From contig NZ_CP007212.1 of NCBI RefSeq assembly GCF_001411805.1, positions 62,001 through 126,000 on the forward strand: a DNA stretch of 64,000 bases, in the 5' to 3' direction. This DNA is from Burkholderia plantarii (lineage in GTDB: Bacteria; Pseudomonadota; Gammaproteobacteria; Burkholderiales; Burkholderiaceae). The position numbers and the translations under genes are program-made. The notes under the pieces were generated by a model. That model was given only the letters and a program-made list of their open reading frames with translations. It searched no databases and was not told the DNA's origin. Of this stretch, positions 1-64,000 are shown piece after piece (the stretch's first letter is position 1; each line of letters begins with the position of its first letter).

Positions 1-642
1 GTGGACCTGCGCGTGGCGCGCGGCGAGGTGGTCACGCTGCTCGGCCGCAACGGCGCGGGCCGCACCACCACGCTGCGCGCGATCATGGGCCTGACCGGCC
101 GGCGGCGCGGCTCGATCCGCATCGGCGGACGCGAGACGATCGGGCTGGCCACGCACCGCATCGCGCGCAGCGGCGTCGGCTATTGCCCCGAGGAACGCGG
201 CATCTTCGCGAGCCTGTCGTGCGAGGAAAACCTGCTGTTGCCGCCCGCCGTCGGCGCGCGCGAGCATGCGATGTCGCTCGACGAGATCTACGCGCTGTTC
301 CCGAACCTCGCCACGCGCCGGCACAGCCAGGGCACGCGGCTCTCGGGCGGCGAGCAGCAGATGCTCGCGGTCGCGCGCATCCTGCGCACCGGCGCGAACC
401 TGCTGCTGCTCGACGAGATCTCCGAGGGCCTCGCGCCGGTGATCGTGCAGACGCTCGCGCGCATGATCGTCGCGCTGAAGGCGCGCGGCTACACCATCGT
501 GATGGTCGAGCAGAACTTCCGTTTCGCCGCGCCGCTCGCCGACCGCTTCTACGTGATGGAGCACGGCCGCATCGTCGAGCATTTCGGTGCGTCGCAACTC
601 GACGGCAAGATGCCGGTGCTGCACGCGCTGCTCGGCGTCTGA
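1..642 (+). CDS. livF: Branched-chain amino acid-type ABC transporter ATP-binding protein (LivF family), 5' end cut by the window
   Basis: Cytoplasmic ATPase of a HAAT-family importer. In the visible 213 residues, Walker A is GRNGAGRT (15-22), the ABC signature LSGGEQQ is at 114-120, Walker B LLLLDE is at 134-139, followed by the H-loop region MVEQN. The Lys of Walker A is replaced by Arg (R21). LivF proteins normally carry about 20 residues before this Walker A, so the GTG at position 1 is an internal valine codon and the true start lies upstream of the window. It is followed 83 bp later by a binding protein and then two permeases, so it is the tail of one transporter operon. The transported solute cannot be told from the sequence; amino acids or short amides are both possible. 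Confidence 0.9.
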   Translation: MDLRVARGEVVTLLGRNGAGRTTTLRAIMGLTGRRRGSIRIGGRETIGLATHRIARSGVGYCPEERGIFASLSCEENLLLPPAVGAREHAMSLDEIYALFPNLATRRHSQGTRLSGGEQQMLAVARILRTGANLLLLDEISEGLAPVIVQTLARMIVALKARGYTIVMVEQNFRFAAPLADRFYVMEHGRIVEHFGASQLDGKMPVLHALLGV

Positions 643-725
643 ACGCGCCACGCGAACGGCCCGCCGACGGCGCCCGCCGGACGATACGACGACATAACCA
701 CAACGCAGCACCTCAGGAGACGTCA

Positions 726-1934
726 ATGAAACTGAAGATCCTCGCGCGCGCGTGCTTCGGCGCCGCGCTTGCGGTTGCCGCCGTCGCGGCCGCTCCGGCG
801 CAGGCGGCCGGTGATGTCGTGAAGATCGGCTTCATCACCGATCTGTCCGGGCTGTACACCGATATCGACGGCCCCGGCGGCATCGAGGCGATCCGCATGG
901 CGATCGCCGACTTCGGCGGCAAGGTCAACGGCAAGCCGATCGAGTTCGTCTACGCCGATCACCAGAACAAGGCCGACATCGCCGCCTCGAAGGCGCGCGA
1001 ATGGATGGATCGCGACGGGCTCGACCTGCTGGTGGGCGGCACCAATTCGGCCACCGCGCTGTCGATGAACCAGGTGGCGGCCGAGAAGAAGCGCGTCTAC
1101 ATCAACATCGGCGCCGGCGCGGACAACCTCACCAACGAGCAATGCACGCCGTACACGATCCACTATGCCTACGACACGATGGCGCTCGCCAAGGGCACCG
1201 GCTCGGCCGTCACGAAGCAGGGCGGCAAGACCTGGTTCTTCCTGACCGCCGACTACGCGTTCGGCAAGGCACTCGAGAAGAACACCTCCGACGTCGTGAA
1301 GGCCAACGGCGGGCAGGTGCTCGGCGCGGTGCGCCATCCGCTGTCGGCCTCGGATTTCTCGTCGTTCCTGCTGCAGGCGCAGGCCTCGAAGGCGCAGATC
1401 CTTGGCCTCGCCAACGCGGGCGGCGACACCATCAACTCGATCAAGGCCGCCAGGGAATTCGGCATCACCAAGACCATGAAGCTGGCCGCGCTGCTGGCGT
1501 TCATTTCCGACATCCACAGCCTGGGCCTGGAGACGACCCAGGGCCTCGTGCTGACCGACAGCTGGTACTGGAACCGCGACGACGCCTCGCGCAAGTGGGC
1601 GCAGCGCTTCTTCGCGAAGACCAAGAAGATGCCGACCAGCCTGCAGGCGGCCGATTATTCCTCGGTGACGACCTACCTGAAGGCGGTGCAGGCGGTGGGT
1701 TCGACCGATGCCGACAAGGTGATGGCGCAACTGAAGACGCAGAAGATCGACGACTTCTACGCGAAGGGCTACGTGCGCGCGGACGGCAGCATGATCCACG
1801 ACATGTACCTGATGGAGGTGAAGAAGCCGTCCGAATCGAAGGAGCCGTGGGATTACTACAAGGTTCTCGCGACGATTCCGGGCGAGCAGGCGTTCGCGAC
1901 CAAGCAGGAATCGCGCTGCGCATCGTGGAAATGA
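726..1934 (+). CDS. ABC transporter substrate-binding protein, Leu/Ile/Val-binding (Peripla_BP_6) family
   Basis: Periplasmic solute receptor of 402 residues. The N-terminus is a classical Sec signal peptide (MKLKILAR, then an Ala-rich core ending near APAQAAG, about residue 27), followed by the family opening VVKIGFITDLSG. The ATG at 726 is chosen because it starts this signal peptide and has AGGAGA just upstream. It sits between the LivF ATPase and the LivH/LivM permeases, an order typical of HAAT importers. Sequence of this type is shared by receptors for branched-chain amino acids, amides, urea and aromatic compounds, so the ligand is unassigned. Confidence 0.9.
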   Translation: MKLKILARACFGAALAVAAVAAAPAQAAGDVVKIGFITDLSGLYTDIDGPGGIEAIRMAIADFGGKVNGKPIEFVYADHQNKADIAASKAREWMDRDGLDLLVGGTNSATALSMNQVAAEKKRVYINIGAGADNLTNEQCTPYTIHYAYDTMALAKGTGSAVTKQGGKTWFFLTADYAFGKALEKNTSDVVKANGGQVLGAVRHPLSASDFSSFLLQAQASKAQILGLANAGGDTINSIKAAREFGITKTMKLAALLAFISDIHSLGLETTQGLVLTDSWYWNRDDASRKWAQRFFAKTKKMPTSLQAADYSSVTTYLKAVQAVGSTDADKVMAQLKTQKIDDFYAKGYVRADGSMIHDMYLMEVKKPSESKEPWDYYKVLATIPGEQAFATKQESRCASWK

Positions 1935-2024
1935 GCTGAACCCGTTCCCGCGCGGCGCCGGTCCCGCCCGTGGCGGTGAGCCGGTGCCGGGCGCGCCGCG
2001 CTCCCTCTTCAAACGGCAGGTTCG

Positions 2025-2909
2025 ATGGACATCTTTGGCATTCCGTTGTCGGCGATGCTGAGCCAGTTGCTGCTCGGCCTCGTCAACGGCTCGTTCTACG
2101 CGATCCTGAGCCTCGGGCTCGCGGTGATCTTCGGGCTGCTCAACGTGATCAACTTCGCGCACGGCGCGCTGTTCATGCTCGGCGCGATGCTCGCGTGGAT
2201 GGGGCTCAACTATTTCTCGCTGCCGTACTGGGCGATGCTCGTGATCGCGCCGCTCGCCACCGGATTGTTCGGCATCCTGATCGAGCGGACCATGCTGCGC
2301 TGGCTTTACCGGCTCGATCATCTGTACGGGCTGCTGCTGACGTTCGGCATCACGCTTGTCGTGGAGGGCGTGTTCCGCTCGATCTACGGCGCGTCGGGCC
2401 AACCCTACGACGTACCCGCGCTGCTGGCCGGCGCGACCGACCTCGGCTTCATGTATCTGCCGAACTATCGCGCCTGGGTGGTGGTGGCGTCGCTGTCGGT
2501 CTGCCTCGCCACCTGGTTCGTGATCGAGAAGACGCGGCTCGGCGCCTACCTGCGCGCCGGCACCGAGAACCCGAAGCTGGTCGAGGCGTTCGGGGTGAAC
2601 GTGCCGCTGATGATCACGCTCACCTACGGCTTCGGCGTCGCGCTGGCGGCGTTCGCGGGCGTGCTGGCCGCGCCGGTGATCCAGGTCTCGCCGCTGATGG
2701 GGCAGCCGATGATCATCACCGTGTTCGCCGTGGTCGTGATCGGCGGGATGGGCTCGATTCTCGGCTCGATCGTCACGGGCCTGCTGCTCGGCGTGATCGA
2801 GGGTTTCACGCGCGTGTTTTATCCGGAGGCGTCCGCGACCGTCGTGTTCGTGATCATGGCGCTGGTGCTGCTGGTGCGTCCGGCGGGCCTGTTCGGCAAG
2901 GAGCGATGA
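2025..2909 (+). CDS. livH: Branched-chain amino acid-type ABC transporter permease (LivH family)
   Basis: Integral inner-membrane permease of 294 residues, the usual LivH length. It shows multiple hydrophobic segments and the LivH hallmark GLVNGSFYAILSLGLAVIFG followed by NVINFAHG, plus the C-terminal motif VVIGGMGSILG that contacts the ATPase. The start at 2025 is the only ATG giving the family N-terminus. Its stop overlaps the start of the next permease (ATGA), so the two are translationally coupled. Confidence 0.93.
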   Translation: MDIFGIPLSAMLSQLLLGLVNGSFYAILSLGLAVIFGLLNVINFAHGALFMLGAMLAWMGLNYFSLPYWAMLVIAPLATGLFGILIERTMLRWLYRLDHLYGLLLTFGITLVVEGVFRSIYGASGQPYDVPALLAGATDLGFMYLPNYRAWVVVASLSVCLATWFVIEKTRLGAYLRAGTENPKLVEAFGVNVPLMITLTYGFGVALAAFAGVLAAPVIQVSPLMGQPMIITVFAVVVIGGMGSILGSIVTGLLLGVIEGFTRVFYPEASATVVFVIMALVLLVRPAGLFGKER

Positions 2910-3886
2910 TGCAGAGAAAGGTGCTTTATGGTCTGCTGCTGGCCGGCCTCGCGGTCGCGCCGTTCGTGGGCGTCTATCCGCTGTTCGTCATGAAGGTGAT
3001 GTGCTTCGCGCTGTTCGCGGCCGCGTTCAACCTGCTGATCGGCTATACGGGGCTGCTGTCGTTCGGCCATGCGATGTTCCTCGCCACGGCCGGCTACGTG
3101 ACCGGCTACGCGATCCAGACGCTCGGCGTCGCGCCCGAGCAGGGCGTGCTGGCCGGTACCGCGGCGGCGACGGCGATGGGGCTGGTGGTGGGGCTGTTCG
3201 CGATCCGCCGGCAGGGGATCTACTTCGCGATGATCACGCTCGCGTTCGCGCAGATGGTCTATTTCGTCTATCTGCAGGCGCCGTTCACGCATGGCGAGGA
3301 CGGCCTGCAGGGTGTGCCGCGCGGGCGCCTGTTCGGGCTGCTCGACCTGTCGTCGGACCTGACGCTTTATTACGTGATCCTGGTGGCCGTGGTGCTGGCC
3401 GCGATGTCGATCGTGCGGATCGTGCATTCGCCGTTCGGCCAGGTGCTGGTCGCGATCAAGGAGAACGAGCCGCGCGCGATCTCGCTCGGCTACGACACCG
3501 ACCGCTTCAAGCTGCTCGCGTTCGTGCTATCCGCGGCGCTGGCCGGGCTGGCTGGCTCGCTGAAGGTGCTCGTGCTCGGCTTCGAGACGCTCGGCGACGC
3601 GTACTGGACCATGTCGGGCCTCGTGATCCTGATGACGCTGGTGGGCGGGATGGGCACGCTGTTCGGGCCGCTGCTCGGCGCGGCGCTGATCGTGCTGCTC
3701 GAGGAGCGGCTCGGTGACATCGGCACCTGGCTGGCCTCGGTCACGGGCGTGCAATGGTTCCGCTCGCTCGGCGAATCGACCTCGATCGTCACCGGGCTGA
3801 TCTTCATCGCCTGCGTGCTCGCGTTCCGGCGCGGCATCGTCGGCGAGATCATCGCGCGCGTGAAACCGTTGCGTGCTTCGTCGTGA
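2906..3886 (+). CDS. livM: Branched-chain amino acid-type ABC transporter permease (LivM family)
   Basis: Second permease of the importer, 326 residues, many transmembrane segments. The family signature FNLLIGYTGLLSFGHAMF is near residues 35-52, and GGMGTLFGPLLGA lies in the C-terminal coupling region. Two in-frame ATGs (2906 and 2909) are available; 2906 gives the ATGA overlap with livH. The operon order ATPase, receptor, LivH, LivM is compact, and the nearest clear terminator is about 250 bp downstream. Confidence 0.93.
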   Translation: MMQRKVLYGLLLAGLAVAPFVGVYPLFVMKVMCFALFAAAFNLLIGYTGLLSFGHAMFLATAGYVTGYAIQTLGVAPEQGVLAGTAAATAMGLVVGLFAIRRQGIYFAMITLAFAQMVYFVYLQAPFTHGEDGLQGVPRGRLFGLLDLSSDLTLYYVILVAVVLAAMSIVRIVHSPFGQVLVAIKENEPRAISLGYDTDRFKLLAFVLSAALAGLAGSLKVLVLGFETLGDAYWTMSGLVILMTLVGGMGTLFGPLLGAALIVLLEERLGDIGTWLASVTGVQWFRSLGESTSIVTGLIFIACVLAFRRGIVGEIIARVKPLRASS

Positions 3887-4136
3887 TGCGCAGCGGCAAA
3901 GCACGGGACGAGGCGGAGGGACAATTGACGGCAACTGGCGGTGAATGCCGGTCAATTCACCGGTACCTCGCCTGATTTTGTGCCCAATTTTCGTGCGGCG
4001 ATGCACCATAGGGGTAAATGCTAGGTTGTCGCATACCCGGCGGTTGTTTAATCTTCGTCTCAGTTCTGATGCACCGCGAAACGAATTTTGCAGGTGGAGA
4101 ACGAGGAGACAATCGAGGCACAAAGTGCCCGGCCCC

Positions 4137-4171
4137 AAAGCGCTGTTGGACGGAATCCAACAGCGCTTTTT
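4137..4171 (+). terminator. Rho-independent terminator
   Basis: A perfect 14-bp stem (AAAGCGCTGTTGGA pairing with TCCAACAGCGCTTT), a 5-base loop and a T-run. It is 250 bp after livM, so it ends either the transporter transcript or an unrecognised short RNA starting in 3990-4130. The A-run on the other side could also serve minus-strand transcripts. Confidence 0.85.
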
Positions 4172-4960
4172 CATTTTCGGCGCTCGCCGGGGGTGTCTGT
4201 TTCGGAGTTTTTCTGTTTTGCGCCAGCCTGCAATGGGCGGGTGGTTGGTCGGCGGTTTGTTTCCCTTTTCTGGTTTTGTCTGACTTTGTCTGACGTCGCT
4301 CGGGTTCGGCGACGCGGGGTTGCGCACGGGCGTGTGGAAACTTCTTGCGCGTGGAGTGGATCGGCGAGACACGCGGATAAGTAGGCGATCGTTGTGCTTC
4401 TGGCGGTGATGAGGGTGGCGCTTGGCGTGCGTCGAGAAGGTCTTGGCGGGGCGCGTGCGGGTCGTTTGATGGGTTGCGTGCAGGATGAGTGCCGGAGCGC
4501 TGGTGTGGCTGATCGCGGAGGAAGCTTGTCCGTTGATATGCGCCATTTGATTCGAGGTTCGTGGCCGCGCGTCATGCATCGAAATGGATTGGATGTTGGA
4601 TTACCGCCGCCACAAAAGTGGGGTGTTCGCGACATCGAGGAATCGGCCACGATCTTTTCGTCGGGGATATCACCGGATCGATGAAGACCGATTCGGCCGG
4701 ACGCAGCGGATGGCGTCGCCGTCATTCGAAATCTTGGTTGCGCTTGGCATTCATGTAATCGACTGGACGTGGATGTGAGACCAACCATCGATACGATGCC
4801 GGATCGAACAGCGTGGTGTCATGCACGATTCGCGCGCTGCGAACGCGCCATTTCATCCTACCGAGTCTGTCGCTTCAGAGCCTCGTTGAACCCGCGAGCC
4901 ATCGATCCCCTTCATCCGGCTTGCGATGGCTTGCACATTCCCGAGTTGAGGGAGCACTAT

Positions 4961-4976
4961 GGTTTCACGTGAAACA
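4961..4976. promoter_or_regulatory. parS: parS centromere site 1
   Basis: GGTTTCACGTGAAACA matches the universal chromosomal parS consensus TGTTTCACGTGAAACA at 15 of 16 positions, including the full GTTTCACGTGAAAC palindrome. It is 3 kb from parA/parB and is the expected binding site of the ParB encoded at 8780. Confidence 0.93.
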
Positions 4977-5131
4977 ATTTTCCGCGCCCGATCATGGTGG
5001 CGAAAAAGCACTCCTCGCAGCAAGTCGAAAACATACCGACGACCTACCGAGCGACGCGCTTCATCGCTCGCCAAACCCGAACCGGTCCCAATCGGCCGGC
5101 CCACTCCCGCCAGTGTTGGAAAAAAGCGGCG

Positions 5132-5147
5132 TGTTTCACGTGAAACA
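5132..5147. promoter_or_regulatory. parS: parS centromere site 2
   Basis: A perfect 16-bp match to the universal parS palindrome TGTTTCACGTGAAACA, 171 bp from site 1 and about 70 bp upstream of the mnmG promoter. Confidence 0.96.
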
Positions 5148-5202
5148 CGCGGTTTTTGTCCGCTATCCATTCGGTCGATATTCGGGCCAAAAGCGAACCC
5201 GC

Positions 5203-5208
5203 TATAAT
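5203..5208 (+). promoter_or_regulatory. Likely mnmG -10 box
   Basis: TATAAT, a perfect -10 hexamer, lies 52 bp before the mnmG start codon. No good -35 is evident at 16-18 bp. The parS site 55 bp upstream means that ParB spreading could affect this promoter (inference). Confidence 0.55.
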
Positions 5209-5260
5209 TCGGCCCATACTTCTCTCTCAGGTTCGCGCTCGTTCTGACGCGAAATCCGCA

Positions 5261-7228
5261 ATGCTTTATCCCACTGAATTTGACGTGATCGTCGTCGGCG
5301 GCGGTCACGCCGGTACGGAAGCCGCTTTGTCCGCCGCCCGCATGGGCGTGAAAACGCTGCTGCTGACGCACAACATCGAAACGCTCGGACAGATGAGCTG
5401 CAACCCGTCGATCGGCGGGATCGGCAAGGGCCATCTGGTGAAGGAGGTCGACGCGCTGGGCGGTGCGATGGCGATCGCCACCGACGAGGCTGGCATCCAG
5501 TTCCGGATTCTCAACTCGTCAAAGGGGCCGGCCGTGCGCGCCACGCGCGCGCAGGCCGATCGTCTGCTGTATAAGCAGGCGATCCGCAGCCGCCTCGAAA
5601 ATCAGCCGAACCTCTGGCTGTTCCAGCAAGCCGTGGACGATCTGATCGTCGAAGGCGAGCGCGTGGTCGGCGCGGTTACGCAGATCGGCGTCCGCTTCCT
5701 GGCGCGTGCGGTCGTGCTGACCGCCGGCACATTCCTCGACGGCAAGATCCACGTCGGCCTGAACAACCACACCGGTGGGCGGGCAGGGGATCCGGCGGCC
5801 GTGTCGCTGTCCGCACGCCTGAAGGAGCTGAAGCTGCCGCAAGGCCGGCTCAAGACCGGTACGCCGCCACGCATCGACGGCCGCTCGATCGACTTCTCCA
5901 AGCTCGAGGAACAGCCAGGCGATCTCGATCCGATCCCGGTATTCTCGTTCCTCGGCCGCATCGAACAACACCCGCGGCAGATGCCGTGCTGGGTCACGCA
6001 CACGAACGAGAAGACGCACGACATCATCCGCAGCGGTCTCGACCGTTCGCCGATGTACACCGGCGTAATCGAAGGCGTCGGTCCGCGTTATTGCCCGTCG
6101 ATCGAGGACAAGATCCACCGCTTCGCTTCGAAGGATTCGCATCAGATCTTTCTCGAGCCGGAAGGGCTGACCACGAATGAGTTCTACCCGAACGGGATCT
6201 CGACCAGCCTGCCGTTCGACGTGCAGCTCGATCTCGTCCATTCGATGCGGGGGCTGGAGCATGCGCACATCCTGCGCCCCGGCTATGCGATCGAATACGA
6301 TTACTTCGACCCACGCGGCCTGAAGGCCTCGCTAGAAACGAAGGTGATCGAGGGCCTGTTCTTCGCCGGGCAGATCAACGGCACCACCGGCTACGAGGAA
6401 GCGGCAGCGCAAGGTCTGCTAGCCGGGATCAACGCCGGCCGCTATGCACAGGGCAAGGAAGCATGGTGCCCGCGCCGTGACCAAGGCTATCTCGGCGTGC
6501 TCGTCGACGATCTGGTCACACGCGGCGTGTCCGAGCCGTACCGGATGTTCACGAGCCGTGCCGAATATCGCCTGAGCCTGCGCGAAGACAATGCCGACAT
6601 GCGCCTGACCGAGATCGGCCGCGAACTCGGCGTCGTCGACGACGCGCGTTGGGACGCGTTCAGCCGCAAGCGCGACGCTGTTTCACGTGAAACAGAGCGG
6701 CTACGTTCTACCTGGGTGACGCCGAAGACGCTGCCGGTGGAAGAGGCGACAGCCCTGCTCGGCAAGGCAATCGATCATGAATACAGCCTGGCCGAATTGC
6801 TGCGCCGCCCCGGTGTCGGCTACGCTGGTGTTTGCGGCTTGCGTGGCGGAGAATGCGGCCCGACCGAGCCGCTGGCTGACGATCCGGTGCTGCTGGCCCA
6901 GATCGAGGAGCAGATCGAGATCGGCATCAAGTACCAAGGCTACATCGAGCGCCAGGCCGGCGAGATCGAGCGCAACGGCGCGCACGAGAATACGCGCCTG
7001 CCGGACGGCATCGATTACGCCGAGGTGCGCGGGTTGTCGTTCGAGGCACGTCAGAAGCTGAACCAGCATCGGCCGGAAACGATCGGGCAGGCATCGCGGA
7101 TCTCGGGCATCACGCCGGCGGCGATCTCGCTGCTGATGGTTCATCTGAAGCGCGGCCTCGGCCGGCGCGGCACGACGTCGGCGACGACGGGCGAAGCGGG
7201 GGGCAACAACGTCCCGACGCAGCAATGA
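5261..7228 (+). CDS. mnmG: tRNA uridine-5-carboxymethylaminomethyl modification enzyme MnmG (GidA)
   Basis: FAD-dependent enzyme that, with MnmE, makes the cmnm5 modification of wobble U34 in tRNAs. It has 655 residues from ATG 5261, the normal length. The Rossmann FAD motif [12 protein letters not shown] is near residues 10-21, with [18 protein letters not shown] following, and [17 protein letters not shown] in the second half; these are family hallmarks. The longer frame from 5156 was rejected because it adds a nonhomologous leader. The gene contains a complete parS site whose codons read AVSRETE near residue 475. It heads the mnmG-rsmG-parA-parB cluster typical of origin-proximal DNA and overlaps rsmG by 4 bp. 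Confidence 0.98.
6679..6694. promoter_or_regulatory. parS: parS centromere site 3, inside mnmG
   Basis: A perfect TGTTTCACGTGAAACA within the mnmG coding sequence, 1.3 kb upstream of parA. The DNA constraint and the protein constraint coexist in one stretch. Confidence 0.95.
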
Positions 7229-7917
7229 CGGGGCGGCATCCGATGGCGGGCGCGTCCCGCGAGGCATTGCATGCATTGCTGGCCGACGGCCTCGATTCGC
7301 TCGGGCTCAAGCTCGACGAGGCACAGGTGGCAAAACTGCTCGATTACGTTGCGCTGCTCGGCAAGTGGAACGCGGTCTACAACCTGACCGCGATCCGCGA
7401 CCCGCGGCAGATGCTGATCCAGCACATCCTCGATTCGCTGTCGATCGTTCCGCACCTGAGTTCGCTCGACGCAGCCACCAAGGCGCTCGACGTCGGTTCG
7501 GGCGGGGGCCTGCCGGGTATCGTGCTCGCGATCGTGTTTCCGGGCTGGCAGGTCACGCTGAACGACATCGTCCACAAGAAGTCCGCGTTCCAGACGCAGG
7601 CGAAGGCGGAGCTGAAGCTCGCGAACCTGTCGGTCGTCACGGGCCGCGTCGAGGCGCTGCGTCCCGGCCACGAAGTGCCGGCGCAGTTCGACGTGATCGT
7701 TTCGCGCGCGTTCGCCGACCTGGCCGATTTCGTGTCGCTGGCCCGCCATCTGGTGGCGCCGGGCGGGGCGATCTGGGCGATGAAGGGCGTGCGTCCCGAC
7801 GATGAAATCGCGCGACTGCCGGCAGGTTCACAGGTTCGCCGGACGATCCGGCTCGCGGTGCCGACGCTCGACGCTGAGCGGCATCTGATCGAAGTCGGCG
7901 TCGCCGAAGCCCAATGA
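7225..7917 (+). CDS. rsmG: 16S rRNA (guanine-527-N7)-methyltransferase RsmG (GidB)
   Basis: SAM-dependent methyltransferase acting on G527 of 16S rRNA; its loss typically gives low-level streptomycin resistance. It has 230 residues. [13 protein letters not shown] is near residue 47, and the SAM-binding loop [10 protein letters not shown] begins at D89. Later, [11 protein letters not shown] fits the family active-site region. The start ATG overlaps the mnmG stop by 4 bp, implying translational coupling. Confidence 0.97.
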
Positions 7918-7971
7918 AATGTGACGCGGGTGTCCGCGTCCAACGGTTTTAGAAAGAGGGACAAACCAACG

Positions 7972-8742
7972 ATGGCAAAAATCTTCTGCGTGGCCAACCA
8001 GAAGGGGGGCGTCGGCAAGACGACGACGACGGTCAATCTCGCCGCGAGCCTCGCTGCCCAGGAGCAGCGCGTGTTGCTGATCGATCTGGACCCGCAGGGC
8101 AATGCCACGATGGGCAGCGGTATCGACAAGGCGGCCTGCGAATCGACCGTCTACGAAGTGCTTGTCGATGGCGTCGATATCGAGCAGGCGCGCGTGCGTC
8201 CCGAGGCGCTCGCCTATGACGTGCTGCCGGCCAACCGCGAACTCGCGGGCGCCGAGATCGAGCTGGTCGAGGTCGAGAATCGCGAGCGCCAGCTGAAGGC
8301 CGCGATCGACAAGATCGCCGATCAGTACGACTTCGTGCTGATCGACTGCCCGCCGGCGCTGTCGCTGCTGACGCTGAACGGCCTGTGCGCGGCGCACGGC
8401 GTGGTGATTCCGATGCAGTGCGAGTATTTCGCGCTGGAAGGGCTGTCCGATCTGGTCAACACCATCAAGCAGATCCACGCGAACCTGAACCGCGAGCTGA
8501 AGGTGATCGGCCTGTTGCGCGTGATGTTCGATCCGCGCATCACGCTGCAGCAGCAGGTGTCCGATCAACTGAAGGCGCACTTCGGCGACAAGGTGTTCGA
8601 CGCGGTGATCCCGCGCAACGTGCGTCTGGCTGAAGCGCCGAGCTACGGGCTGCCGGGCGTGGTGTTCGATCGCGCCTCACGCGGCGCGCAGGCCTACCTG
8701 CAGTTCGGCGCGGAGATGATCGAGCGGGTGCGCGCGCTGTGA
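7972..8742 (+). CDS. parA: Chromosome partitioning ATPase ParA
   Basis: ParA/MinD-type ATPase that moves ParB-parS complexes. It has 256 residues; the start ATG 7972 follows the ribosome site AGAAAGAGGG. The deviant Walker A KGGVGKT is at 11-17 with the signature Lys at 11, DLDPQGNAT is the switch region, and LIDCPPALSLLTLN is Walker B. There is no N-terminal helix-turn-helix extension, so it is the short chromosomal Soj-type ParA, unlikely to autorepress by direct operator binding. parB follows after 37 bp. Confidence 0.98.
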   Translation: MAKIFCVANQKGGVGKTTTTVNLAASLAAQEQRVLLIDLDPQGNATMGSGIDKAACESTVYEVLVDGVDIEQARVRPEALAYDVLPANRELAGAEIELVEVENRERQLKAAIDKIADQYDFVLIDCPPALSLLTLNGLCAAHGVVIPMQCEYFALEGLSDLVNTIKQIHANLNRELKVIGLLRVMFDPRITLQQQVSDQLKAHFGDKVFDAVIPRNVRLAEAPSYGLPGVVFDRASRGAQAYLQFGAEMIERVRAL

Positions 8743-8779
8743 GCGCCGCGGGTTCCGGGCTAGCGAACGAGGGAATGCG

Positions 8780-9667
8780 ATGAATGCGGTAGCAAAGAAG
8801 AAGGGGCTGGGGCGCGGGCTCGAGGCCTTGCTCGGCGGCAGCGCCGACATCACCGAGGCGGTGAAGATCGAGGGCGCGCCGAACACGCTCGCGCTCGACC
8901 GGCTGCAGGCCGGCAAGTACCAGCCGCGCACGCGGATGGACGAGGGTGCGCTGCAGGAGCTGGCCGCGAGCATTCGCGCCCAGGGCGTGATGCAGCCGAT
9001 CCTGGTGCGGCCGGTCGGTGCCGACCGGTTCGAGATCATCGCCGGCGAGCGGCGCTTCCGGGCCGCGCGTCTGGCCGGCCTGACCGAGGTGCCGGTGCTC
9101 GTCAGGCAGGTGACCGACCAGGCCGCCGCGGCGATGGCGCTGATCGAGAACATCCAGCGCGAGGATCTGAATCCGCTCGAAGAGGCGCACGGCATCCAGC
9201 GTCTGCTCGACGAGTTCAACTTCACGCATGAGCAGGCCGCCGAGTCGGTCGGCCGCTCGCGCAGCGCGGTCTCGAACCTGCTGCGCCTGCTGAATCTTGC
9301 CGCGCCGGTGCAGACCATGCTGCTGGCCGGCGATCTCGACATGGGCCACGCGCGCGCGCTGCTCGCCGTGGATGCGGCGACGCAGATCACGCTCGCGCAT
9401 CAGGTGGTCAACAAGCGGCTGTCGGTGCGCGAGACCGAGAAGCTGGTCGCGCAGACCACCAAGGAAGCGCCGGCGCTGAAGGCGAAGTCGAAGGACGACG
9501 GCGGCCGCGACACGCGGCGCCTGGAGGAGGAACTGTCCGACATGCTCGCCTCGAACGTGAAGATCAAGCTGGGCCGCCGCGGGCGAGGGCAGCTGACGAT
9601 CGACTTCGGCGACCTCGACGCGCTCGAGGGCATTCTCGTGCGGTTGCGCGGCAACGTCGCGGCCTGA
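8780..9667 (+). CDS. parB: Chromosome partitioning protein ParB
   Basis: CTP-dependent DNA clamp that loads at parS and recruits ParA. It has 295 residues. The N-terminal GLGRGLEALLGG is the ParA-stimulating motif. GERRFRAARLAGL is the CTP-binding box, followed by IENIQREDLNPLEEA and a helix-turn-helix (HEQAAESVGRSRSAVSNLLRLL). The C-terminal part is the dimerisation domain. Three matching parS sites lie within 4 kb upstream. Confidence 0.98.
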   Translation: MNAVAKKKGLGRGLEALLGGSADITEAVKIEGAPNTLALDRLQAGKYQPRTRMDEGALQELAASIRAQGVMQPILVRPVGADRFEIIAGERRFRAARLAGLTEVPVLVRQVTDQAAAAMALIENIQREDLNPLEEAHGIQRLLDEFNFTHEQAAESVGRSRSAVSNLLRLLNLAAPVQTMLLAGDLDMGHARALLAVDAATQITLAHQVVNKRLSVRETEKLVAQTTKEAPALKAKSKDDGGRDTRRLEEELSDMLASNVKIKLGRRGRGQLTIDFGDLDALEGILVRLRGNVAA

Positions 9668-9681
9668 GGCGAGGGCAACCC

Positions 9682-10815
9682 ATGGTGGAACTGAGCGGGA
9701 AGAGCGCCCCCCGGCGGTGGCTCGCGTTCGTCGCGAGCGAGCCGGTGCTGTCGATCCTCGTGGTCGCGCTGATCGCGCTGCAGGTCGCGCGGCCACAGCC
9801 GGTGGCCGCGCTCGCGAGGCTCGTCGACTGGCAGACGGTAGCGACGCTGGCCGGCTTGCTGATGGTGACGAAGGCGCTCGAGATGTCGGGCTTCCTGATG
9901 TGGCTCGCGCACCGAATCGTCCAGCACGTGCGCACCGAGCGCTCGCTCGCGATGCTGCTGATCGTGTTCGCCGCGGTGCTCGCCACCTGGCTCACCAACG
10001 ACGTGGCGCTGTTCGTCGCGGTGCCGCTCGTCGTCTCGCTGCAGAAACTCGCGCCGCTGCCGTTCAAGCGGCTCGTGATCTGCCTCGCGATCGCGGTCAA
10101 CGCCGGTTCGATCGCGACGCCGCTCGGCAATCCGCAGAACCTGTTTCTCTGGCAGCGCAGTGGTGCGTCATTTGGTCGCTTCATCCTCGAACTGGGCCCG
10201 CTCGCGCTGATGACGATGGCGATGCTGCTCTTTCTGGCGGCTTGCTGGTTCCGTTCAAAACCCCTCGATTTTTCCGGGGATCGCGAGCCGCATCCGGTGC
10301 GCCGGCCGCTCGCGATCGCGGCCGCGCTGCTGTTCGCCGGCTTCGTGGCGGCGGCCGACGCACACTACGCGGTGCCGGGCGTGATCGTGGTCGCCGTGAT
10401 GCTCGGCGTGCTCCGACGCGAGGCGGTGCTGCGCATCGATTGGCTGCTGCTGCTGATCTTCGTGCTGATGTTCGTGGTGCTGCGCGGTGCGGCGGCGCTG
10501 CCCGCGGTCCACGACACGCTCGCGCGGCTCGGCCTGGACGTGCCGCTGCGCCTTTACACGGCGGGCGCGGTGCTGTCGCAGGGCATCAGCAACGTGCCGG
10601 CGGCGATCCTGCTCTCGGAGTTCAGCGGCGACTGGCGCGCGCTCGCGTTCGGCGTGAGCGTCGGCGGCTTCGGCTTCGCGATCGGTTCGCTCGCGAACCT
10701 GATCGCGGTGCGGCTCGCGAAGGCGCCCGGCATCTGGCTGCCGTTCCACCTCGTCTGCGTGCCGTTCGGCCTCGCCGCGTTCGCGGCGGGCGCCGCCTGG
10801 CTGCGCTGGTTCTAA
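9682..10815 (+). CDS. Membrane transporter of the ArsB/citrate-Na+ (ion transporter superfamily) type
   Basis: 377 residues, almost entirely hydrophobic, with about ten predicted membrane segments. The stretch TWLTNDVALFVAVPLVVSL, the repeated inverted-topology feel (ISNVPAAILLSEFS in the second half) and AIAVNAGSIATPLGNPQNL are characteristic of the ArsB/CitM anion-transporter fold. It starts 14 bp after parB, so it may be cotranscribed. A downstream gap with the ATP synthase promoter separates it from atpI. Arsenite, dicarboxylate or another anion are all possible substrates; none can be assigned. Confidence 0.75.
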   Translation: MVELSGKSAPRRWLAFVASEPVLSILVVALIALQVARPQPVAALARLVDWQTVATLAGLLMVTKALEMSGFLMWLAHRIVQHVRTERSLAMLLIVFAAVLATWLTNDVALFVAVPLVVSLQKLAPLPFKRLVICLAIAVNAGSIATPLGNPQNLFLWQRSGASFGRFILELGPLALMTMAMLLFLAACWFRSKPLDFSGDREPHPVRRPLAIAAALLFAGFVAAADAHYAVPGVIVVAVMLGVLRREAVLRIDWLLLLIFVLMFVVLRGAAALPAVHDTLARLGLDVPLRLYTAGAVLSQGISNVPAAILLSEFSGDWRALAFGVSVGGFGFAIGSLANLIAVRLAKAPGIWLPFHLVCVPFGLAAFAAGAAWLRWF

Positions 10816-10975
10816 CGGACTGCGGGTCGCGCCGCAGCCGGCGCGAGCCGGATCGAAACGGTTTTGAAAGGCGAAGCAGAAACAGACCTTACAACTGTTG
10901 TCTGTCGTCGAAAATTCACGCGATTTTGTTCGACTCGAACGTCGTTTCCGTGGTGTTTTTGTCTCGTGCAAAACC

Positions 10976-11004
10976 TTGAATCGCCTGCGGGTATCGCTTA
11001 CAAT
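10976..11004 (+). promoter_or_regulatory. Sigma-70 promoter of the ATP synthase operon
   Basis: TTGAAT (10976-10981), a 17-bp spacer and TACAAT (10999-11004): one mismatch from consensus in the -10 and two in the -35. It is about 80 bp upstream of atpI, in a 250-bp intergenic stretch that is AT-richer than the flanks, which fits a strong constitutive promoter. Confidence 0.8.
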
Positions 11005-11084
11005 CGCTCGGATTTGTTAGCACGGCAGCCCTGAAAGCCTATGGAAAGCTGACGGGAAGAAAAGCGAATTTGCGGAAGATTGCG

Positions 11085-12618
<1,534 letters not shown>

Positions 12619-12657
12619 GCGCGCCGGACCCACGAGTCTTCGTTTTTCGTTTTTTAA

Positions 12658-12963
<306 letters not shown>

Positions 12964-13096
12964 GGTTCCCCGGAAATGTTGCGCCCGCACCGAAGGTGAG
13001 GGGCGCAGGGCGGAACGGAGACCGGGCGCTGATCGGCTGCAATCGATGAGCGCCTTACCGTTTCATTTTCCCGGAATAGCAGACTAAGGAAACACC

Positions 13097-13567
13097 GTGA
13101 ATCTCAACGCAACCCTGTTTGCGCAGCTGGTCGTGTTCCTGATCCTCGCGTGGTTCACGATGAAGTTCGTGTGGCCGCCGCTGATCAATGCACTCGACGA
13201 GCGCGCGAAGAAGATCGCCGACGGCCTGGCCGCAGCGGAAAAGGGCAAGGCGGAACTCGAGGCCGCGCACCAGCGCGCCGACCAGGAACTCGCGCAAGCC
13301 CGCACCGACGGCCAGCAACGCATCGCCGACGCTGAAAAGCGCGCGCTCGCCGTCGCCGAAGAAATCAAGGCGAACGCGCAGGCCGAAGCGGCCCGCATCA
13401 TCGCGCAAGCCAAGGCCGACGCCGAACAGCAAGTCGTGAAGGCCCGTGAAGCGCTGCGCGCCGACGTTGCCACGCTCGCCGTCAAGGGCGCCGAACAGAT
13501 CCTGAAGCGCGAAGTCGACCAGACGGCCCATGCCGAACTGCTGAATCAACTGAAAGCCGAGCTCTGA
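13097..13567 (+). CDS. atpF: ATP synthase F0 subunit b
   Basis: Peripheral-stalk subunit, 156 residues. One N-terminal membrane helix ([23 protein letters not shown]) is followed by a long Ala/Glu/Lys-rich coiled coil that dimerises and reaches F1. Lies 133 bp after atpE and 2 bp before atpH. Confidence 0.97.
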
Positions 13568-13569
13568 TC

Positions 13570-14109
13570 ATGGCCGAATTTGCAACCATCGCCCGCCCTT
13601 ACGCAGAAGCGCTGTTCCGCGTGGCCGAGGCTGGTGACATCGCCGCCTGGTCCACGCTCGTCGAGGCGCTGGCCCAGGTTGCGCAACTGCCCGAAGTGAA
13701 GTCTGTCGCATCGAGCCCGAAGGTGGCGCGCGAGCAGATCGTCGAGCTGCTGCTCGCCGCGGTGAAGTCGCCGCTCGCGGACAGCGCGGAAGCGAAGAAC
13801 TTCGTGCGGATGCTGGTCGACAATCACCGCATCGTGCTGCTGCCGGAAATCGCCGTGCAATTCGACGAACTGAAGAACGCGCGCGAAGGCGCCGCCGACG
13901 TGCAGATCGTCAGCGCGTTCCCGCTCGAGGGCGTCCCGCTCGCCGAGCTCGTCGCGAGTCTCGAACGCAAGTTCGGGCGCAAGCTGAAGGCCACCGTCGA
14001 GATCGACGCGTCGCTGATCGGCGGCGTGCGCGTGACGGTCGGCGACGAAGTGCTCGATACCTCGGTGCGCGCGCGGCTGGCCAGCATGCAGGCTGCCTTG
14101 ACGGCCTGA
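13570..14109 (+). CDS. atpH: ATP synthase F1 subunit delta
   Basis: Links the b stalk to the top of the alpha3beta3 head. It has 179 residues, opening with [16 protein letters not shown], the usual delta signature. The C-terminus has [20 protein letters not shown], the other conserved block. Nearly abuts atpF. Confidence 0.97.
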
Positions 14110-14149
14110 GCGCGGCTGCCGGCAACAGAATTGAACATCAGGAGCGAAT

Positions 14150-15691
<1,542 letters not shown>

Positions 15692-15759
15692 TCCGCGAGG
15701 GACACCCTGAAGCGGTGCGGCGCGCGTAGCGCCGTGCCGCTTCGGTCAAGGAGCAAGCA

Positions 15760-16638
15760 ATGGCTGGAATGAAGGAAATTCGCGGCAAGATCAAGAGCGT
15801 GCAGAACACGCGCAAGATCACCAAGGCGATGGAGATGGTCGCGGCATCGAAGATGCGCCGCGCGCAGGAACGCATGCGCGCAGCCCGTCCGTATGCCGAC
15901 AAGGTCCGCGCGATCGCCGCGCACATGAGCCGCGCGAACCCCGAGTACCGCCACCCGTTCATGGTGGCGAACGACGAGGCGAAGACGGCGGGCCTGATCC
16001 TCGTGACGACCGACAAGGGTCTGTGCGGCGGCCTGAACACCAACGTGCTGCGCGCGACGGTGAACAAGCTGAAGGAACTCGAGAAGCAGGGCCAGAAGTT
16101 CGAAGCCACCGCGATCGGCGGCAAGGGCCTCGGCTTCCTGAACCGCTTCGGCGGCAAGGTGATCTCGCAGGTCGTCCAGCTCGGCGACACGCCGCACCTC
16201 GACAAGCTGATCGGCGCCGTGAAGGTCCAGCTCGACCTGTACTCGGAAGGCAAGCTGTCGGCCGTGTACATCGCCTACACGCGCTTCATCAACACGATGA
16301 AGCAGGAAGCGGTGATCGAGCAGCTGCTGCCGCTCGCGGCCGATCACTTCGAGAACGGCGCGGACGGCACGCCCTCGACCTCGTGGGACTACATCTACGA
16401 GCCGGATGCGCAGGCGGTGGTCGACGAACTGCTGGTGCGCTACGTCGAGGCGCTCGTCTATCAGGCCGTGGCGGAAAACATGGCGTCCGAGCAATCGGCG
16501 CGAATGGTCGCGATGAAGGCTGCGTCCGACAATGCGAAGACCGTGATCAGCGAGCTTCAGCTGTCGTACAACAAGAGCCGGCAGGCCGCGATCACGAAGG
16601 AGCTGTCGGAGATCGTCGGCGGTGCCGCCGCGGTGTAA
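15760..16638 (+). CDS. atpG: ATP synthase F1 subunit gamma
   Basis: Central rotor shaft, 292 residues. The N-terminal helix [21 protein letters not shown] and the C-terminal helix ending in [21 protein letters not shown] form the antiparallel coiled coil inside alpha3beta3. [10 protein letters not shown] is the conserved mid-motif. Confidence 0.98.
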
Positions 16639-18105
<1,467 letters not shown>

Positions 18106-18264
18106 GGGTGAAGTGAGTCGCTTGCGCGGGCAGGCGTCGGGGCGCATCGCGGCAGGTGCGCGGTCGATCCCGGTGCCGCCCGCGCGACACGCAACACGCT
18201 CAACCCGCCGTGCATGGGACGGGGCGAGACGCTCAGGCGCCGCGCTTCGTCGACAGGAGTCGAT

Positions 18265-18690
18265 ATGGCAACCATCAAAGTAGACGTCGTCAGCGCGGAA
18301 GAGGAAATCTTCTCGGGCCAGGCGAAGTTCGTCGCGCTGCCGGGCGAATCGGGTGAACTGGGCATTCTGCCCGGCCACACGCCGCTCATCACCCGGATTC
18401 GTCCGGGCGCGGTGCGCATCGAGTCCGAAGCCGGCGCCGACGAGTTCGTGTTCGTCGCCGGCGGCATTCTCGAAGTGCAGCCGGGCGCGGTCACCGTGCT
18501 CGCCGACACCGCGATCCGCGGCCGCGACCTCGACGCCGCCAAGGCCGAGGAAGCGAAGCGTCGCGCCGAGGAAACGCTGCAGAACGCGAAGTCGGACATC
18601 GATCTCGCCAAGGCGCAGTCGGAACTCGCGACCGCGATGGCGCAGCTCGAGGCGATCCAGCGTCTCGCGAAGATCCGCAGCAAGAACTGA
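18265..18690 (+). CDS. atpC: ATP synthase F1 subunit epsilon
   Basis: Rotor-foot and inhibitory subunit, 141 residues. The N-terminal beta-sandwich ([33 protein letters not shown]) and two-helix C-terminal hairpin are both visible. The ATG is placed by AGGAG eight bases upstream. It follows a 159-bp gap after atpD, longer than the other gaps in the operon, in which no gene or clear signal is seen. Confidence 0.97.
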
Positions 18691-18723
18691 CGCACGTCGG
18701 CGCCTCGCGCGTCGGCAGGAAGA

Positions 18724-18748
18724 AGCAGCCTTCGGGCTGCTTTTTTTT
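18724..18748 (+). terminator. Terminator of the ATP synthase operon
   Basis: GCAGCC-TTCG-GGCTGC stem-loop with a UUCG-type tetraloop followed by eight T residues, 34 bp after the atpC stop. Confidence 0.95.
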
Positions 18749-18896
18749 CGCCCGCGCTTTTCGGCATGCATCCCGACGCACGTCCCGGCCGCGCCGCGAA
18801 GCTTGTCGCGCATCGTCCTGCCCGCGCTAACCCCGATGTCGGGCGAGGGGCGGCGGGTGCAGAATGGGCCGCTCATCCTGCGCGCGTGGAGACGGC

Positions 18897-20678
18897 ATGG
18901 CGACGATGGCGGCGGCGACGACTGGCGGTGATGGCGCGGTGGACGATGCCGACGGCGCGCGGATCGCGCCGTGCGACGGCCTCTCGTATGTGCGCGGCGC
19001 GACTGACGTGCCGCTCAGCCACGCGACCGTCGGCGCGTTCCTGGCCGACACGATCGCGCGCTTTCCCGACCGACCGGCCGTGGTGTCCCGCGAGCAGGGC
19101 GTGCGCTGGAGCTGGCGCGAGTTCGGCGACGAGGTCGATGCGCTGGCCGCCGCGCTGGTCGCGCTCGGCATCGCGCCGGGCGAGCGCGTCGGGATCTGGG
19201 CGCCGAACCGGGTCGAGTGGCTGCTCACGCAGTTCGCCACCGCGCGGATCGGTGCGATCCTCGTCAACATCAATCCCGCTTACCGGCTCGCCGAACTCGA
19301 CTACGCGCTGAACCAGGTCGGCTGCAAGGTGCTGATCGCGGCCGAGTCGTTCAAGTCCTCGCAATACACGCAGATGCTGCGCACGCTGCTGCCCGAGCTG
19401 GACAGCCAGATGCCGGGCTCGCTGCGCTGCGCGCGCGTGCCGTCGCTGCGCGCGATCGTGTCGATGAGCGCTGAGGCGCCGGCCGGCATGTTCCGCTTCG
19501 ACGAGGTGCTGGCGCAGGGCCGCGCGCAGCGCACGCGGGCGGCGCTCGACGTGCTCGGCGCCGGGCTCGCGCAGACCGATCCGATCAACATCCAGTTCAC
19601 GAGCGGCACCACCGGCAGCCCGAAGGGCGCCACGCTCACGCATCGCAACATCGTCAATAACGCGATCGCGATCGCCCACGTGATGCACCTGACCGAGCAG
19701 GACGCGCTCTGCATCCCGGTGCCGCTCTATCACTGCTTCGGGATGGTGCTGGCGGCGCTGGCCTGCGTGTCGGTGGGCGCGAAGATGGTGTTCCCGGGCG
19801 CCGCGTTCGATCCGCTCGCGACGCTCGAGGCCGTGCAGGCCGAACGCTGCACCGCGCTGCACGGCGTGCCGACCATGTTCATCGCCGAGCTCGACCATCC
19901 CGAGTTCGGCCGCTTCGACCTGTCCACGCTGCGCACCGGCATCATGGCCGGCTCGCCGTGCCCGATCGAGACCATGAAGCGCGTGGTTGCCGAGATGCAC
20001 ATGACGGAGGTCACGATCGCCTACGGCATGACGGAGACGAGCCCGGTCTCCTTCCAGAGCACCACCACCGATTCGCTCGAGAAGCGCACCACCACGGTGG
20101 GCCGGATCCAGCCGCACCTGGAGGCGAAGATCATCGATGCGGCGGGCGCGATCGTACCGGTGGGCGAGACGGGCGAACTCTGCACGCGCGGCTATTCGGT
20201 GATGTCGGGCTACTGGCACGACGGCGCGGGCGATGGCGGCGACGCGCTCACGCGCGCGGCGATCGTCGACGGCTGGATGCATACGGGCGACCTCGCCACG
20301 TTCGACGAGGAAGGCTTCTGCAACATCGTCGGGCGCCTCAAGGACATGCTGATCCGCGGCGGCGAGAACATCTATCCGCGCGAGATCGAGGAATTCCTGT
20401 TCCGCCATCCGAAGATCCAGAGCGCGCAGGTGTTCGGCGTGCCCGATGCGAAGTACGGCGAGGAGGTGTGCGCGTGGGTGGTGCTGCGCGCCGGCGAGAC
20501 GCTCGACGCGGAAGGCCTGCGCGAGTTCTGCCGCGGGCAGATCGCGCACTACAAGGTGCCGCGCTACGTGCGCTTCGTGGAGGCGCTGCCGATGACCGTG
20601 ACGGGCAAGGTGCAGAAGTTCGTGATGCGCGAGGCGATGATCGACGAACTCGGGCTGGCGGTGCAGAAAACGGCCTGA
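18897..20678 (+). CDS. Acyl-CoA synthetase (AMP-forming), fatty-acid--CoA ligase family
   Basis: Activates a carboxylic acid to its CoA thioester via an acyl-adenylate. 593 residues from ATG 18897; a further in-frame ATG at 18864 is possible. The AMP-binding P-loop is [16 protein letters not shown], the adenylate motif is YGMTETSP, and [21 protein letters not shown] plus the C-terminal [10 protein letters not shown] (catalytic Lys) are intact. It resembles medium/long-chain FadD-like ligases used in beta-oxidation more than acetyl-CoA synthetase, but substrate chain length is not decidable. Stands alone between the atp terminator and a convergent RNA terminator. Confidence 0.9.
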
Positions 20679-20703
20679 AAAATGCCGGTTGCGTTTTCTG
20701 CGG

Positions 20704-20917
20704 ACGAAAAAAAGCGGGCTTAAGAGCCCGCTAAAAACCACACGCTACGGGGTTAGCGCGAGGAGACCAAAGGTGGAACGCAATCGGCGTGGGCCGATCA
20801 CGATTCCAACAGGGATGCCCCTGATAAGGGATTCGGCGCAAGGCCGACGGACTATTAAAGTGCATCGCATCCGCTCACACGCCGCACTAGAAAGACCACA
20901 TCCGTGTTGAAACCGTG
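20704..20917 (-). ncRNA. Probable structured small RNA (no family recognised)
   Basis: On the minus strand this stretch folds into successive hairpins: CGGC/GCCG near 20845, CCCT/AGGG near 20825, a long stem TGGAA..ATCGGC/GCCGAT..TTCCA (20772-20810), CGCTA/TAGCG near 20743-20760, and finally GCGGGCT/AGCCCGC with seven T residues (terminator, 20706-20731). A CACAAT -10-like box at 20929-20924 would start transcription near 20917, giving about 210 nt. No protein-coding potential is apparent, and the open frame across it has no good start. It does not resemble tmRNA, SRP RNA or RNase P; I could not align it to 6S RNA. The terminator is nearly symmetric and could also end the acyl-CoA synthetase transcript. 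Confidence 0.5.
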
Positions 20918-20951
20918 AGAGCCATTGTGGGCGAATTGGGAAAGTAGCGCG

Positions 20952-20976
20952 GTAACAAAGTGTATCAGGTTGTAAC
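20952..20976 (-). promoter_or_regulatory. Triple 10-bp-phased GTTAC repeat upstream of the putative small RNA
   Basis: Reading the minus strand, GTTACAACCT, GATACACTTT and GTTACC follow one another at exact 10-bp spacing. Direct half-sites one helical turn apart are the typical layout for OmpR/CpxR-family response regulators. The repeat sits about 25-50 bp upstream of the CACAAT -10-like box, where the -35 is poor, as in activator-dependent promoters. The cognate regulator is not in the window. Confidence 0.45.
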
Positions 20977-20977
20977 G

Positions 20978-21398
20978 CCCGCCAGATAAGGCTCTCCGGG
21001 ATTTTTTACCCCTTGGGCAGGGGGCTCTCGGCGTCATTTTTACCACATTTTCCCGACGGCTTTCTGTGCTCGATTATCCACTCTCATGCGATGCGTCTCA
21101 TTTGACGAAAGTTATGATTTCATGCGTTTTGATATTGCATCATTTGTCGGATCGAAACAATTGAATTAAGTGATGACGTGATTAAGGGCGTGCCGGCAGG
21201 TAATCGCGCGACGGCGTGGTCGGGCGGTCGGACCAATTCGATCGCAACGGTGAGGATTCGGCCGGCGATCGTGCCGCCAAATTTGCCGGGTAGCGGCGCC
21301 GCGCGGGCGGAAACGGCGTTCGACGGGGCGCGGCGGTGTCCCGGGTTTGCGGCCGCCGGATGCCTCCTCGCGGGGCCGCCGCACGGGGCCGCCGCGGC
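20978..21398. other. Intergenic region between the small RNA promoter and pheC
   Basis: About 420 bp with no supportable gene. 21040-21180 is AT-rich and contains TTATCCACT (21074-21082), one base from a DnaA box. The remainder up to the pheC stop is GC-rich and featureless to my eye. Confidence 0.5.
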
Positions 21399-22301
21399 TC
21401 ATTTCAGCCATTTGTCCGTAATGGACTGAAATTCGCCGCTCTCGCGCGCGAGATGCAGCCACTGATCGACGTACTGCTGGAACACCACGTCGCCGCGCGG
21501 CAGCATGTAGGCCTTCTCGCCGAACTGGAACGGCTGGTCGGGATGGACCGAGCAGAGCCCCGGGTTGAGCTTCTGCTGCCAGCGGGTTTCGGACGCGTCG
21601 GTCACCATCACGTCCGCGTGGCCGTCGAGGATCTGCCGGAAGATCGTCACGTTGTCGGGATGGACCGTCAGGTTCGCGTGCGACAGGAACTGCCGAGCAA
21701 AACGCTCGTTGGTGCCGCCCGGGTTCACGATCACGCGCGTCGAGGGCTGGTCGATCTGCGCGACGGTGCGGTAGCGGTCGACGTCGGCGCACCGCACGAT
21801 CGGCGTCTTGCCGTCCTGCAGGGTCGGGCGCGTGAAGAACGCGCGCTTCTGGCGGTCGAGCGTGGTCGAAATGCCGCCGACCGCGACGTCGCATTTTGCG
21901 ATGAAGTCGTCGGTCAGCGTGCGCCAGCTGGTCTTGACGAACTCGGCCCGCACGCCGAGCGAGCGCGCGAGCGACTCGGCCAGGTCGACGTCGATGCCCT
22001 CGAAGCGGCCGTCGGGCCGATAGTAGGAGTAGGGACGGTAGTCGCCGGTGGTGCAGATGCGCAGCGTGCCGCGCGCCAGCACCGCGTCGAGCCGCGAGGC
22101 GGGCGCGGCGACGCCGGTGGCGCCGGGGGCGTCGGTCGCGTCCGCGGCCAGCGCCGACGGCGAGCCGAAGACTGCGGCGCCGGCCAGCGCAAGCGCGACG
22201 GCCGGCGCCGCGAGGAACCGGGGCCGCGCCTGGGCCGGGCGATGCGGGCGACGCGCATGACGCGCGCGGTGGATGAAGCGCTGGGAGCGGACGAACGGCA
22301 T
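21399..22301 (-). CDS. pheC: Periplasmic cyclohexadienyl (prephenate/arogenate) dehydratase, PheC type
   Basis: Converts prephenate to phenylpyruvate or arogenate to phenylalanine; the fold is that of a type-3 solute-binding protein. 300 residues. An Arg-rich start precedes a hydrophobic signal segment ending near GSPSALAA (about 54). The mature part matches the PheC pattern closely: LRICTTGDYRPYSY, DFIAKCDVAVGGIS, IVNPGGTNERFA, NVTIFRQILDGHADVMVTDA and FGEKAYMLPR. These catalytic-site segments separate PheC from transport receptors, although an amino-acid-binding receptor is the alternative. Transcribed divergently from hemE; no ABC permease or ATPase adjoins it, which supports an enzyme. 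Confidence 0.85.
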   Translation of the reverse strand: MPFVRSQRFIHRARHARRPHRPAQARPRFLAAPAVALALAGAAVFGSPSALAADATDAPGATGVAAPASRLDAVLARGTLRICTTGDYRPYSYYRPDGRFEGIDVDLAESLARSLGVRAEFVKTSWRTLTDDFIAKCDVAVGGISTTLDRQKRAFFTRPTLQDGKTPIVRCADVDRYRTVAQIDQPSTRVIVNPGGTNERFARQFLSHANLTVHPDNVTIFRQILDGHADVMVTDASETRWQQKLNPGLCSVHPDQPFQFGEKAYMLPRGDVVFQQYVDQWLHLARESGEFQSITDKWLK

Positions 22302-22494
22302 CGAGGTCTCCGGAGGGCCGGCCGCGCCGGCCGGTTCGATGGATGTCGGGATCAGGGCGGCGGGCGAACCCGCCGGCCCGTGATGATAGCGGTGCGTGGG
22401 GGCATGGCGGGCCGCCCGGCGCGACGCGCTCGCACGGTTCCGGGCGGCTGCTCCGGTAGAATGCCCGTTTGCTCACGCTCCCTCGCTCTCCACC

Positions 22495-23589
22495 GTGGCT
22501 CATAACCTGCTCAACGACACCTTCCTGCGCGCGCTGCTGCGCCAGCCGACCGACTACACGCCGATCTGGCTGATGCGCCAGGCGGGCCGTTATCTGCCGG
22601 AATACAACGCCACCCGCTCGCGCGCCGGCAGTTTCCTCGGGCTCGCGAAGAACCCGGCATATGCGACGGAAGTGACGCTGCAGCCGCTCGAACGCTATCC
22701 GCTCGACGCGGCGATCCTGTTCTCCGACATCCTGACGATCCCCGACGCGATGGGGCTCGGCCTCGAGTTCCAGGCCGGCGAGGGGCCGAAGTTCGCGCAT
22801 CCGGTGCGCACCGAGGCCGACGTCGCGCGCCTCGCGGTGCCCGACATCGGCGCGACGCTCGGCTACGTGACCGACGCGGTGCGCGAGATCCGCCGCGCGC
22901 TGACCGACGCGCAGGGGCGCCAGCGCGTGCCGCTGATCGGCTTCTCGGGCAGCCCGTGGACGCTCGCCTGCTACATGGTGGAAGGCGGTGGCTCCGACGA
23001 TTTCCGCACGGTGAAGTCGATGGCCTACGCGCGGCCCGACCTGATGCAGCGCATCCTCGACGTGAACGTCGACGCGGTGGCCGCCTACCTCAACGCGCAG
23101 ATCGAAGCGGGCGCGCAGGCCGTGATGATCTTCGACACCTGGGGCGGCGCGCTGGCCGACGGCGCCTACCAGCGGCTCTCGCTCGACCCGATCCGCCGCG
23201 TCGTCGCGCAGCTCAAGCGCGAACACGACGGTGAGCGCGTGCCGGTGATCACCTTCACCAAGGGCGGCGGGCTCTGGCTCGAGGACATCGCCGCCAGCGG
23301 CGTGGACGCGGTCGGCCTCGACTGGACCGTCAACCTCGGCCGCGCGCGCGAGCGCGTGGGCGGCAGCGTGGCGCTGCAGGGGAACATCGATCCGTCGATC
23401 CTGTTCGCGCCGCCGGCGACGATCCGCATGGAAGCGCGCGCGGTGCTCGACAGCTACGGCAACCATCCGGGCCACGTGTTCAACCTCGGCCACGGGATTT
23501 CGCAGTTCACGCCGCCCGAGCACGTCGCGGAACTCGTCGACGAAGTGCATCGGCACAGCAGGACGCTGCGCGCGGGCTCGCTGGGCTGA
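22495..23589 (+). CDS. hemE: Uroporphyrinogen decarboxylase HemE
   Basis: Haem-pathway enzyme turning uroporphyrinogen III into coproporphyrinogen III by four decarboxylations. 364 residues. The start is a GTG at 22495, giving (M)[16 protein letters not shown], the usual N-terminus; no upstream in-frame ATG fits. Hallmarks: [15 protein letters not shown] near residue 23, [17 protein letters not shown], and [15 protein letters not shown] near the end. Followed by a 464-bp noncoding stretch with DnaA boxes. Confidence 0.97.
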
Positions 23590-24053
23590 GCGGTCACTGT
23601 CGGCGCGATGCTGCATTGCAGCGACGAATGGCCGGCGCGCGCCGCGGGCCGGGAGGCCGGCGAGCCGCCATCAGGGGCGTCGCCGCCCGCCGATTGGCAC
23701 TTCCCGGCTTGTCAAGACTTGACTTATACACATTTTGCACGTTGCGGCGCGGTAGAGCGCCACATCAACAAACCGCTCACGCTATTGCGTCGGAAAACGG
23801 ATAGCAGCCTTGCTGGATAAGGCTCCGCGATCGGTGCCAGAACGTATCAAAATGCAGCGAAGCGCAGATGGGGACACCGTTCCCGGCCTGTCAAGCGCGA
23901 GTTCTCAACAAAGTTATCCACAGGCGGAACCGGCGTTCCCCGATTCTTAATGAGAATCCGAAACTTAGCGGCGAAAGTGATGTTTTACTTTAACTTCGCG
24001 GCGCCGGCCGTGCGCCGGCCTTCGATCGCGCGCGGCGGCGCGGCGCCCGGGCG
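23590..24053. other. hemE-priA intergenic region with DnaA boxes and a direct repeat
   Basis: No gene is seen in these 464 bp. It holds TTATACACA (23724-23732) and TTATCCACA (23914-23922), both recognised DnaA boxes, plus a weaker reverse-oriented GCTGGATAA (23812-23820, 7/9). A 16-bp direct repeat TTCCCGGCyTGTCAAG occurs at 23701-23716 and 23880-23895, just upstream of each strong box. GTCAAG-A-CTTGAC (23711-23723) is a perfect palindrome, and GATTCT-TAATG-AGAATC (23942-23958) another. 23940-24000 is the most AT-rich part. The priA promoter must also lie here. Confidence 0.6.
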
Positions 24054-26306
24054 ATGAGAGGGAACGGCTTCGTCCGCGTCGCGCTCGACCATCCGCTGGC
24101 GACGCTGTTCGACTACCGCTACGGCGCGGCGGTGCCGCCCGAGCGCGGCATGCTCGTGCAGGTGCCGTTCGGAAAACGGCTCGCCGTCGGGCTGATCTGC
24201 GAAGTTGCCACTCACACCGAGGTCCCCGCGAACCGCCTGCGCGAGGTGACCGAGGTCTGCTCCGAACTGCCGCCGCTGTCCGACGCCTGGCTCGAACTGA
24301 TCGCGTTCGCGGCCGACTATTACCAGCGCGGGCGCGGCGAGGTCGCGCTGCCGGCGCTGCCGCAGGCGCTGCGCGACGCGTCGCGCTGGGGCCGCCTGCT
24401 GGCGCCCGAAGTCCGTTATCGACTGCTGCCGGCCGGCCGCGAGGCGCTGCCCGACGCGCTGCCGGCGCGCGCGGCGGCGCTGCGCCGGCTCGCGCAGGCG
24501 CTCGTCGAGGCGCCCTCGCTCGGCCTGCCCGAATTGCGCGCGCTGCATCCGAAGGCGAGCGCGACGCTCGACGCCTGGTGCGAGGCCGGCTGGGCCGCGC
24601 GCGACGAAATCTCGATCGCCGACGCCGGTGGACAACCGGTGGACAACCGGGTCGGCGCGGCTGTGCCGCCGCCGCTGACGGCCGAGCAGCAGGACGCGCT
24701 CGACGCGATCAGCGCGGCGCGCGGCTTCGCGGCGTTCCTGTTGCACGGCGTGACGGGCAGCGGCAAGACCGAGGTCTACCTGCGCGCGCTGGCGGCGCTG
24801 CTCGACGCGCGGCCCGACGCGCAGGCGCTGGTGCTGGTGCCCGAGATCAACCTCACGCCGCAGTTCGAGGCCGCGTTCCGCGCGCGCTTCGCGGCCGTGA
24901 TGCCCGGCGACGCGATCGTCACGCTGCACAGCGGGCTCGCCGAGGGCGAGCGCGCGCGGCACTGGCTCGCCGCGCACACCGGCCGCGCGCGGATCGTGCT
25001 CGGCACGCGGCTCGCGGTGCTGGCCTCGCTGCCGTCGCTGGCGATGATCGTGGTGGACGAGGAGCACGAGCCCGCCTACAAGCAGCAGGAAGGCCTGCGC
25101 TACTCGGCGCGCGATCTGGCCGTGTGGCGCGCCAAGCAGCTCGACGTGCCGGTGGTGCTCGGCTCGGCCACGCCGTCGCTCGAAAGCTGGTGGCTCGCCG
25201 AGCAGGGGCGCTACCAGCGGCTCACGCTGTCGCGGCGCGCGGTGGCCGACGCGGTGCTGCCGAGCGTGCGGCTCGTCGATCTGGAAGAGGAACGGCGGCG
25301 CGGGCGCGCCTCGCTCGGCGGGCTGTCGGGGCCACTGGTGGCGGCGCTGAAGGGGCGCCTCGAACGCGGCGAGCAGAGCCTGATCTTCCTGAACCGCCGC
25401 GGCTACGCGCCGGCGCTGGCCTGCGACGCCTGCGGCTGGGTCGCCGGCTGCCCGCGCTGCAGCGCCTACGTGGTGCTGCACAAGCCCGAGCGCGCGCTGC
25501 GCTGCCACCATTGCGGCTGGGAATCGCGGATTCCGCATGCCTGCCCGGAGTGCGGCAACGTCGATCTCGCGCCGCTCGGCCGCGGCACCCAGCGCGTCGA
25601 GGAAACGCTTGCCGAGGCGGTGCCCGGCGCGCGGATCCTGCGCATCGACGCCGACAGCACGCGCCGCAAGGGCAGCGCGCAGGCGCTGTTCTCCGACGTC
25701 CACGCGGGCGAGATCGACATCCTGGTCGGCACCCAGATGATCGCGAAGGGCCACGACTTCCGGCGCGTCTCGCTGGTCGGCGTGCTGAACGCCGACACCG
25801 CGCTGTTCTCGCACGACTTTCGCGCCACCGAGCGGCTGTTCGCGCAGTTGATGCAGGTAAGCGGGCGCGCCGGCCGCGCCGGGCTGGCCGGCGACGTGCT
25901 GATCCAGACGCGCTATCCGCGCCACGCGCTCTACCACGCGCTGGCGCGCCACGATTACGTCGGCTTCGCCAATTCAACGCTGGCCGAGCGGCGCGACGCG
26001 CACCTGCCGCCGTTCGTCTACCAGGCGCTGCTGCGCGCCGAGGGGCGCACGCTGGAGGCCGCGATCGCGTTCCTGCAGGCCGGCGCGGCCGCGCTCGCCG
26101 CGCTGCCCGGGGCCGAGCGCGTGACCGTCTACGACGCGGTGCCGTTGACGATCGTGAAGGTGATGCACGTGCATCGCGCGCAGCTGCTGGTCGAAAGCGC
26201 GTCGCGCGTGGTGCTGCAGCGCGTGCTCGCCGCGTGGCAGCCGCTGCTGCGCGAGCTGAAGGGGGTGTTGCGCTGGAGTGTCGAAGTCGATCCGCTCGAT
26301 ATCTGA
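24054..26306 (+). CDS. priA: Primosomal protein N' (replication restart helicase PriA)
   Basis: DNA helicase that recognises stalled forks and reloads the replisome. 750 residues. The N-terminal 3'-binding domain begins VRVALDHPLATLFDYR. The helicase core has Walker A GVTGSGKTE near residues 233-241 and VVDEEHEPAYKQ as the DEAH box. The zinc-binding region contains eight cysteines (ACDACGWVAGCPRCS, LRCHHCGWESR, CPECGN). GTQMIAKGHDF and VSGRAGRAG are helicase motifs V and VI. Start ATG 24054 gives the expected N-terminus. Confidence 0.97.
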   Translation: MRGNGFVRVALDHPLATLFDYRYGAAVPPERGMLVQVPFGKRLAVGLICEVATHTEVPANRLREVTEVCSELPPLSDAWLELIAFAADYYQRGRGEVALPALPQALRDASRWGRLLAPEVRYRLLPAGREALPDALPARAAALRRLAQALVEAPSLGLPELRALHPKASATLDAWCEAGWAARDEISIADAGGQPVDNRVGAAVPPPLTAEQQDALDAISAARGFAAFLLHGVTGSGKTEVYLRALAALLDARPDAQALVLVPEINLTPQFEAAFRARFAAVMPGDAIVTLHSGLAEGERARHWLAAHTGRARIVLGTRLAVLASLPSLAMIVVDEEHEPAYKQQEGLRYSARDLAVWRAKQLDVPVVLGSATPSLESWWLAEQGRYQRLTLSRRAVADAVLPSVRLVDLEEERRRGRASLGGLSGPLVAALKGRLERGEQSLIFLNRRGYAPALACDACGWVAGCPRCSAYVVLHKPERALRCHHCGWESRIPHACPECGNVDLAPLGRGTQRVEETLAEAVPGARILRIDADSTRRKGSAQALFSDVHAGEIDILVGTQMIAKGHDFRRVSLVGVLNADTALFSHDFRATERLFAQLMQVSGRAGRAGLAGDVLIQTRYPRHALYHALARHDYVGFANSTLAERRDAHLPPFVYQALLRAEGRTLEAAIAFLQAGAAALAALPGAERVTVYDAVPLTIVKVMHVHRAQLLVESASRVVLQRVLAAWQPLLRELKGVLRWSVEVDPLDI

Positions 26307-26682
26307 GCGCCGGCGCGTCGCGACACGGCTCGCGCGAATGCATCGAAGTGGTGCAACCCGGCCGCGCCCGCCGCGATGCGCAGGCGCACCGGCCGGCCGC
26401 GGCAAGCGTGCCGGCCTGCCGGCGCAACCCCGTCGCGGCACGACCAAACCCCTGCCGCGCCTTGTCGCACCTGCCTCGCGGCGGTTTTCCGTTCTTCCGC
26501 ACCCGCCATGCGTGCGAGCCGGAATGTCCTCGCGGGGCTGTCGGCGCCGTTTCCCCATTCCGGTGCATCCGTTCCGGGCAGATCGGCCCGATTTTGGGCT
26601 AAGGGAAAATACCGATCGCTCCGGTGCTTGGCGAGGCCTGGTTGCAATGATCTAATGCATTGATTCCAAAGAATTTTGTAAG
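26307..26682. other. priA-putA intergenic region, upstream part
   Basis: Roughly 480 bp separate priA from putA. The first 300 bp show only GC-rich frames without a recognisable product. One isolated PutA-box-like TGCAAC (GTTGCA on the other strand) is at 26352-26357. The part from 26600 onward is clearly lower in GC and holds the put control elements listed separately. Confidence 0.5.
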
Positions 26683-26713
26683 GGTGCAACCGGGCTTGTA
26701 ATTCGGTTGCACC
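26641..26713. promoter_or_regulatory. Putative PutA operator cluster (GTTGCA sites), with a hairpin
   Basis: GTTGCA occurs at 26641-26646, reversed at 26685-26690 and again at 26706-26711. The last two form the arms of a perfect 10-bp inverted repeat (GGTGCAACCG at 26683-26692, CGGTTGCACC at 26704-26713). GTTGCA is the known core recognised by the ribbon-helix-helix domain of Escherichia coli PutA. The same inverted repeat followed by five T residues could also work as a terminator for the priA transcript; the two roles are not exclusive. Confidence 0.65.
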
Positions 26714-26735
26714 TTTTTATTGTGTGGCATAGGAT
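26708..26735 (+). promoter_or_regulatory. Likely putA promoter overlapped by an operator arm
   Basis: TTGCAC (26708-26713), a 16-bp spacer and TAGGAT (26730-26735) resemble a sigma-70 promoter 55 bp before the putA ATG. The -35 box lies inside the right arm of the GTTGCA inverted repeat, so PutA binding would block RNA polymerase (inference). Confidence 0.5.
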
Positions 26736-26789
26736 TCCGCGAGTCTCATCCACGCGACCGCCGGCTCCAGCCCGGCACAAAAAGGAATC

Positions 26790-29700
26790 ATGGCAAGCAC
26801 CACCCTAGGCGTCAAAGTCGACGATCTGCTTCGCTCGCGTCTCAAGGACGCCGCCGCGCGACTGGAGCGCACCCCCCACTGGCTGATCAAGCAGGCCATC
26901 TTCGCGTACCTCGAACGCATCGAGCACGGCCAGCTGCCGGCCGAGCTGTCGGGCCGCAGCGGCTTCGCCGAGCTGGCCGACAGCCAGGCCGACGCCGAAG
27001 ACGGCGCCCCGCACCCGTTCCTCGAATTCGCGCAGAGCGTGCAGCCGCAGTCGGTGCTGCGCGCGGCGATCACCGCCGCGTACCGTCGCCCGGAACCCGA
27101 GTGCGTGCCGTTCCTGATCGGCCAGGCGCGGTTGCCGGCCAACCTCGCCAGCGAGGTCCAGACGATGGCGGGCAGGCTGGTCGAGACGCTGCGCACCAAG
27201 AGTTCGGGCGGCGGCGTGGAAGGGCTGATCCACGAATTCTCGCTGTCGAGCCAGGAAGGCGTGGCGCTGATGTGCCTGGCCGAGGCGCTGCTGCGGATCC
27301 CCGATCGCGCCACGCGCGACGCGCTGATCCGCGACAAGATCAGCAAGGGCGACTGGCGCTCGCACGTCGGCCATGCGCCGTCGCTGTTCGTCAACGCGGC
27401 CACCTGGGGGCTGATGATCACCGGCAAGCTGGTCACGACCAACAGCGAGGCGGGGCTCTCGTCGGCGCTCACGCGCATGATCGGCAAGGGCGGCGAGCCG
27501 CTGATCCGCAAGGGCGTGGACATGGCGATGCGCCTGATGGGCGAGCAGTTCGTGACCGGCGAGACGATCTCGGAGGCGCTCGCCAACAGCCGCAAGTACG
27601 AGGCGCGCGGCTTCCGCTACTCCTACGACATGCTCGGCGAGGCCGCTACCACCGAGGAGGACGCGCTGCGCTACTACGCGTCCTACGAGCAGGCGATCCA
27701 CGCGATCGGCAAGGCCGCCGGCAGCCGCGGCATCTACGAAGGCCCGGGCATCTCGATCAAGCTGTCGGCGCTGCACGCGCGCTACTCGCGCGCGCAGCAG
27801 GACCGCACCATGACCGAGCTGCTGCCGCGCGTGCGTGCGCTCGCGCTGCTGGCGCGCCGCTACGACATCGGCCTGAACATCGACGCCGAGGAAGCGGACC
27901 GCCTCGAGATTTCGCTCGACCTGCTCGAGGCGCTCTGCTTCGATCCGGAGCTGACCGGCTGGAACGGCATCGGCTTCGTGGTGCAGGCGTACCAGAAGCG
28001 CTGCCCGTTCGTGATCGACTACCTGATCGATCTGGCGCGCCGCAGCCGTCACCGCCTGATGATCCGGCTCGTGAAGGGCGCCTATTGGGATTCGGAGATC
28101 AAGCGCGCGCAGGTGGACGGCCTGGAGGGCTATCCGGTCTACACGCGCAAGATCTACACCGACGTGTCGTACCTGGCCTGTGCGAAGAAGCTGCTCGGCG
28201 CGCCCGACGCGGTCTATCCGCAGTTCGCCACGCACAACGCGCACACGCTCTCGGCGATCTATCACCTGGCCGGCCAGAACTACTACCCGGGCCAGTACGA
28301 GTTCCAGTGCCTGCACGGCATGGGCGAGCCGCTCTACGAGGAAGTGACGGGCCGCGACAAGCTGAACCGGCCGTGCCGCGTCTACGCGCCGGTCGGCACG
28401 CATGAAACGCTGCTTGCGTATCTGGTGCGCCGCCTGCTCGAGAACGGCGCGAACACCTCGTTCGTGAACCGGATCGCCGACAAGACGGTGGCCGTGAAGG
28501 ATCTGGTGGCCGATCCGGTCGAGGAATCGGCGCGCATCGTGCCGCTCGGCGCGCCGCACGCGAAGATCCCGCTGCCGCGCCAGCTCTACGGCGATTCGCG
28601 CGCCAACTCGATGGGCCTCGACCTGTCGAACGAGCACCGGCTCGCGTCGCTGTCGTCGGCACTGCTGACGAGCGCGCACCACCCGTGGCGCGCCGCGCCG
28701 CTGCTGGCCGACGAGGCGCTGGCCGACGCGCCGGCGCGCGAGGTGCGCAATCCGGCCGACCAGCGCGACGTGGTGGGCACCGTCAGCGAGGCGACGCCCG
28801 AGCACGTCAGCGCGGCGCTCGCGCACGCGGTGTCGGCCGCGCCGATCTGGCAGGCCACGCCGGTCGAGGCGCGCGCCGACTGCCTGGCGCGCGCCGCGGA
28901 CCTGCTCGAGGCGCAGATGCACACGCTGATGGGCCTGGTGGTGCGCGAGGCGGGCAAATCGCTGCCGAACGCCGTGGCCGAGATCCGCGAGGCGATCGAC
29001 TTCCTGCGCTACTACTCGGCGCAGATCCGCGACGAGTTCTCGAACGACACGCATCGCCCGCTCGGTCCGGTGGTCTGCATCAGCCCGTGGAATTTCCCGC
29101 TGGCGATCTTCATGGGCCAGGTGGCCGCCGCGCTGGCGGCCGGCAACACGGTGCTGGCCAAGCCGGCCGAGCAGACCCCGCTGATCGCGGCGCAGGCCGT
29201 GCGCCTGCTGCGCGAGGCAGGCGTGCCGGCCGGCGCGGTGCAACTGCTGCCCGGCGACGGCGAGACGGTGGGCGCGGCGCTGGTGTCGGATCCGCGCACG
29301 CGCGCCGTGATGTTCACCGGCTCGACCGAGGTCGCGCGCCTGATCAACAAGGTGCTGGCGGCCCGGCTCGACCCGGACGGCAAGCCGATCCCGCTGATCG
29401 CCGAGACCGGCGGCCAGAACGCGATGATCGTCGATTCGTCGGCGCTGGCCGAGCAGGTGGTGGCCGACGTGATGAACTCGGCGTTCGACTCGGCCGGCCA
29501 GCGCTGCTCCGCGCTGCGCGTGCTGTGCCTGCAGGACGACGTGGCCGACCGTACGCTGACGATGCTGAAGGGCGCGATGCACGAGCTGTCGCTCGGCAAC
29601 CCGGACCGACTGTCGACCGATGTCGGCCCGGTGATCGACGCCGAGGCGAAGCGCACCATCGACACGCACATCGCCGCGATGAAGGACAAGGGCCATGCGG

Positions 29701-30713
29701 TGACCCAGCTGCCGATGCCGGATGGCTGCGCGCAGGGCACCTTCGTGCCGCCGACGCTGATCGAGATCGGCAGCATCGACGAGCTGAAGCGCGAGGTGTT
29801 CGGCCCGGTGCTGCACGTGGTGCGCTACCGCCGCAGCGCGCTCGACAAGCTGCTCGACCAGGTGCGCGCGACCGGCTACGGGCTTACGCTCGGCATCCAC
29901 ACGCGCATCGACGAGACCATCGCACACGTGATCGGCCGCGCGCACGTGGGCAACATCTACGTGAACCGCAACGTGGTGGGCGCGGTGGTGGGCGTGCAGC
30001 CGTTCGGCGGCGAGGGCCTGTCGGGCACCGGCCCGAAGGCGGGCGGCGCGCTCTACCTGCAGCGCCTGCTGGCCACGCGTCCGGCCGGGCTGCCGAAGTC
30101 GCTGGAGGCGTCGCTGATGGTCGATGCGCCGGTGGACGGCGAGTCGGGTGATAATCCGTCCTCGGCGCTGGCCGCGCTGCGCGACTGGCTGATCGAACAA
30201 CGCGAGCCGGCGCTCGCCGCGCGCTGCGAGAGCTATCTGGCGCACGTACTGGCGGGCGCCACCGCGGTACTGCCGGGGCCGACCGGCGAACGCAACACCT
30301 ACACGCTCGGCCCGCGCGGCACGGTGCTGTGCGTGGCGGCGACCGCCAGGGGCGCGCGCGCGCAGCTTGCGGCGGTGCTGGCCACCGGCAACCGCGCGCT
30401 GTTCGCGGGCGCCGCGGGCGAGGCGCTGGCCGCCGCGCTGCCGGCCGCGCTGAAGCCATATGCGGGCGTGCGCAAGCAACCCGATGCGAGCTTCGACGCG
30501 GTGCTGTTCGAAGGCGACAGCGACGAGTTGCTGGCGCTCGTGAAGGAGGTGGCGCAGCGCCCCGGGCCGATCGTGTCGGTGCAGGGCGTGGCGGCGGGCG
30601 CCTTCGAGAACGGCGACGAGGATTACGCGCTGGAACGCCTGCTGACCGAGCGCTCGGTCAGCGTGAACACCGCGGCGGCAGGCGGCAACGCGAACCTGAT
30701 GACGATCGGCTGA
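26790..30713 (+). CDS. putA: Trifunctional PutA: put repressor, proline dehydrogenase and P5C dehydrogenase
   Basis: Oxidises proline to glutamate in two steps, with electrons passing to FAD and then NAD+. 1307 residues, the long trifunctional class. Residues 2-45 are a ribbon-helix-helix domain (TTLGVKVDD, TPHWLIKQAIFAYLERI) keeping T5, G7 and K9, the base-contacting residues of E. coli PutA. The FAD-barrel proline dehydrogenase follows (SIKLSALHARYSRAQ, RLVKGAYWDSEIKRAQ, ATHNAHT). The aldehyde dehydrogenase part has SPWNFPLAIFMGQ, the ETGGQNAMIVD segment and catalytic Cys at about 906 (GQRCSALRVL). The C-terminal end carries the extra conserved domain. Probably self-repressed via the GTTGCA sites upstream. 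Confidence 0.97.
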   Translation: MASTTLGVKVDDLLRSRLKDAAARLERTPHWLIKQAIFAYLERIEHGQLPAELSGRSGFAELADSQADAEDGAPHPFLEFAQSVQPQSVLRAAITAAYRRPEPECVPFLIGQARLPANLASEVQTMAGRLVETLRTKSSGGGVEGLIHEFSLSSQEGVALMCLAEALLRIPDRATRDALIRDKISKGDWRSHVGHAPSLFVNAATWGLMITGKLVTTNSEAGLSSALTRMIGKGGEPLIRKGVDMAMRLMGEQFVTGETISEALANSRKYEARGFRYSYDMLGEAATTEEDALRYYASYEQAIHAIGKAAGSRGIYEGPGISIKLSALHARYSRAQQDRTMTELLPRVRALALLARRYDIGLNIDAEEADRLEISLDLLEALCFDPELTGWNGIGFVVQAYQKRCPFVIDYLIDLARRSRHRLMIRLVKGAYWDSEIKRAQVDGLEGYPVYTRKIYTDVSYLACAKKLLGAPDAVYPQFATHNAHTLSAIYHLAGQNYYPGQYEFQCLHGMGEPLYEEVTGRDKLNRPCRVYAPVGTHETLLAYLVRRLLENGANTSFVNRIADKTVAVKDLVADPVEESARIVPLGAPHAKIPLPRQLYGDSRANSMGLDLSNEHRLASLSSALLTSAHHPWRAAPLLADEALADAPAREVRNPADQRDVVGTVSEATPEHVSAALAHAVSAAPIWQATPVEARADCLARAADLLEAQMHTLMGLVVREAGKSLPNAVAEIREAIDFLRYYSAQIRDEFSNDTHRPLGPVVCISPWNFPLAIFMGQVAAALAAGNTVLAKPAEQTPLIAAQAVRLLREAGVPAGAVQLLPGDGETVGAALVSDPRTRAVMFTGSTEVARLINKVLAARLDPDGKPIPLIAETGGQNAMIVDSSALAEQVVADVMNSAFDSAGQRCSALRVLCLQDDVADRTLTMLKGAMHELSLGNPDRLSTDVGPVIDAEAKRTIDTHIAAMKDKGHAVTQLPMPDGCAQGTFVPPTLIEIGSIDELKREVFGPVLHVVRYRRSALDKLLDQVRATGYGLTLGIHTRIDETIAHVIGRAHVGNIYVNRNVVGAVVGVQPFGGEGLSGTGPKAGGALYLQRLLATRPAGLPKSLEASLMVDAPVDGESGDNPSSALAALRDWLIEQREPALAARCESYLAHVLAGATAVLPGPTGERNTYTLGPRGTVLCVAATARGARAQLAAVLATGNRALFAGAAGEALAAALPAALKPYAGVRKQPDASFDAVLFEGDSDELLALVKEVAQRPGPIVSVQGVAAGAFENGDEDYALERLLTERSVSVNTAAAGGNANLMTIG

Positions 30714-30798
30714 GCGATCCCGGCTGGTTGGCATGACGAAACGGAAGCGGCAAGGCAAACCCGAAGTCGCTCCACTTACCCTGGTATTAGGAGAAGCT

Positions 30799-31941
30799 AT
30801 GCAACACACGATGAAAAAAGTGGCAGGCGCAACGTTCGTTGCCGTTATGTCGCTGGCGGGGACCGCATACGCGGAAGACGTGAAGATCGGCTTCGCGGCG
30901 CCGATGACGGGAGCGCAGGCGCACTACGGCAAGGACATGCAGAACGGCATCGTGCTGGCGATCGAGGACTTCAACGCGACGAAGCCCGTGATCGGCGGCA
31001 AGCCGGTGACGTTCGTGCTCGACACGCAGGACGACCAGGCCGACCCGCGCACGGGTACCACGGTCGCGCAGAAGCTCGTCGACGACGGTATCAAGGGCAT
31101 GCTGGGTCACTTCAACTCGGGCACCACGATCCCGGCCTCGCGCATCTACGCGAACGCCGGCATCCCGGAAATCGCCATGGCGACGGCGCCTGAGTACACG
31201 ATGCAGGGCTACAAGACCACGTTCCGGATGATGACGTCCGACACGCAGCAGGGCTCGGTGGCCGGCGCGTTCGCGGTGAAGGATCTGGGCATGAAGCGGA
31301 TCGCCATCGTCGACGACCGCACCGCCTACGGCCAGGGCCTTGCCGACCAGTTCGAGAAGGCCGCCAAGGCAGCCGGCGCGACCATCGTCGATCGTGAGTT
31401 CACGAACGACAAGGCCGTCGACTTCAAGGCGATCCTGACCAAGCTGAAGGCCGCCAAGCCGGACCTGATCTATTACGGCGGCGCCGACTCGCAGGGTGCG
31501 CCGATGGTCAAGCAGATGAAGTCGCTCGGCATCGCCACGGCACCGCTGATGAGCGGCGAGATGGTGCACACGCCGACCTTCCTGAAGATCGCCGGTGATG
31601 CGTCGGACGGCACGATCGCGTCGCTCGCGGGCCTGCCGCTGAACGACATGCCGGGCGGCAAGGCCTACGCCGACAAGTACAAGAAGCGTTTCGGCGAGGA
31701 CGTGCAGACCTACTCGCCGTATGCCTACGATGGCGCGATGGCGATGTTCAACGCGATGAAGAAGGCCGACTCGACCGATCCGGCCAAGTACCTGCCGGTG
31801 CTGGCGAAGACCGACATGGCCGGCGTGACCTCGACGCACATCGCCTACGACTCGAAGGGTGACCTGCGCAACGGCGGCATCACGATGTACAAGGTCGTGA
31901 AGGGCGAGTGGGTGCCGCTCAAGAGCATCGGCGGCAAGTAA
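30799..31941 (+). CDS. Branched-chain amino acid ABC transporter substrate-binding protein (LivJ/LivK type)
   Basis: Periplasmic receptor, 380 residues. Signal peptide MQHTMKKVAGATFVAVMSLA ends near GTAYAED; the mature protein begins VKIGFAAPMTGAQAHYGKD, very close to classic Leu/Ile/Val-binding proteins. The start ATG 30799 is set by AGGAGAAG five bases upstream; ATG 30811 is a weaker alternative. It lies 85 bp after putA on the same strand without permeases or ATPase, so it either pairs with a transporter elsewhere or feeds amino acids toward PutA. Ends in a strong terminator. Confidence 0.9.
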   Translation: MQHTMKKVAGATFVAVMSLAGTAYAEDVKIGFAAPMTGAQAHYGKDMQNGIVLAIEDFNATKPVIGGKPVTFVLDTQDDQADPRTGTTVAQKLVDDGIKGMLGHFNSGTTIPASRIYANAGIPEIAMATAPEYTMQGYKTTFRMMTSDTQQGSVAGAFAVKDLGMKRIAIVDDRTAYGQGLADQFEKAAKAAGATIVDREFTNDKAVDFKAILTKLKAAKPDLIYYGGADSQGAPMVKQMKSLGIATAPLMSGEMVHTPTFLKIAGDASDGTIASLAGLPLNDMPGGKAYADKYKKRFGEDVQTYSPYAYDGAMAMFNAMKKADSTDPAKYLPVLAKTDMAGVTSTHIAYDSKGDLRNGGITMYKVVKGEWVPLKSIGGK

Positions 31942-32009
31942 GCATGGATTGAACGGCTGACGGGCACCGCGCGCCGCCGCGCGCGGATGTTTCGGAATCC
32001 GTTGCATCG

Positions 32010-32057
32010 GGCCGGCCGCCGGGCGCGCATCGCGCGTCCCGGCGGCCGGCCTTTTTT
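32010..32057 (+). terminator. Strong terminator after the LivK-type gene
   Basis: A 14-bp perfect stem (GGCCGGCCGCCGGG with CCCGGCGGCCGGCC), 14-base loop and six T residues, about 70 bp after the stop at 31941. Confidence 0.92.
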
Positions 32058-32226
32058 CATGGTCGCGCGCCGTGCCGCCTGAGCGCTCGATCGATGCGCC
32101 CTGCCATGCGTTTTCCTCATCGCGGGCATGCATACGATTCGGTTGCGCGCGGAAATTGTCCTTGGCTAAATCGACCGGTACCAGGCAGGCCTGCCGGCCC
32201 GCGTCCCTTCGACCGTCGAGACGACC

Positions 32227-33381
32227 ATGCAGAGCGCCACCACGCCCCGCTCCAAACTGCCGGACGTCGGCACCAACATCTTCACCGTGATCGGCCGGCT
32301 CGCCGCCGAGCACGACGCGCTGAACCTCGCGCAGGGCGCGCCGAACTTCGCGCCCGATCCCGCGCTCGTCGAGCGCGTGGCGCGCGCCATGCGCGACGGC
32401 CACAACCAGTACGCGCCGATGCCGGGCGTGGTGGCGCTGCGCGAGGCGCTCGCGGCGAAGACCGAGCGCCTGACCGGCGCGCGCTACGATCCGGGCAGCG
32501 AGATCACCGTGGTGGCGAGCGCGAGCGAGGGGCTCTACGCGACCATCAGCGCGCTCGTGCATCCCGGCGACGAGGTGCTCTACTTCGAGCCGTCGTTCGA
32601 CAGCTACGCGCCGATCGTGCGCCTGCAGGGCGCCGTGCCGGTGGCGATCAAGCTCTCGCCCGAGACGCTGCGGATCGACTGGGACGAGGTGGCCGCCGCG
32701 CTGACGCCGCGCACGCGCATGATCATCGTCAACACGCCGCACAATCCGACCGCCACCGTGTTCGGCGCCGGCGATCTCGCGCGGCTCGAACGGCTCACGC
32801 GCGACACCGGCATCGTGATCCTTTCCGACGAGGTCTACGAGCACATGGTCTACGACGGCGCGCCGCATCACGGCATGGCGAGCCGGCCCGAGCTGGCCGG
32901 GCGCAGCGTGATCGTGTCGTCGTTCGGCAAGTCGTTCCACGTGACCGGCTGGCGCGTGGGCTACTGCCTCGCGCCGGCGCTGCTGATGGACGAGATCCGC
33001 AAGGTGCATCAGTTCATGGCGTTCGCGGCCGACACGCCGATGCAGGTCGCGTTCGCCGAGGCGCTGGCCGAGCCGCAGAGCTATCTCGGGCTCGCGCCGT
33101 TCTACCAGCGCAAGCGCGACCTGCTCGCGCGCGAGCTGGCCGGCTCGCGCTTCGAACTGCTGCCGAGCGAGGGCACGTTCTTCATGCTCGCGCGCTTTCG
33201 CCATCTCAGCGACGAGCGCGACGGCGATTTCGTGCTGCGGCTGATCCGCGAGGCACGCGTCGCGACCATCCCGCTGTCGGCCTTCCACGCCGACGGCACC
33301 GACACCGGCGTGATCCGGCTCAGCTTCGCGAAGGACGACGCGACGCTCGTGGAAGGCGCGCGACGCCTGAGCGCCTTCTGA
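32227..33381 (+). CDS. PLP-dependent aminotransferase (fold type I, class I/II; YbdL/methionine-aminotransferase-like)
   Basis: 384 residues. Typical opening SKLPDVGTNIFTVIGRLAAEHDALNLAQGAPNF, then NTPHNPTATVF, SDEVYEHMVYDG and SSFGKSFHVTGWRVGYC, in which the Lys of SFGKSF binds PLP. C-terminal VIRLSFAKDD holds the carboxylate-binding Arg. The QGAPNF and YEHMVYDG variants resemble YbdL-like aminotransferases that act on methionine, glutamine or the methylthio-keto acid of methionine salvage. The next gene, an amino-acid-type binding protein, starts 45 bp later, so the pair is likely an operon. Confidence 0.88.
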   Translation: MQSATTPRSKLPDVGTNIFTVIGRLAAEHDALNLAQGAPNFAPDPALVERVARAMRDGHNQYAPMPGVVALREALAAKTERLTGARYDPGSEITVVASASEGLYATISALVHPGDEVLYFEPSFDSYAPIVRLQGAVPVAIKLSPETLRIDWDEVAAALTPRTRMIIVNTPHNPTATVFGAGDLARLERLTRDTGIVILSDEVYEHMVYDGAPHHGMASRPELAGRSVIVSSFGKSFHVTGWRVGYCLAPALLMDEIRKVHQFMAFAADTPMQVAFAEALAEPQSYLGLAPFYQRKRDLLARELAGSRFELLPSEGTFFMLARFRHLSDERDGDFVLRLIREARVATIPLSAFHADGTDTGVIRLSFAKDDATLVEGARRLSAF

Positions 33382-33425
33382 GCCGCGCCGCCCCGAACCC
33401 CGACCCTCATGCAGGAGAGACCACG

Positions 33426-34229
33426 ATGAACCGATGGAACCCGCGCGCGGCGCTCGCGCTGGCCTGCGCCCTGGCGTGCGGCCTCGCCGCCGGCGGCGCG
33501 CTGGCGGCGCAGCCGCAGGCAACGCTGCGCTTCGGCGTCGAGGCGCAGTACGCGCCGTTCGAATCGAAGGCGGCCGACGGCACGCTGCAGGGCTTCGACA
33601 TCGACGTCGGCAACGCCGTGTGCCGGGTCGCGCAGTTGTCGTGCAGATGGGTCGAGACCTCGTTCGACGGACTGATTCCGGCACTGCAGGGTCGCAAGTT
33701 CGATGCGATCAATTCGGCGATGAATGCCACCGAGCAGCGCCGCCAGGCGATCGCGTTCACCACCATCATCTATCGCGTGCCGACGCAGCTGATCGCGCGC
33801 AGCGCCAGCGGGCTGCTGCCCACCCCCGAATCGCTCGCGGGCAAGCGGGTGGGCGTGTTGCAGGGCTCGATCCAGGAGACCTACGCGAACGCCCACTGGG
33901 CGAACGCGGGCGTGACGGTGGTGGCCTATCAGGATCAGAACCAGGTGTATGCGGATCTCGTCTCGGGTCGCCTCGACGCCACGCTGGTGCTCGCGCCGGC
34001 CGGCCAGCGCGGATTCCTGTCGCGGCCCGACGGCAACGGCTTCGGCTTCGTCGGCCAGCCGGTGCGCGACGACCGCATCCTCGGCAGCGGGATCGGCTTC
34101 GGGCTGCGCAAGGGCGACGACGCGCTGAAGGCGCGCCTCGACGACGCGATCGACAAGCTCAAGGCCGACGGCACCGTGCGGGCGCTCGGCCGCAAGTACT
34201 TCGGCGATATCGACATCTCGGCGAAGTAA
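33426..34229 (+). CDS. Amino acid ABC transporter substrate-binding protein (family 3)
   Basis: 267 residues; signal peptide MNRWNPRAALALACALACGL ending near GGALAAQ. The mature protein shows the SBP_bac_3 pattern LRFGVEAQYAPFESKAADG, LQGFDIDVGNAVC, FDGLIPALQGRKFDAINSAM and GKRVGVLQGSIQETYA. It has the charge pattern of lysine/arginine/ornithine or histidine receptors, but the ligand is not assigned. No membrane components adjoin. Unlike the PheC-like gene, it lacks the dehydratase segments. Confidence 0.87.
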   Translation: MNRWNPRAALALACALACGLAAGGALAAQPQATLRFGVEAQYAPFESKAADGTLQGFDIDVGNAVCRVAQLSCRWVETSFDGLIPALQGRKFDAINSAMNATEQRRQAIAFTTIIYRVPTQLIARSASGLLPTPESLAGKRVGVLQGSIQETYANAHWANAGVTVVAYQDQNQVYADLVSGRLDATLVLAPAGQRGFLSRPDGNGFGFVGQPVRDDRILGSGIGFGLRKGDDALKARLDDAIDKLKADGTVRALGRKYFGDIDISAK

Positions 34230-34271
34230 CGGCGGCGGCGCGGCCGGTGCCGGCCGGCCGCCGGGTTCGCT

Positions 34272-34883
34272 TCATTCGGCGTCGGATTGCGCGAGGCGCT
34301 CGGCCACGTCGCGCAGCCACGCCTCGCTCCAGGTCAGGGCGCCCGCCCTCAGGTGTTCCACCACGCTGCGGACCCAGCCGAGTTCGGTTTCGACCGTGGC
34401 CTGCAGCAGTTCGCCCTCGAGCAGGAACAGGCGCGGGATCTGCATCGCGAGCGCGGCGTTGCGCGCGGCGTCGAGGCGTTCGAGTTCTTCCTCGAGCGCG
34501 CCGATCCGCGCTTCGAGCTGGCGGCGCGCATCCTCGACGGACAGCAGCGGCAGCACCGACAGCGCCACCGGGAACGCCGGGAATTCGCGCGCGGGGCGCG
34601 CGAGCTGTTCGCGCAGCCAGGCGCGCGCGCAGTTGCGGCCCGCGTCGGTGATCGCATAGACGATGCGCTCCGGAAACATCCCGTCGCGCTCGGTTTCGTG
34701 GACCACCACGAGCCGTTCGCGCAGCAGCCGGTCGAGCGTCTGGTAGAGGCTGTTGCGCTGGCGCACGTTGATCACGTCGTCCTTGCCGCGCAGCTTGATC
34801 AGCTGCTGGATGCGGTAGGCGTGCATCGGCGCTTCGGTCAGCATCGCGAGCACCGCGAGCGCGAGGGGTGAGAATTTCGGCAT
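34272..34883 (-). CDS. PadR-family transcriptional regulator
   Basis: 203 residues. N-terminal winged helix: LALAVLAMLTEAPMHAYRIQQLI, then a recognition region around VRQRNSLYQTLDRLLRERLVVVHETER and YAITDAGR. The C-terminal half is a long coiled coil (ARIGALEEELERLDAARNAALAM) for dimerisation, the PadR-s2 type layout. The family senses small molecules such as phenolic acids or drugs. The neighbouring genes give no clear effector. A perfect inverted repeat with internal duplication lies just upstream and is likely its own operator. Confidence 0.9.
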   Translation of the reverse strand: MPKFSPLALAVLAMLTEAPMHAYRIQQLIKLRGKDDVINVRQRNSLYQTLDRLLRERLVVVHETERDGMFPERIVYAITDAGRNCARAWLREQLARPAREFPAFPVALSVLPLLSVEDARRQLEARIGALEEELERLDAARNAALAMQIPRLFLLEGELLQATVETELGWVRSVVEHLRAGALTWSEAWLRDVAERLAQSDAE

Positions 34884-34897
34884 GTTTCCCGCGTGAT

Positions 34898-34943
34898 GTC
34901 CATCGTCAAAAAATGACTGGTTATTTTATGACTGGTGATGGAC
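34898..34943. promoter_or_regulatory. Candidate PadR operator
   Basis: Inverted arms GTCCATC (34898-34904) and GATGGAC (34937-34943) enclose a direct repeat ATGACTGGT (34913-34921 and 34928-34936) offset by 15 bp. It begins 15 bp before the padR-like start codon in an otherwise AT-rich gap, the usual place for an autoregulatory site. Confidence 0.5.
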
Positions 34944-34980
34944 GGGCACAAGATGGACGCGGGGAAACCGCGGCTCCGGC

Positions 34981-35412
34981 TCAGCCGACGTGGGTGCGCC
35001 TGGCGGGCGCCTCCGGCGTTTCCATCGTGGCGAGACCATGCACGATTCCGCAGTCCTCCACCGTGTGTTCGCCCTGGCACTGGTCGCGCAGGTCGGTGAG
35101 TTGCGCCTTCAGGTGCTGCAGTTCGACGAGCCGCGCGTTCACGTGGCCGATGTGCTCGTCGAGCAGCGCGTTGATCGAATCGCAGCGCTCGGACGGGCCG
35201 TCGGTGAGGCGCAGCAGCGCGCGGATCTCGTCGTGCGTCATGTCGAGCGCGCGGCAGTTCCGGATGAAACGCAGGCGCTCGACGTGGATCTCGGTGTAGC
35301 GCCGGTAGTTCGCGTCGGTCCGCTCCGCGTCCGGCATCAGGCCCTCCTTCTCGTAGAAGCGGATCGTATCGGGCGTGCAGCGGGCGGCTTTCGCGAGTTC
35401 GCCGATCTTCAT
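34981..35412 (-). CDS. cadR: MerR-family heavy-metal regulator (CadR/PbrR type)
   Basis: 143 residues. N-terminal MerR helix-turn-helix MKIGELAKAARCTPDTIRFYEKEGL. Metal-site cysteines are in the CadR/PbrR places: RCDSIN at the start of the dimer helix, then DQCQ and EDCGI near the C-terminus. No Cys pair typical of CueR (CxGDxxxDCP) is present, so lead, cadmium or zinc is more likely than copper. It diverges from a P-type ATPase gene across a promoter with the MerR-type 19-bp spacer. Confidence 0.9.
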   Translation of the reverse strand: MKIGELAKAARCTPDTIRFYEKEGLMPDAERTDANYRRYTEIHVERLRFIRNCRALDMTHDEIRALLRLTDGPSERCDSINALLDEHIGHVNARLVELQHLKAQLTDLRDQCQGEHTVEDCGIVHGLATMETPEAPARRTHVG

Positions 35413-35434
35413 TGCAATCTCCTGTCGGAAGCGG

Positions 35435-35465
35435 TTGACCTTGAAGTGACTTCAGGGTGTTAACT
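35435..35465 (+). promoter_or_regulatory. MerR-type promoter/operator of the metal ATPase gene
   Basis: -35 TTGACC (35435-35440) and -10 TTAACT (35460-35465) are 19 bp apart, the elongated spacing that MerR proteins correct by twisting DNA. The spacer carries a dyad, with arms ACCTTGAAG and CTTCAGGGT spanning 35438-35458, nearly symmetric and close to known PbrR/CadR boxes. Confidence 0.88.
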
Positions 35466-35494
35466 GTACACCGTCAAGCGAACAGGAGAAGGTC

Positions 35495-37942
<2,448 letters not shown>

Positions 37943-37953
37943 CGGAGGATGAC

Positions 37954-38250
37954 ATGGGGCAGCTCGCGAGATGGTTCGACCGGCTGCTGCACGGCCTGGC
38001 GCCCGGATCGCGCGCCGGACGCGGTGGCCGGTGCGGAGCGCCTGACAATGGAGCGCCCCGTGGCGGAGCGCTAAACGGCGGCGCGCCCGGCGGCAGCCCG
38101 GCACGCCCCGACTGCACCGCGAGCCGGCGCCCCGGATTCAAGCGGCTGCGCGCCGGCGATTCGAGCCCGCCCCCGGTCTGCCGACGCTGCCGCGCGCCGC
38201 TCGACCCGGCCGCGCGCTGGTGCGTGCATTGCGGGACGCGCATGCGCTGA
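37954..38250 (+). CDS. Small zinc-ribbon protein
   Basis: 98 residues, starting 11 bp after the ATPase stop with ribosome site GGAGG. The first 60 residues are low-complexity Gly/Ala/Arg. The C-terminal part CRRCRAPLDPAARWCVHCG places four cysteines in a CxxC-x(10)-CxxC zinc-ribbon arrangement. No signal peptide or membrane helix. Its position suggests cotranscription with the metal exporter and a possible metal-related role, but the function is unknown. Confidence 0.7.
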   Translation: MGQLARWFDRLLHGLAPGSRAGRGGRCGAPDNGAPRGGALNGGAPGGSPARPDCTASRRPGFKRLRAGDSSPPPVCRRCRAPLDPAARWCVHCGTRMR

Positions 38251-38776
38251 ACCGCGGACACGCGTCGAACCGGGCCGGCGCCGGTCGCGCGTCGCTCAGC
38301 GCAGCGGCACGGGCATCCCGGTCAGCGGCGCGGCCGGGCGGCGTGGTCCGTGGATCGTCCGCATCGATCTCGAACGACGGCGCCTCGGCCAGCGTGCGCC
38401 CCGACGCCGGCAGCCATTCCTGGAACAGCCGGCGATACGCGCCAGGCAGCGTCGGATACGGCCCCTGATGCAGGTACACGGCATGGAGCCCGCCCGCGAT
38501 GGTCAGGCGCGTGACGGGCGGCGGCGTGTCCAGCGCGGCCGTGCCCGGGCCGAGCGCGAAGCAGGCGTGCGAGCGCAGCCGGTCGGCCGGCGTGGTGCCG
38601 GGATTGTCGTGGAAGGCGGCGAGGCGGCGCGCATGGGGGCCGAACAGCCCGCGCGCGCCGACCCGCGCGGCCGGCTGCGCGAACGCGCCGCCGATCCCGG
38701 GATACGGGCCGACGTGCACGATCGCCAGCACCTCGATCGGCGCCTGTTGCCGGATCTCGGTCCGACGGTTTGCCAT
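38138..38776 (-). CDS. GyrI-like (AraC effector-binding domain) protein with a shifted C-terminus
   Basis: Starts at ATG 38776 (GGAG nine bases upstream): MANRRTEIRQQAPIEVLAIVHVGPYPG. Two repeats of the GyrI/Rob effector-binding fold are visible (HVGPYPGIGGAF and LHQGPYPTLPGAYRRLFQEWLP), ending DADDPRTTPP, where family members finish with a short hydrophobic strand. The reading frame instead runs another 55 or so low-complexity residues and overlaps the zinc-ribbon gene. In the neighbouring frame the same DNA reads AAPLTGMPVPLR and stops at 38296, which looks like the normal end. A one-base change near 38326-38330 is therefore suspected. The family binds small ligands; the ligand here is unknown. 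Confidence 0.65.
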   Translation of the reverse strand: MANRRTEIRQQAPIEVLAIVHVGPYPGIGGAFAQPAARVGARGLFGPHARRLAAFHDNPGTTPADRLRSHACFALGPGTAALDTPPPVTRLTIAGGLHAVYLHQGPYPTLPGAYRRLFQEWLPASGRTLAEAPSFEIDADDPRTTPPGRAADRDARAAALSDARPAPARFDACPRFSACASRNARTSARPGRAARGSVGRPGAGSNRRRAAA

Positions 38777-39082
38777 GCGCGAATCTCCACGGATATCGGC
38801 GACCGGGCGGACGCCGGCGCCCGCGCATGGTACGAAACCGGCGCAATCCGCTGGATTCACGCAATCGACGCCAGTCGCGCCAACCACCGGAACGCCGCCG
38901 CGCGCGGGCCCGCTTCCTGCTCCGCGCCAATCACTTCGCTGACCGTAGCGTCCGCCATGTTTGCCGATTTTCGATAACGCGCGGATTTATGACTCTCTAG
39001 CATCGGTGGTCGATCACCCGTTCCCGCCGCGCCACATCTGGCGCGGCCGGCCCGAACGGGTTCCACCCAAGGAGAACACGCG

Positions 39083-40489
39083 ATGCACGCAGAGTCGAAC
39101 GGCCGTCCCGCAGCGGGCGGCGCGCCGGGGCCGGCGTTGAAGCAGACCCTCGGCACCTGGCAGCTGTGGGGGATCGCGGTCGGCCTCGTGATCTCTGGCG
39201 AATACTTCGGCTGGAGCTACGGCTGGGCCAGCGCCGGCACGCTCGGCTTCGTCGTCACGGCGCTGTTCATCGCCGCGATGTACACCACCTTCATCTTCAG
39301 CTTCACCGAGCTGACCACCTCGATCCCGCACGCGGGCGGCCCGTTCGCCTACGCGCGCCGCGCGTTCGGCCCGGCGGGAGGCTACCTGGCCGGCATCGCC
39401 ACGCTGGTGGAGTTCGTGTTCGCGCCGCCCGCGATCGCGCTCGCGATCGGCGCCTACCTGCACGTGCAGTTCCCGTCGCTGGAGCCGAAGCACGCGGCGA
39501 TGGGCGCCTACCTCGTATTCATGGCGCTCAACATCGTCGGCGTGCAGATCGCCGCCACCTTCGAGCTGATCGTCACGCTGTTCGCGATCTTCGAGCTGCT
39601 GGTGTTCATGGGCGTGGTGTCGCCGGGCTTCTCGTGGGAACACTTCTCGAAGGGCGGCTGGGGCGGCGCCGAGCACTTCTCGTCCGGCGCGTTCTCCGGC
39701 ATGTTCGCGGCGATCCCGTTCGCGATCTGGTTCTTTCTCGCGATCGAGGGCGTGGCGATGGCCGCCGAGGAGGCGAAGAACCCGCGGCGCTCGATCCCGA
39801 TCGCCTACGTGGCCGGCATCCTCACGCTGGTGGTGCTCGCCATCGGCGTGATGGTGTTCGCGGGCGGCGCGGGCGACTGGACGAAGCTCGCCAACATCAA
39901 CGATCCGCTGCCGCAGGCGATGAAGACCATCGTCGGCGAGCACAGCGGCTGGATGCACATGCTGGTCTGGCTCGGCCTGTTCGGCCTGGTGGCGTCGTTC
40001 CACGGCATCATCCTCGGCTATTCGCGCCAGATCTTCGCGCTGGCGCGCGAGGGCTACCTGCCCGAATGGCTGGCCAAGGTCCACCCGCGCTTTCGCACCC
40101 CGTACCGCGCGATCCTCGCGGGCGGCGTGGTCGGCATCGCGGCGATCTACAGCGACGAGCTGATCCAGTTCGGCGGCCAGACGCTGACCGCGAACATCGT
40201 GACGATGTCGGTGTTCGGCGCTATCGTGATGTACATCGTCAGCATGGCCGCGCTGTTCAAGCTGCGCCGCAGCCAGCCGGCGATGGCGCGGCCGTTCCGC
40301 GCGCCGCTCTATCCGCTGTTCCCGGCGTTCGCGCTGGCCGCCGCGCTGGTGTGCCTCGCCACCATGGTCTATTTCAACGCGCTGGTCGCGCTGATCTTCC
40401 TGGTGATCGTCGGGCTCGGCTACGGCTATTTCATCGCGACGCGCGCGCAGCGCGCGGCCGCGCCGGCCGAGGCGCTGCTCGAGGAATGA
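39083..40489 (+). CDS. eat: Ethanolamine permease (APC superfamily)
   Basis: 468 residues with about twelve hydrophobic segments. LGTWQLWGIAVGLVISGEYFGWSYGW is the characteristic opening of EutP/Eat-type ethanolamine importers, followed by ELTTSIPHAGGPFAYARRAFG. The start follows AAGGAG. It is directly upstream of eutB and eutC on the same strand, which fixes the substrate assignment. Confidence 0.93.
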   Translation: MHAESNGRPAAGGAPGPALKQTLGTWQLWGIAVGLVISGEYFGWSYGWASAGTLGFVVTALFIAAMYTTFIFSFTELTTSIPHAGGPFAYARRAFGPAGGYLAGIATLVEFVFAPPAIALAIGAYLHVQFPSLEPKHAAMGAYLVFMALNIVGVQIAATFELIVTLFAIFELLVFMGVVSPGFSWEHFSKGGWGGAEHFSSGAFSGMFAAIPFAIWFFLAIEGVAMAAEEAKNPRRSIPIAYVAGILTLVVLAIGVMVFAGGAGDWTKLANINDPLPQAMKTIVGEHSGWMHMLVWLGLFGLVASFHGIILGYSRQIFALAREGYLPEWLAKVHPRFRTPYRAILAGGVVGIAAIYSDELIQFGGQTLTANIVTMSVFGAIVMYIVSMAALFKLRRSQPAMARPFRAPLYPLFPAFALAAALVCLATMVYFNALVALIFLVIVGLGYGYFIATRAQRAAAPAEALLEE

Positions 40490-40530
40490 CGCGCGCCGAC
40501 CGCGCCGACTGATTCGCAGGAGAGTTGCAG

Positions 40531-41928
40531 ATGGCCCATACGGAGACGATCGGTTCGCGCACCTACCGCTTCGCGGACCTGAAGACGCTGCTCGCGCGCG
40601 CCAGCCCGCTGCGCTCGGGCGACCAGCTGGCCGGCATCGCGGCGGCCAGCGAGGAGGAGCGCGTGGCCGCGAAGATGGCGCTCGCGAACGTGCCGCTCAA
40701 GGCGTTCCTGAACGAGGCGCTGATCCCCTACGAACGCGACGAGGTCACGCGGCTGATCGTCGACACGCACGACGCGGCCGCGTTCGCCGAACTCGCGCAC
40801 CTGACGGTGGGCGAGTTCCGCAACTGGCTGCTGTCGCCGGCCGCCGACGGCGCCGCGCTGGAGCGCGTCGCGCCGGGCCTCACGCCCGAGATGATGGCGG
40901 CCGTCTCGAAGCTGATGCGCAACCAGGACCTGATCGCGGCGGCCCGCAAGCGCCGCGTGGTCACGCGCTTTCGCAACACGGTGGGGCTGCCGGGGCGCAT
41001 GTCGGTGCGGCTGCAGCCGAACCACCCGACCGACGACGTGAAGGGCATCGCCGCCTCGATGCTCGACGGCCTGATGTACGGCTCGGGCGACGCGATGATC
41101 GGCATCAATCCCGCCACCGACAGCCTCGCCGCGATCACGAAGCTGCTCGTGATGATCGATGCGTTCCGCGAGCGCTACCGCGTGCCGACGCAGTCCTGCG
41201 TGCTGACCCACGTCACCAACACGATCGCGGCGATCGAGCGGGGCGCGCCGGTGGACCTGGTGTTCCAGTCGATCGCCGGCACCGAGCAGGCCAACGCGAG
41301 CTTCGGCATCTCGCTCGCGCTGCTCGACGAGGCGCACGAGGCCGCGCGCTCGCTGAAGCGCGGCACCGTCGGCGACAACCTGATGTACTTCGAGACCGGC
41401 CAGGGCAGCGCGCTGTCGGCCAACGCGCATCACGGCGTGGACCAGCAGACCTGCGAGGTGCGCGCCTACGCGGTGGCGCGCCGGTTCCGGCCGTTCCTCG
41501 TCAACACGGTGGTCGGCTTCATCGGCCCCGAGTACCTGTACGATGGCAAGCAGATCATCCGCGCCGGGCTCGAGGATCACTTCTGCGGCAAGCTGCTCGG
41601 CGTGCCGATGGGCTGCGACATCTGCTATACGAACCACGCCGAGGCCGACCAGGACGACATGGACACGCTGCTGACGTTGCTCGGCGCGGCGGGCATCAAC
41701 TTCATCATGGGCATCCCCGGTGCCGACGACGTGATGCTGAACTACCAGAGCACCTCGTTCCACGACGCGCTCTACGTGCGCGAGGTGCTGGGGCTGCGGC
41801 GCGCACCCGAGTTCGAGGAATGGCTGGAGGCGATGGAGATCGCCGACGCGAAGGGCGCGCTGCTGCCGGCCTCGGTGCGCACGCCGCTGCTGGCCGGGGC
41901 CGACGCGTGGATGGGGCTCGGCGCATGA
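40531..41928 (+). CDS. eutB: Ethanolamine ammonia-lyase large subunit EutB
   Basis: Adenosylcobalamin-dependent lyase that splits ethanolamine to acetaldehyde and ammonia. 465 residues. Visible conserved blocks: MSVRLQPNHPTDDVKGIAAS, GDAMIGINPATDS, FQSIAGTEQANASFG, YFETGQGSALSANAHHG and MGIPGADDVMLNYQSTSFHD. ATG 40531 is preferred to TTG 40525 because AGGAGAG then lies 6 bp away. It overlaps eutC by 4 bp. Confidence 0.98.
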   Translation: MAHTETIGSRTYRFADLKTLLARASPLRSGDQLAGIAAASEEERVAAKMALANVPLKAFLNEALIPYERDEVTRLIVDTHDAAAFAELAHLTVGEFRNWLLSPAADGAALERVAPGLTPEMMAAVSKLMRNQDLIAAARKRRVVTRFRNTVGLPGRMSVRLQPNHPTDDVKGIAASMLDGLMYGSGDAMIGINPATDSLAAITKLLVMIDAFRERYRVPTQSCVLTHVTNTIAAIERGAPVDLVFQSIAGTEQANASFGISLALLDEAHEAARSLKRGTVGDNLMYFETGQGSALSANAHHGVDQQTCEVRAYAVARRFRPFLVNTVVGFIGPEYLYDGKQIIRAGLEDHFCGKLLGVPMGCDICYTNHAEADQDDMDTLLTLLGAAGINFIMGIPGADDVMLNYQSTSFHDALYVREVLGLRRAPEFEEWLEAMEIADAKGALLPASVRTPLLAGADAWMGLGA

Positions 41929-42719
41929 CGGACCCGGTCGAGAAGAACCCGTGGGGCGCGCTGAAGTCGTTCACGAACGCGCGCATCGCGCTGGGCCGCG
42001 CGGGCAGCAGCCTGCCCACCGCGCCGCTGCTCGCGTTCAACCTCTCGCATGCGCAGGCGCGCGACGCCGTGCATCAGCCGCTCGACGCCGACCGGCTGCG
42101 CGGCGAACTCGAGGCGGCCGGCTTCGCGACGCTGGCGGCCGACAGCGCCGCGCCCGATCGCCAGCATTACCTGCGGCGCCCCGACCTCGGCCGGCGCCTG
42201 TCGGATCCGAGCCGCGCGGCGCTGGGCGCGGCCGCCGGCGGCGCGGGCCAGCCCGATCTGGTGTTCGTGATCGGCGATGGACTGTCGGCGTTCGCGGCCG
42301 CGAAGCAGGCGCTGCCGCTGCTGAACGCGGTGCGCGGGCGGCTCGAGGCCGACGGCTGGAGGCTCGGCCCGGTGGTGGTGGCGCGTCAGGCGCGCGTCGC
42401 CCTCGGCGACGAGATCGGCGAGCTGCTGCGCGCGCGCTTCGTGGCGATGCTGATCGGCGAGCGGCCGGGGCTCAGTTCGCCCGACAGCCTCGGCGTGTAT
42501 CTGACCCATGCGCCGCGGGTGGGCTGCCACGACGCGCAGCGCAACTGCATCTCGAACGTGCGGCCCGAAGGGCTGCCGCATGCCGCCGCCGCGCACAAGC
42601 TGCACTATCTGCTGACGCAGGCGCGGCGGCTCGGGCTGACGGGCGTCGGGCTCAAGGACGACAGCGACGCGCTGCTGCCGGAAGGTGCGGATCACGAACG
42701 GATCGACGCGCGGCGGTGA
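41925..42719 (+). CDS. eutC: Ethanolamine ammonia-lyase small subunit EutC
   Basis: 264 residues; partner of EutB, contributing to cobalamin binding. FTNARIALGRAGSSLPTAPLLAFNLSHAQARDAVH near the N-terminus and VFVIGDGLSAFAA are family marks. The C-terminal YLTHAPRVGCHDAQRNCISNVRPEGL is highly conserved. The start ATG overlaps the eutB stop (ATGA). No reactivating factor eutA or shell genes are nearby. Confidence 0.97.
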   Translation: MTDPVEKNPWGALKSFTNARIALGRAGSSLPTAPLLAFNLSHAQARDAVHQPLDADRLRGELEAAGFATLAADSAAPDRQHYLRRPDLGRRLSDPSRAALGAAAGGAGQPDLVFVIGDGLSAFAAAKQALPLLNAVRGRLEADGWRLGPVVVARQARVALGDEIGELLRARFVAMLIGERPGLSSPDSLGVYLTHAPRVGCHDAQRNCISNVRPEGLPHAAAAHKLHYLLTQARRLGLTGVGLKDDSDALLPEGADHERIDARR

Positions 42720-42750
42720 CCGGAAGCCGTGGCCCGATTGCTTGGTTCGG

Positions 42751-43581
42751 TCACGACTCGCGGCCTTGCCCGAGCAGGGTCGCACGCAGGAAATCCGCCA
42801 TCGCGGCCGGCGCGCCGGCTTGCCCGGACGCCTGCCGGAGCAGGTCGAGATCCTTCGCCGGAATCGCGTTGTCGCCGAACGGCGAGGCGCCCTCGGTGAT
42901 CATCCGCGCGTAGTTCACGTAGACGGGCGAGGCGAACAGCGTGGACGTGTACAGGTTGGCCACCGCGCGCGGATCCAGTCCGGCGTGGCGCGCGAGCGTG
43001 AGGCCCTCTTCGAGCGCGGCGGCCGCGCAGAAGATCAGGAAATTGCCGATCAGCTTGACGGTGAGCGCGTGGCCGAACGCGGCGCCGAAATCGAATACCT
43101 GTTGCACGCCGAGCGCGGCGAGCACCGGGCGCACACGCTGCTTCGCCGCCTCCGGGCCGACGCAGGCGGCGATCAGCCGCCCGACGCGGGCCGCCTCGGG
43201 GCGCCCGAACACCGGCGCCTCCACCAGCGTGCAGCCGTGTCGCGCGTGCAGCGCCGCGATCCGCCGCGAGCCTTCGGGCGACAGCGTACTCATCGACACA
43301 TGCACGCCGCCTTCGGCGAGCCGCTCGAGAAAGTCCTCGCTGCGCACCAGCGCCTCCACCGACGCATCGTCCCAGAGCAGGCTGATCACGACGCCGCCCG
43401 GCGGCACCGCGTCGGCGGCGCGCGGCGCCCACCGCGCGCCCTGCGCGAGCAGGTCGTCGGCCTTGCTGGCGGTGCGGTTGTGGACGCTCAGGCGGTAGCC
43501 GGCGTCGAGCAGGTTCTGCGCGATCGGCTGCCCCAGCGCGCCGAGTCCGATCAGGCCGATTGCCTCGCAAGCGTGATCCAT
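42751..43581 (-). CDS. NAD(P)-dependent oxidoreductase of the 3-hydroxyisobutyrate dehydrogenase family
   Basis: 276 residues. Rossmann motif IGLIGLGALGQPIAQNLLDAGY at the N-terminus, VHNRTASKADDL following; the substrate-binding segment is MSTLSPEGSRRIAALHARHG, close to the family signature DxSTxxP but with MSTLSP. The catalytic Lys appears in ALTVKLIGNFLIFCAAAALEEG. Slightly shorter than the usual 290-300. Lies convergent to eutC (31-bp gap) and 37 bp downstream of a membrane-protein gene with which it is probably cotranscribed. Substrate unknown; glyoxylate-reductase-like or imine-reductase-like activity is possible. Confidence 0.85.
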   Translation of the reverse strand: MDHACEAIGLIGLGALGQPIAQNLLDAGYRLSVHNRTASKADDLLAQGARWAPRAADAVPPGGVVISLLWDDASVEALVRSEDFLERLAEGGVHVSMSTLSPEGSRRIAALHARHGCTLVEAPVFGRPEAARVGRLIAACVGPEAAKQRVRPVLAALGVQQVFDFGAAFGHALTVKLIGNFLIFCAAAALEEGLTLARHAGLDPRAVANLYTSTLFASPVYVNYARMITEGASPFGDNAIPAKDLDLLRQASGQAGAPAAMADFLRATLLGQGRES

Positions 43582-43618
43582 CCGTGAGCTCGTTGGCGGG
43601 GAGGGGAGGGCGCGGCCG

Positions 43619-44209
43619 TCAGGACGCGCGCACGCGCTGCCGGCGCTTTTCGGTGACGACGATCGTCACCGCCGAGATCAGGAAGTACAGCGCACCGACG
43701 CAGGCGTAGCCGCCGATCCTCGTGATCGCCTGCGTGACGGGGGCATGCGCCTGCGCGAAGAAGGCGGCGCCCGCCAGCGCCGACTGCGCGCCGCTCAGGA
43801 TCATCGGCCACTGGCCGCCGGCCGACTTCCAGCGGCGCAGGGCGGTGCCGAGCTGCAGCAGCCCCGCCACGATCGCCCAGGCGCCGAACACGCCCAACAT
43901 ACCGAGCCCGCCGCCGTCGCGCGACTGCAGCGCGACCACCACGGCCAGCGTGGCGGCGACGCTCATGACGAGATTGATCGCCTGGGTGCGGTTGGCGCCC
44001 GCTCCGCCGCTGCGCGACATGTCGATGCCGTTGGCGAGCGCGTCCCAGGCCGGGTAGATCACCAGCAGCACGGCGGCCACGGCGGGCGCCTGGCGGCCGA
44101 TCGAAAAGGCCAGCGCGGCCCAGATCACGGAGAACGCGGTGCGCGTGAAGTAATAGCGCTTGAGCCAGGGCTCGTCCTGCGCGGGAAGGGAATGAGGGGA
44201 ACGGTCCAC
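43619..44209 (-). CDS. Conserved membrane protein, unknown function
   Basis: 196 residues from GTG 44209, which has GGAG nine bases upstream; an ATG at 44248 would add 13 residues but has no ribosome site. Six or so hydrophobic segments occur (FSVIWAALAFSI, VAAVLLVIYPAWDAL, LVMSVAATLAVVVAL, GVFGAWAIVAGLLQLGTAL and others), a spacing like DUF308-type small membrane proteins. No catalytic motif is visible. Followed by the oxidoreductase gene on the same strand. Confidence 0.75.
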   Translation of the reverse strand: MDRSPHSLPAQDEPWLKRYYFTRTAFSVIWAALAFSIGRQAPAVAAVLLVIYPAWDALANGIDMSRSGGAGANRTQAINLVMSVAATLAVVVALQSRDGGGLGMLGVFGAWAIVAGLLQLGTALRRWKSAGGQWPMILSGAQSALAGAAFFAQAHAPVTQAITRIGGYACVGALYFLISAVTIVVTEKRRQRVRAS

Positions 44210-44380
44210 GATGGCGACTCCGCTTCGTGTTGAAGAGGCGTCCAGCATCGCAGGCGGGTGCCGCGCACGGTATCGGTCGAATGACCGACGCCGGCGGGAA
44301 GGGCGGCGGCGCGTGGCGCGCGCATCACGCCCGGACGCGTCGCGCCGGACGCATCAGGCCACGCGCGTCGGGCCGGGTGC

Positions 44381-44412
44381 AAAAAAAAGCGCCGGCGATC
44401 CGCCGCCGACGC
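44381..44412 (-). terminator. Terminator of the aldehyde dehydrogenase gene
   Basis: On the minus strand, GCGTCGGCG pairs with CGCCGGCGC (one G-T wobble), followed by eight T residues; 60 bp after the dehydrogenase stop. Confidence 0.85.
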
Positions 44413-44474
44413 CTGTCCAAGTCCCCTTCCGCCGCCCGTCGTGGATCGATCGGCGGCGGCGGGGCGAACGCGAG

Positions 44475-45995
44475 TCAGAACAGGCCGGCCGGCTTGTCGC
44501 TGTAGCTGACCAGCAGGTTCTTGGTCTGCTGGTAGTGATCGAGCATCATCTTGTGCGTCTCGCGGCCGATGCCGGACTGCTTGTAGCCGCCGAACGCCGC
44601 GTGCGCCGGATAGGCGTGGTAGCAGTTGGTCCAGACGCGCCCGGCCTGGATGTCGCGGCCGAAGTGATAGGCGCGGTTGCCGTCGCGGGTCCAGACGCCG
44701 GCGCCGAGGCCATAGAGCGTGTCGTTGGCGATCTCGAGCGCTTCCGCCTCGTTCTTGAAGGTCGTCACCGACAGCACCGGCCCGAAGATTTCCTCCTGGA
44801 AGATGCGCATCTTGTTGTGGCCGCGGAACACGGTCGGCTTCACGTAGAAGCCGCTCGCCAGTTCGCCCGTCATGGTGTTGCGCGCGCCGCCCGTCAGGCA
44901 CTCGGCGCCTTCCTGGCGGCCGATGTCGATGTAAGACAGGATCTTCTCCAGCTGCTCCTCGGAGGCCTGCGCGCCGATCATGGTCTGCGCGTCGAGCGGA
45001 TGGCCCTGGCGGATCTTTTCCACGCGCTGCACGGCGCGCTCGATGAAGCGCTCGTAGATGCTTTCCTCGACCAGCGCGCGCGACGGGCAGGTGCAGACCT
45101 CGCCCTGGTTCAGCGCGAACATCGCGAAGCCTTCGAGCGCCTTGTCGAAGTAGCTGTCGTCGCGGTCCATCACGTCGGCGAAGAAGATGTTCGGGCTCTT
45201 GCCGCCGAGTTCGAGCGTGACCGGGATCAGGTTCGCGCTCGCGTAGCCGGCGATCAGGCGGCCCGTGGAGGTCTCGCCCGTGAACGCGATCTTGGCGATC
45301 CGCTTGCTCGAGGCGAGCGGCTTGCCGGCCTCGAGCCCGAAGCCGTTGACGATGTTGAGCACGCCGGGCGGCAGCAGGTCCTGGATCAGCTCGGCCCACA
45401 CCAGGATCGAGGCCGGGGTCTGCTCGGCCGGCTTCAGCACCACGCAGTTGCCGGCCGCCAGCGCGGGCGCGAGCTTCCAGGTGGCCATCAGGATCGGGAA
45501 GTTCCACGGAATGATCTGGCCGACCACGCCGAGCGGCTCGTGGAAGTGGTAGGCCACCAGGTCGCCGCCGATGTCGGCGATCGAGCCTTCCTGCGCGCGC
45601 ACGCAGCCCGCGAAATAGCGGAAATGGTCGATCGCGAGCGGGATGTCGGCCGCGGTGGTCTCGCGCAGCGGCTTGCCGTTGTCGATCGTCTCGGCCACCG
45701 CGAGGCGCGCGAGGTTCGCTTCCATGCGGTCGGCGATCTTGAGCAGGATGCCCGCGCGCTCGGCCGCCGGGGTCGCGCCCCAGGCGGCGCGCGCCGCGTG
45801 CGCCGCGTCGAGCGCGAGCTCGATGTCGGCCGCCTGCGAGCGCGGGATCGCGGTGAACGGCTGGCCCGTGACGGGCGAGACGTTGTCGAAATAGTCGCCG
45901 CCGACGGGCGGTATCCATTCGCCACCGATGAAGTTCCCGTATTGCTTGCGGTACGGGAATTCGATGTTCAGGTGTTGCATCTCGGCGTGATTCAT
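44475..45995 (-). CDS. exaC: Acetaldehyde dehydrogenase (NAD+), ExaC/AldB type
   Basis: Oxidises acetaldehyde to acetate. 506 residues, start ATG 45995 with GAGGAG upstream. Conserved blocks: [42 protein letters not shown] with the general-base Glu, and [12 protein letters not shown] with catalytic Cys at about 301. C-terminal [18 protein letters not shown] matches the AldB/ExaC subgroup. Given the ethanolamine lyase 2.5 kb away and the divergent AraC-type regulator, it most likely removes the acetaldehyde made by EutBC. Ethanol oxidation is an alternative source of substrate. Confidence 0.92.
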
Positions 45996-46341
45996 CGTGT
46001 CGCTCCTCGCATGTTCGATATGGGAAAACGCTGCGGCGGCTCGTCGATCAAGCCGGCAGGGCCCGTTCGATACGCCAAAAGCGTGCCAGCCCGCCGCGCC
46101 GCGGTGCGCGGGCGGCACGCGCCGGTGCGGCGGCGCGGGCGCCGAATCGCGCCGCGCCGGCCGGATCCGGCTGTGCAAAATTGGCACGATCCAAGGGTGC
46201 GACGTTGTGCCGCTATTGAGCACTGCGCCGGGCGCCCGATCAGCGGGAACGGGGGATGGCGGCGGCGGAGGCCACTTCGATACCAGCCTGGTTTCGGCAC
46301 GGGACTTGCATGATTCCGGCGATGGACGAGGGAGGGCAGCG
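45996..46341. promoter_or_regulatory. Divergent control region between aldehyde dehydrogenase and its AraC-type regulator
   Basis: 346 bp with start codons pointing outward on both sides. It contains GTGC-AAAATTG-GCAC (46173-46187) and a wider GGCAC...GTGCC pair (46183-46212), plausible activator half-sites. No sigma-54 -24/-12 element with correct GG-GC spacing was found. Confidence 0.45.
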
Positions 46342-47400
46342 ATGAACGCAGCGAGCGGAGCGGGCCGGGCGTCGGCCGGCGGCGCCATGCCGGGCGCCGA
46401 CGCCACGGCCGAGGACACGCGGCGCGGCGCGGACGGCGCCGACGCGCCGGCCGGACGCGCGGTGGTCAGCGTCGCGCACGACGCCGACGAGCAGGCGCGC
46501 AACCTGGTGGGCTGGCGCCAGACCTACGACCAGCTCGCGGCCGGGCGCTTCGTCGGCACGCTGACCGAGCTGCCGCTCGACACCATGAAGCTGTTTCGCG
46601 AAACCACCAGCCACACGCTGCGGCAGGCCTGCGAAGTGCGCGGCGACGCGTACTGGTTCGGGATTCCTGCGGTACCGGACGGCGGCGCACGGATCGACGC
46701 GCAGCCGATCGCGGCCGACGGCTTCGCCTGCCGGCCCGGCAACCTCGGGTTCGAGCTGCTGACGCCGGCCGCGTTCTCGATCTACGGCGTGGTGGTGCGC
46801 GGCGACGTGCTGCGCCGCTACGCGGAGCAGGTCGAGCACGCGGGCCTGGACGACCGTCTGCCGTGCCCGATGATCCACGCCGGCGGCGGGCGGCTCGCGC
46901 GGCTGCGCGCGCTGCTGGCCGCCTCGCTCGACGGCGCGGCGAGCCCGCGCGCGGCGCTGTCCGGCCGCGAGCGGCATGAACTGCAGGCGGCCGTGCTGGC
47001 GGCGCTGTTCGACGTCTGCGCGGGGCCGGACGCGGCGCGGCAGGCGGCCTCGGACGCGCTCGCGCCGGCGCGGCGGCGCCGGATCGTCGCGCAGGCGCGC
47101 GATTACGTGCTCGCGCATCGCGGCCGCGCGGTGGGCGTGCCGGAACTCTGCGAGCAGCTGCACGTGAGCCGCCGCACGCTGCAGAACTGCTTTCAGGACG
47201 TGCTCGGGATGGCCCCCGCCGCCTACCTGCGCGCCTTGCGGCTGAACGGGGCGCGGCGCGACCTGTGCGGCCGCGCGGCCGGTTCGGTGCAGGACGTGGC
47301 CGCCGCCTGGGGTTTCTGGCATCCGAGCCAGTTCGCGAACGACTACCGGCGCATGTTCGGGATGCGGCCGTCCGAGGCGTTGCGCGATGCGACGGTTTGA
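46342..47400 (+). CDS. AraC-family regulator, EutR-like
   Basis: 352 residues from ATG 46342 (GGAGGG eight bases upstream). The first 45 residues are a variable Ala/Gly-rich leader. The C-terminal AraC domain shows both helix-turn-helix units: [38 protein letters not shown] and [32 protein letters not shown]. The middle domain ([29 protein letters not shown]) resembles that of ethanolamine-operon activators. Its divergence from the aldehyde dehydrogenase and proximity to eutBC support control of ethanolamine use. Confidence 0.85.
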
Positions 47401-47420
47401 GGCGGGTTGAGGCGGCGGAT

Positions 47421-48500
47421 TCAGTCGCGCGCCCGGGGCCACGCGATCGCGTCCCAGTCGAACGCGCGATAGGCCGCCGCCACCGCCGCGAGGTGGGCCG
47501 GCTCGTCGCTCGCGTGCCGGTCGCGCAGGGCGGCCGGCACGTCGAGGCGTGCCGCCACGCAGTGCGGATAGTCGCGCACGCGCATTTCGGGCGTGATGCT
47601 GGTGAAGCAGGCCAGCGTGGGCACCTCGAAGCCGTCGGCGACATGGATCGCCGAGCTGTCGGCGCCGACCAGCACGCGCGCGTCGCGGACCCAGGCGAGA
47701 TAGGCGGCGGTGTCGGGCGACAGCGCGGACACGTCGGTGTAGGCGCGATGCGCGACCGGGCCGAAGCCGGCCACCGGCAGCCCGTAGCGCCGCGCGATCC
47801 GTTCGACGAGCGCGGCGCGTTCGGCCGCCGGAATGCTGCGCAGCGGCGTGCTCGCATCGGCGCAGAGCAGCGCGTAGGGGCGCCGGCGCCAGCCGTCCGG
47901 CAGCGCTGGCAGTGCCAGCCGCGCGAGCCAGCGGTTGCGCCTGGCGGCGGCCGGGATCGACGCCGGATCGGCGCCGAGCGCGTCGAGGAAGTAGTCGATC
48001 ATCGGCAGCGTCGCGAACGCGGGCCGATAGAGCTGGTTGCCGACGTCGATGCGCGTCGCCGCCCGCGGCAGCGCGTCGAGCGGCCAGGGCAGCGTGCGTG
48101 GCGCCGCGGGCTCGCTGCCGGCGAGCCGGTACAGCGCCTCGACGTGGGCCGCGAGGCGCGCCGGCCGATACAGCACGAAGCGCAGCGCCGGATGCGCGGC
48201 GCGCAACGCGGCCAGCGCGGTCAGCCCGATGATCGAGTCACCTAGCGCGACACCCATGCCGTTGATCACATGGACTTCCGTGAGCCGCGCATAGTCGAGC
48301 CGGAACGGCCGCTCGGCCGCGTTGAGGAGGCCGGCATCGGCCTCGGTGGCCGCGATGTGGCCGGCCGGTGACTGGCCCGCCACTTCCAGATCGTAGGACG
48401 CGACGAGCCTGCGCTCGGGCGCGAGCAGCGTGCCGGGATGGCGCAGCGCGTCGAACCGGCTCGGCGCGGCTTCGCCGGCGGCCGGCGCTTGGGGTTTCAT
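47421..48500 (-). CDS. Glycosyltransferase family 9 / heptosyltransferase-like protein
   Basis: 359 residues. The pattern VINGMGVALGDSIIGLTALAALRAAHP, VLYRPARLAAHVEALYRLAG and, in the C-terminal half, YALLCADASTPLRSIPAAE with VLVGADSSAIHVADGFEVPTLACFTSI is that of ADP-heptose:LPS heptosyltransferases, where DSSAIHVADG is the nucleotide-sugar site. No membrane helix. It is not in a lipopolysaccharide cluster here, and the N-terminal 70 residues are unlike WaaC/WaaF, so a different sugar or acceptor is possible. Confidence 0.75.
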   Translation of the reverse strand: MKPQAPAAGEAAPSRFDALRHPGTLLAPERRLVASYDLEVAGQSPAGHIAATEADAGLLNAAERPFRLDYARLTEVHVINGMGVALGDSIIGLTALAALRAAHPALRFVLYRPARLAAHVEALYRLAGSEPAAPRTLPWPLDALPRAATRIDVGNQLYRPAFATLPMIDYFLDALGADPASIPAAARRNRWLARLALPALPDGWRRRPYALLCADASTPLRSIPAAERAALVERIARRYGLPVAGFGPVAHRAYTDVSALSPDTAAYLAWVRDARVLVGADSSAIHVADGFEVPTLACFTSITPEMRVRDYPHCVAARLDVPAALRDRHASDEPAHLAAVAAAYRAFDWDAIAWPRARD

Positions 48501-49007
48501 GGGCGGTGTGTTCCTCGGGGCGACGCCGGCGGCCCGGCGCGTTCGCCGTCGATGTTAGCGCCAGCCGCGCGATTCGGGGCGTCCCGCCGGCGAAGCGGCC
48601 GATCGCGCGGCGAAGCGGGTGGTGAAGCGGGTGGTGAAGCGGGTGGCGAAGTGCGCGGCGCGGCTTGCGGTCGGCGCGTCGCGCGCAATGCGTCAGCGGC
48701 GGCGCGAGCGATGGTGTTGGTGGTGCCGTGAAGCGAGCCGCCTCCGGTCGATCGGCCGAGGCGGCACCATCAGACGGCGCGCGGCCGGCGCGGTCCGCCG
48801 TCACACTTCATCAACTGCCGGGGCTGACTCGAGCGACGGCGTCGACGGCGCCATAGCGCGACCCGCAACTGATCGCGAGGACGCGCCGTCGAATGGCGCG
48901 CGGCCGGCCCGGGTCCGACGCCAGGCCTCAACCGGCACGGCCGCCACGCCGCCGCCCCGATCCCGAACGAGTCACGATCGCCCCGCCTCACGTCGCCCCA
49001 CGTCGCC
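48501..49007. other. Gene-free GC-rich gap with a short tandem repeat
   Basis: About 500 bp without a supportable gene. The open frames crossing it are Arg/Ala/Pro-rich composition artefacts. It contains the 12-bp tandem repeat listed next. Promoters for the heptosyltransferase-like gene presumably lie at its left edge. Confidence 0.5.
48612..48647. repeat. 12-bp tandem repeat, three copies
   Basis: GAAGCGGGTGGT repeats three times in near-perfect register (the third copy ends GGC), followed by a partial GAAG. The unit length is divisible by three, giving PPAS-type peptides on the minus strand, but no gene is supported there. Confidence 0.85.
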
Positions 49008-50723
49008 TCAAGTCGTCTCACCGCGCGCACGGCGCCCCTGTTCGCGAATCTGTTCGAGCGTCGCGGCCGGCGTGGACGCCTCCTGCGGCACCCGGATCTC
49101 GATCAGCGCGGGCAGGCCGCTCGCCAGCGCGCGCTTGAGCGCGGGCGCGAAGCCGGCGGTGTCGACGACGGTCTCGCCATGCGCGCCGAACGCGCGTGCG
49201 TAGGCGGCGAAGTCGGGATTGGTCAGCGCGGTGCCGTGGACGCGATTCGGGTAATGGCGCTCCTGATGCATGCGGATCGTGCCGAAATGGCCGTTGTTGA
49301 TGACGATCACGATGATCGCGAGCCCGTACTGCATCGCGGTGGCGAGTTCGTTGCCGGCCATCATGAAGCAGCCGTCGCCGGCCAGCGCCACGGCCACGCG
49401 CTGCGGATAGAGCGATTTCGCGGCGAGCGCCGCCGGCACGCCGTAGCCCATCGCGCCGCTGGTGGGGGCGAGCTGCGAGCGGAACAGCCGGTACGCGTAA
49501 TGGCGGTGCAGCCAGGTCGCGTAATTGCCGGCGCCGTTGGTGACGATCGCGTCGTGCGGCAGCCGCTCGCGCAGCTGCTGGATGATCTCGCCGAGCTGCA
49601 GCCGGCCCGGCATCGGCAGCGGCCGGCGCCACGCGAGATACGCCTCGTGTGCCTCGGCCGCGCTGCCGGCCCACGCCGGCACCTCGGGCGGCGCGAGCGC
49701 GGCCAGCCTCGCGGCGATCTCGGGCATGCCCGAGACGATCGGCAGGTCGGCGGCGTAGACGCGCCCCAGTTCGTCGGCACCCTGGTGGACGTGGATCAGC
49801 GTCTGCCGCGGCTTCGGGATCTCGAGCAGCGTGTAGCCGCCGGTGGTGGCCTCGCCGAGCCGCGGGCCGATCACGAGCAGCAGGTCCGCGGCGTCGATGC
49901 GCCGCGCGAGCGCTGGGTTGATGCCGAGCCCGACGTCGCCGGCATAGAGCGGATGCTCGTTGTCGAAGGTGTCCTGATAGCGGAACGCGCAGGCCACCGG
50001 CAACTGCCAGCTCTCGGCGAAGCGGCGCAGGTCGGCGCAGGCGTCCACGCTCCAGCCGCTGCCGCCCGCGATCACCACCGGCCGCTCGGCGCGCGCGAGC
50101 CGCTCGCGCAGCTCGCCGAGCTGCGCCTCGGACGGCGCGGCGGCGATCCGCTTCGCGGCCGGCGCCGCCGGCTGCGGCGCGCAGGGCTCGGACAGCACGT
50201 CCTCGGGCAGCGCGAGCACCACCGGGCCGGGCCGGCCGGAGGTGGCGACGTGGAACGCATGGCTCAGGTATTCGGGGATGCGGCGCGCGTCGTCGATCTG
50301 CGCGACCCACTTGGCGAGTTCGCCGAACATGCGGCGGTAGTCGATCTCCTGGAACGCCTCGCGGTCGAGGTGTTCGCGCGCGCACTGGCCGATCAGCAGG
50401 ATCATCGGCGTGGAATCCTGGAACGCGGTGTGGACGCCGATCGACGCGTGCGTGGCGCCGGGGCCGCGCGTGACGAGCGCGACGCCGGGCCGGCCGGTCA
50501 GCTTGCCGACCGCCTCGGCCATGTTCGCGGCGGCGGCCTCGTGGCGGCAGACGACGGTGCCGATCCGTTCGGTTTCGTCGGCGAGCGCGTCGAGCACGGC
50601 GAGGAAGCTCTCGCCGGGGACGCAGAATACGCGTTCGACGCGGTTCGCGAGCAGCGCATCGACCAGCAGGCGGGCGCCGGTGACGCTGGCGGCGGGGACG
50701 GCGGACTCCGGGGTGATCGACAT
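49008..50723 (-). CDS. Thiamine diphosphate-dependent enzyme, acetolactate-synthase-like
   Basis: 571 residues from ATG 50723. N-terminal Pyr domain: VERVFCVPGESFLAVLDAL, with the activating Glu in CRHEAAAANMAEA and GPGATHASIGVHTAFQDSTPM. The middle domain has VIAGGSGWS. The C-terminal PP domain has GAMGYGVPAALAAK and the ThDP motif GDGCFMMAGNELATAMQYGLAIIVIVINNG. It is the general IlvB/oxalyl-CoA-decarboxylase/benzoylformate family; GESFLAVLDAL resembles thiamine enzymes other than biosynthetic IlvB, and no regulatory subunit gene is adjacent. Reaction unassigned. 288 bp separate it from sdaA. Confidence 0.88.
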   Translation of the reverse strand: MSITPESAVPAASVTGARLLVDALLANRVERVFCVPGESFLAVLDALADETERIGTVVCRHEAAAANMAEAVGKLTGRPGVALVTRGPGATHASIGVHTAFQDSTPMILLIGQCAREHLDREAFQEIDYRRMFGELAKWVAQIDDARRIPEYLSHAFHVATSGRPGPVVLALPEDVLSEPCAPQPAAPAAKRIAAAPSEAQLGELRERLARAERPVVIAGGSGWSVDACADLRRFAESWQLPVACAFRYQDTFDNEHPLYAGDVGLGINPALARRIDAADLLLVIGPRLGEATTGGYTLLEIPKPRQTLIHVHQGADELGRVYAADLPIVSGMPEIAARLAALAPPEVPAWAGSAAEAHEAYLAWRRPLPMPGRLQLGEIIQQLRERLPHDAIVTNGAGNYATWLHRHYAYRLFRSQLAPTSGAMGYGVPAALAAKSLYPQRVAVALAGDGCFMMAGNELATAMQYGLAIIVIVINNGHFGTIRMHQERHYPNRVHGTALTNPDFAAYARAFGAHGETVVDTAGFAPALKRALASGLPALIEIRVPQEASTPAATLEQIREQGRRARGETT

Positions 50724-51011
50724 GAGTGGCGGGCTCCCTCGGTGGCGAGAGGGATAGCTTACGCCGGATGCGCGGGACGTGGCGGAGGATGCCGGAGAGG
50801 GGTGGATGGGGGCGGATCGAGGCCGGGCGGGTGCCGATGGCGTCGGCAACGCCCAGCATGGAGAACCGGCGGCCGGCGCGGCTCGGGCACGGCGCGGCGC
50901 CAGCGGCAAATGCCATGCCGCGCCGCCGCTCCTGCCCCGAATCGACGCGATCCCGCCCATCCGCCGCGCCGGGGGCCGTGCCGCCTCAGGCCGGCGCGGC
51001 CGCGGTGACGA

Positions 51012-52400
51012 TCAGCACTCGACGATGTTCACCGCGAGCCCGCCGCGCGAGGTTTCCTTGTACTTCGTCTTCATGTCGGCGCCGGTCTCGCGCATCGTCT
51101 TGATCACCGAGTCGAGCGACACGTAATGGCTGCCGTCGCCGCGCAGCGCCATGCGCGCGGCGTTGACGGCCTTCACCGAGGCCATCGCGTTGCGCTCGAT
51201 GCAGGGGATCTGCACCATCCCGCCGACCGGGTCGCAAGTCAGCCCGAGGTTGTGTTCCATGCCGATCTCGGCGGCGTTCTCGACCTGGCGCGGCGTGCCG
51301 CCGAGCACGGCGGCGAGCGCGCCGGCCGCCATCGAGCAGGCCACGCCCACCTCGCCCTGGCAGCCCACCTCGGCGCCCGAGATCGACGCGTTGAGCTTGT
51401 AGAGGATGCCGATCGCGGCGGCCGTCATCAGGAAGTCGATCACGCCCTGTTCGTTGGCGCCGGGCGTGAAGCGCATGTAGTAGTGCAGCACGGCCGGGAT
51501 GATGCCGGCCGCGCCGTTGGTCGGCGCGGTCACCACGCGCCCGCCCGCCGCGTTTTCCTCGTTCACGGCGATCGCGTAGAGGTTGATCCAGTCGATCATC
51601 GAGAGCGGATCACGCAGCGCCTGCTCGGGGTTGCCGGTCAGCGTGCGGTACAGCTGCGGCGCGCGGCGCTTGACCTGAAACGGGCCGGGCAGCGTGCCGT
51701 TCGCGTCGGGGTTGTCGATCCCGCAGCCGCGCGACACGCACGACTGCATCACGTCCCAGATCTTCAGCAGGCCGGCGCGCGTGGTGGCCTCGTCGTGCCA
51801 GGCGCGCTCGTTGTCCCACATCAGCTGCGCGATCGACTTGCCGGTGCTGGCCGTCAGCTCGAGCAGCTCGGCGCTGCTGCGAAACGGGTGGGGCATCTGT
51901 TCTGCCGCGTTCAGCACCTTCGTGTTCGGCGCGCCGGCCGTCACCACGAAGCCGCCGCCCACCGACAGGTAGGTGGTCTCGCGCAGCGTCTCGCCGGCCG
52001 CGTCGCGCGCGCGCAGCGTCATCGCGTTCGGATGCTCGGGCAGCGCCTGCCGGTAGAAGCCGATCTGCTCCTTCAGCACGAACGGCACGGGATGGCGGCC
52101 CAGCAGCGCCAGCTTGCGCGTGTCGCGCACCTCGGCGAGCCGCGCGTCGATGGTATCGGGATCGACCGTGTCGGGCGCGTCGCCCATCAGCCCGAGCATC
52201 ACGCCGCGGTCGGTGCCGTGGCCCTTGCCGGTCGCGCCGAGCGAGCCGTACAGGTCGACTTTCACGGCGGCGGTGCGCTCGAGCAGGCCGTCGCGCTCGA
52301 GTCCCTGGACGAACATCAGCGCGGCGCGCATCGGTCCCACCGTATGCGAGCTGGACGGGCCAATCCCGATTTTGAAAAGATCGAACACGCTGACTGCCAT
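51012..52400 (-). CDS. sdaA: L-serine ammonia-lyase (iron-sulfur type)
   Basis: Deaminates serine to pyruvate. 462 residues, single-chain type. The N-terminal domain reads [26 protein letters not shown], the C-terminal one has GSNAG-equivalent [21 protein letters not shown] and [23 protein letters not shown], carrying the cysteines of the 4Fe-4S cluster. Ribosome site AGGAAA. It starts 34 bp after the alginate-lyase-like gene and downstream of gcvTHP, so glycine can be taken to serine and on to pyruvate by genes in one stretch. Confidence 0.97.
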
Positions 52401-52434
52401 GGGGATTTCCTGTGGTTCTGGGTGCTTCTGGGGA

Positions 52435-53553
52435 TTAACGTGCCGGCAGCGGCAGGCAGGCGGCCACCCAGGCGGGCGGCTGCGGCGCGAGCAGCTGCGC
52501 GACGCTGTTGTAGCGGCCGTCCAGGCGGGCGGCCAGGTAGAACAGTTCCGTGGCGTTCTTCGGCGACCATGGGCCCGAGTAGCCGGGCAGGCCGGCCTCG
52601 CGGCGCTTCGCGTCGAATGCCACCGTGGAGTTCACGAACTCCTCGTGGGTCTTTTCGCCGCGCGCATACGGCACCAGCCAGTCGAGCGCGGCTTCGAGCG
52701 TCGCGCCGTTGGCGCCGCGCTCGCGCAGCCAGTTGCGGTTGAAGCGCCGCGCGGCGAGCGCGGCCGTCACGAGCGGCTGCAGGTCGTAGACGGCGTAATG
52801 CACGGCGTCGCGCTCGGTGAAGTCGAGCGTGGTGCCGTCGGGGCCGATGTTGTCGGCCAGGTGTTCGACGAACAGCCGCTGCGCGGCGTTCATCATCTTG
52901 CGGTCGCCGAGCGTGAACGCGGCCAGCGCGATCAGCTTGATCCGGTGGCTCTGCCAGTTGTTGCGCCAGGTGCCCGTGAGCGGGCGCTTCTGCGCCTCGA
53001 TCTGCGCGACGTAGCCGGCGCCGAGCTTGGCGATGAACGCGGCGGCGGCGTTGCGCGTCTTCACCGGCAGCGTGCTCGCGGTCATGTCGTAGGCCACGAT
53101 CAGGCTTTCGAAACGGGTCTCGTCGATCGGATCGAAATCGGGCTGGTAGGTGGTCACCCAGGCCAGCAGGAAACGGTTCACGAGCGCGAGATAGCGCGCG
53201 TCGTTGGTCACGCGCCAGGCCAGCGCGGCGTCGCGCATCAGTTCCATGTCGTCGAGCGCGGCCTCGCTCGCGTCGCGAATGCCCTCGTGCGGCAGCAGGC
53301 CCTCGGTATGGAGGTGGGCGAGCGCCTTCGGCTGCTCGTTGACGCGTGCCTCGACGCTGCGTACCAGCGCCTGCACGCCCGGCTCGGCCGAGGTCACCTC
53401 GTTGCTCTGCAGCGCGGGCGCCGCGCAGAAATTCATCGCCGCGCGCGCCTGCGACGCGGCCGCCAGCGCGACGCAGGCCGCGAACGCCGGCGCGAGCGTG
53501 CGCCAGGTTCGCGCGCGCGCTCGCGCCCTGTCCGGAAACACCTTACGCACCAT
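52435..53553 (-). CDS. Alginate-lyase-domain secreted protein
   Basis: 372 residues from ATG 53553 (GGAG upstream). The signal sequence is [20 protein letters not shown] followed by a hydrophobic core ending at ASQARAAM, so export to the periplasm or beyond. The body matches the alginate lyase (alpha/alpha toroid, PL5-like) family: [48 protein letters not shown] and [18 protein letters not shown], which contain the Asn-Trp-His and Tyr-rich active groove. It sits between gcvP and sdaA on the same strand, an odd position for a polysaccharide lyase. Confidence 0.85.
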
Positions 53554-53705
53554 GCGGAACTCCTCGATTGGCTGGATGGCGGTGTGTGATGTTATCCGGA
53601 CTTGGAAACGAACGCGACCGCGCCGCCGCGCCCGCGCGGCGGATGCGATGACGCACGGCATGGCGGCGCGCGATGGGTCCGCCCGGCCGTCCCGTCCCGC
53701 CGGGC

Positions 53706-56636
53706 TCAGGCGTAGTCGGACATCGGCACGCACGCGCAGAACAGGTTGCGGTCGCCGTAGACGTTGTCCGCGCGCCCGACGGGCGGCCAGTATTTGTTAC
53801 CGGCCGCCAGCGAGGCCACCGGGAACGCGGCCTGCTCGCGCGTGTAGGCGTGCGTCCACTCGTTGGCGGTGACCACCGCGGCCGTGTGCGGCGCGTGGCG
53901 CAGCGGGTTGTCCTCGCGGTCGGCGCGGCCGTCCTCGACGGCGCGAATTTCCTCGCGGATCGCGATCATCGCGTCGATGAAGCGGTCGAGTTCCTCCTGC
54001 GATTCCGATTCGGTCGGCTCGACCATCAGCGTGCCCGGCACCGGGAAGCTCATGGTCGGCGCATGGAAGCCGTAGTCCATCAGGCGCTTGGCCACGTCGT
54101 CGACGGTGATGCCGCTCGATTCCTTGATCGGCCGCAGGTCGAGAATGCATTCGTGCGCGACGAGGCCGCCCGGGCCCGAATAGAGCACCGGGTAGTGCGG
54201 CGCGAGGCGGCGCGCGATGTAGTTCGCGTTGAGGATCGCCACTTCGGTGGCGGCCGTCAGGTTGCGCGCGCCCATCATCGCCACGTACATCCACGAGATC
54301 GGCAGGATCGAGGCCGAGCCATACGGCGCGGCCGAGACGGCGCCGATGCCGTGCTCGCCGCGCGCGTAGCCGGTCGAGCGCTGGTTCGGCAGGAACTGCG
54401 CGAGGTGCGCGCCGACCGCGACCGGGCCGACGCCGGGGCCGCCGCCGCCGTGCGGGATGCAGAACGTCTTGTGCAGGTTCAGGTGGGACACGTCGCCGCC
54501 GAACTGGCCCGGCGCGGTCAGGCCGACCATCGCGTTCATGTTCGCGCCGTCCACGTACACCTGGCCGCTGTGCGCATGCACGATCTCGCAGATCTCGCGC
54601 ACGTTCTGCTCGAACACGCCGTGGGTGGACGGGTAGGTGATCATGATCGCCGCGAGGTTCGCCGAGTGCTGCTCGGCCTTGGCGCGCAGATCGGCGACGT
54701 CGACGTTGCCCTGCGCGTCGCAGGCCACCACCACCACCTTCATGCCGGCCATGTGCGCCGAGGCCGGGTTGGTGCCGTGCGCCGAGGCCGGGATCAGGCA
54801 CACGTCGCGATGGCCCTCGCCGCGCGAGGCGTGATAGGCGTGGATGATCAGGAGGCCCGCGTACTCGCCCTGCGAGCCCGCGTTCGGCTGCAGCGACACG
54901 GCCGCGTAGCCGGTGGCGGCCACCAGCATCGCCTCGAGTTGGGCGATCATCTCGCGATAGCCGACCGTCTGCTCCTGCGGCGCGAACGGATGGATCTGGC
55001 CGAACTCGGGCCAGGTCACCGGCAGCATCTCCGAGGTGGCGTTGAGCTTCATGGTGCAGGAGCCGAGCGGGATCATCGAGCGGTCGAGCGCGAGATCCTT
55101 GTCGGACAGGCTGCGCAGGTAGCGCAGCATTTCCGTTTCGGAATGGTGGCGGTTGAACACCGGGTGCGTGAGGTACGCGCTCTGGCGTTCGAGGCCGGCC
55201 GGCAGCGCGGCGCTGCCGGGCAGCGCGGCTTCCAGCGCGTCGACGCCCGGCGCCGCGGCGCCCGCCACCTCGGCGAAGATCGCCAGCAGGTCGGCCAGGT
55301 CGGCGCGCGTGGTGGTTTCGTCGATCGACACGCCCACCCGCGTCGCGCCGGCGCGACGCAGGTTGATGCGCCGGGCGCTGGCGGCTTCGTGCAGCGCGGC
55401 GGCGCGTTCGCCCGCCTCGATCGTCAGCGTGTCGAAGAAGGTTTCGTTGACGGTGGCGTAGCCGAGCTGTTTCAGGCCTGCGTCGAGCAGCGCGGCGATC
55501 CGGTTCACGCGCAGCGCGATCGTCTTCAGGCCGCGCGGGCCGTGGTAGACGGCGTAGGAGCTGGCCATGATCGCCAGCAGCGCCTGCGCGGTGCAGACGT
55601 TCGAGGTGGCCTTCTCGCGGCGGATGTGCTGCTCGCGCGTCTGCAGCGCGAGGCGCAGCGCGGGCTTGCCCTGAGCGTCGACGGTCACGCCCACCAGGCG
55701 GCCCGGCATCTGGCGCTTGAATTCGTCGCGCACGGCGAGGTAGGCCGCGTGCGGGCCGCCGAAGCCGACCGGCACGCCGAAGCGCTGGGTGTTGCCCACC
55801 GCCACGTCCGCGCCCCATTCGCCCGGCGCGGCGAGCACCGTCAGCGCGAGCAGGTCGGCCGCCACCACCACGTGGCCGCCCGCGGCATGCACGGCGTCGG
55901 CAAGCGCGCGGTAGTCATGCACGTCGCCGTTGACGCCCGGGTATTGCAGCAGCACGCCGAACGCGTTGGCGTGGGCGGCCTGCGAGGCCGGGCCGGTCGC
56001 GATCTCGATGCCGATCGGCTCGGCGCGCGTGCGGATCACCTCGAGCGTCTGCGGCAGCACGTCGTCGGCGACGAAGAACACGTTCGACTTCGGCTTGCCG
56101 TTGCGCTGCAGCAGCGTCATCGCCTCGGCGGCGGCGGTCGCCTCGTCGAGCAGCGACGCGTTGGCGATCGCGAGGCCCGTGAGGTCGGTCACCATCTGCT
56201 GGAAGTTCAGGAGCGCTTCGAGGCGCCCCTGCGAAATTTCGGGTTGGTACGGCGTATAGGCCGTGTACCAGGCCGGGTTCTCGAGCACGTTGCGCAGGAT
56301 CACGGCCGGCGTATGCGCGTTGTAATAACCCTGACCGATGAACGAGCGGAACACCTGGTTTCTGCCGGCCAGCTCGCGCAGCGCGGCGAGCGCTTCCGCC
56401 TCGCTCTTCGGCTGCGTGAACGCGCCGAGCGGCAGCGTTTCCGTGCGGCGGATCGCGGCGGGGATCACCGCGTCGATCAGCGCGGCGCGCGAGGCGAAGC
56501 CGAGCGTGTCGAGCATGGCCTGCTGGCTGGCGGCGTCGGGCCCGATGTGGCGTTCGGCGAACGCGTCGTGGGTTTCGAGTGCGGCGAGCGAGAGGGGCGT
56601 GCGGTTCATCAGGTGATCCGGGTGTTCGAGCTTCAT
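53706..56636 (-). CDS. gcvP: Glycine dehydrogenase (decarboxylating), GcvP
   Basis: PLP-dependent P-protein of the glycine cleavage system, 976 residues, fused N- and C-terminal halves. N-terminus [20 protein letters not shown], then [17 protein letters not shown] and [23 protein letters not shown] is held by the Lys in [19 protein letters not shown], with [14 protein letters not shown] upstream. Starts 61 bp after gcvH. Confidence 0.98.
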
Positions 56637-56697
56637 GGCGTTCCGGCGGGTTGCGGCGCGCGCCGTGGCCGGGCGCGCCGCCAGGGTGGACAGAGGG

Positions 56698-57078
56698 TCA
56701 GTCGATCAGCTTCTTGTAGGCATCGGCGTCGAGCAGCGCGTCGGTGTTGGCGCCCGGCGCGAGCTTGACCTTGAAGAGCCAGGCGTCGTAGGCGTCTTCG
56801 TTGACCGATTCCGGCGTGTCGACGGCGTCGTCGTTGATGGCGATGATTTCGCCCGACACCGGTGCGTAGATGTCGGAGGCGGCTTTCACCGATTCGACGA
56901 CGCCCACCGGGTCGCCGGCTTTCGCCTGCTTGCCGACTTGCGGCAGTTCGAGGAAGACGATGTCGCCAAGTGTGGCCTGCGCGTGATCGGTGATGCCGAT
57001 CGTCAGCGTGCCGTCCGCCTCGGTGCGGATCCACTCGTGTTCGTCGGTGTATTTCAGATCGGCCGGGACGTTGCTCAT
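56698..57078 (-). CDS. gcvH: Glycine cleavage system H protein
   Basis: Lipoyl carrier shuttling the aminomethyl group, 126 residues. [14 protein letters not shown] near the start and [18 protein letters not shown], in which the Lys of SVKAAS is the lipoylated residue. Located between gcvT and gcvP. Confidence 0.98.
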
Positions 57079-57136
57079 CGGATGCTCCTGAGATTGTGGT
57101 GTGTGCGTTGAGATTCGCGCGCAGGGCGGGTGGCCG

Positions 57137-58255
57137 TCAGGCGGCCAGCACCTTGCCGTTGCGCACGAACGGGAGTTTTACCACGCGCGCGGGAAGGTTT
57201 TTGTCCCGGATTCGCACCTGCACGGTCGCACCGGCGGCGACGCCGGCCGGCACGCGCGCGAACGCGATCGACTCCTGCATGGTGGGCGAGAACGTGCCGC
57301 TCGTGATCTCGCCCTCGCCGTGCTCGGTCAGCACGGTCTGGTGGGCGCGCAGCACGCCGCCGGCCTTGCCGTTTTCCTTCTCGAGGATCAGGCCGACGAA
57401 CGCGCTGCGCTGGCCGCGGGCCTCGAGCGCGGCGCGGCCGACGAACTCGCGCGGCGTGGTGAGATCGACGGTCCAGGCGAGTCCCGCGTCGAGCGGGCAG
57501 ACGCTGTCGTCCATGTCCTGGCCGTAGAGGTTCATGCCGGCTTCGAGGCGCAGCGTGTCGCGCGCGCCGAGCCCGGCCGGGCGCACGCCGTGGGCCGCCA
57601 GCGCGTGCCAGAGCGCCTCGACGTGGGTGGCCGGCACGATGACCTCGAAACCGTCCTCGCCGGTGTAGCCGGTGCGGGCCACGGTCAGCTCGCCGAACGG
57701 CGTGTCCGCCACCTGCGCGGCGTTGAACGGCTTCAGTTCGCTGGTGGCGGCGCGCGCGGCCGGCACCGTGTCCCACACCTTGGCGCGCGCGTTCGGGCCT
57801 TGCACGGCGACGATCGCGAGATCGCGGCGCGGCGTGATGTCGAGCCCGAAGCCGCCCTCGGCGTTCAGTTGGGTGAACCAGGCCAGATCCTTCTCGGCGG
57901 TGCCGGCGTTCACCACCACGCGGAAGAAGTTTTCGGTGAAGTAGTAGACGATCAGGTCGTCGATCACGCCGCCTTCGGGGTTCAGCAGGCACGAGTAGAG
58001 CGCCTTGCCGGGCGTGCGCAGCTTGCCGACGTGGTTGGCGATCGCGTGTTCGAAGAAGGCGCGCACGCGCGCGCCGCGGAAATCGACGACGCACATGTGC
58101 GACACGTCGAACATGCCCGCGTCGGTGCGCACGGCGCGGTGTTCCTCGAGCTGGGAGCCGTAATTGACGGGCATGTCCCAGCCGCCGAAGTCGACCATGC
58201 GGGCGTTGAGCGCGGCGTGCGCGGCGTGCAGCGGGGTGTGTTTGAGTGCGGTCAT
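57137..58255 (-). CDS. gcvT: Aminomethyltransferase (glycine cleavage system T protein)
   Basis: Transfers the methylene group to tetrahydrofolate, releasing ammonia. 372 residues from ATG 58255. [22 protein letters not shown] is the family N-terminus; [18 protein letters not shown] and [18 protein letters not shown] follow. First gene of the operon, with the tandem glycine riboswitch 100 bp upstream. The longer frame beginning at 58351 is rejected because it would translate the riboswitch-adjacent leader. Confidence 0.98.
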
Positions 58256-58355
58256 CGGGGCCTCGGGGTTCCGCTCGCCCATGGCGGGCGAACGCGAAAA
58301 CAAAACGGCGATGCAACGAGGCGCAAGCGCGTGATGCCGCCTGCGATTCATTGCA

Positions 58356-58611
58356 GCCCCTCTGTCCTCGATACCTGAGAGATTGCGCCGCCGTTGCCGG
58401 CCTGCGCGCGCCCCTTCGGTGGGCAGCCTGCCGATGCTCGCGCACGTGGCTACTGCCGCTCTCCAGAGTCCGAACTCCGCCGCGCGACGCGATTGCGTGG
58501 CGCGGGTGATCCGACGCGTTCGGTCCTTTTGCCTGAGAGTTTCTGGGTATGCCCCTTCGGCGGCACGACCGGTTTGATGACAAACGGTCGCACGCTCTCC
58601 CGACGCGTGCC
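58356..58611 (-). promoter_or_regulatory. Tandem glycine riboswitch upstream of gcvT
   Basis: On the minus strand two glycine aptamers follow each other. Aptamer 1 shows GGGAGAGCG, GCCGAAGGGGC and CTCTCAGGCAAAAGGAC (about 58603-58523). Aptamer 2 shows CTGGAGAGCG, ACCGAAGGGGC and TCTCTCAGG, then GAGGACAGAGGGGC (about 58470-58356). These are the conserved P1, J and P3 elements of the class. The tandem form is usually an activator of gcv genes when glycine is abundant. Confidence 0.95.
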
Positions 58612-58749
58612 GGCGAATTTACGCGAGGCCGGATGGGTTGTCAATTTGCTCAAATTGACGTCGCTTCACGACAAGCGCGGCGGTGCGTGACGACCGGCGG
58701 GCGGGCGGCAGGCGCGTGGCGCGGGTGTGGTGGAGGTGGCGGGAGCGGC

Positions 58750-58974
58750 TGGGGATAACGCGGTGGAAAAGCTGTGGATTGACAGGGGGCAAGTGAGGGT
58801 CTGGTAGTGGAAAAGCCGGTGGATCGCGCGTGGACAAGCCCGGGATAAGCCTGTGGAGAAGCGGTGGATCGCCAGGGGAAAAGCCTGGGGGCAAGTAGCG
58901 GGAAAAGCGGTGGACAGGCACGGGATAACCGCGGGGATAACGCAGGGATAAACAGTGGATCGACGGTGGACAAT
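58750..58974 (+). repeat. Phased array of about 19 degenerate GTGGATAAGC-like units (DnaA-box-like)
   Basis: Units begin near 58750, 58763, 58773, 58784, 58806, 58818, 58829, 58840, 58852, 58862, 58874, 58886, 58898, 58908, 58920, 58932, 58943, 58954 and 58965, i.e. every 10-13 bp with one double gap. Examples: TGGGGATAAC, TGTGGATTG, CGTGGACAAG, CGGGATAAGC, TGTGGAGAAG, AGGGGAAAAG, GGGGATAAC, GGTGGACAAT. The consensus is close to the reverse of a DnaA box (TGTGGATAA); best units match 8 of 9. All point the same way. Confidence 0.8.
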
Positions 58975-58980
58975 CCCGGC

Positions 58981-59050
58981 GGCGACCGGCGACCGGCGAC
59001 CGGCGACCGGCGACCGGCGACCGGCGACCGGCGACCGGCGACCGGCGACC
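58981..59050. repeat. Ten exact copies of the 7-bp repeat GGCGACC
   Basis: A perfect uninterrupted tandem array, 70 bp. Seven is not a multiple of three, so it spells a heptapeptide (AGRRSPV) over 21 bp in minus-strand frames, but no real gene covers it. The perfection points to recent slippage, so the copy number is likely variable between strains. Confidence 0.95.
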
Positions 59051-59234
59051 GGCAAGGCGGTGAACGGGAAAATGAACATCGACAGGGCGCGGTCGGGTGA
59101 TCGCGCCCGCCAGCACGCGGCGCGTGCGTGATCCGCAGCGCGGCGGCGGTGGCGTGGAAACAGAAGAGGTGTCAGGCCGGAAGCGCGCGGCAGGTGACGT
59201 ACCCGCGCGGCCGGAGCCATCGCCGGCGCCGGAC

Positions 59235-59645
59235 TCAGACGCCGATCGCGCGCGCGGCCGTGTCGAGTTCCTGGTTCAGCACGCGCTGCTCGTCGGCGGT
59301 CAGGCCGCCGCCGTGCTGCGCGCCCATGTCGGTCGCTTCCTGGCGGATCACGTCGAGCCGGCGATGCAGCGCCTGGCCTTGCGGCGGCGGGTAGTTGCCG
59401 CCGTTCACGCGCGTGTCGATGCGGCGGCCGAGGCTGTCGATCCGGCCGAGCACGTCGTTCATGCGTTCGACGCCGATCGGCGTCGGTGCCGGTTGCGGCG
59501 GCGGAGGCAATGGCTGGGCAGGGGCCGGTTGAGTGGGACGCGGGCGCGGCGCCGGCCGCTTCGCCGGCGGTGGCGGCGTGATGACACACGCGGCCAGCGA
59601 GGCGACGAGGGCGGCGCCGACGGCCGTGCGGATCAACCGTTGCAT
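59235..59645 (-). CDS. Small lipoprotein of unknown function
   Basis: 136 residues. The start MQRLIRTAVGAALVASLAAC has a lipobox LAAC with the acylated Cys at 20. A Pro-rich linker (about 22-55, PPPPAKRPAPRPRP and similar) would span the envelope, followed by a small helical domain (MNDVLGRIDSLGRRIDTRVNGG, HRRLDVIRQEATDMG, TADEQRVLNQELDTAA). Likely inner face of the outer membrane or periplasmic. No known function; stands alone between a terminator-like hairpin and the repeat region. Confidence 0.8.
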   Translation of the reverse strand: MQRLIRTAVGAALVASLAACVITPPPPAKRPAPRPRPTQPAPAQPLPPPPQPAPTPIGVERMNDVLGRIDSLGRRIDTRVNGGNYPPPQGQALHRRLDVIRQEATDMGAQHGGGLTADEQRVLNQELDTAARAIGV

Positions 59646-59678
59646 GGATCATTCTCCTGATTGTCGTATCGGTGAAGC

Positions 59679-59739
59679 AAAAGCCGGCCCGGGAGCCTCC
59701 CCCGCGATCCCGGCGGGGGCCAGCTGCGGACCGGCTTTT
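59679..59739. terminator. Bidirectional terminator-like hairpin
   Basis: Outer arms AAAAGCCGG (59679-59687) and CCGGCTTTT (59731-59739) enclose a second stem CCCCCG/CGGGGG. On the minus strand it would end the oxidoreductase transcript before the lipoprotein gene. Confidence 0.65.
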
Positions 59740-59860
59740 CGAAGCATGCTTCAGACTGACTCGGCCTGGGCGCGGGTTCCCGACGCTTTTGTAACGGATT
59801 GTTCTTGCCAGACCGTCGGATCGGCGGACGGCCGAATCTCCATGCGCGGTCCGGCGCCGG

Positions 59861-60913
59861 TCAGAACGCTTCGCGCACGAACGGCAGCTGGCGGCCTTCG
59901 CGGGCGCTCCGGTCAGCCAGCTCGATGATCGCCATCACGTCCACGGCGTCCTGCGCGGCCACCGTGAACGGTGCGCCGTCCTGCACCGAGGCGGCCAGCG
60001 CGCGGTAGAACTCGGCGTACTGGCCGTCGAGCGTCGGCACCGGCCGCTCCGTCTCGACCTCGCCGTCGAGCAGGCGCAGCACGCCGGGCGGGTTGCCGCC
60101 GCCGAACTCGACGTGGTCCGGCGTGAGCCCGGCCTTCAACTGGTCCTCCTGCGTATCGAGGCCGAACTTCTGATAGCCGCCGCGCGTGCCGAGGACCGTG
60201 AAGCGCGCCGGCTCGATCGCGGCCAGCGCGCTCGCGTGCAGCAGCACTTCCTTGTCCGGATAGCCGAGCAGCAGGTGGACGAGATCGGTCGCCTCGGCCT
60301 GGTCGCGGCGCGCCTTCACCGTGGCGCTGACCGTCTCGGGCGCGCCGAACAGCGTCAGCGCCTGGTCGATCAGGTGCGGGCCCAGGTCGAACAGCAGGCC
60401 GCCGCCGCGCGTTGCGTCCTCGCGCCAGCGCTGGCGGATCTGCGGGCGAAAGCGGTCGAAATGCGATTCGAACCAGGTGATGCGGCCCAGTTCGCCGCCC
60501 GCCACCAGCGCGCGTACGGTGAGGAAATCGCCGTCCCAGCGGCGGTTGTGGAACGGTGCGAACACCAGGCCGCGCTCGCGGGCCAGGCGCGCGAGCGCGC
60601 GCGCCTCGGCCGAGCTCAGCGTGACCGGCTTGTCCACCACCACGTGCTTGCCCGCGTCGAGCGCGCGGCGCGCGAGGTCGAAGTGCGTGTCGTTCGGCGT
60701 GGCGATCACCACGCATTCGACGTCGCGGTGCGCGAGCAGCGCGTCGAAATCGGCCACCACCGCCGCGCCCGGATACGCGGCGCGCGCCTTGTCCGGCTGC
60801 CCGGTCGCGATCGCGGCGACCCGGGTGCGGCCGCTGTGCGCGATCACCGGGGCGTGGAACGTCGCGCCGGCGAAGCCGAAACCCATCAGACCAACTTTCA
60901 GTAGAGACGTCAT
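59861..60913 (-). CDS. Gfo/Idh/MocA-family oxidoreductase
   Basis: 350 residues. N-terminal Rossmann fold VGLMGFGFAGATFHAPVI, then VVIATPNDTHFDLARRALDAGKHVVVDKPVT, with the catalytic Lys in DKP. WRWE-type region FESHFDRFRPQIRQRW and GGGLLFDLGPHLIDQALTLFG follow the family layout. It resembles YdgJ/YhhX-like members of unknown or sugar-related substrates. Transcribed alone; no sugar-uptake genes adjoin. Confidence 0.9.
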   Translation of the reverse strand: MTSLLKVGLMGFGFAGATFHAPVIAHSGRTRVAAIATGQPDKARAAYPGAAVVADFDALLAHRDVECVVIATPNDTHFDLARRALDAGKHVVVDKPVTLSSAEARALARLARERGLVFAPFHNRRWDGDFLTVRALVAGGELGRITWFESHFDRFRPQIRQRWREDATRGGGLLFDLGPHLIDQALTLFGAPETVSATVKARRDQAEATDLVHLLLGYPDKEVLLHASALAAIEPARFTVLGTRGGYQKFGLDTQEDQLKAGLTPDHVEFGGGNPPGVLRLLDGEVETERPVPTLDGQYAEFYRALAASVQDGAPFTVAAQDAVDVMAIIELADRSAREGRQLPFVREAF

Positions 60914-61358
60914 GAGCGAATCCTGTCAGCGTGCGAGATCGAACGGAGCGTGACGGCAGGCCGGCGCCGCCGGCGCGCGGCGGCCACCCCGCGACCGGCT
61001 ATTCTGGCACGGCAACCGGGGCGCGAACACCGGGTGGCGCACGGCGCGGGCGGATCGGGGCGGCCGCTCGACGCTCACCGGGGAATCGACCCCGCAGCCA
61101 AGGTGTCGGGCGTCGCCGTGTCCGTGCCGCCGCCCCGTTTCCATACCCTTCGAGGCCATGCCACCGGCGCGCGCGCGTTTTCATTTTTTGCGCTCGCGGC
61201 ATCCGGCCGGCGCCTTCGCGGCGTGTTAACATGCGGCTCCCGCGCCCGCCGTTTTCCGATCCGCGCCGCCTTCGCGCCGCGCACAGCGCGCCCGCCCGAG
61301 GCTCGAGGCTCGAGGCGCGGCGGCGGCGCCGTCATCCGCACGCACTCCATCCGCCACC
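60914..61358. other. Divergent intergenic region between the oxidoreductase and rep genes
   Basis: 445 bp with promoters presumed for both sides. An AT-rich block TTTTCATTTTTTGCG (61177-61191) and GTGTTAACAT (about 61222) are the likeliest promoter parts for rep, but the spacing between them is too long for one promoter. A short GAGGCTC tandem (about 61299-61314) is present. No gene seen. Confidence 0.45.
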
Positions 61359-63443
61359 ATGTCCGCAGGTCTCAATGCCGCTCAAAGCGAAGCGGTGCGC
61401 TATCTCGACGGTCCCTGCCTCGTGCTCGCCGGCGCCGGCAGCGGCAAGACGCGCGTGATCACGCAGAAGATTGCCCATCTGATCGAGAACAAGGGTTTCG
61501 AGCCGCGCCACATCGCGGCCGTGACGTTCACCAACAAGGCGGCCGCCGAAATGCGCGAGCGCGTCGGCAAGCTGCTCGAAGGCAAGACGCTGACCACGCC
61601 CGGCAAGGAAGGCCGCAAGGTGCCCGTCAACCAGCTGACGGTCTGCACCTTCCACTCGCTCGGGGTGCAGATCCTGCGCCAGGAAGCCGAGCACGTCGGG
61701 CTCAAGCCGCAGTTCTCGATCATGGATTCGGACGACTGCTTCGGCATGGTGCAGGAGCAGATCGGCACCACCGACAAGGGCCTGATCCGCAAGATCCAGA
61801 ACATCATCTCGCTCTGGAAGAACGGCCTGATCACGCCCGAAGAGGCCATGACGATCGCCGCCAACGAGGACGAGCATCAGGCCGCGCTCGTCTACCGCAA
61901 TTACGTGGCGACGCTGCATGCCTATCAGGCCGTCGATTTCGACGACCTGATCCGGCTGCCCACCGAGCTGTTCGCCAGCAACGAGCAGGTGCGCGACCGC
62001 TGGCAGAACAAGCTGCGCTATCTGCTGATCGACGAATACCAGGACACCAACGCCTGCCAGTACCAGCTGCTCAAGCTGCTGGCCGGCCCGCGCGCGGCGT
62101 TCACGGCGGTCGGCGACGACGACCAGGCGATCTACGGCTGGCGCGGCGCCACGCTGGAAAACCTCGCGCAGCTCGGCAAGGATTTCCCGAAGCTGCATCT
62201 GGTCAAGCTCGAGCAGAACTACCGCTCGACGGTGCGGATCCTGACCGCCGCGAACAACGTGATCGCCAACAACCCGAAGCTGTTCGAGAAGAAGCTGTGG
62301 TCCGAGCACGGCATGGGCGACACCATCACCGTCACGCCCTGCAACGACGAGGAGCACGAGGCCGAATCGGTGGTATTCCGGCTTTCGGCGCACAAGTTCG
62401 AACGGCGCACGCAGTTCCGCGACTACGCGATCCTCTATCGCGGCAACTTCCAGGCGCGCATCTTCGAGCAGGTGCTGCGCCGCGAGCGGATTCCCTACGT
62501 GCTGTCGGGCGGCCAGTCGTTCTTCGACAAGGCCGAGATCAAGGATCTGTGCGCCTACCTGCGCCTGATCGCCAACGCCGACGACGATCCCGCCTTCATC
62601 CGCGCCGTCACCACGCCGCGCCGCGGCATCGGCAACACCACGCTGGAGGCGCTCGGCTCGTTCGCCGGGCAGGCCAAGGTGTCGCTGTTCGAGGCCGTCT
62701 ACATGGGCGGCATCGAGGCGCGGCTGTCGGCGCGGCAGGTCGAGCCGCTGCGCATGTTCTGCGACTTCATCCAGCGCCTGACCGAGCGCGCCGACAAGGA
62801 TCCCGCCACCGTCGTGCTCGACGACATGATGGAGGCGATCCACTACGAGGCGTATCTGTACGACGCGTTCGACGAGCGCCAGGCGCAATCCAAGTGGCAG
62901 AACGTGCTGGAATTCCTCGAATGGCTCAAGCGCAAGGGCACCAAGCCCGAGGCCGAGGCCGTGGACGGCGAGGCCGAGGGTTTCCACAACGCCGACGGGC
63001 TCGCCGACACCGGCAAGAACCTGCTCGGGCTGATCCAGACCGTCGCGCTGATGTCGATGCTCGAGGGCAAGGAGGAGGATCCCGACGCGGTGCGGTTGTC
63101 CACCGTGCATGCCTCGAAGGGGCTCGAATACCCGCACGTGTTCCTGGTGGGGGTCGAGGAAGGCGTGATGCCGCACCGCGGCGGTTCGGAGGACGACGCG
63201 ATCGACGACGAGCGGATCGAGGAGGAGCGCCGCCTGATGTACGTGGCGATCACGCGTGCGCAGCGCAGCCTCCATCTGAACTGGTGCAAGAAGCGCAAGC
63301 GGGCGCGCGAGACGATCGTCTGCGAGCCGTCGCGCTTCATCGCCGAGATGGTGCTCGACGACGCGCCGCCGCCCACGCCGGAGGAGGCGCCGATGACGCC
63401 GAAGGACCGGCTGGCGAGCCTGAAGGCGTTGCTGCAGAAGTAA
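61359..63443 (+). CDS. rep: ATP-dependent DNA helicase Rep (UvrD/PcrA superfamily 1)
   Basis: 694 residues. Motifs in order: Ia region LNAAQSEAVRYLDGPCLVLA, Walker A GAGSGKTRVI (about 27-36), TFTNKAAAEMRERV, Walker B YLLIDEYQDTN, GDDDQAIYGWRGA, LEQNYRS, HASKGLEYPHVFLVG and YVAITRAQ. Closest in pattern to Rep, which clears protein roadblocks ahead of the fork and helps restart with PriA. Start ATG 61359 yields MSAGLNAAQ; the upstream frame is composition only. Confidence 0.95.
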   Translation: MSAGLNAAQSEAVRYLDGPCLVLAGAGSGKTRVITQKIAHLIENKGFEPRHIAAVTFTNKAAAEMRERVGKLLEGKTLTTPGKEGRKVPVNQLTVCTFHSLGVQILRQEAEHVGLKPQFSIMDSDDCFGMVQEQIGTTDKGLIRKIQNIISLWKNGLITPEEAMTIAANEDEHQAALVYRNYVATLHAYQAVDFDDLIRLPTELFASNEQVRDRWQNKLRYLLIDEYQDTNACQYQLLKLLAGPRAAFTAVGDDDQAIYGWRGATLENLAQLGKDFPKLHLVKLEQNYRSTVRILTAANNVIANNPKLFEKKLWSEHGMGDTITVTPCNDEEHEAESVVFRLSAHKFERRTQFRDYAILYRGNFQARIFEQVLRRERIPYVLSGGQSFFDKAEIKDLCAYLRLIANADDDPAFIRAVTTPRRGIGNTTLEALGSFAGQAKVSLFEAVYMGGIEARLSARQVEPLRMFCDFIQRLTERADKDPATVVLDDMMEAIHYEAYLYDAFDERQAQSKWQNVLEFLEWLKRKGTKPEAEAVDGEAEGFHNADGLADTGKNLLGLIQTVALMSMLEGKEEDPDAVRLSTVHASKGLEYPHVFLVGVEEGVMPHRGGSEDDAIDDERIEEERRLMYVAITRAQRSLHLNWCKKRKRARETIVCEPSRFIAEMVLDDAPPPTPEEAPMTPKDRLASLKALLQK

Positions 63444-63482
63444 GCCGGGGCGGGCGGCGCGCTTGCCGCCCGCGCCATGGGA

Positions 63483-63518
63483 ATCGGCCCGTGCCGCCGT
63501 TGGCGGACACGAGCCGAT
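63483..63518. terminator. Hairpin between convergent rep and cytochrome genes
   Basis: ATCGGC..CGTG.CCGCC / GGCGG.CACG..GCCGAT forms a long interrupted stem in the 114-bp convergent gap. It lacks a T-run, so it may be a weak or Rho-assisted terminator. Confidence 0.45.
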
Positions 63519-63557
63519 GCGTTGTTGAGGGGCGCGTGGCGACCGGCGCCGCTTCGT

Positions 63558-64000
63558 TTATTTCGCCGCGTTGACCATGTAGTCGACGGCGGCCTTCACG
63601 TCCTCGTCGGAGGCGTTCGAACCGCCCTTCGGCGGCATCGAGCCCTTGCCGTGCAGCGCGTAGTTGTAGATCTTGTCGATCGGATCGGCCAGGCGCGGCG
63701 CCCAGTCGGCCTTGTTGCCGAACTTCGGCGCGCCCAGCACGCCGGTGGCGTGGCAGGCCTGACAGGTCGAGTTGTAGAGCGCCTGCCCGGCGCCGCCCGC
63801 GGCGGGCACGGCGGCCGGTGCGGCGCCCGGTTTCGGCAGCGCGGCGATCGCGGCCATCGCGGCGGCCGCCTGCGTGTTCGCGGTGTCGGCGCCGCTCGCG
63901 CCCGAGGCTGCCGCGGCATCGGCCGCTGCGCCCGAGGCCGGTGCCGCGTTGGCGGCCGGCTGGGCCGGTTCCGCGAAGTTCGCGCCGGCGTGGTTCGCCA
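63558..64000 (-). CDS. c-type cytochrome (cytochrome c5-like), 5' end beyond the window
   Basis: The minus-strand frame is open to the window edge, so the N-terminus is missing. Visible order: an Ala/Pro-rich linker (AEPAQPAANAAPASG and similar, about 60 residues), then a compact haem domain GQALYNSTCQACHATGVLGAPKFG with the CxxCH haem site, GKGSMPPKGG supplying the axial Met, and AAVDYMVNAAK closing. This is the class I c5/c4-like size. An extended N-terminal part with a signal peptide or membrane anchor is expected. Probable electron carrier in the periplasm. Confidence 0.9.
   Translation of the reverse strand, partial: ANHAGANFAEPAQPAANAAPASGAAADAAAASGASGADTANTQAAAAMAAIAALPKPGAAPAAVPAAGGAGQALYNSTCQACHATGVLGAPKFGNKADWAPRLADPIDKIYNYALHGKGSMPPKGGSNASDEDVKAAVDYMVNAAK

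Follow-up and report, generated by a model that had tools for sequence, protein, structure and literature searches.

Clusters of DnaA boxes outside oriC are already known. In B. subtilis and S. coelicolor such clusters lie near but outside the origin and are described as holding back initiation (PMC5295017, PMC4585315). B. subtilis has six of them, with a strong effect reported only if all are removed (PMC5295017, PMC4585315); their joint removal leads to early initiation, and the review that says so doubts that they play a significant role (PMC5295017). In E. coli the non-coding datA locus lies near oriC, carries DnaA boxes and exerts negative control on initiation; it is described as having five boxes, together with an IHF site that is essential. 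A titration logic has been proposed for datA and the B. subtilis clusters (PMC5295017), and also for the excess of boxes near oriC in E. coli, where the role of such titration in replication timing is currently argued (PMC12371093). Inside E. coli oriC, the low-affinity sites are described as departing from the box at two or more bases, pointing the same way with 2-bp gaps between them, and filling cooperatively; they form arrays of four sites each, R5M-t2-I1-I2 and C3-C2-I3-C1 (PMC4451416). On chromosome 1 of Cupriavidus metallidurans, a tight cluster away from dnaA, with four one-mismatch boxes within 65 nt, is named as putative only (PMC2864759).

We have analyzed an array of DnaA-box-like repeats in the spacer upstream of gcvT in a Burkholderia genome (G000) of 8.08 Mb in three contigs. 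The window, which is the whole stretch of 64,000 nucleotides that was analysed, corresponds to C1:62001-126000. Like the E. coli oriC arrays, the array consists of same-direction degenerate 9-mers at a pitch of about 11 bp, and the gaps between the 9-mers are mostly 2 or 3 bp, near the 2-bp gaps of those arrays; unlike them, it has about 22 units, lies outside oriC and, as in its relatives at gcvT, has no consensus anchor box. There is one array per genome, in contrast to the six clusters of B. subtilis, and its regular one-direction pitch of 11-12 bp is a feature that goes unmentioned in the passages of PMC5295017 and PMC4585315 on the B. subtilis and S. coelicolor clusters. It resembles datA in being non-coding, box-bearing and near oriC, and may resemble it in controlling initiation negatively, but it has no IHF match. 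Its number of units also sets it apart from the four boxes of the C. metallidurans cluster. Our searches of the open-licence literature turned up no description of such an array for either Burkholderia or Pandoraea, and with respect to that literature it is a variant not reported before.

Structure of the array and its surroundings

The features of the locus, in window coordinates, are the following.

58726..58973, plus strand: array of 22 DnaA-box-like units (TGTGGATAA sense) at 11-12 bp pitch, the first two weak, clear from 58750
58980..59053, plus strand: simple repeat (CGGCGAC)10.6 adjoining the array
58616..58644, minus strand: gcvT promoter-like site TTGACA-17-TAAATT, 10 of 12 consensus matches
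58511..58611, minus strand: glycine riboswitch aptamer (RF00504, 46.0 bits)
58352..58476, minus strand: glycine riboswitch aptamer (RF00504, 37.9 bits)
57137..58351, minus strand: gcvT ORF, start codon not settled (TIGR00528, 383 bits)
59235..59645, minus strand: 136-aa lipoprotein-like ORF upstream of the array, judged by eye

The array thus lies between the lipoprotein-like gene, which has no family match in Pfam or NCBIfam, and the gcvT promoter with its glycine riboswitches. The clear units (58750-58973, or C1:120750-120973) are in an intergenic spacer, and the three minus-strand ORFs of 107-328 aa that overlap the array match no Pfam family. When 58750-58974 was compared with 2000 dinucleotide shuffles, autocorrelation at lags 11, 23 and 34 had z scores of 6.9, 6.3 and 5.4, respectively; in the shuffles the largest z over lags 1-40 was 3.8 at the 99.9th percentile. 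A chain search, rewarding likeness to TGTGGATAA and a spacing of 10-14 bp only, recovered 22 units with a score of 94.8; the opposite strand of the locus scored 7.2. Similar arrays aside, no chain scored above 23.6 in the remainder of the window and 20 further stretches of 20 kb (927 kb over the two strands). All units have one orientation and lie on one strand. Eight nonamers with at most two mismatches to the DnaA box fall within 236 bp on a single strand (33.9 per kb; elsewhere in the window 1.0), an excess of box-like sites in non-coding DNA such as marks clusters outside oriC. The best units, two in number, match the box at 8 of 9 positions.

These results bear out part of the initial annotation, namely a one-direction array of units at 11-12 bp whose best members match a DnaA box at 8 of 9 positions, in a window that does not contain dnaA: the Bac_DnaA domain is encoded at the contig start (C1:692-1174), about 120 kb from the array. 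Other claims did not hold. The array had been described as having nearly one unit to each turn of the DNA, with all units on the same face of the helix. Its dominant period is 11.35 bp, and the power at 10.5 bp is near the median; since the period exceeds 10.5 bp, successive units turn by about 29 degrees, for DNA at 10.5 bp per turn, and share no common helix face. What was read as a gap of exactly two periods contains one degenerate unit, AGGGTCTGG, in register.

Several further elements were seen nearby. A palindrome, GTCAATTTG-CT-CAAATTGAC, at 58640-58659 of the window overlaps the gcvT -35; most of the displayed Burkholderia spacers retain its left arm and the CAAA after it, but not the full palindrome. 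Window positions 20706-20934 and 4062-4172 belong to the known Burkholderia sRNA families RF02423 and RF02865. Outside the window, two small clusters with two exact DnaA boxes each lie about 3 kb apart at C1:44851-45047 and 47974-48156 (L054). This pair is near a local GC-skew minimum and is a candidate for oriC; the array is about 73 kb from it.

Conservation among Burkholderia

The flanks of the array were matched in all 65 Burkholderia genomes, the array itself in four (G000, G014, G015 and G050). In the remaining 61, the left alignment piece stops at query base 600 or before. Among 110 spacers cut out, five rows, which represent four genomes because L026 and L064 are apparently one contig, have 12-14 near-unit matches, all confined to a single strand; every other row has at most one forward and two reverse matches. 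Array-less spacers are 38-326 bp long, save three of 1.0-1.4 kb that also contain no array. The genus can therefore do without it. Where present, the array has 20-27 units by the chain search, with a mean spacing of 11.2-11.4 bp, and 78 of the 87 spacings are 11 or 12. Loss of this spacing in close relatives, which the initial annotation named as grounds for abandoning its reading, was thus not seen in any of the four array-bearing genomes. The array shares its strand with dnaA in G000, G014 and G015 and follows that gene at a distance of 117-136 kb.

Refined segmentation of the four arrays yielded 89 units of the form G[T/G]GGA[C/T]AAGC, whose GGA positions are the most constant (kept in 84, 89 and 73 units, respectively). 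When the four spacers were aligned with MAFFT, pairwise identity averaged 0.723 in the cores, 0.525 in the linkers and 0.608 outside the array (core versus linker, rank test p 7e-6), figures to be read knowing that the segmentation follows the DnaA core and that alignment of repeats favours core-on-core placement. The difference between core and linker is largest at zero phase shift among shifts of -5 to +6. The suggestion that phase matters more than exact sequence was consequently too strong, as core positions are conserved over linkers.

These data bear on the view that the array is a functionless minisatellite, now drifting, which slippage built from an 11-12 bp unit in a spacer prone to repeats. 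The spacer is prone to repeats in that (CGGCGAC)10.6 adjoins the array and other Burkholderia have (GGTGAGC)n in the same place, and the array is missing from 61 of the 65 genomes. The cores, however, are conserved over the linkers, in register, where a minisatellite would have core and linker diverging alike. Together with two results given below, the retrieval of oriC arrays by a profile of these units and the persistence of individual units in another genus, this makes the minisatellite an unlikely explanation. As for the simple repeats themselves, the same spacer carries different 7-bp repeats in different species, (CGGCGAC)n here and (GGTGAGC)n in L029 and L030.

Relation to the DnaA box

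The DnaA box of Burkholderia was taken as TTATCCACA (PMC4948915, PMC7364216). The units depart from it in several respects. None of them matches TTWTNCACA in any of the four gcvT arrays, and the looser HHMTHCWVH is matched by at most two units per gcvT array. The last base of the box, A9, is weakly kept, with T in 27% of the gcvT units at that phase; in the origins of B. cenocepacia, a CACAG motif is described as ending almost every DnaA box (PMC7364216). The gcvT units almost always have G at position 5 (0.97), where the E. coli consensus accepts any base. As the low-affinity sites of E. coli oriC show, weak sites can be functional (PMC4451416).

We searched for related sequences with a profile model, R1, trained on the four gcvT arrays alone. 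It rests on 10 segments of five units each, kept out of 36 because they aligned in register. At E 1e-4 or better R1 matches 37 of the 398 genomes of the family, that is three gcvT arrays and 34 others (14 in g11, 7 in g12, 5 in g10, 6 in g3 and 2 in g20), and the decoy R3, made of the same segments backwards, matches one of 398. Six of the 27 R1 loci fetched from other genera have dnaA beside them, and these are all six fetched loci of the small-genome genus g12, which we take to be Polynucleobacter: five lie in the dnaA-dnaN gap and one next to dnaA. Flanking families were confirmed for L177 of this group, and the seventh g12 match is not among the fetched loci. At least four of the 27 matches are coding repeats and were set aside (L180 and L197 in g3, L189 and L200 in g20); they were judged by eye, with ORFs listed for L189 and L200. 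That a model built on gcvT arrays finds DNA adjacent to dnaA in g12 and long arrays near dnaA in g11, at 37 genomes against one for the decoy, supports the kinship to DnaA boxes proposed at the outset.

A second, mixed model (R2; 21 of 24 chosen segments) includes oriC and g11 sequence, so its matches in such DNA are not independent. Among 369 genomes of the class, R2 matches 10 in addition to G000. The two of these matches that were checked by family, L259 and L260, are both in the dnaA-dnaN gap and contain opposed head-to-tail boxes in oriC-like pairs.

The departures from the box could also mean that the units are sites for another double-strand DNA-binding protein, one that reads GKGGAYAAGC. 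The constancy of GGA is not the pattern expected of DnaA throughout, and the weakness at A9 points the same way. We consider such a protein improbable, given that R1 finds dnaA-dnaN gaps in another genus.

Away from the gcvT locus, R1 gave no match better than E 0.005 in G000, G014, G015 or G050 (150 candidates scored per genome), on which grounds we reject a dispersed repeat family; the scatter of similar arrays over the genome that would have told against the first reading is likewise not observed. One few-unit match at E 0.005 (L160, G000 C1:2772376-2772412) is weak and lies beside short repeats, GCCTGATAGCACGA. A search of a plasmid collection returned two weak matches over 5-10% of the query, neither of them to the array.

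Arrays in other genera

Outside Burkholderia, long arrays occur in g11, presumably Pandoraea. Of 16 measured loci, 15 have 20-25 units in one orientation with a mean spacing of 11.1-11.3 bp; the odd one (L174, in G285) has 16 units and flanking ORFs unlike those of the other g11 loci displayed, and was left out of the alignment, which covers 10 of 11 loci. R2 matches 28 of the 32 g11 genomes at E 1e-3 or better, some of them weakly. Of 13 array-bearing genomes in which dnaA was located, 12 have the gene and the array on one contig, the array following at 34-129 kb, and in 11 of these 12 the array is on the dnaA strand (G216 has it on the opposite one). As at gcvT, the cores are more conserved (0.742) than the linkers (0.595) or the sequence outside the array (0.663), under the same reservation, and the difference is again largest at zero shift. 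TTWTNCACA occurs one or two times in five of the six g11 arrays examined. Box position 5, the N of that consensus, is among the least conserved core positions in g11 (0.64), like positions 3 and 1. In 14 of 16 loci the unit after the first good box is TGTCGATAA, and single units keep their identity across species; homogenising slippage of a minisatellite would erase such identity.

The g11 arrays stand beside other genes, so that any common descent would be conjectural. In the ten aligned loci a gene (DUF4148 by Pfam in L175) is followed by a hairpin with a T-run and then by the array; in L281 a dienelactone hydrolase gene follows the array, with a UvrA-like gene upstream. These neighbours weigh against DnaA-dependent transcription control of gcvTHP, which would tie one-carbon supply to replication. 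In favour of such control, about 100 bp separate the start of the array in the window from the promoter-like site of gcvT, which lies downstream. Yet the 20-kb stretches around five g11 arrays contain no gcvT match, and in the loci checked it is DUF4148 and dienelactone hydrolase genes that adjoin the arrays, so this role seems highly improbable.

Shorter arrays occur elsewhere. In g10, seven of eight loci have 5-11 units; in the eighth, L185, the chain ran into unlike sequence. The short g10 arrays L179 and L246-L249 are in large fragmented genomes, and prkA adjoins the array in L179 (Pfam, L179 only). The g3 arrays L273-L276 have seven units and include an exact DnaA box; in G309, G341 and G361 they precede dnaA by 40-50 kb (G341 and G361 being taken as circular for this distance). 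G234, also of g3, has a 14-unit array (L193) 523 kb from dnaA, from which it follows that nearness to dnaA is not general.

Origin, IHF and RNA

That the array might be part of an origin, as the initial annotation allowed, is rejected on GC skew and composition. The skew is positive on both sides of the array, with about 5 kb seen to the right, and it switches sign between dnaA and a point at about 48 kb. No AT-rich unwinding element was found in 58500-59250, where the lowest GC over 50 bp is 0.50, at the gcvT promoter. Distances of arrays are measured here to dnaA and not to a proven origin. The c1 origin of B. cenocepacia is called uncertain in a paper that describes the origin regions (PMC4948915), and in C. 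metallidurans the skew switch is about 90 kb from dnaA (PMC2864759).

Membership of the datA/DARS class is rejected for want of an IHF site. With the E. coli IHF consensus, WATCAANNNNTTR, none was found at one mismatch or fewer within 300 bp of any of the four gcvT arrays. The same consensus has one exact match in 11 g11 loci, in L280.

An RNA element is rejected as well, since neither strand folds clearly better than its shuffles (z +0.77 for the minus strand, -1.5 for the plus strand). This result is compatible with a Rho-utilisation (rut) site in the minus-strand transcript of the lipoprotein-like gene, which would insulate the gcv riboswitches. Such sites follow a rule of 11-13 nt, and the transcript would be C-rich and G-poor (C 0.43, G 0.18), with YC dimers every 11-12 nt and a fold no better than shuffles. 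The sole terminator-like match on the minus strand is a weak 6-pair stem (58976-58957), about as many as shuffles give, and a transcript running on from the dienelactone hydrolase gene of the g11 locus L281 would likewise be C-rich. In the g12 locus L177, by contrast, the sense strand of dnaA is the G-rich strand, and the g11 arrays behind the DUF4148 gene follow a hairpin and T-run and again have the G-rich strand as sense. A rut site is thus very unlikely. The plus strand, with some 20 GGA motifs as its most constant core, might instead encode a sponge RNA for CsrA/RsmA, but it has no promoter-like site in 58300-59700 and its fold stands out little from the shuffles; we give this idea almost no credence.

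Proposed role and significance

We think it probable, judging by sequence and distribution, that the array binds DnaA outside oriC and acts as a sink that limits re-initiation. About 20 weak, head-to-tail DnaA-box-like 9-mers would load DnaA, presumably in its ATP form, cooperatively as a filament. Since the array is on the dnaA side of the chromosome, it would be copied soon after initiation and so double early. The doubled array would take up DnaA and lower the free pool, and the DnaA thus withheld from oriC would damp re-initiation. DnaA binding, the preference for ATP-DnaA, cooperativity, titration and the effect on initiation are what we infer from the arrays.

A broader proposal is that long one-direction arrays consisting of hardly anything but low-affinity sites, at orisome pitch, form a new class of initiation-control loci in the Burkholderiaceae. 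They would be cooperative, ATP-DnaA-specific sinks with a sharp threshold that evolved repeatedly, next to various genes, on the chromosome's dnaA side. We put this forward tentatively, as something that may well prove wrong. A compact and removable array of about 20 weak sites, with a counterpart matched in 28 of the 32 genomes of one genus, would offer a place where titration and the growth of ATP-DnaA filaments could be tested while oriC and datA are left untouched.
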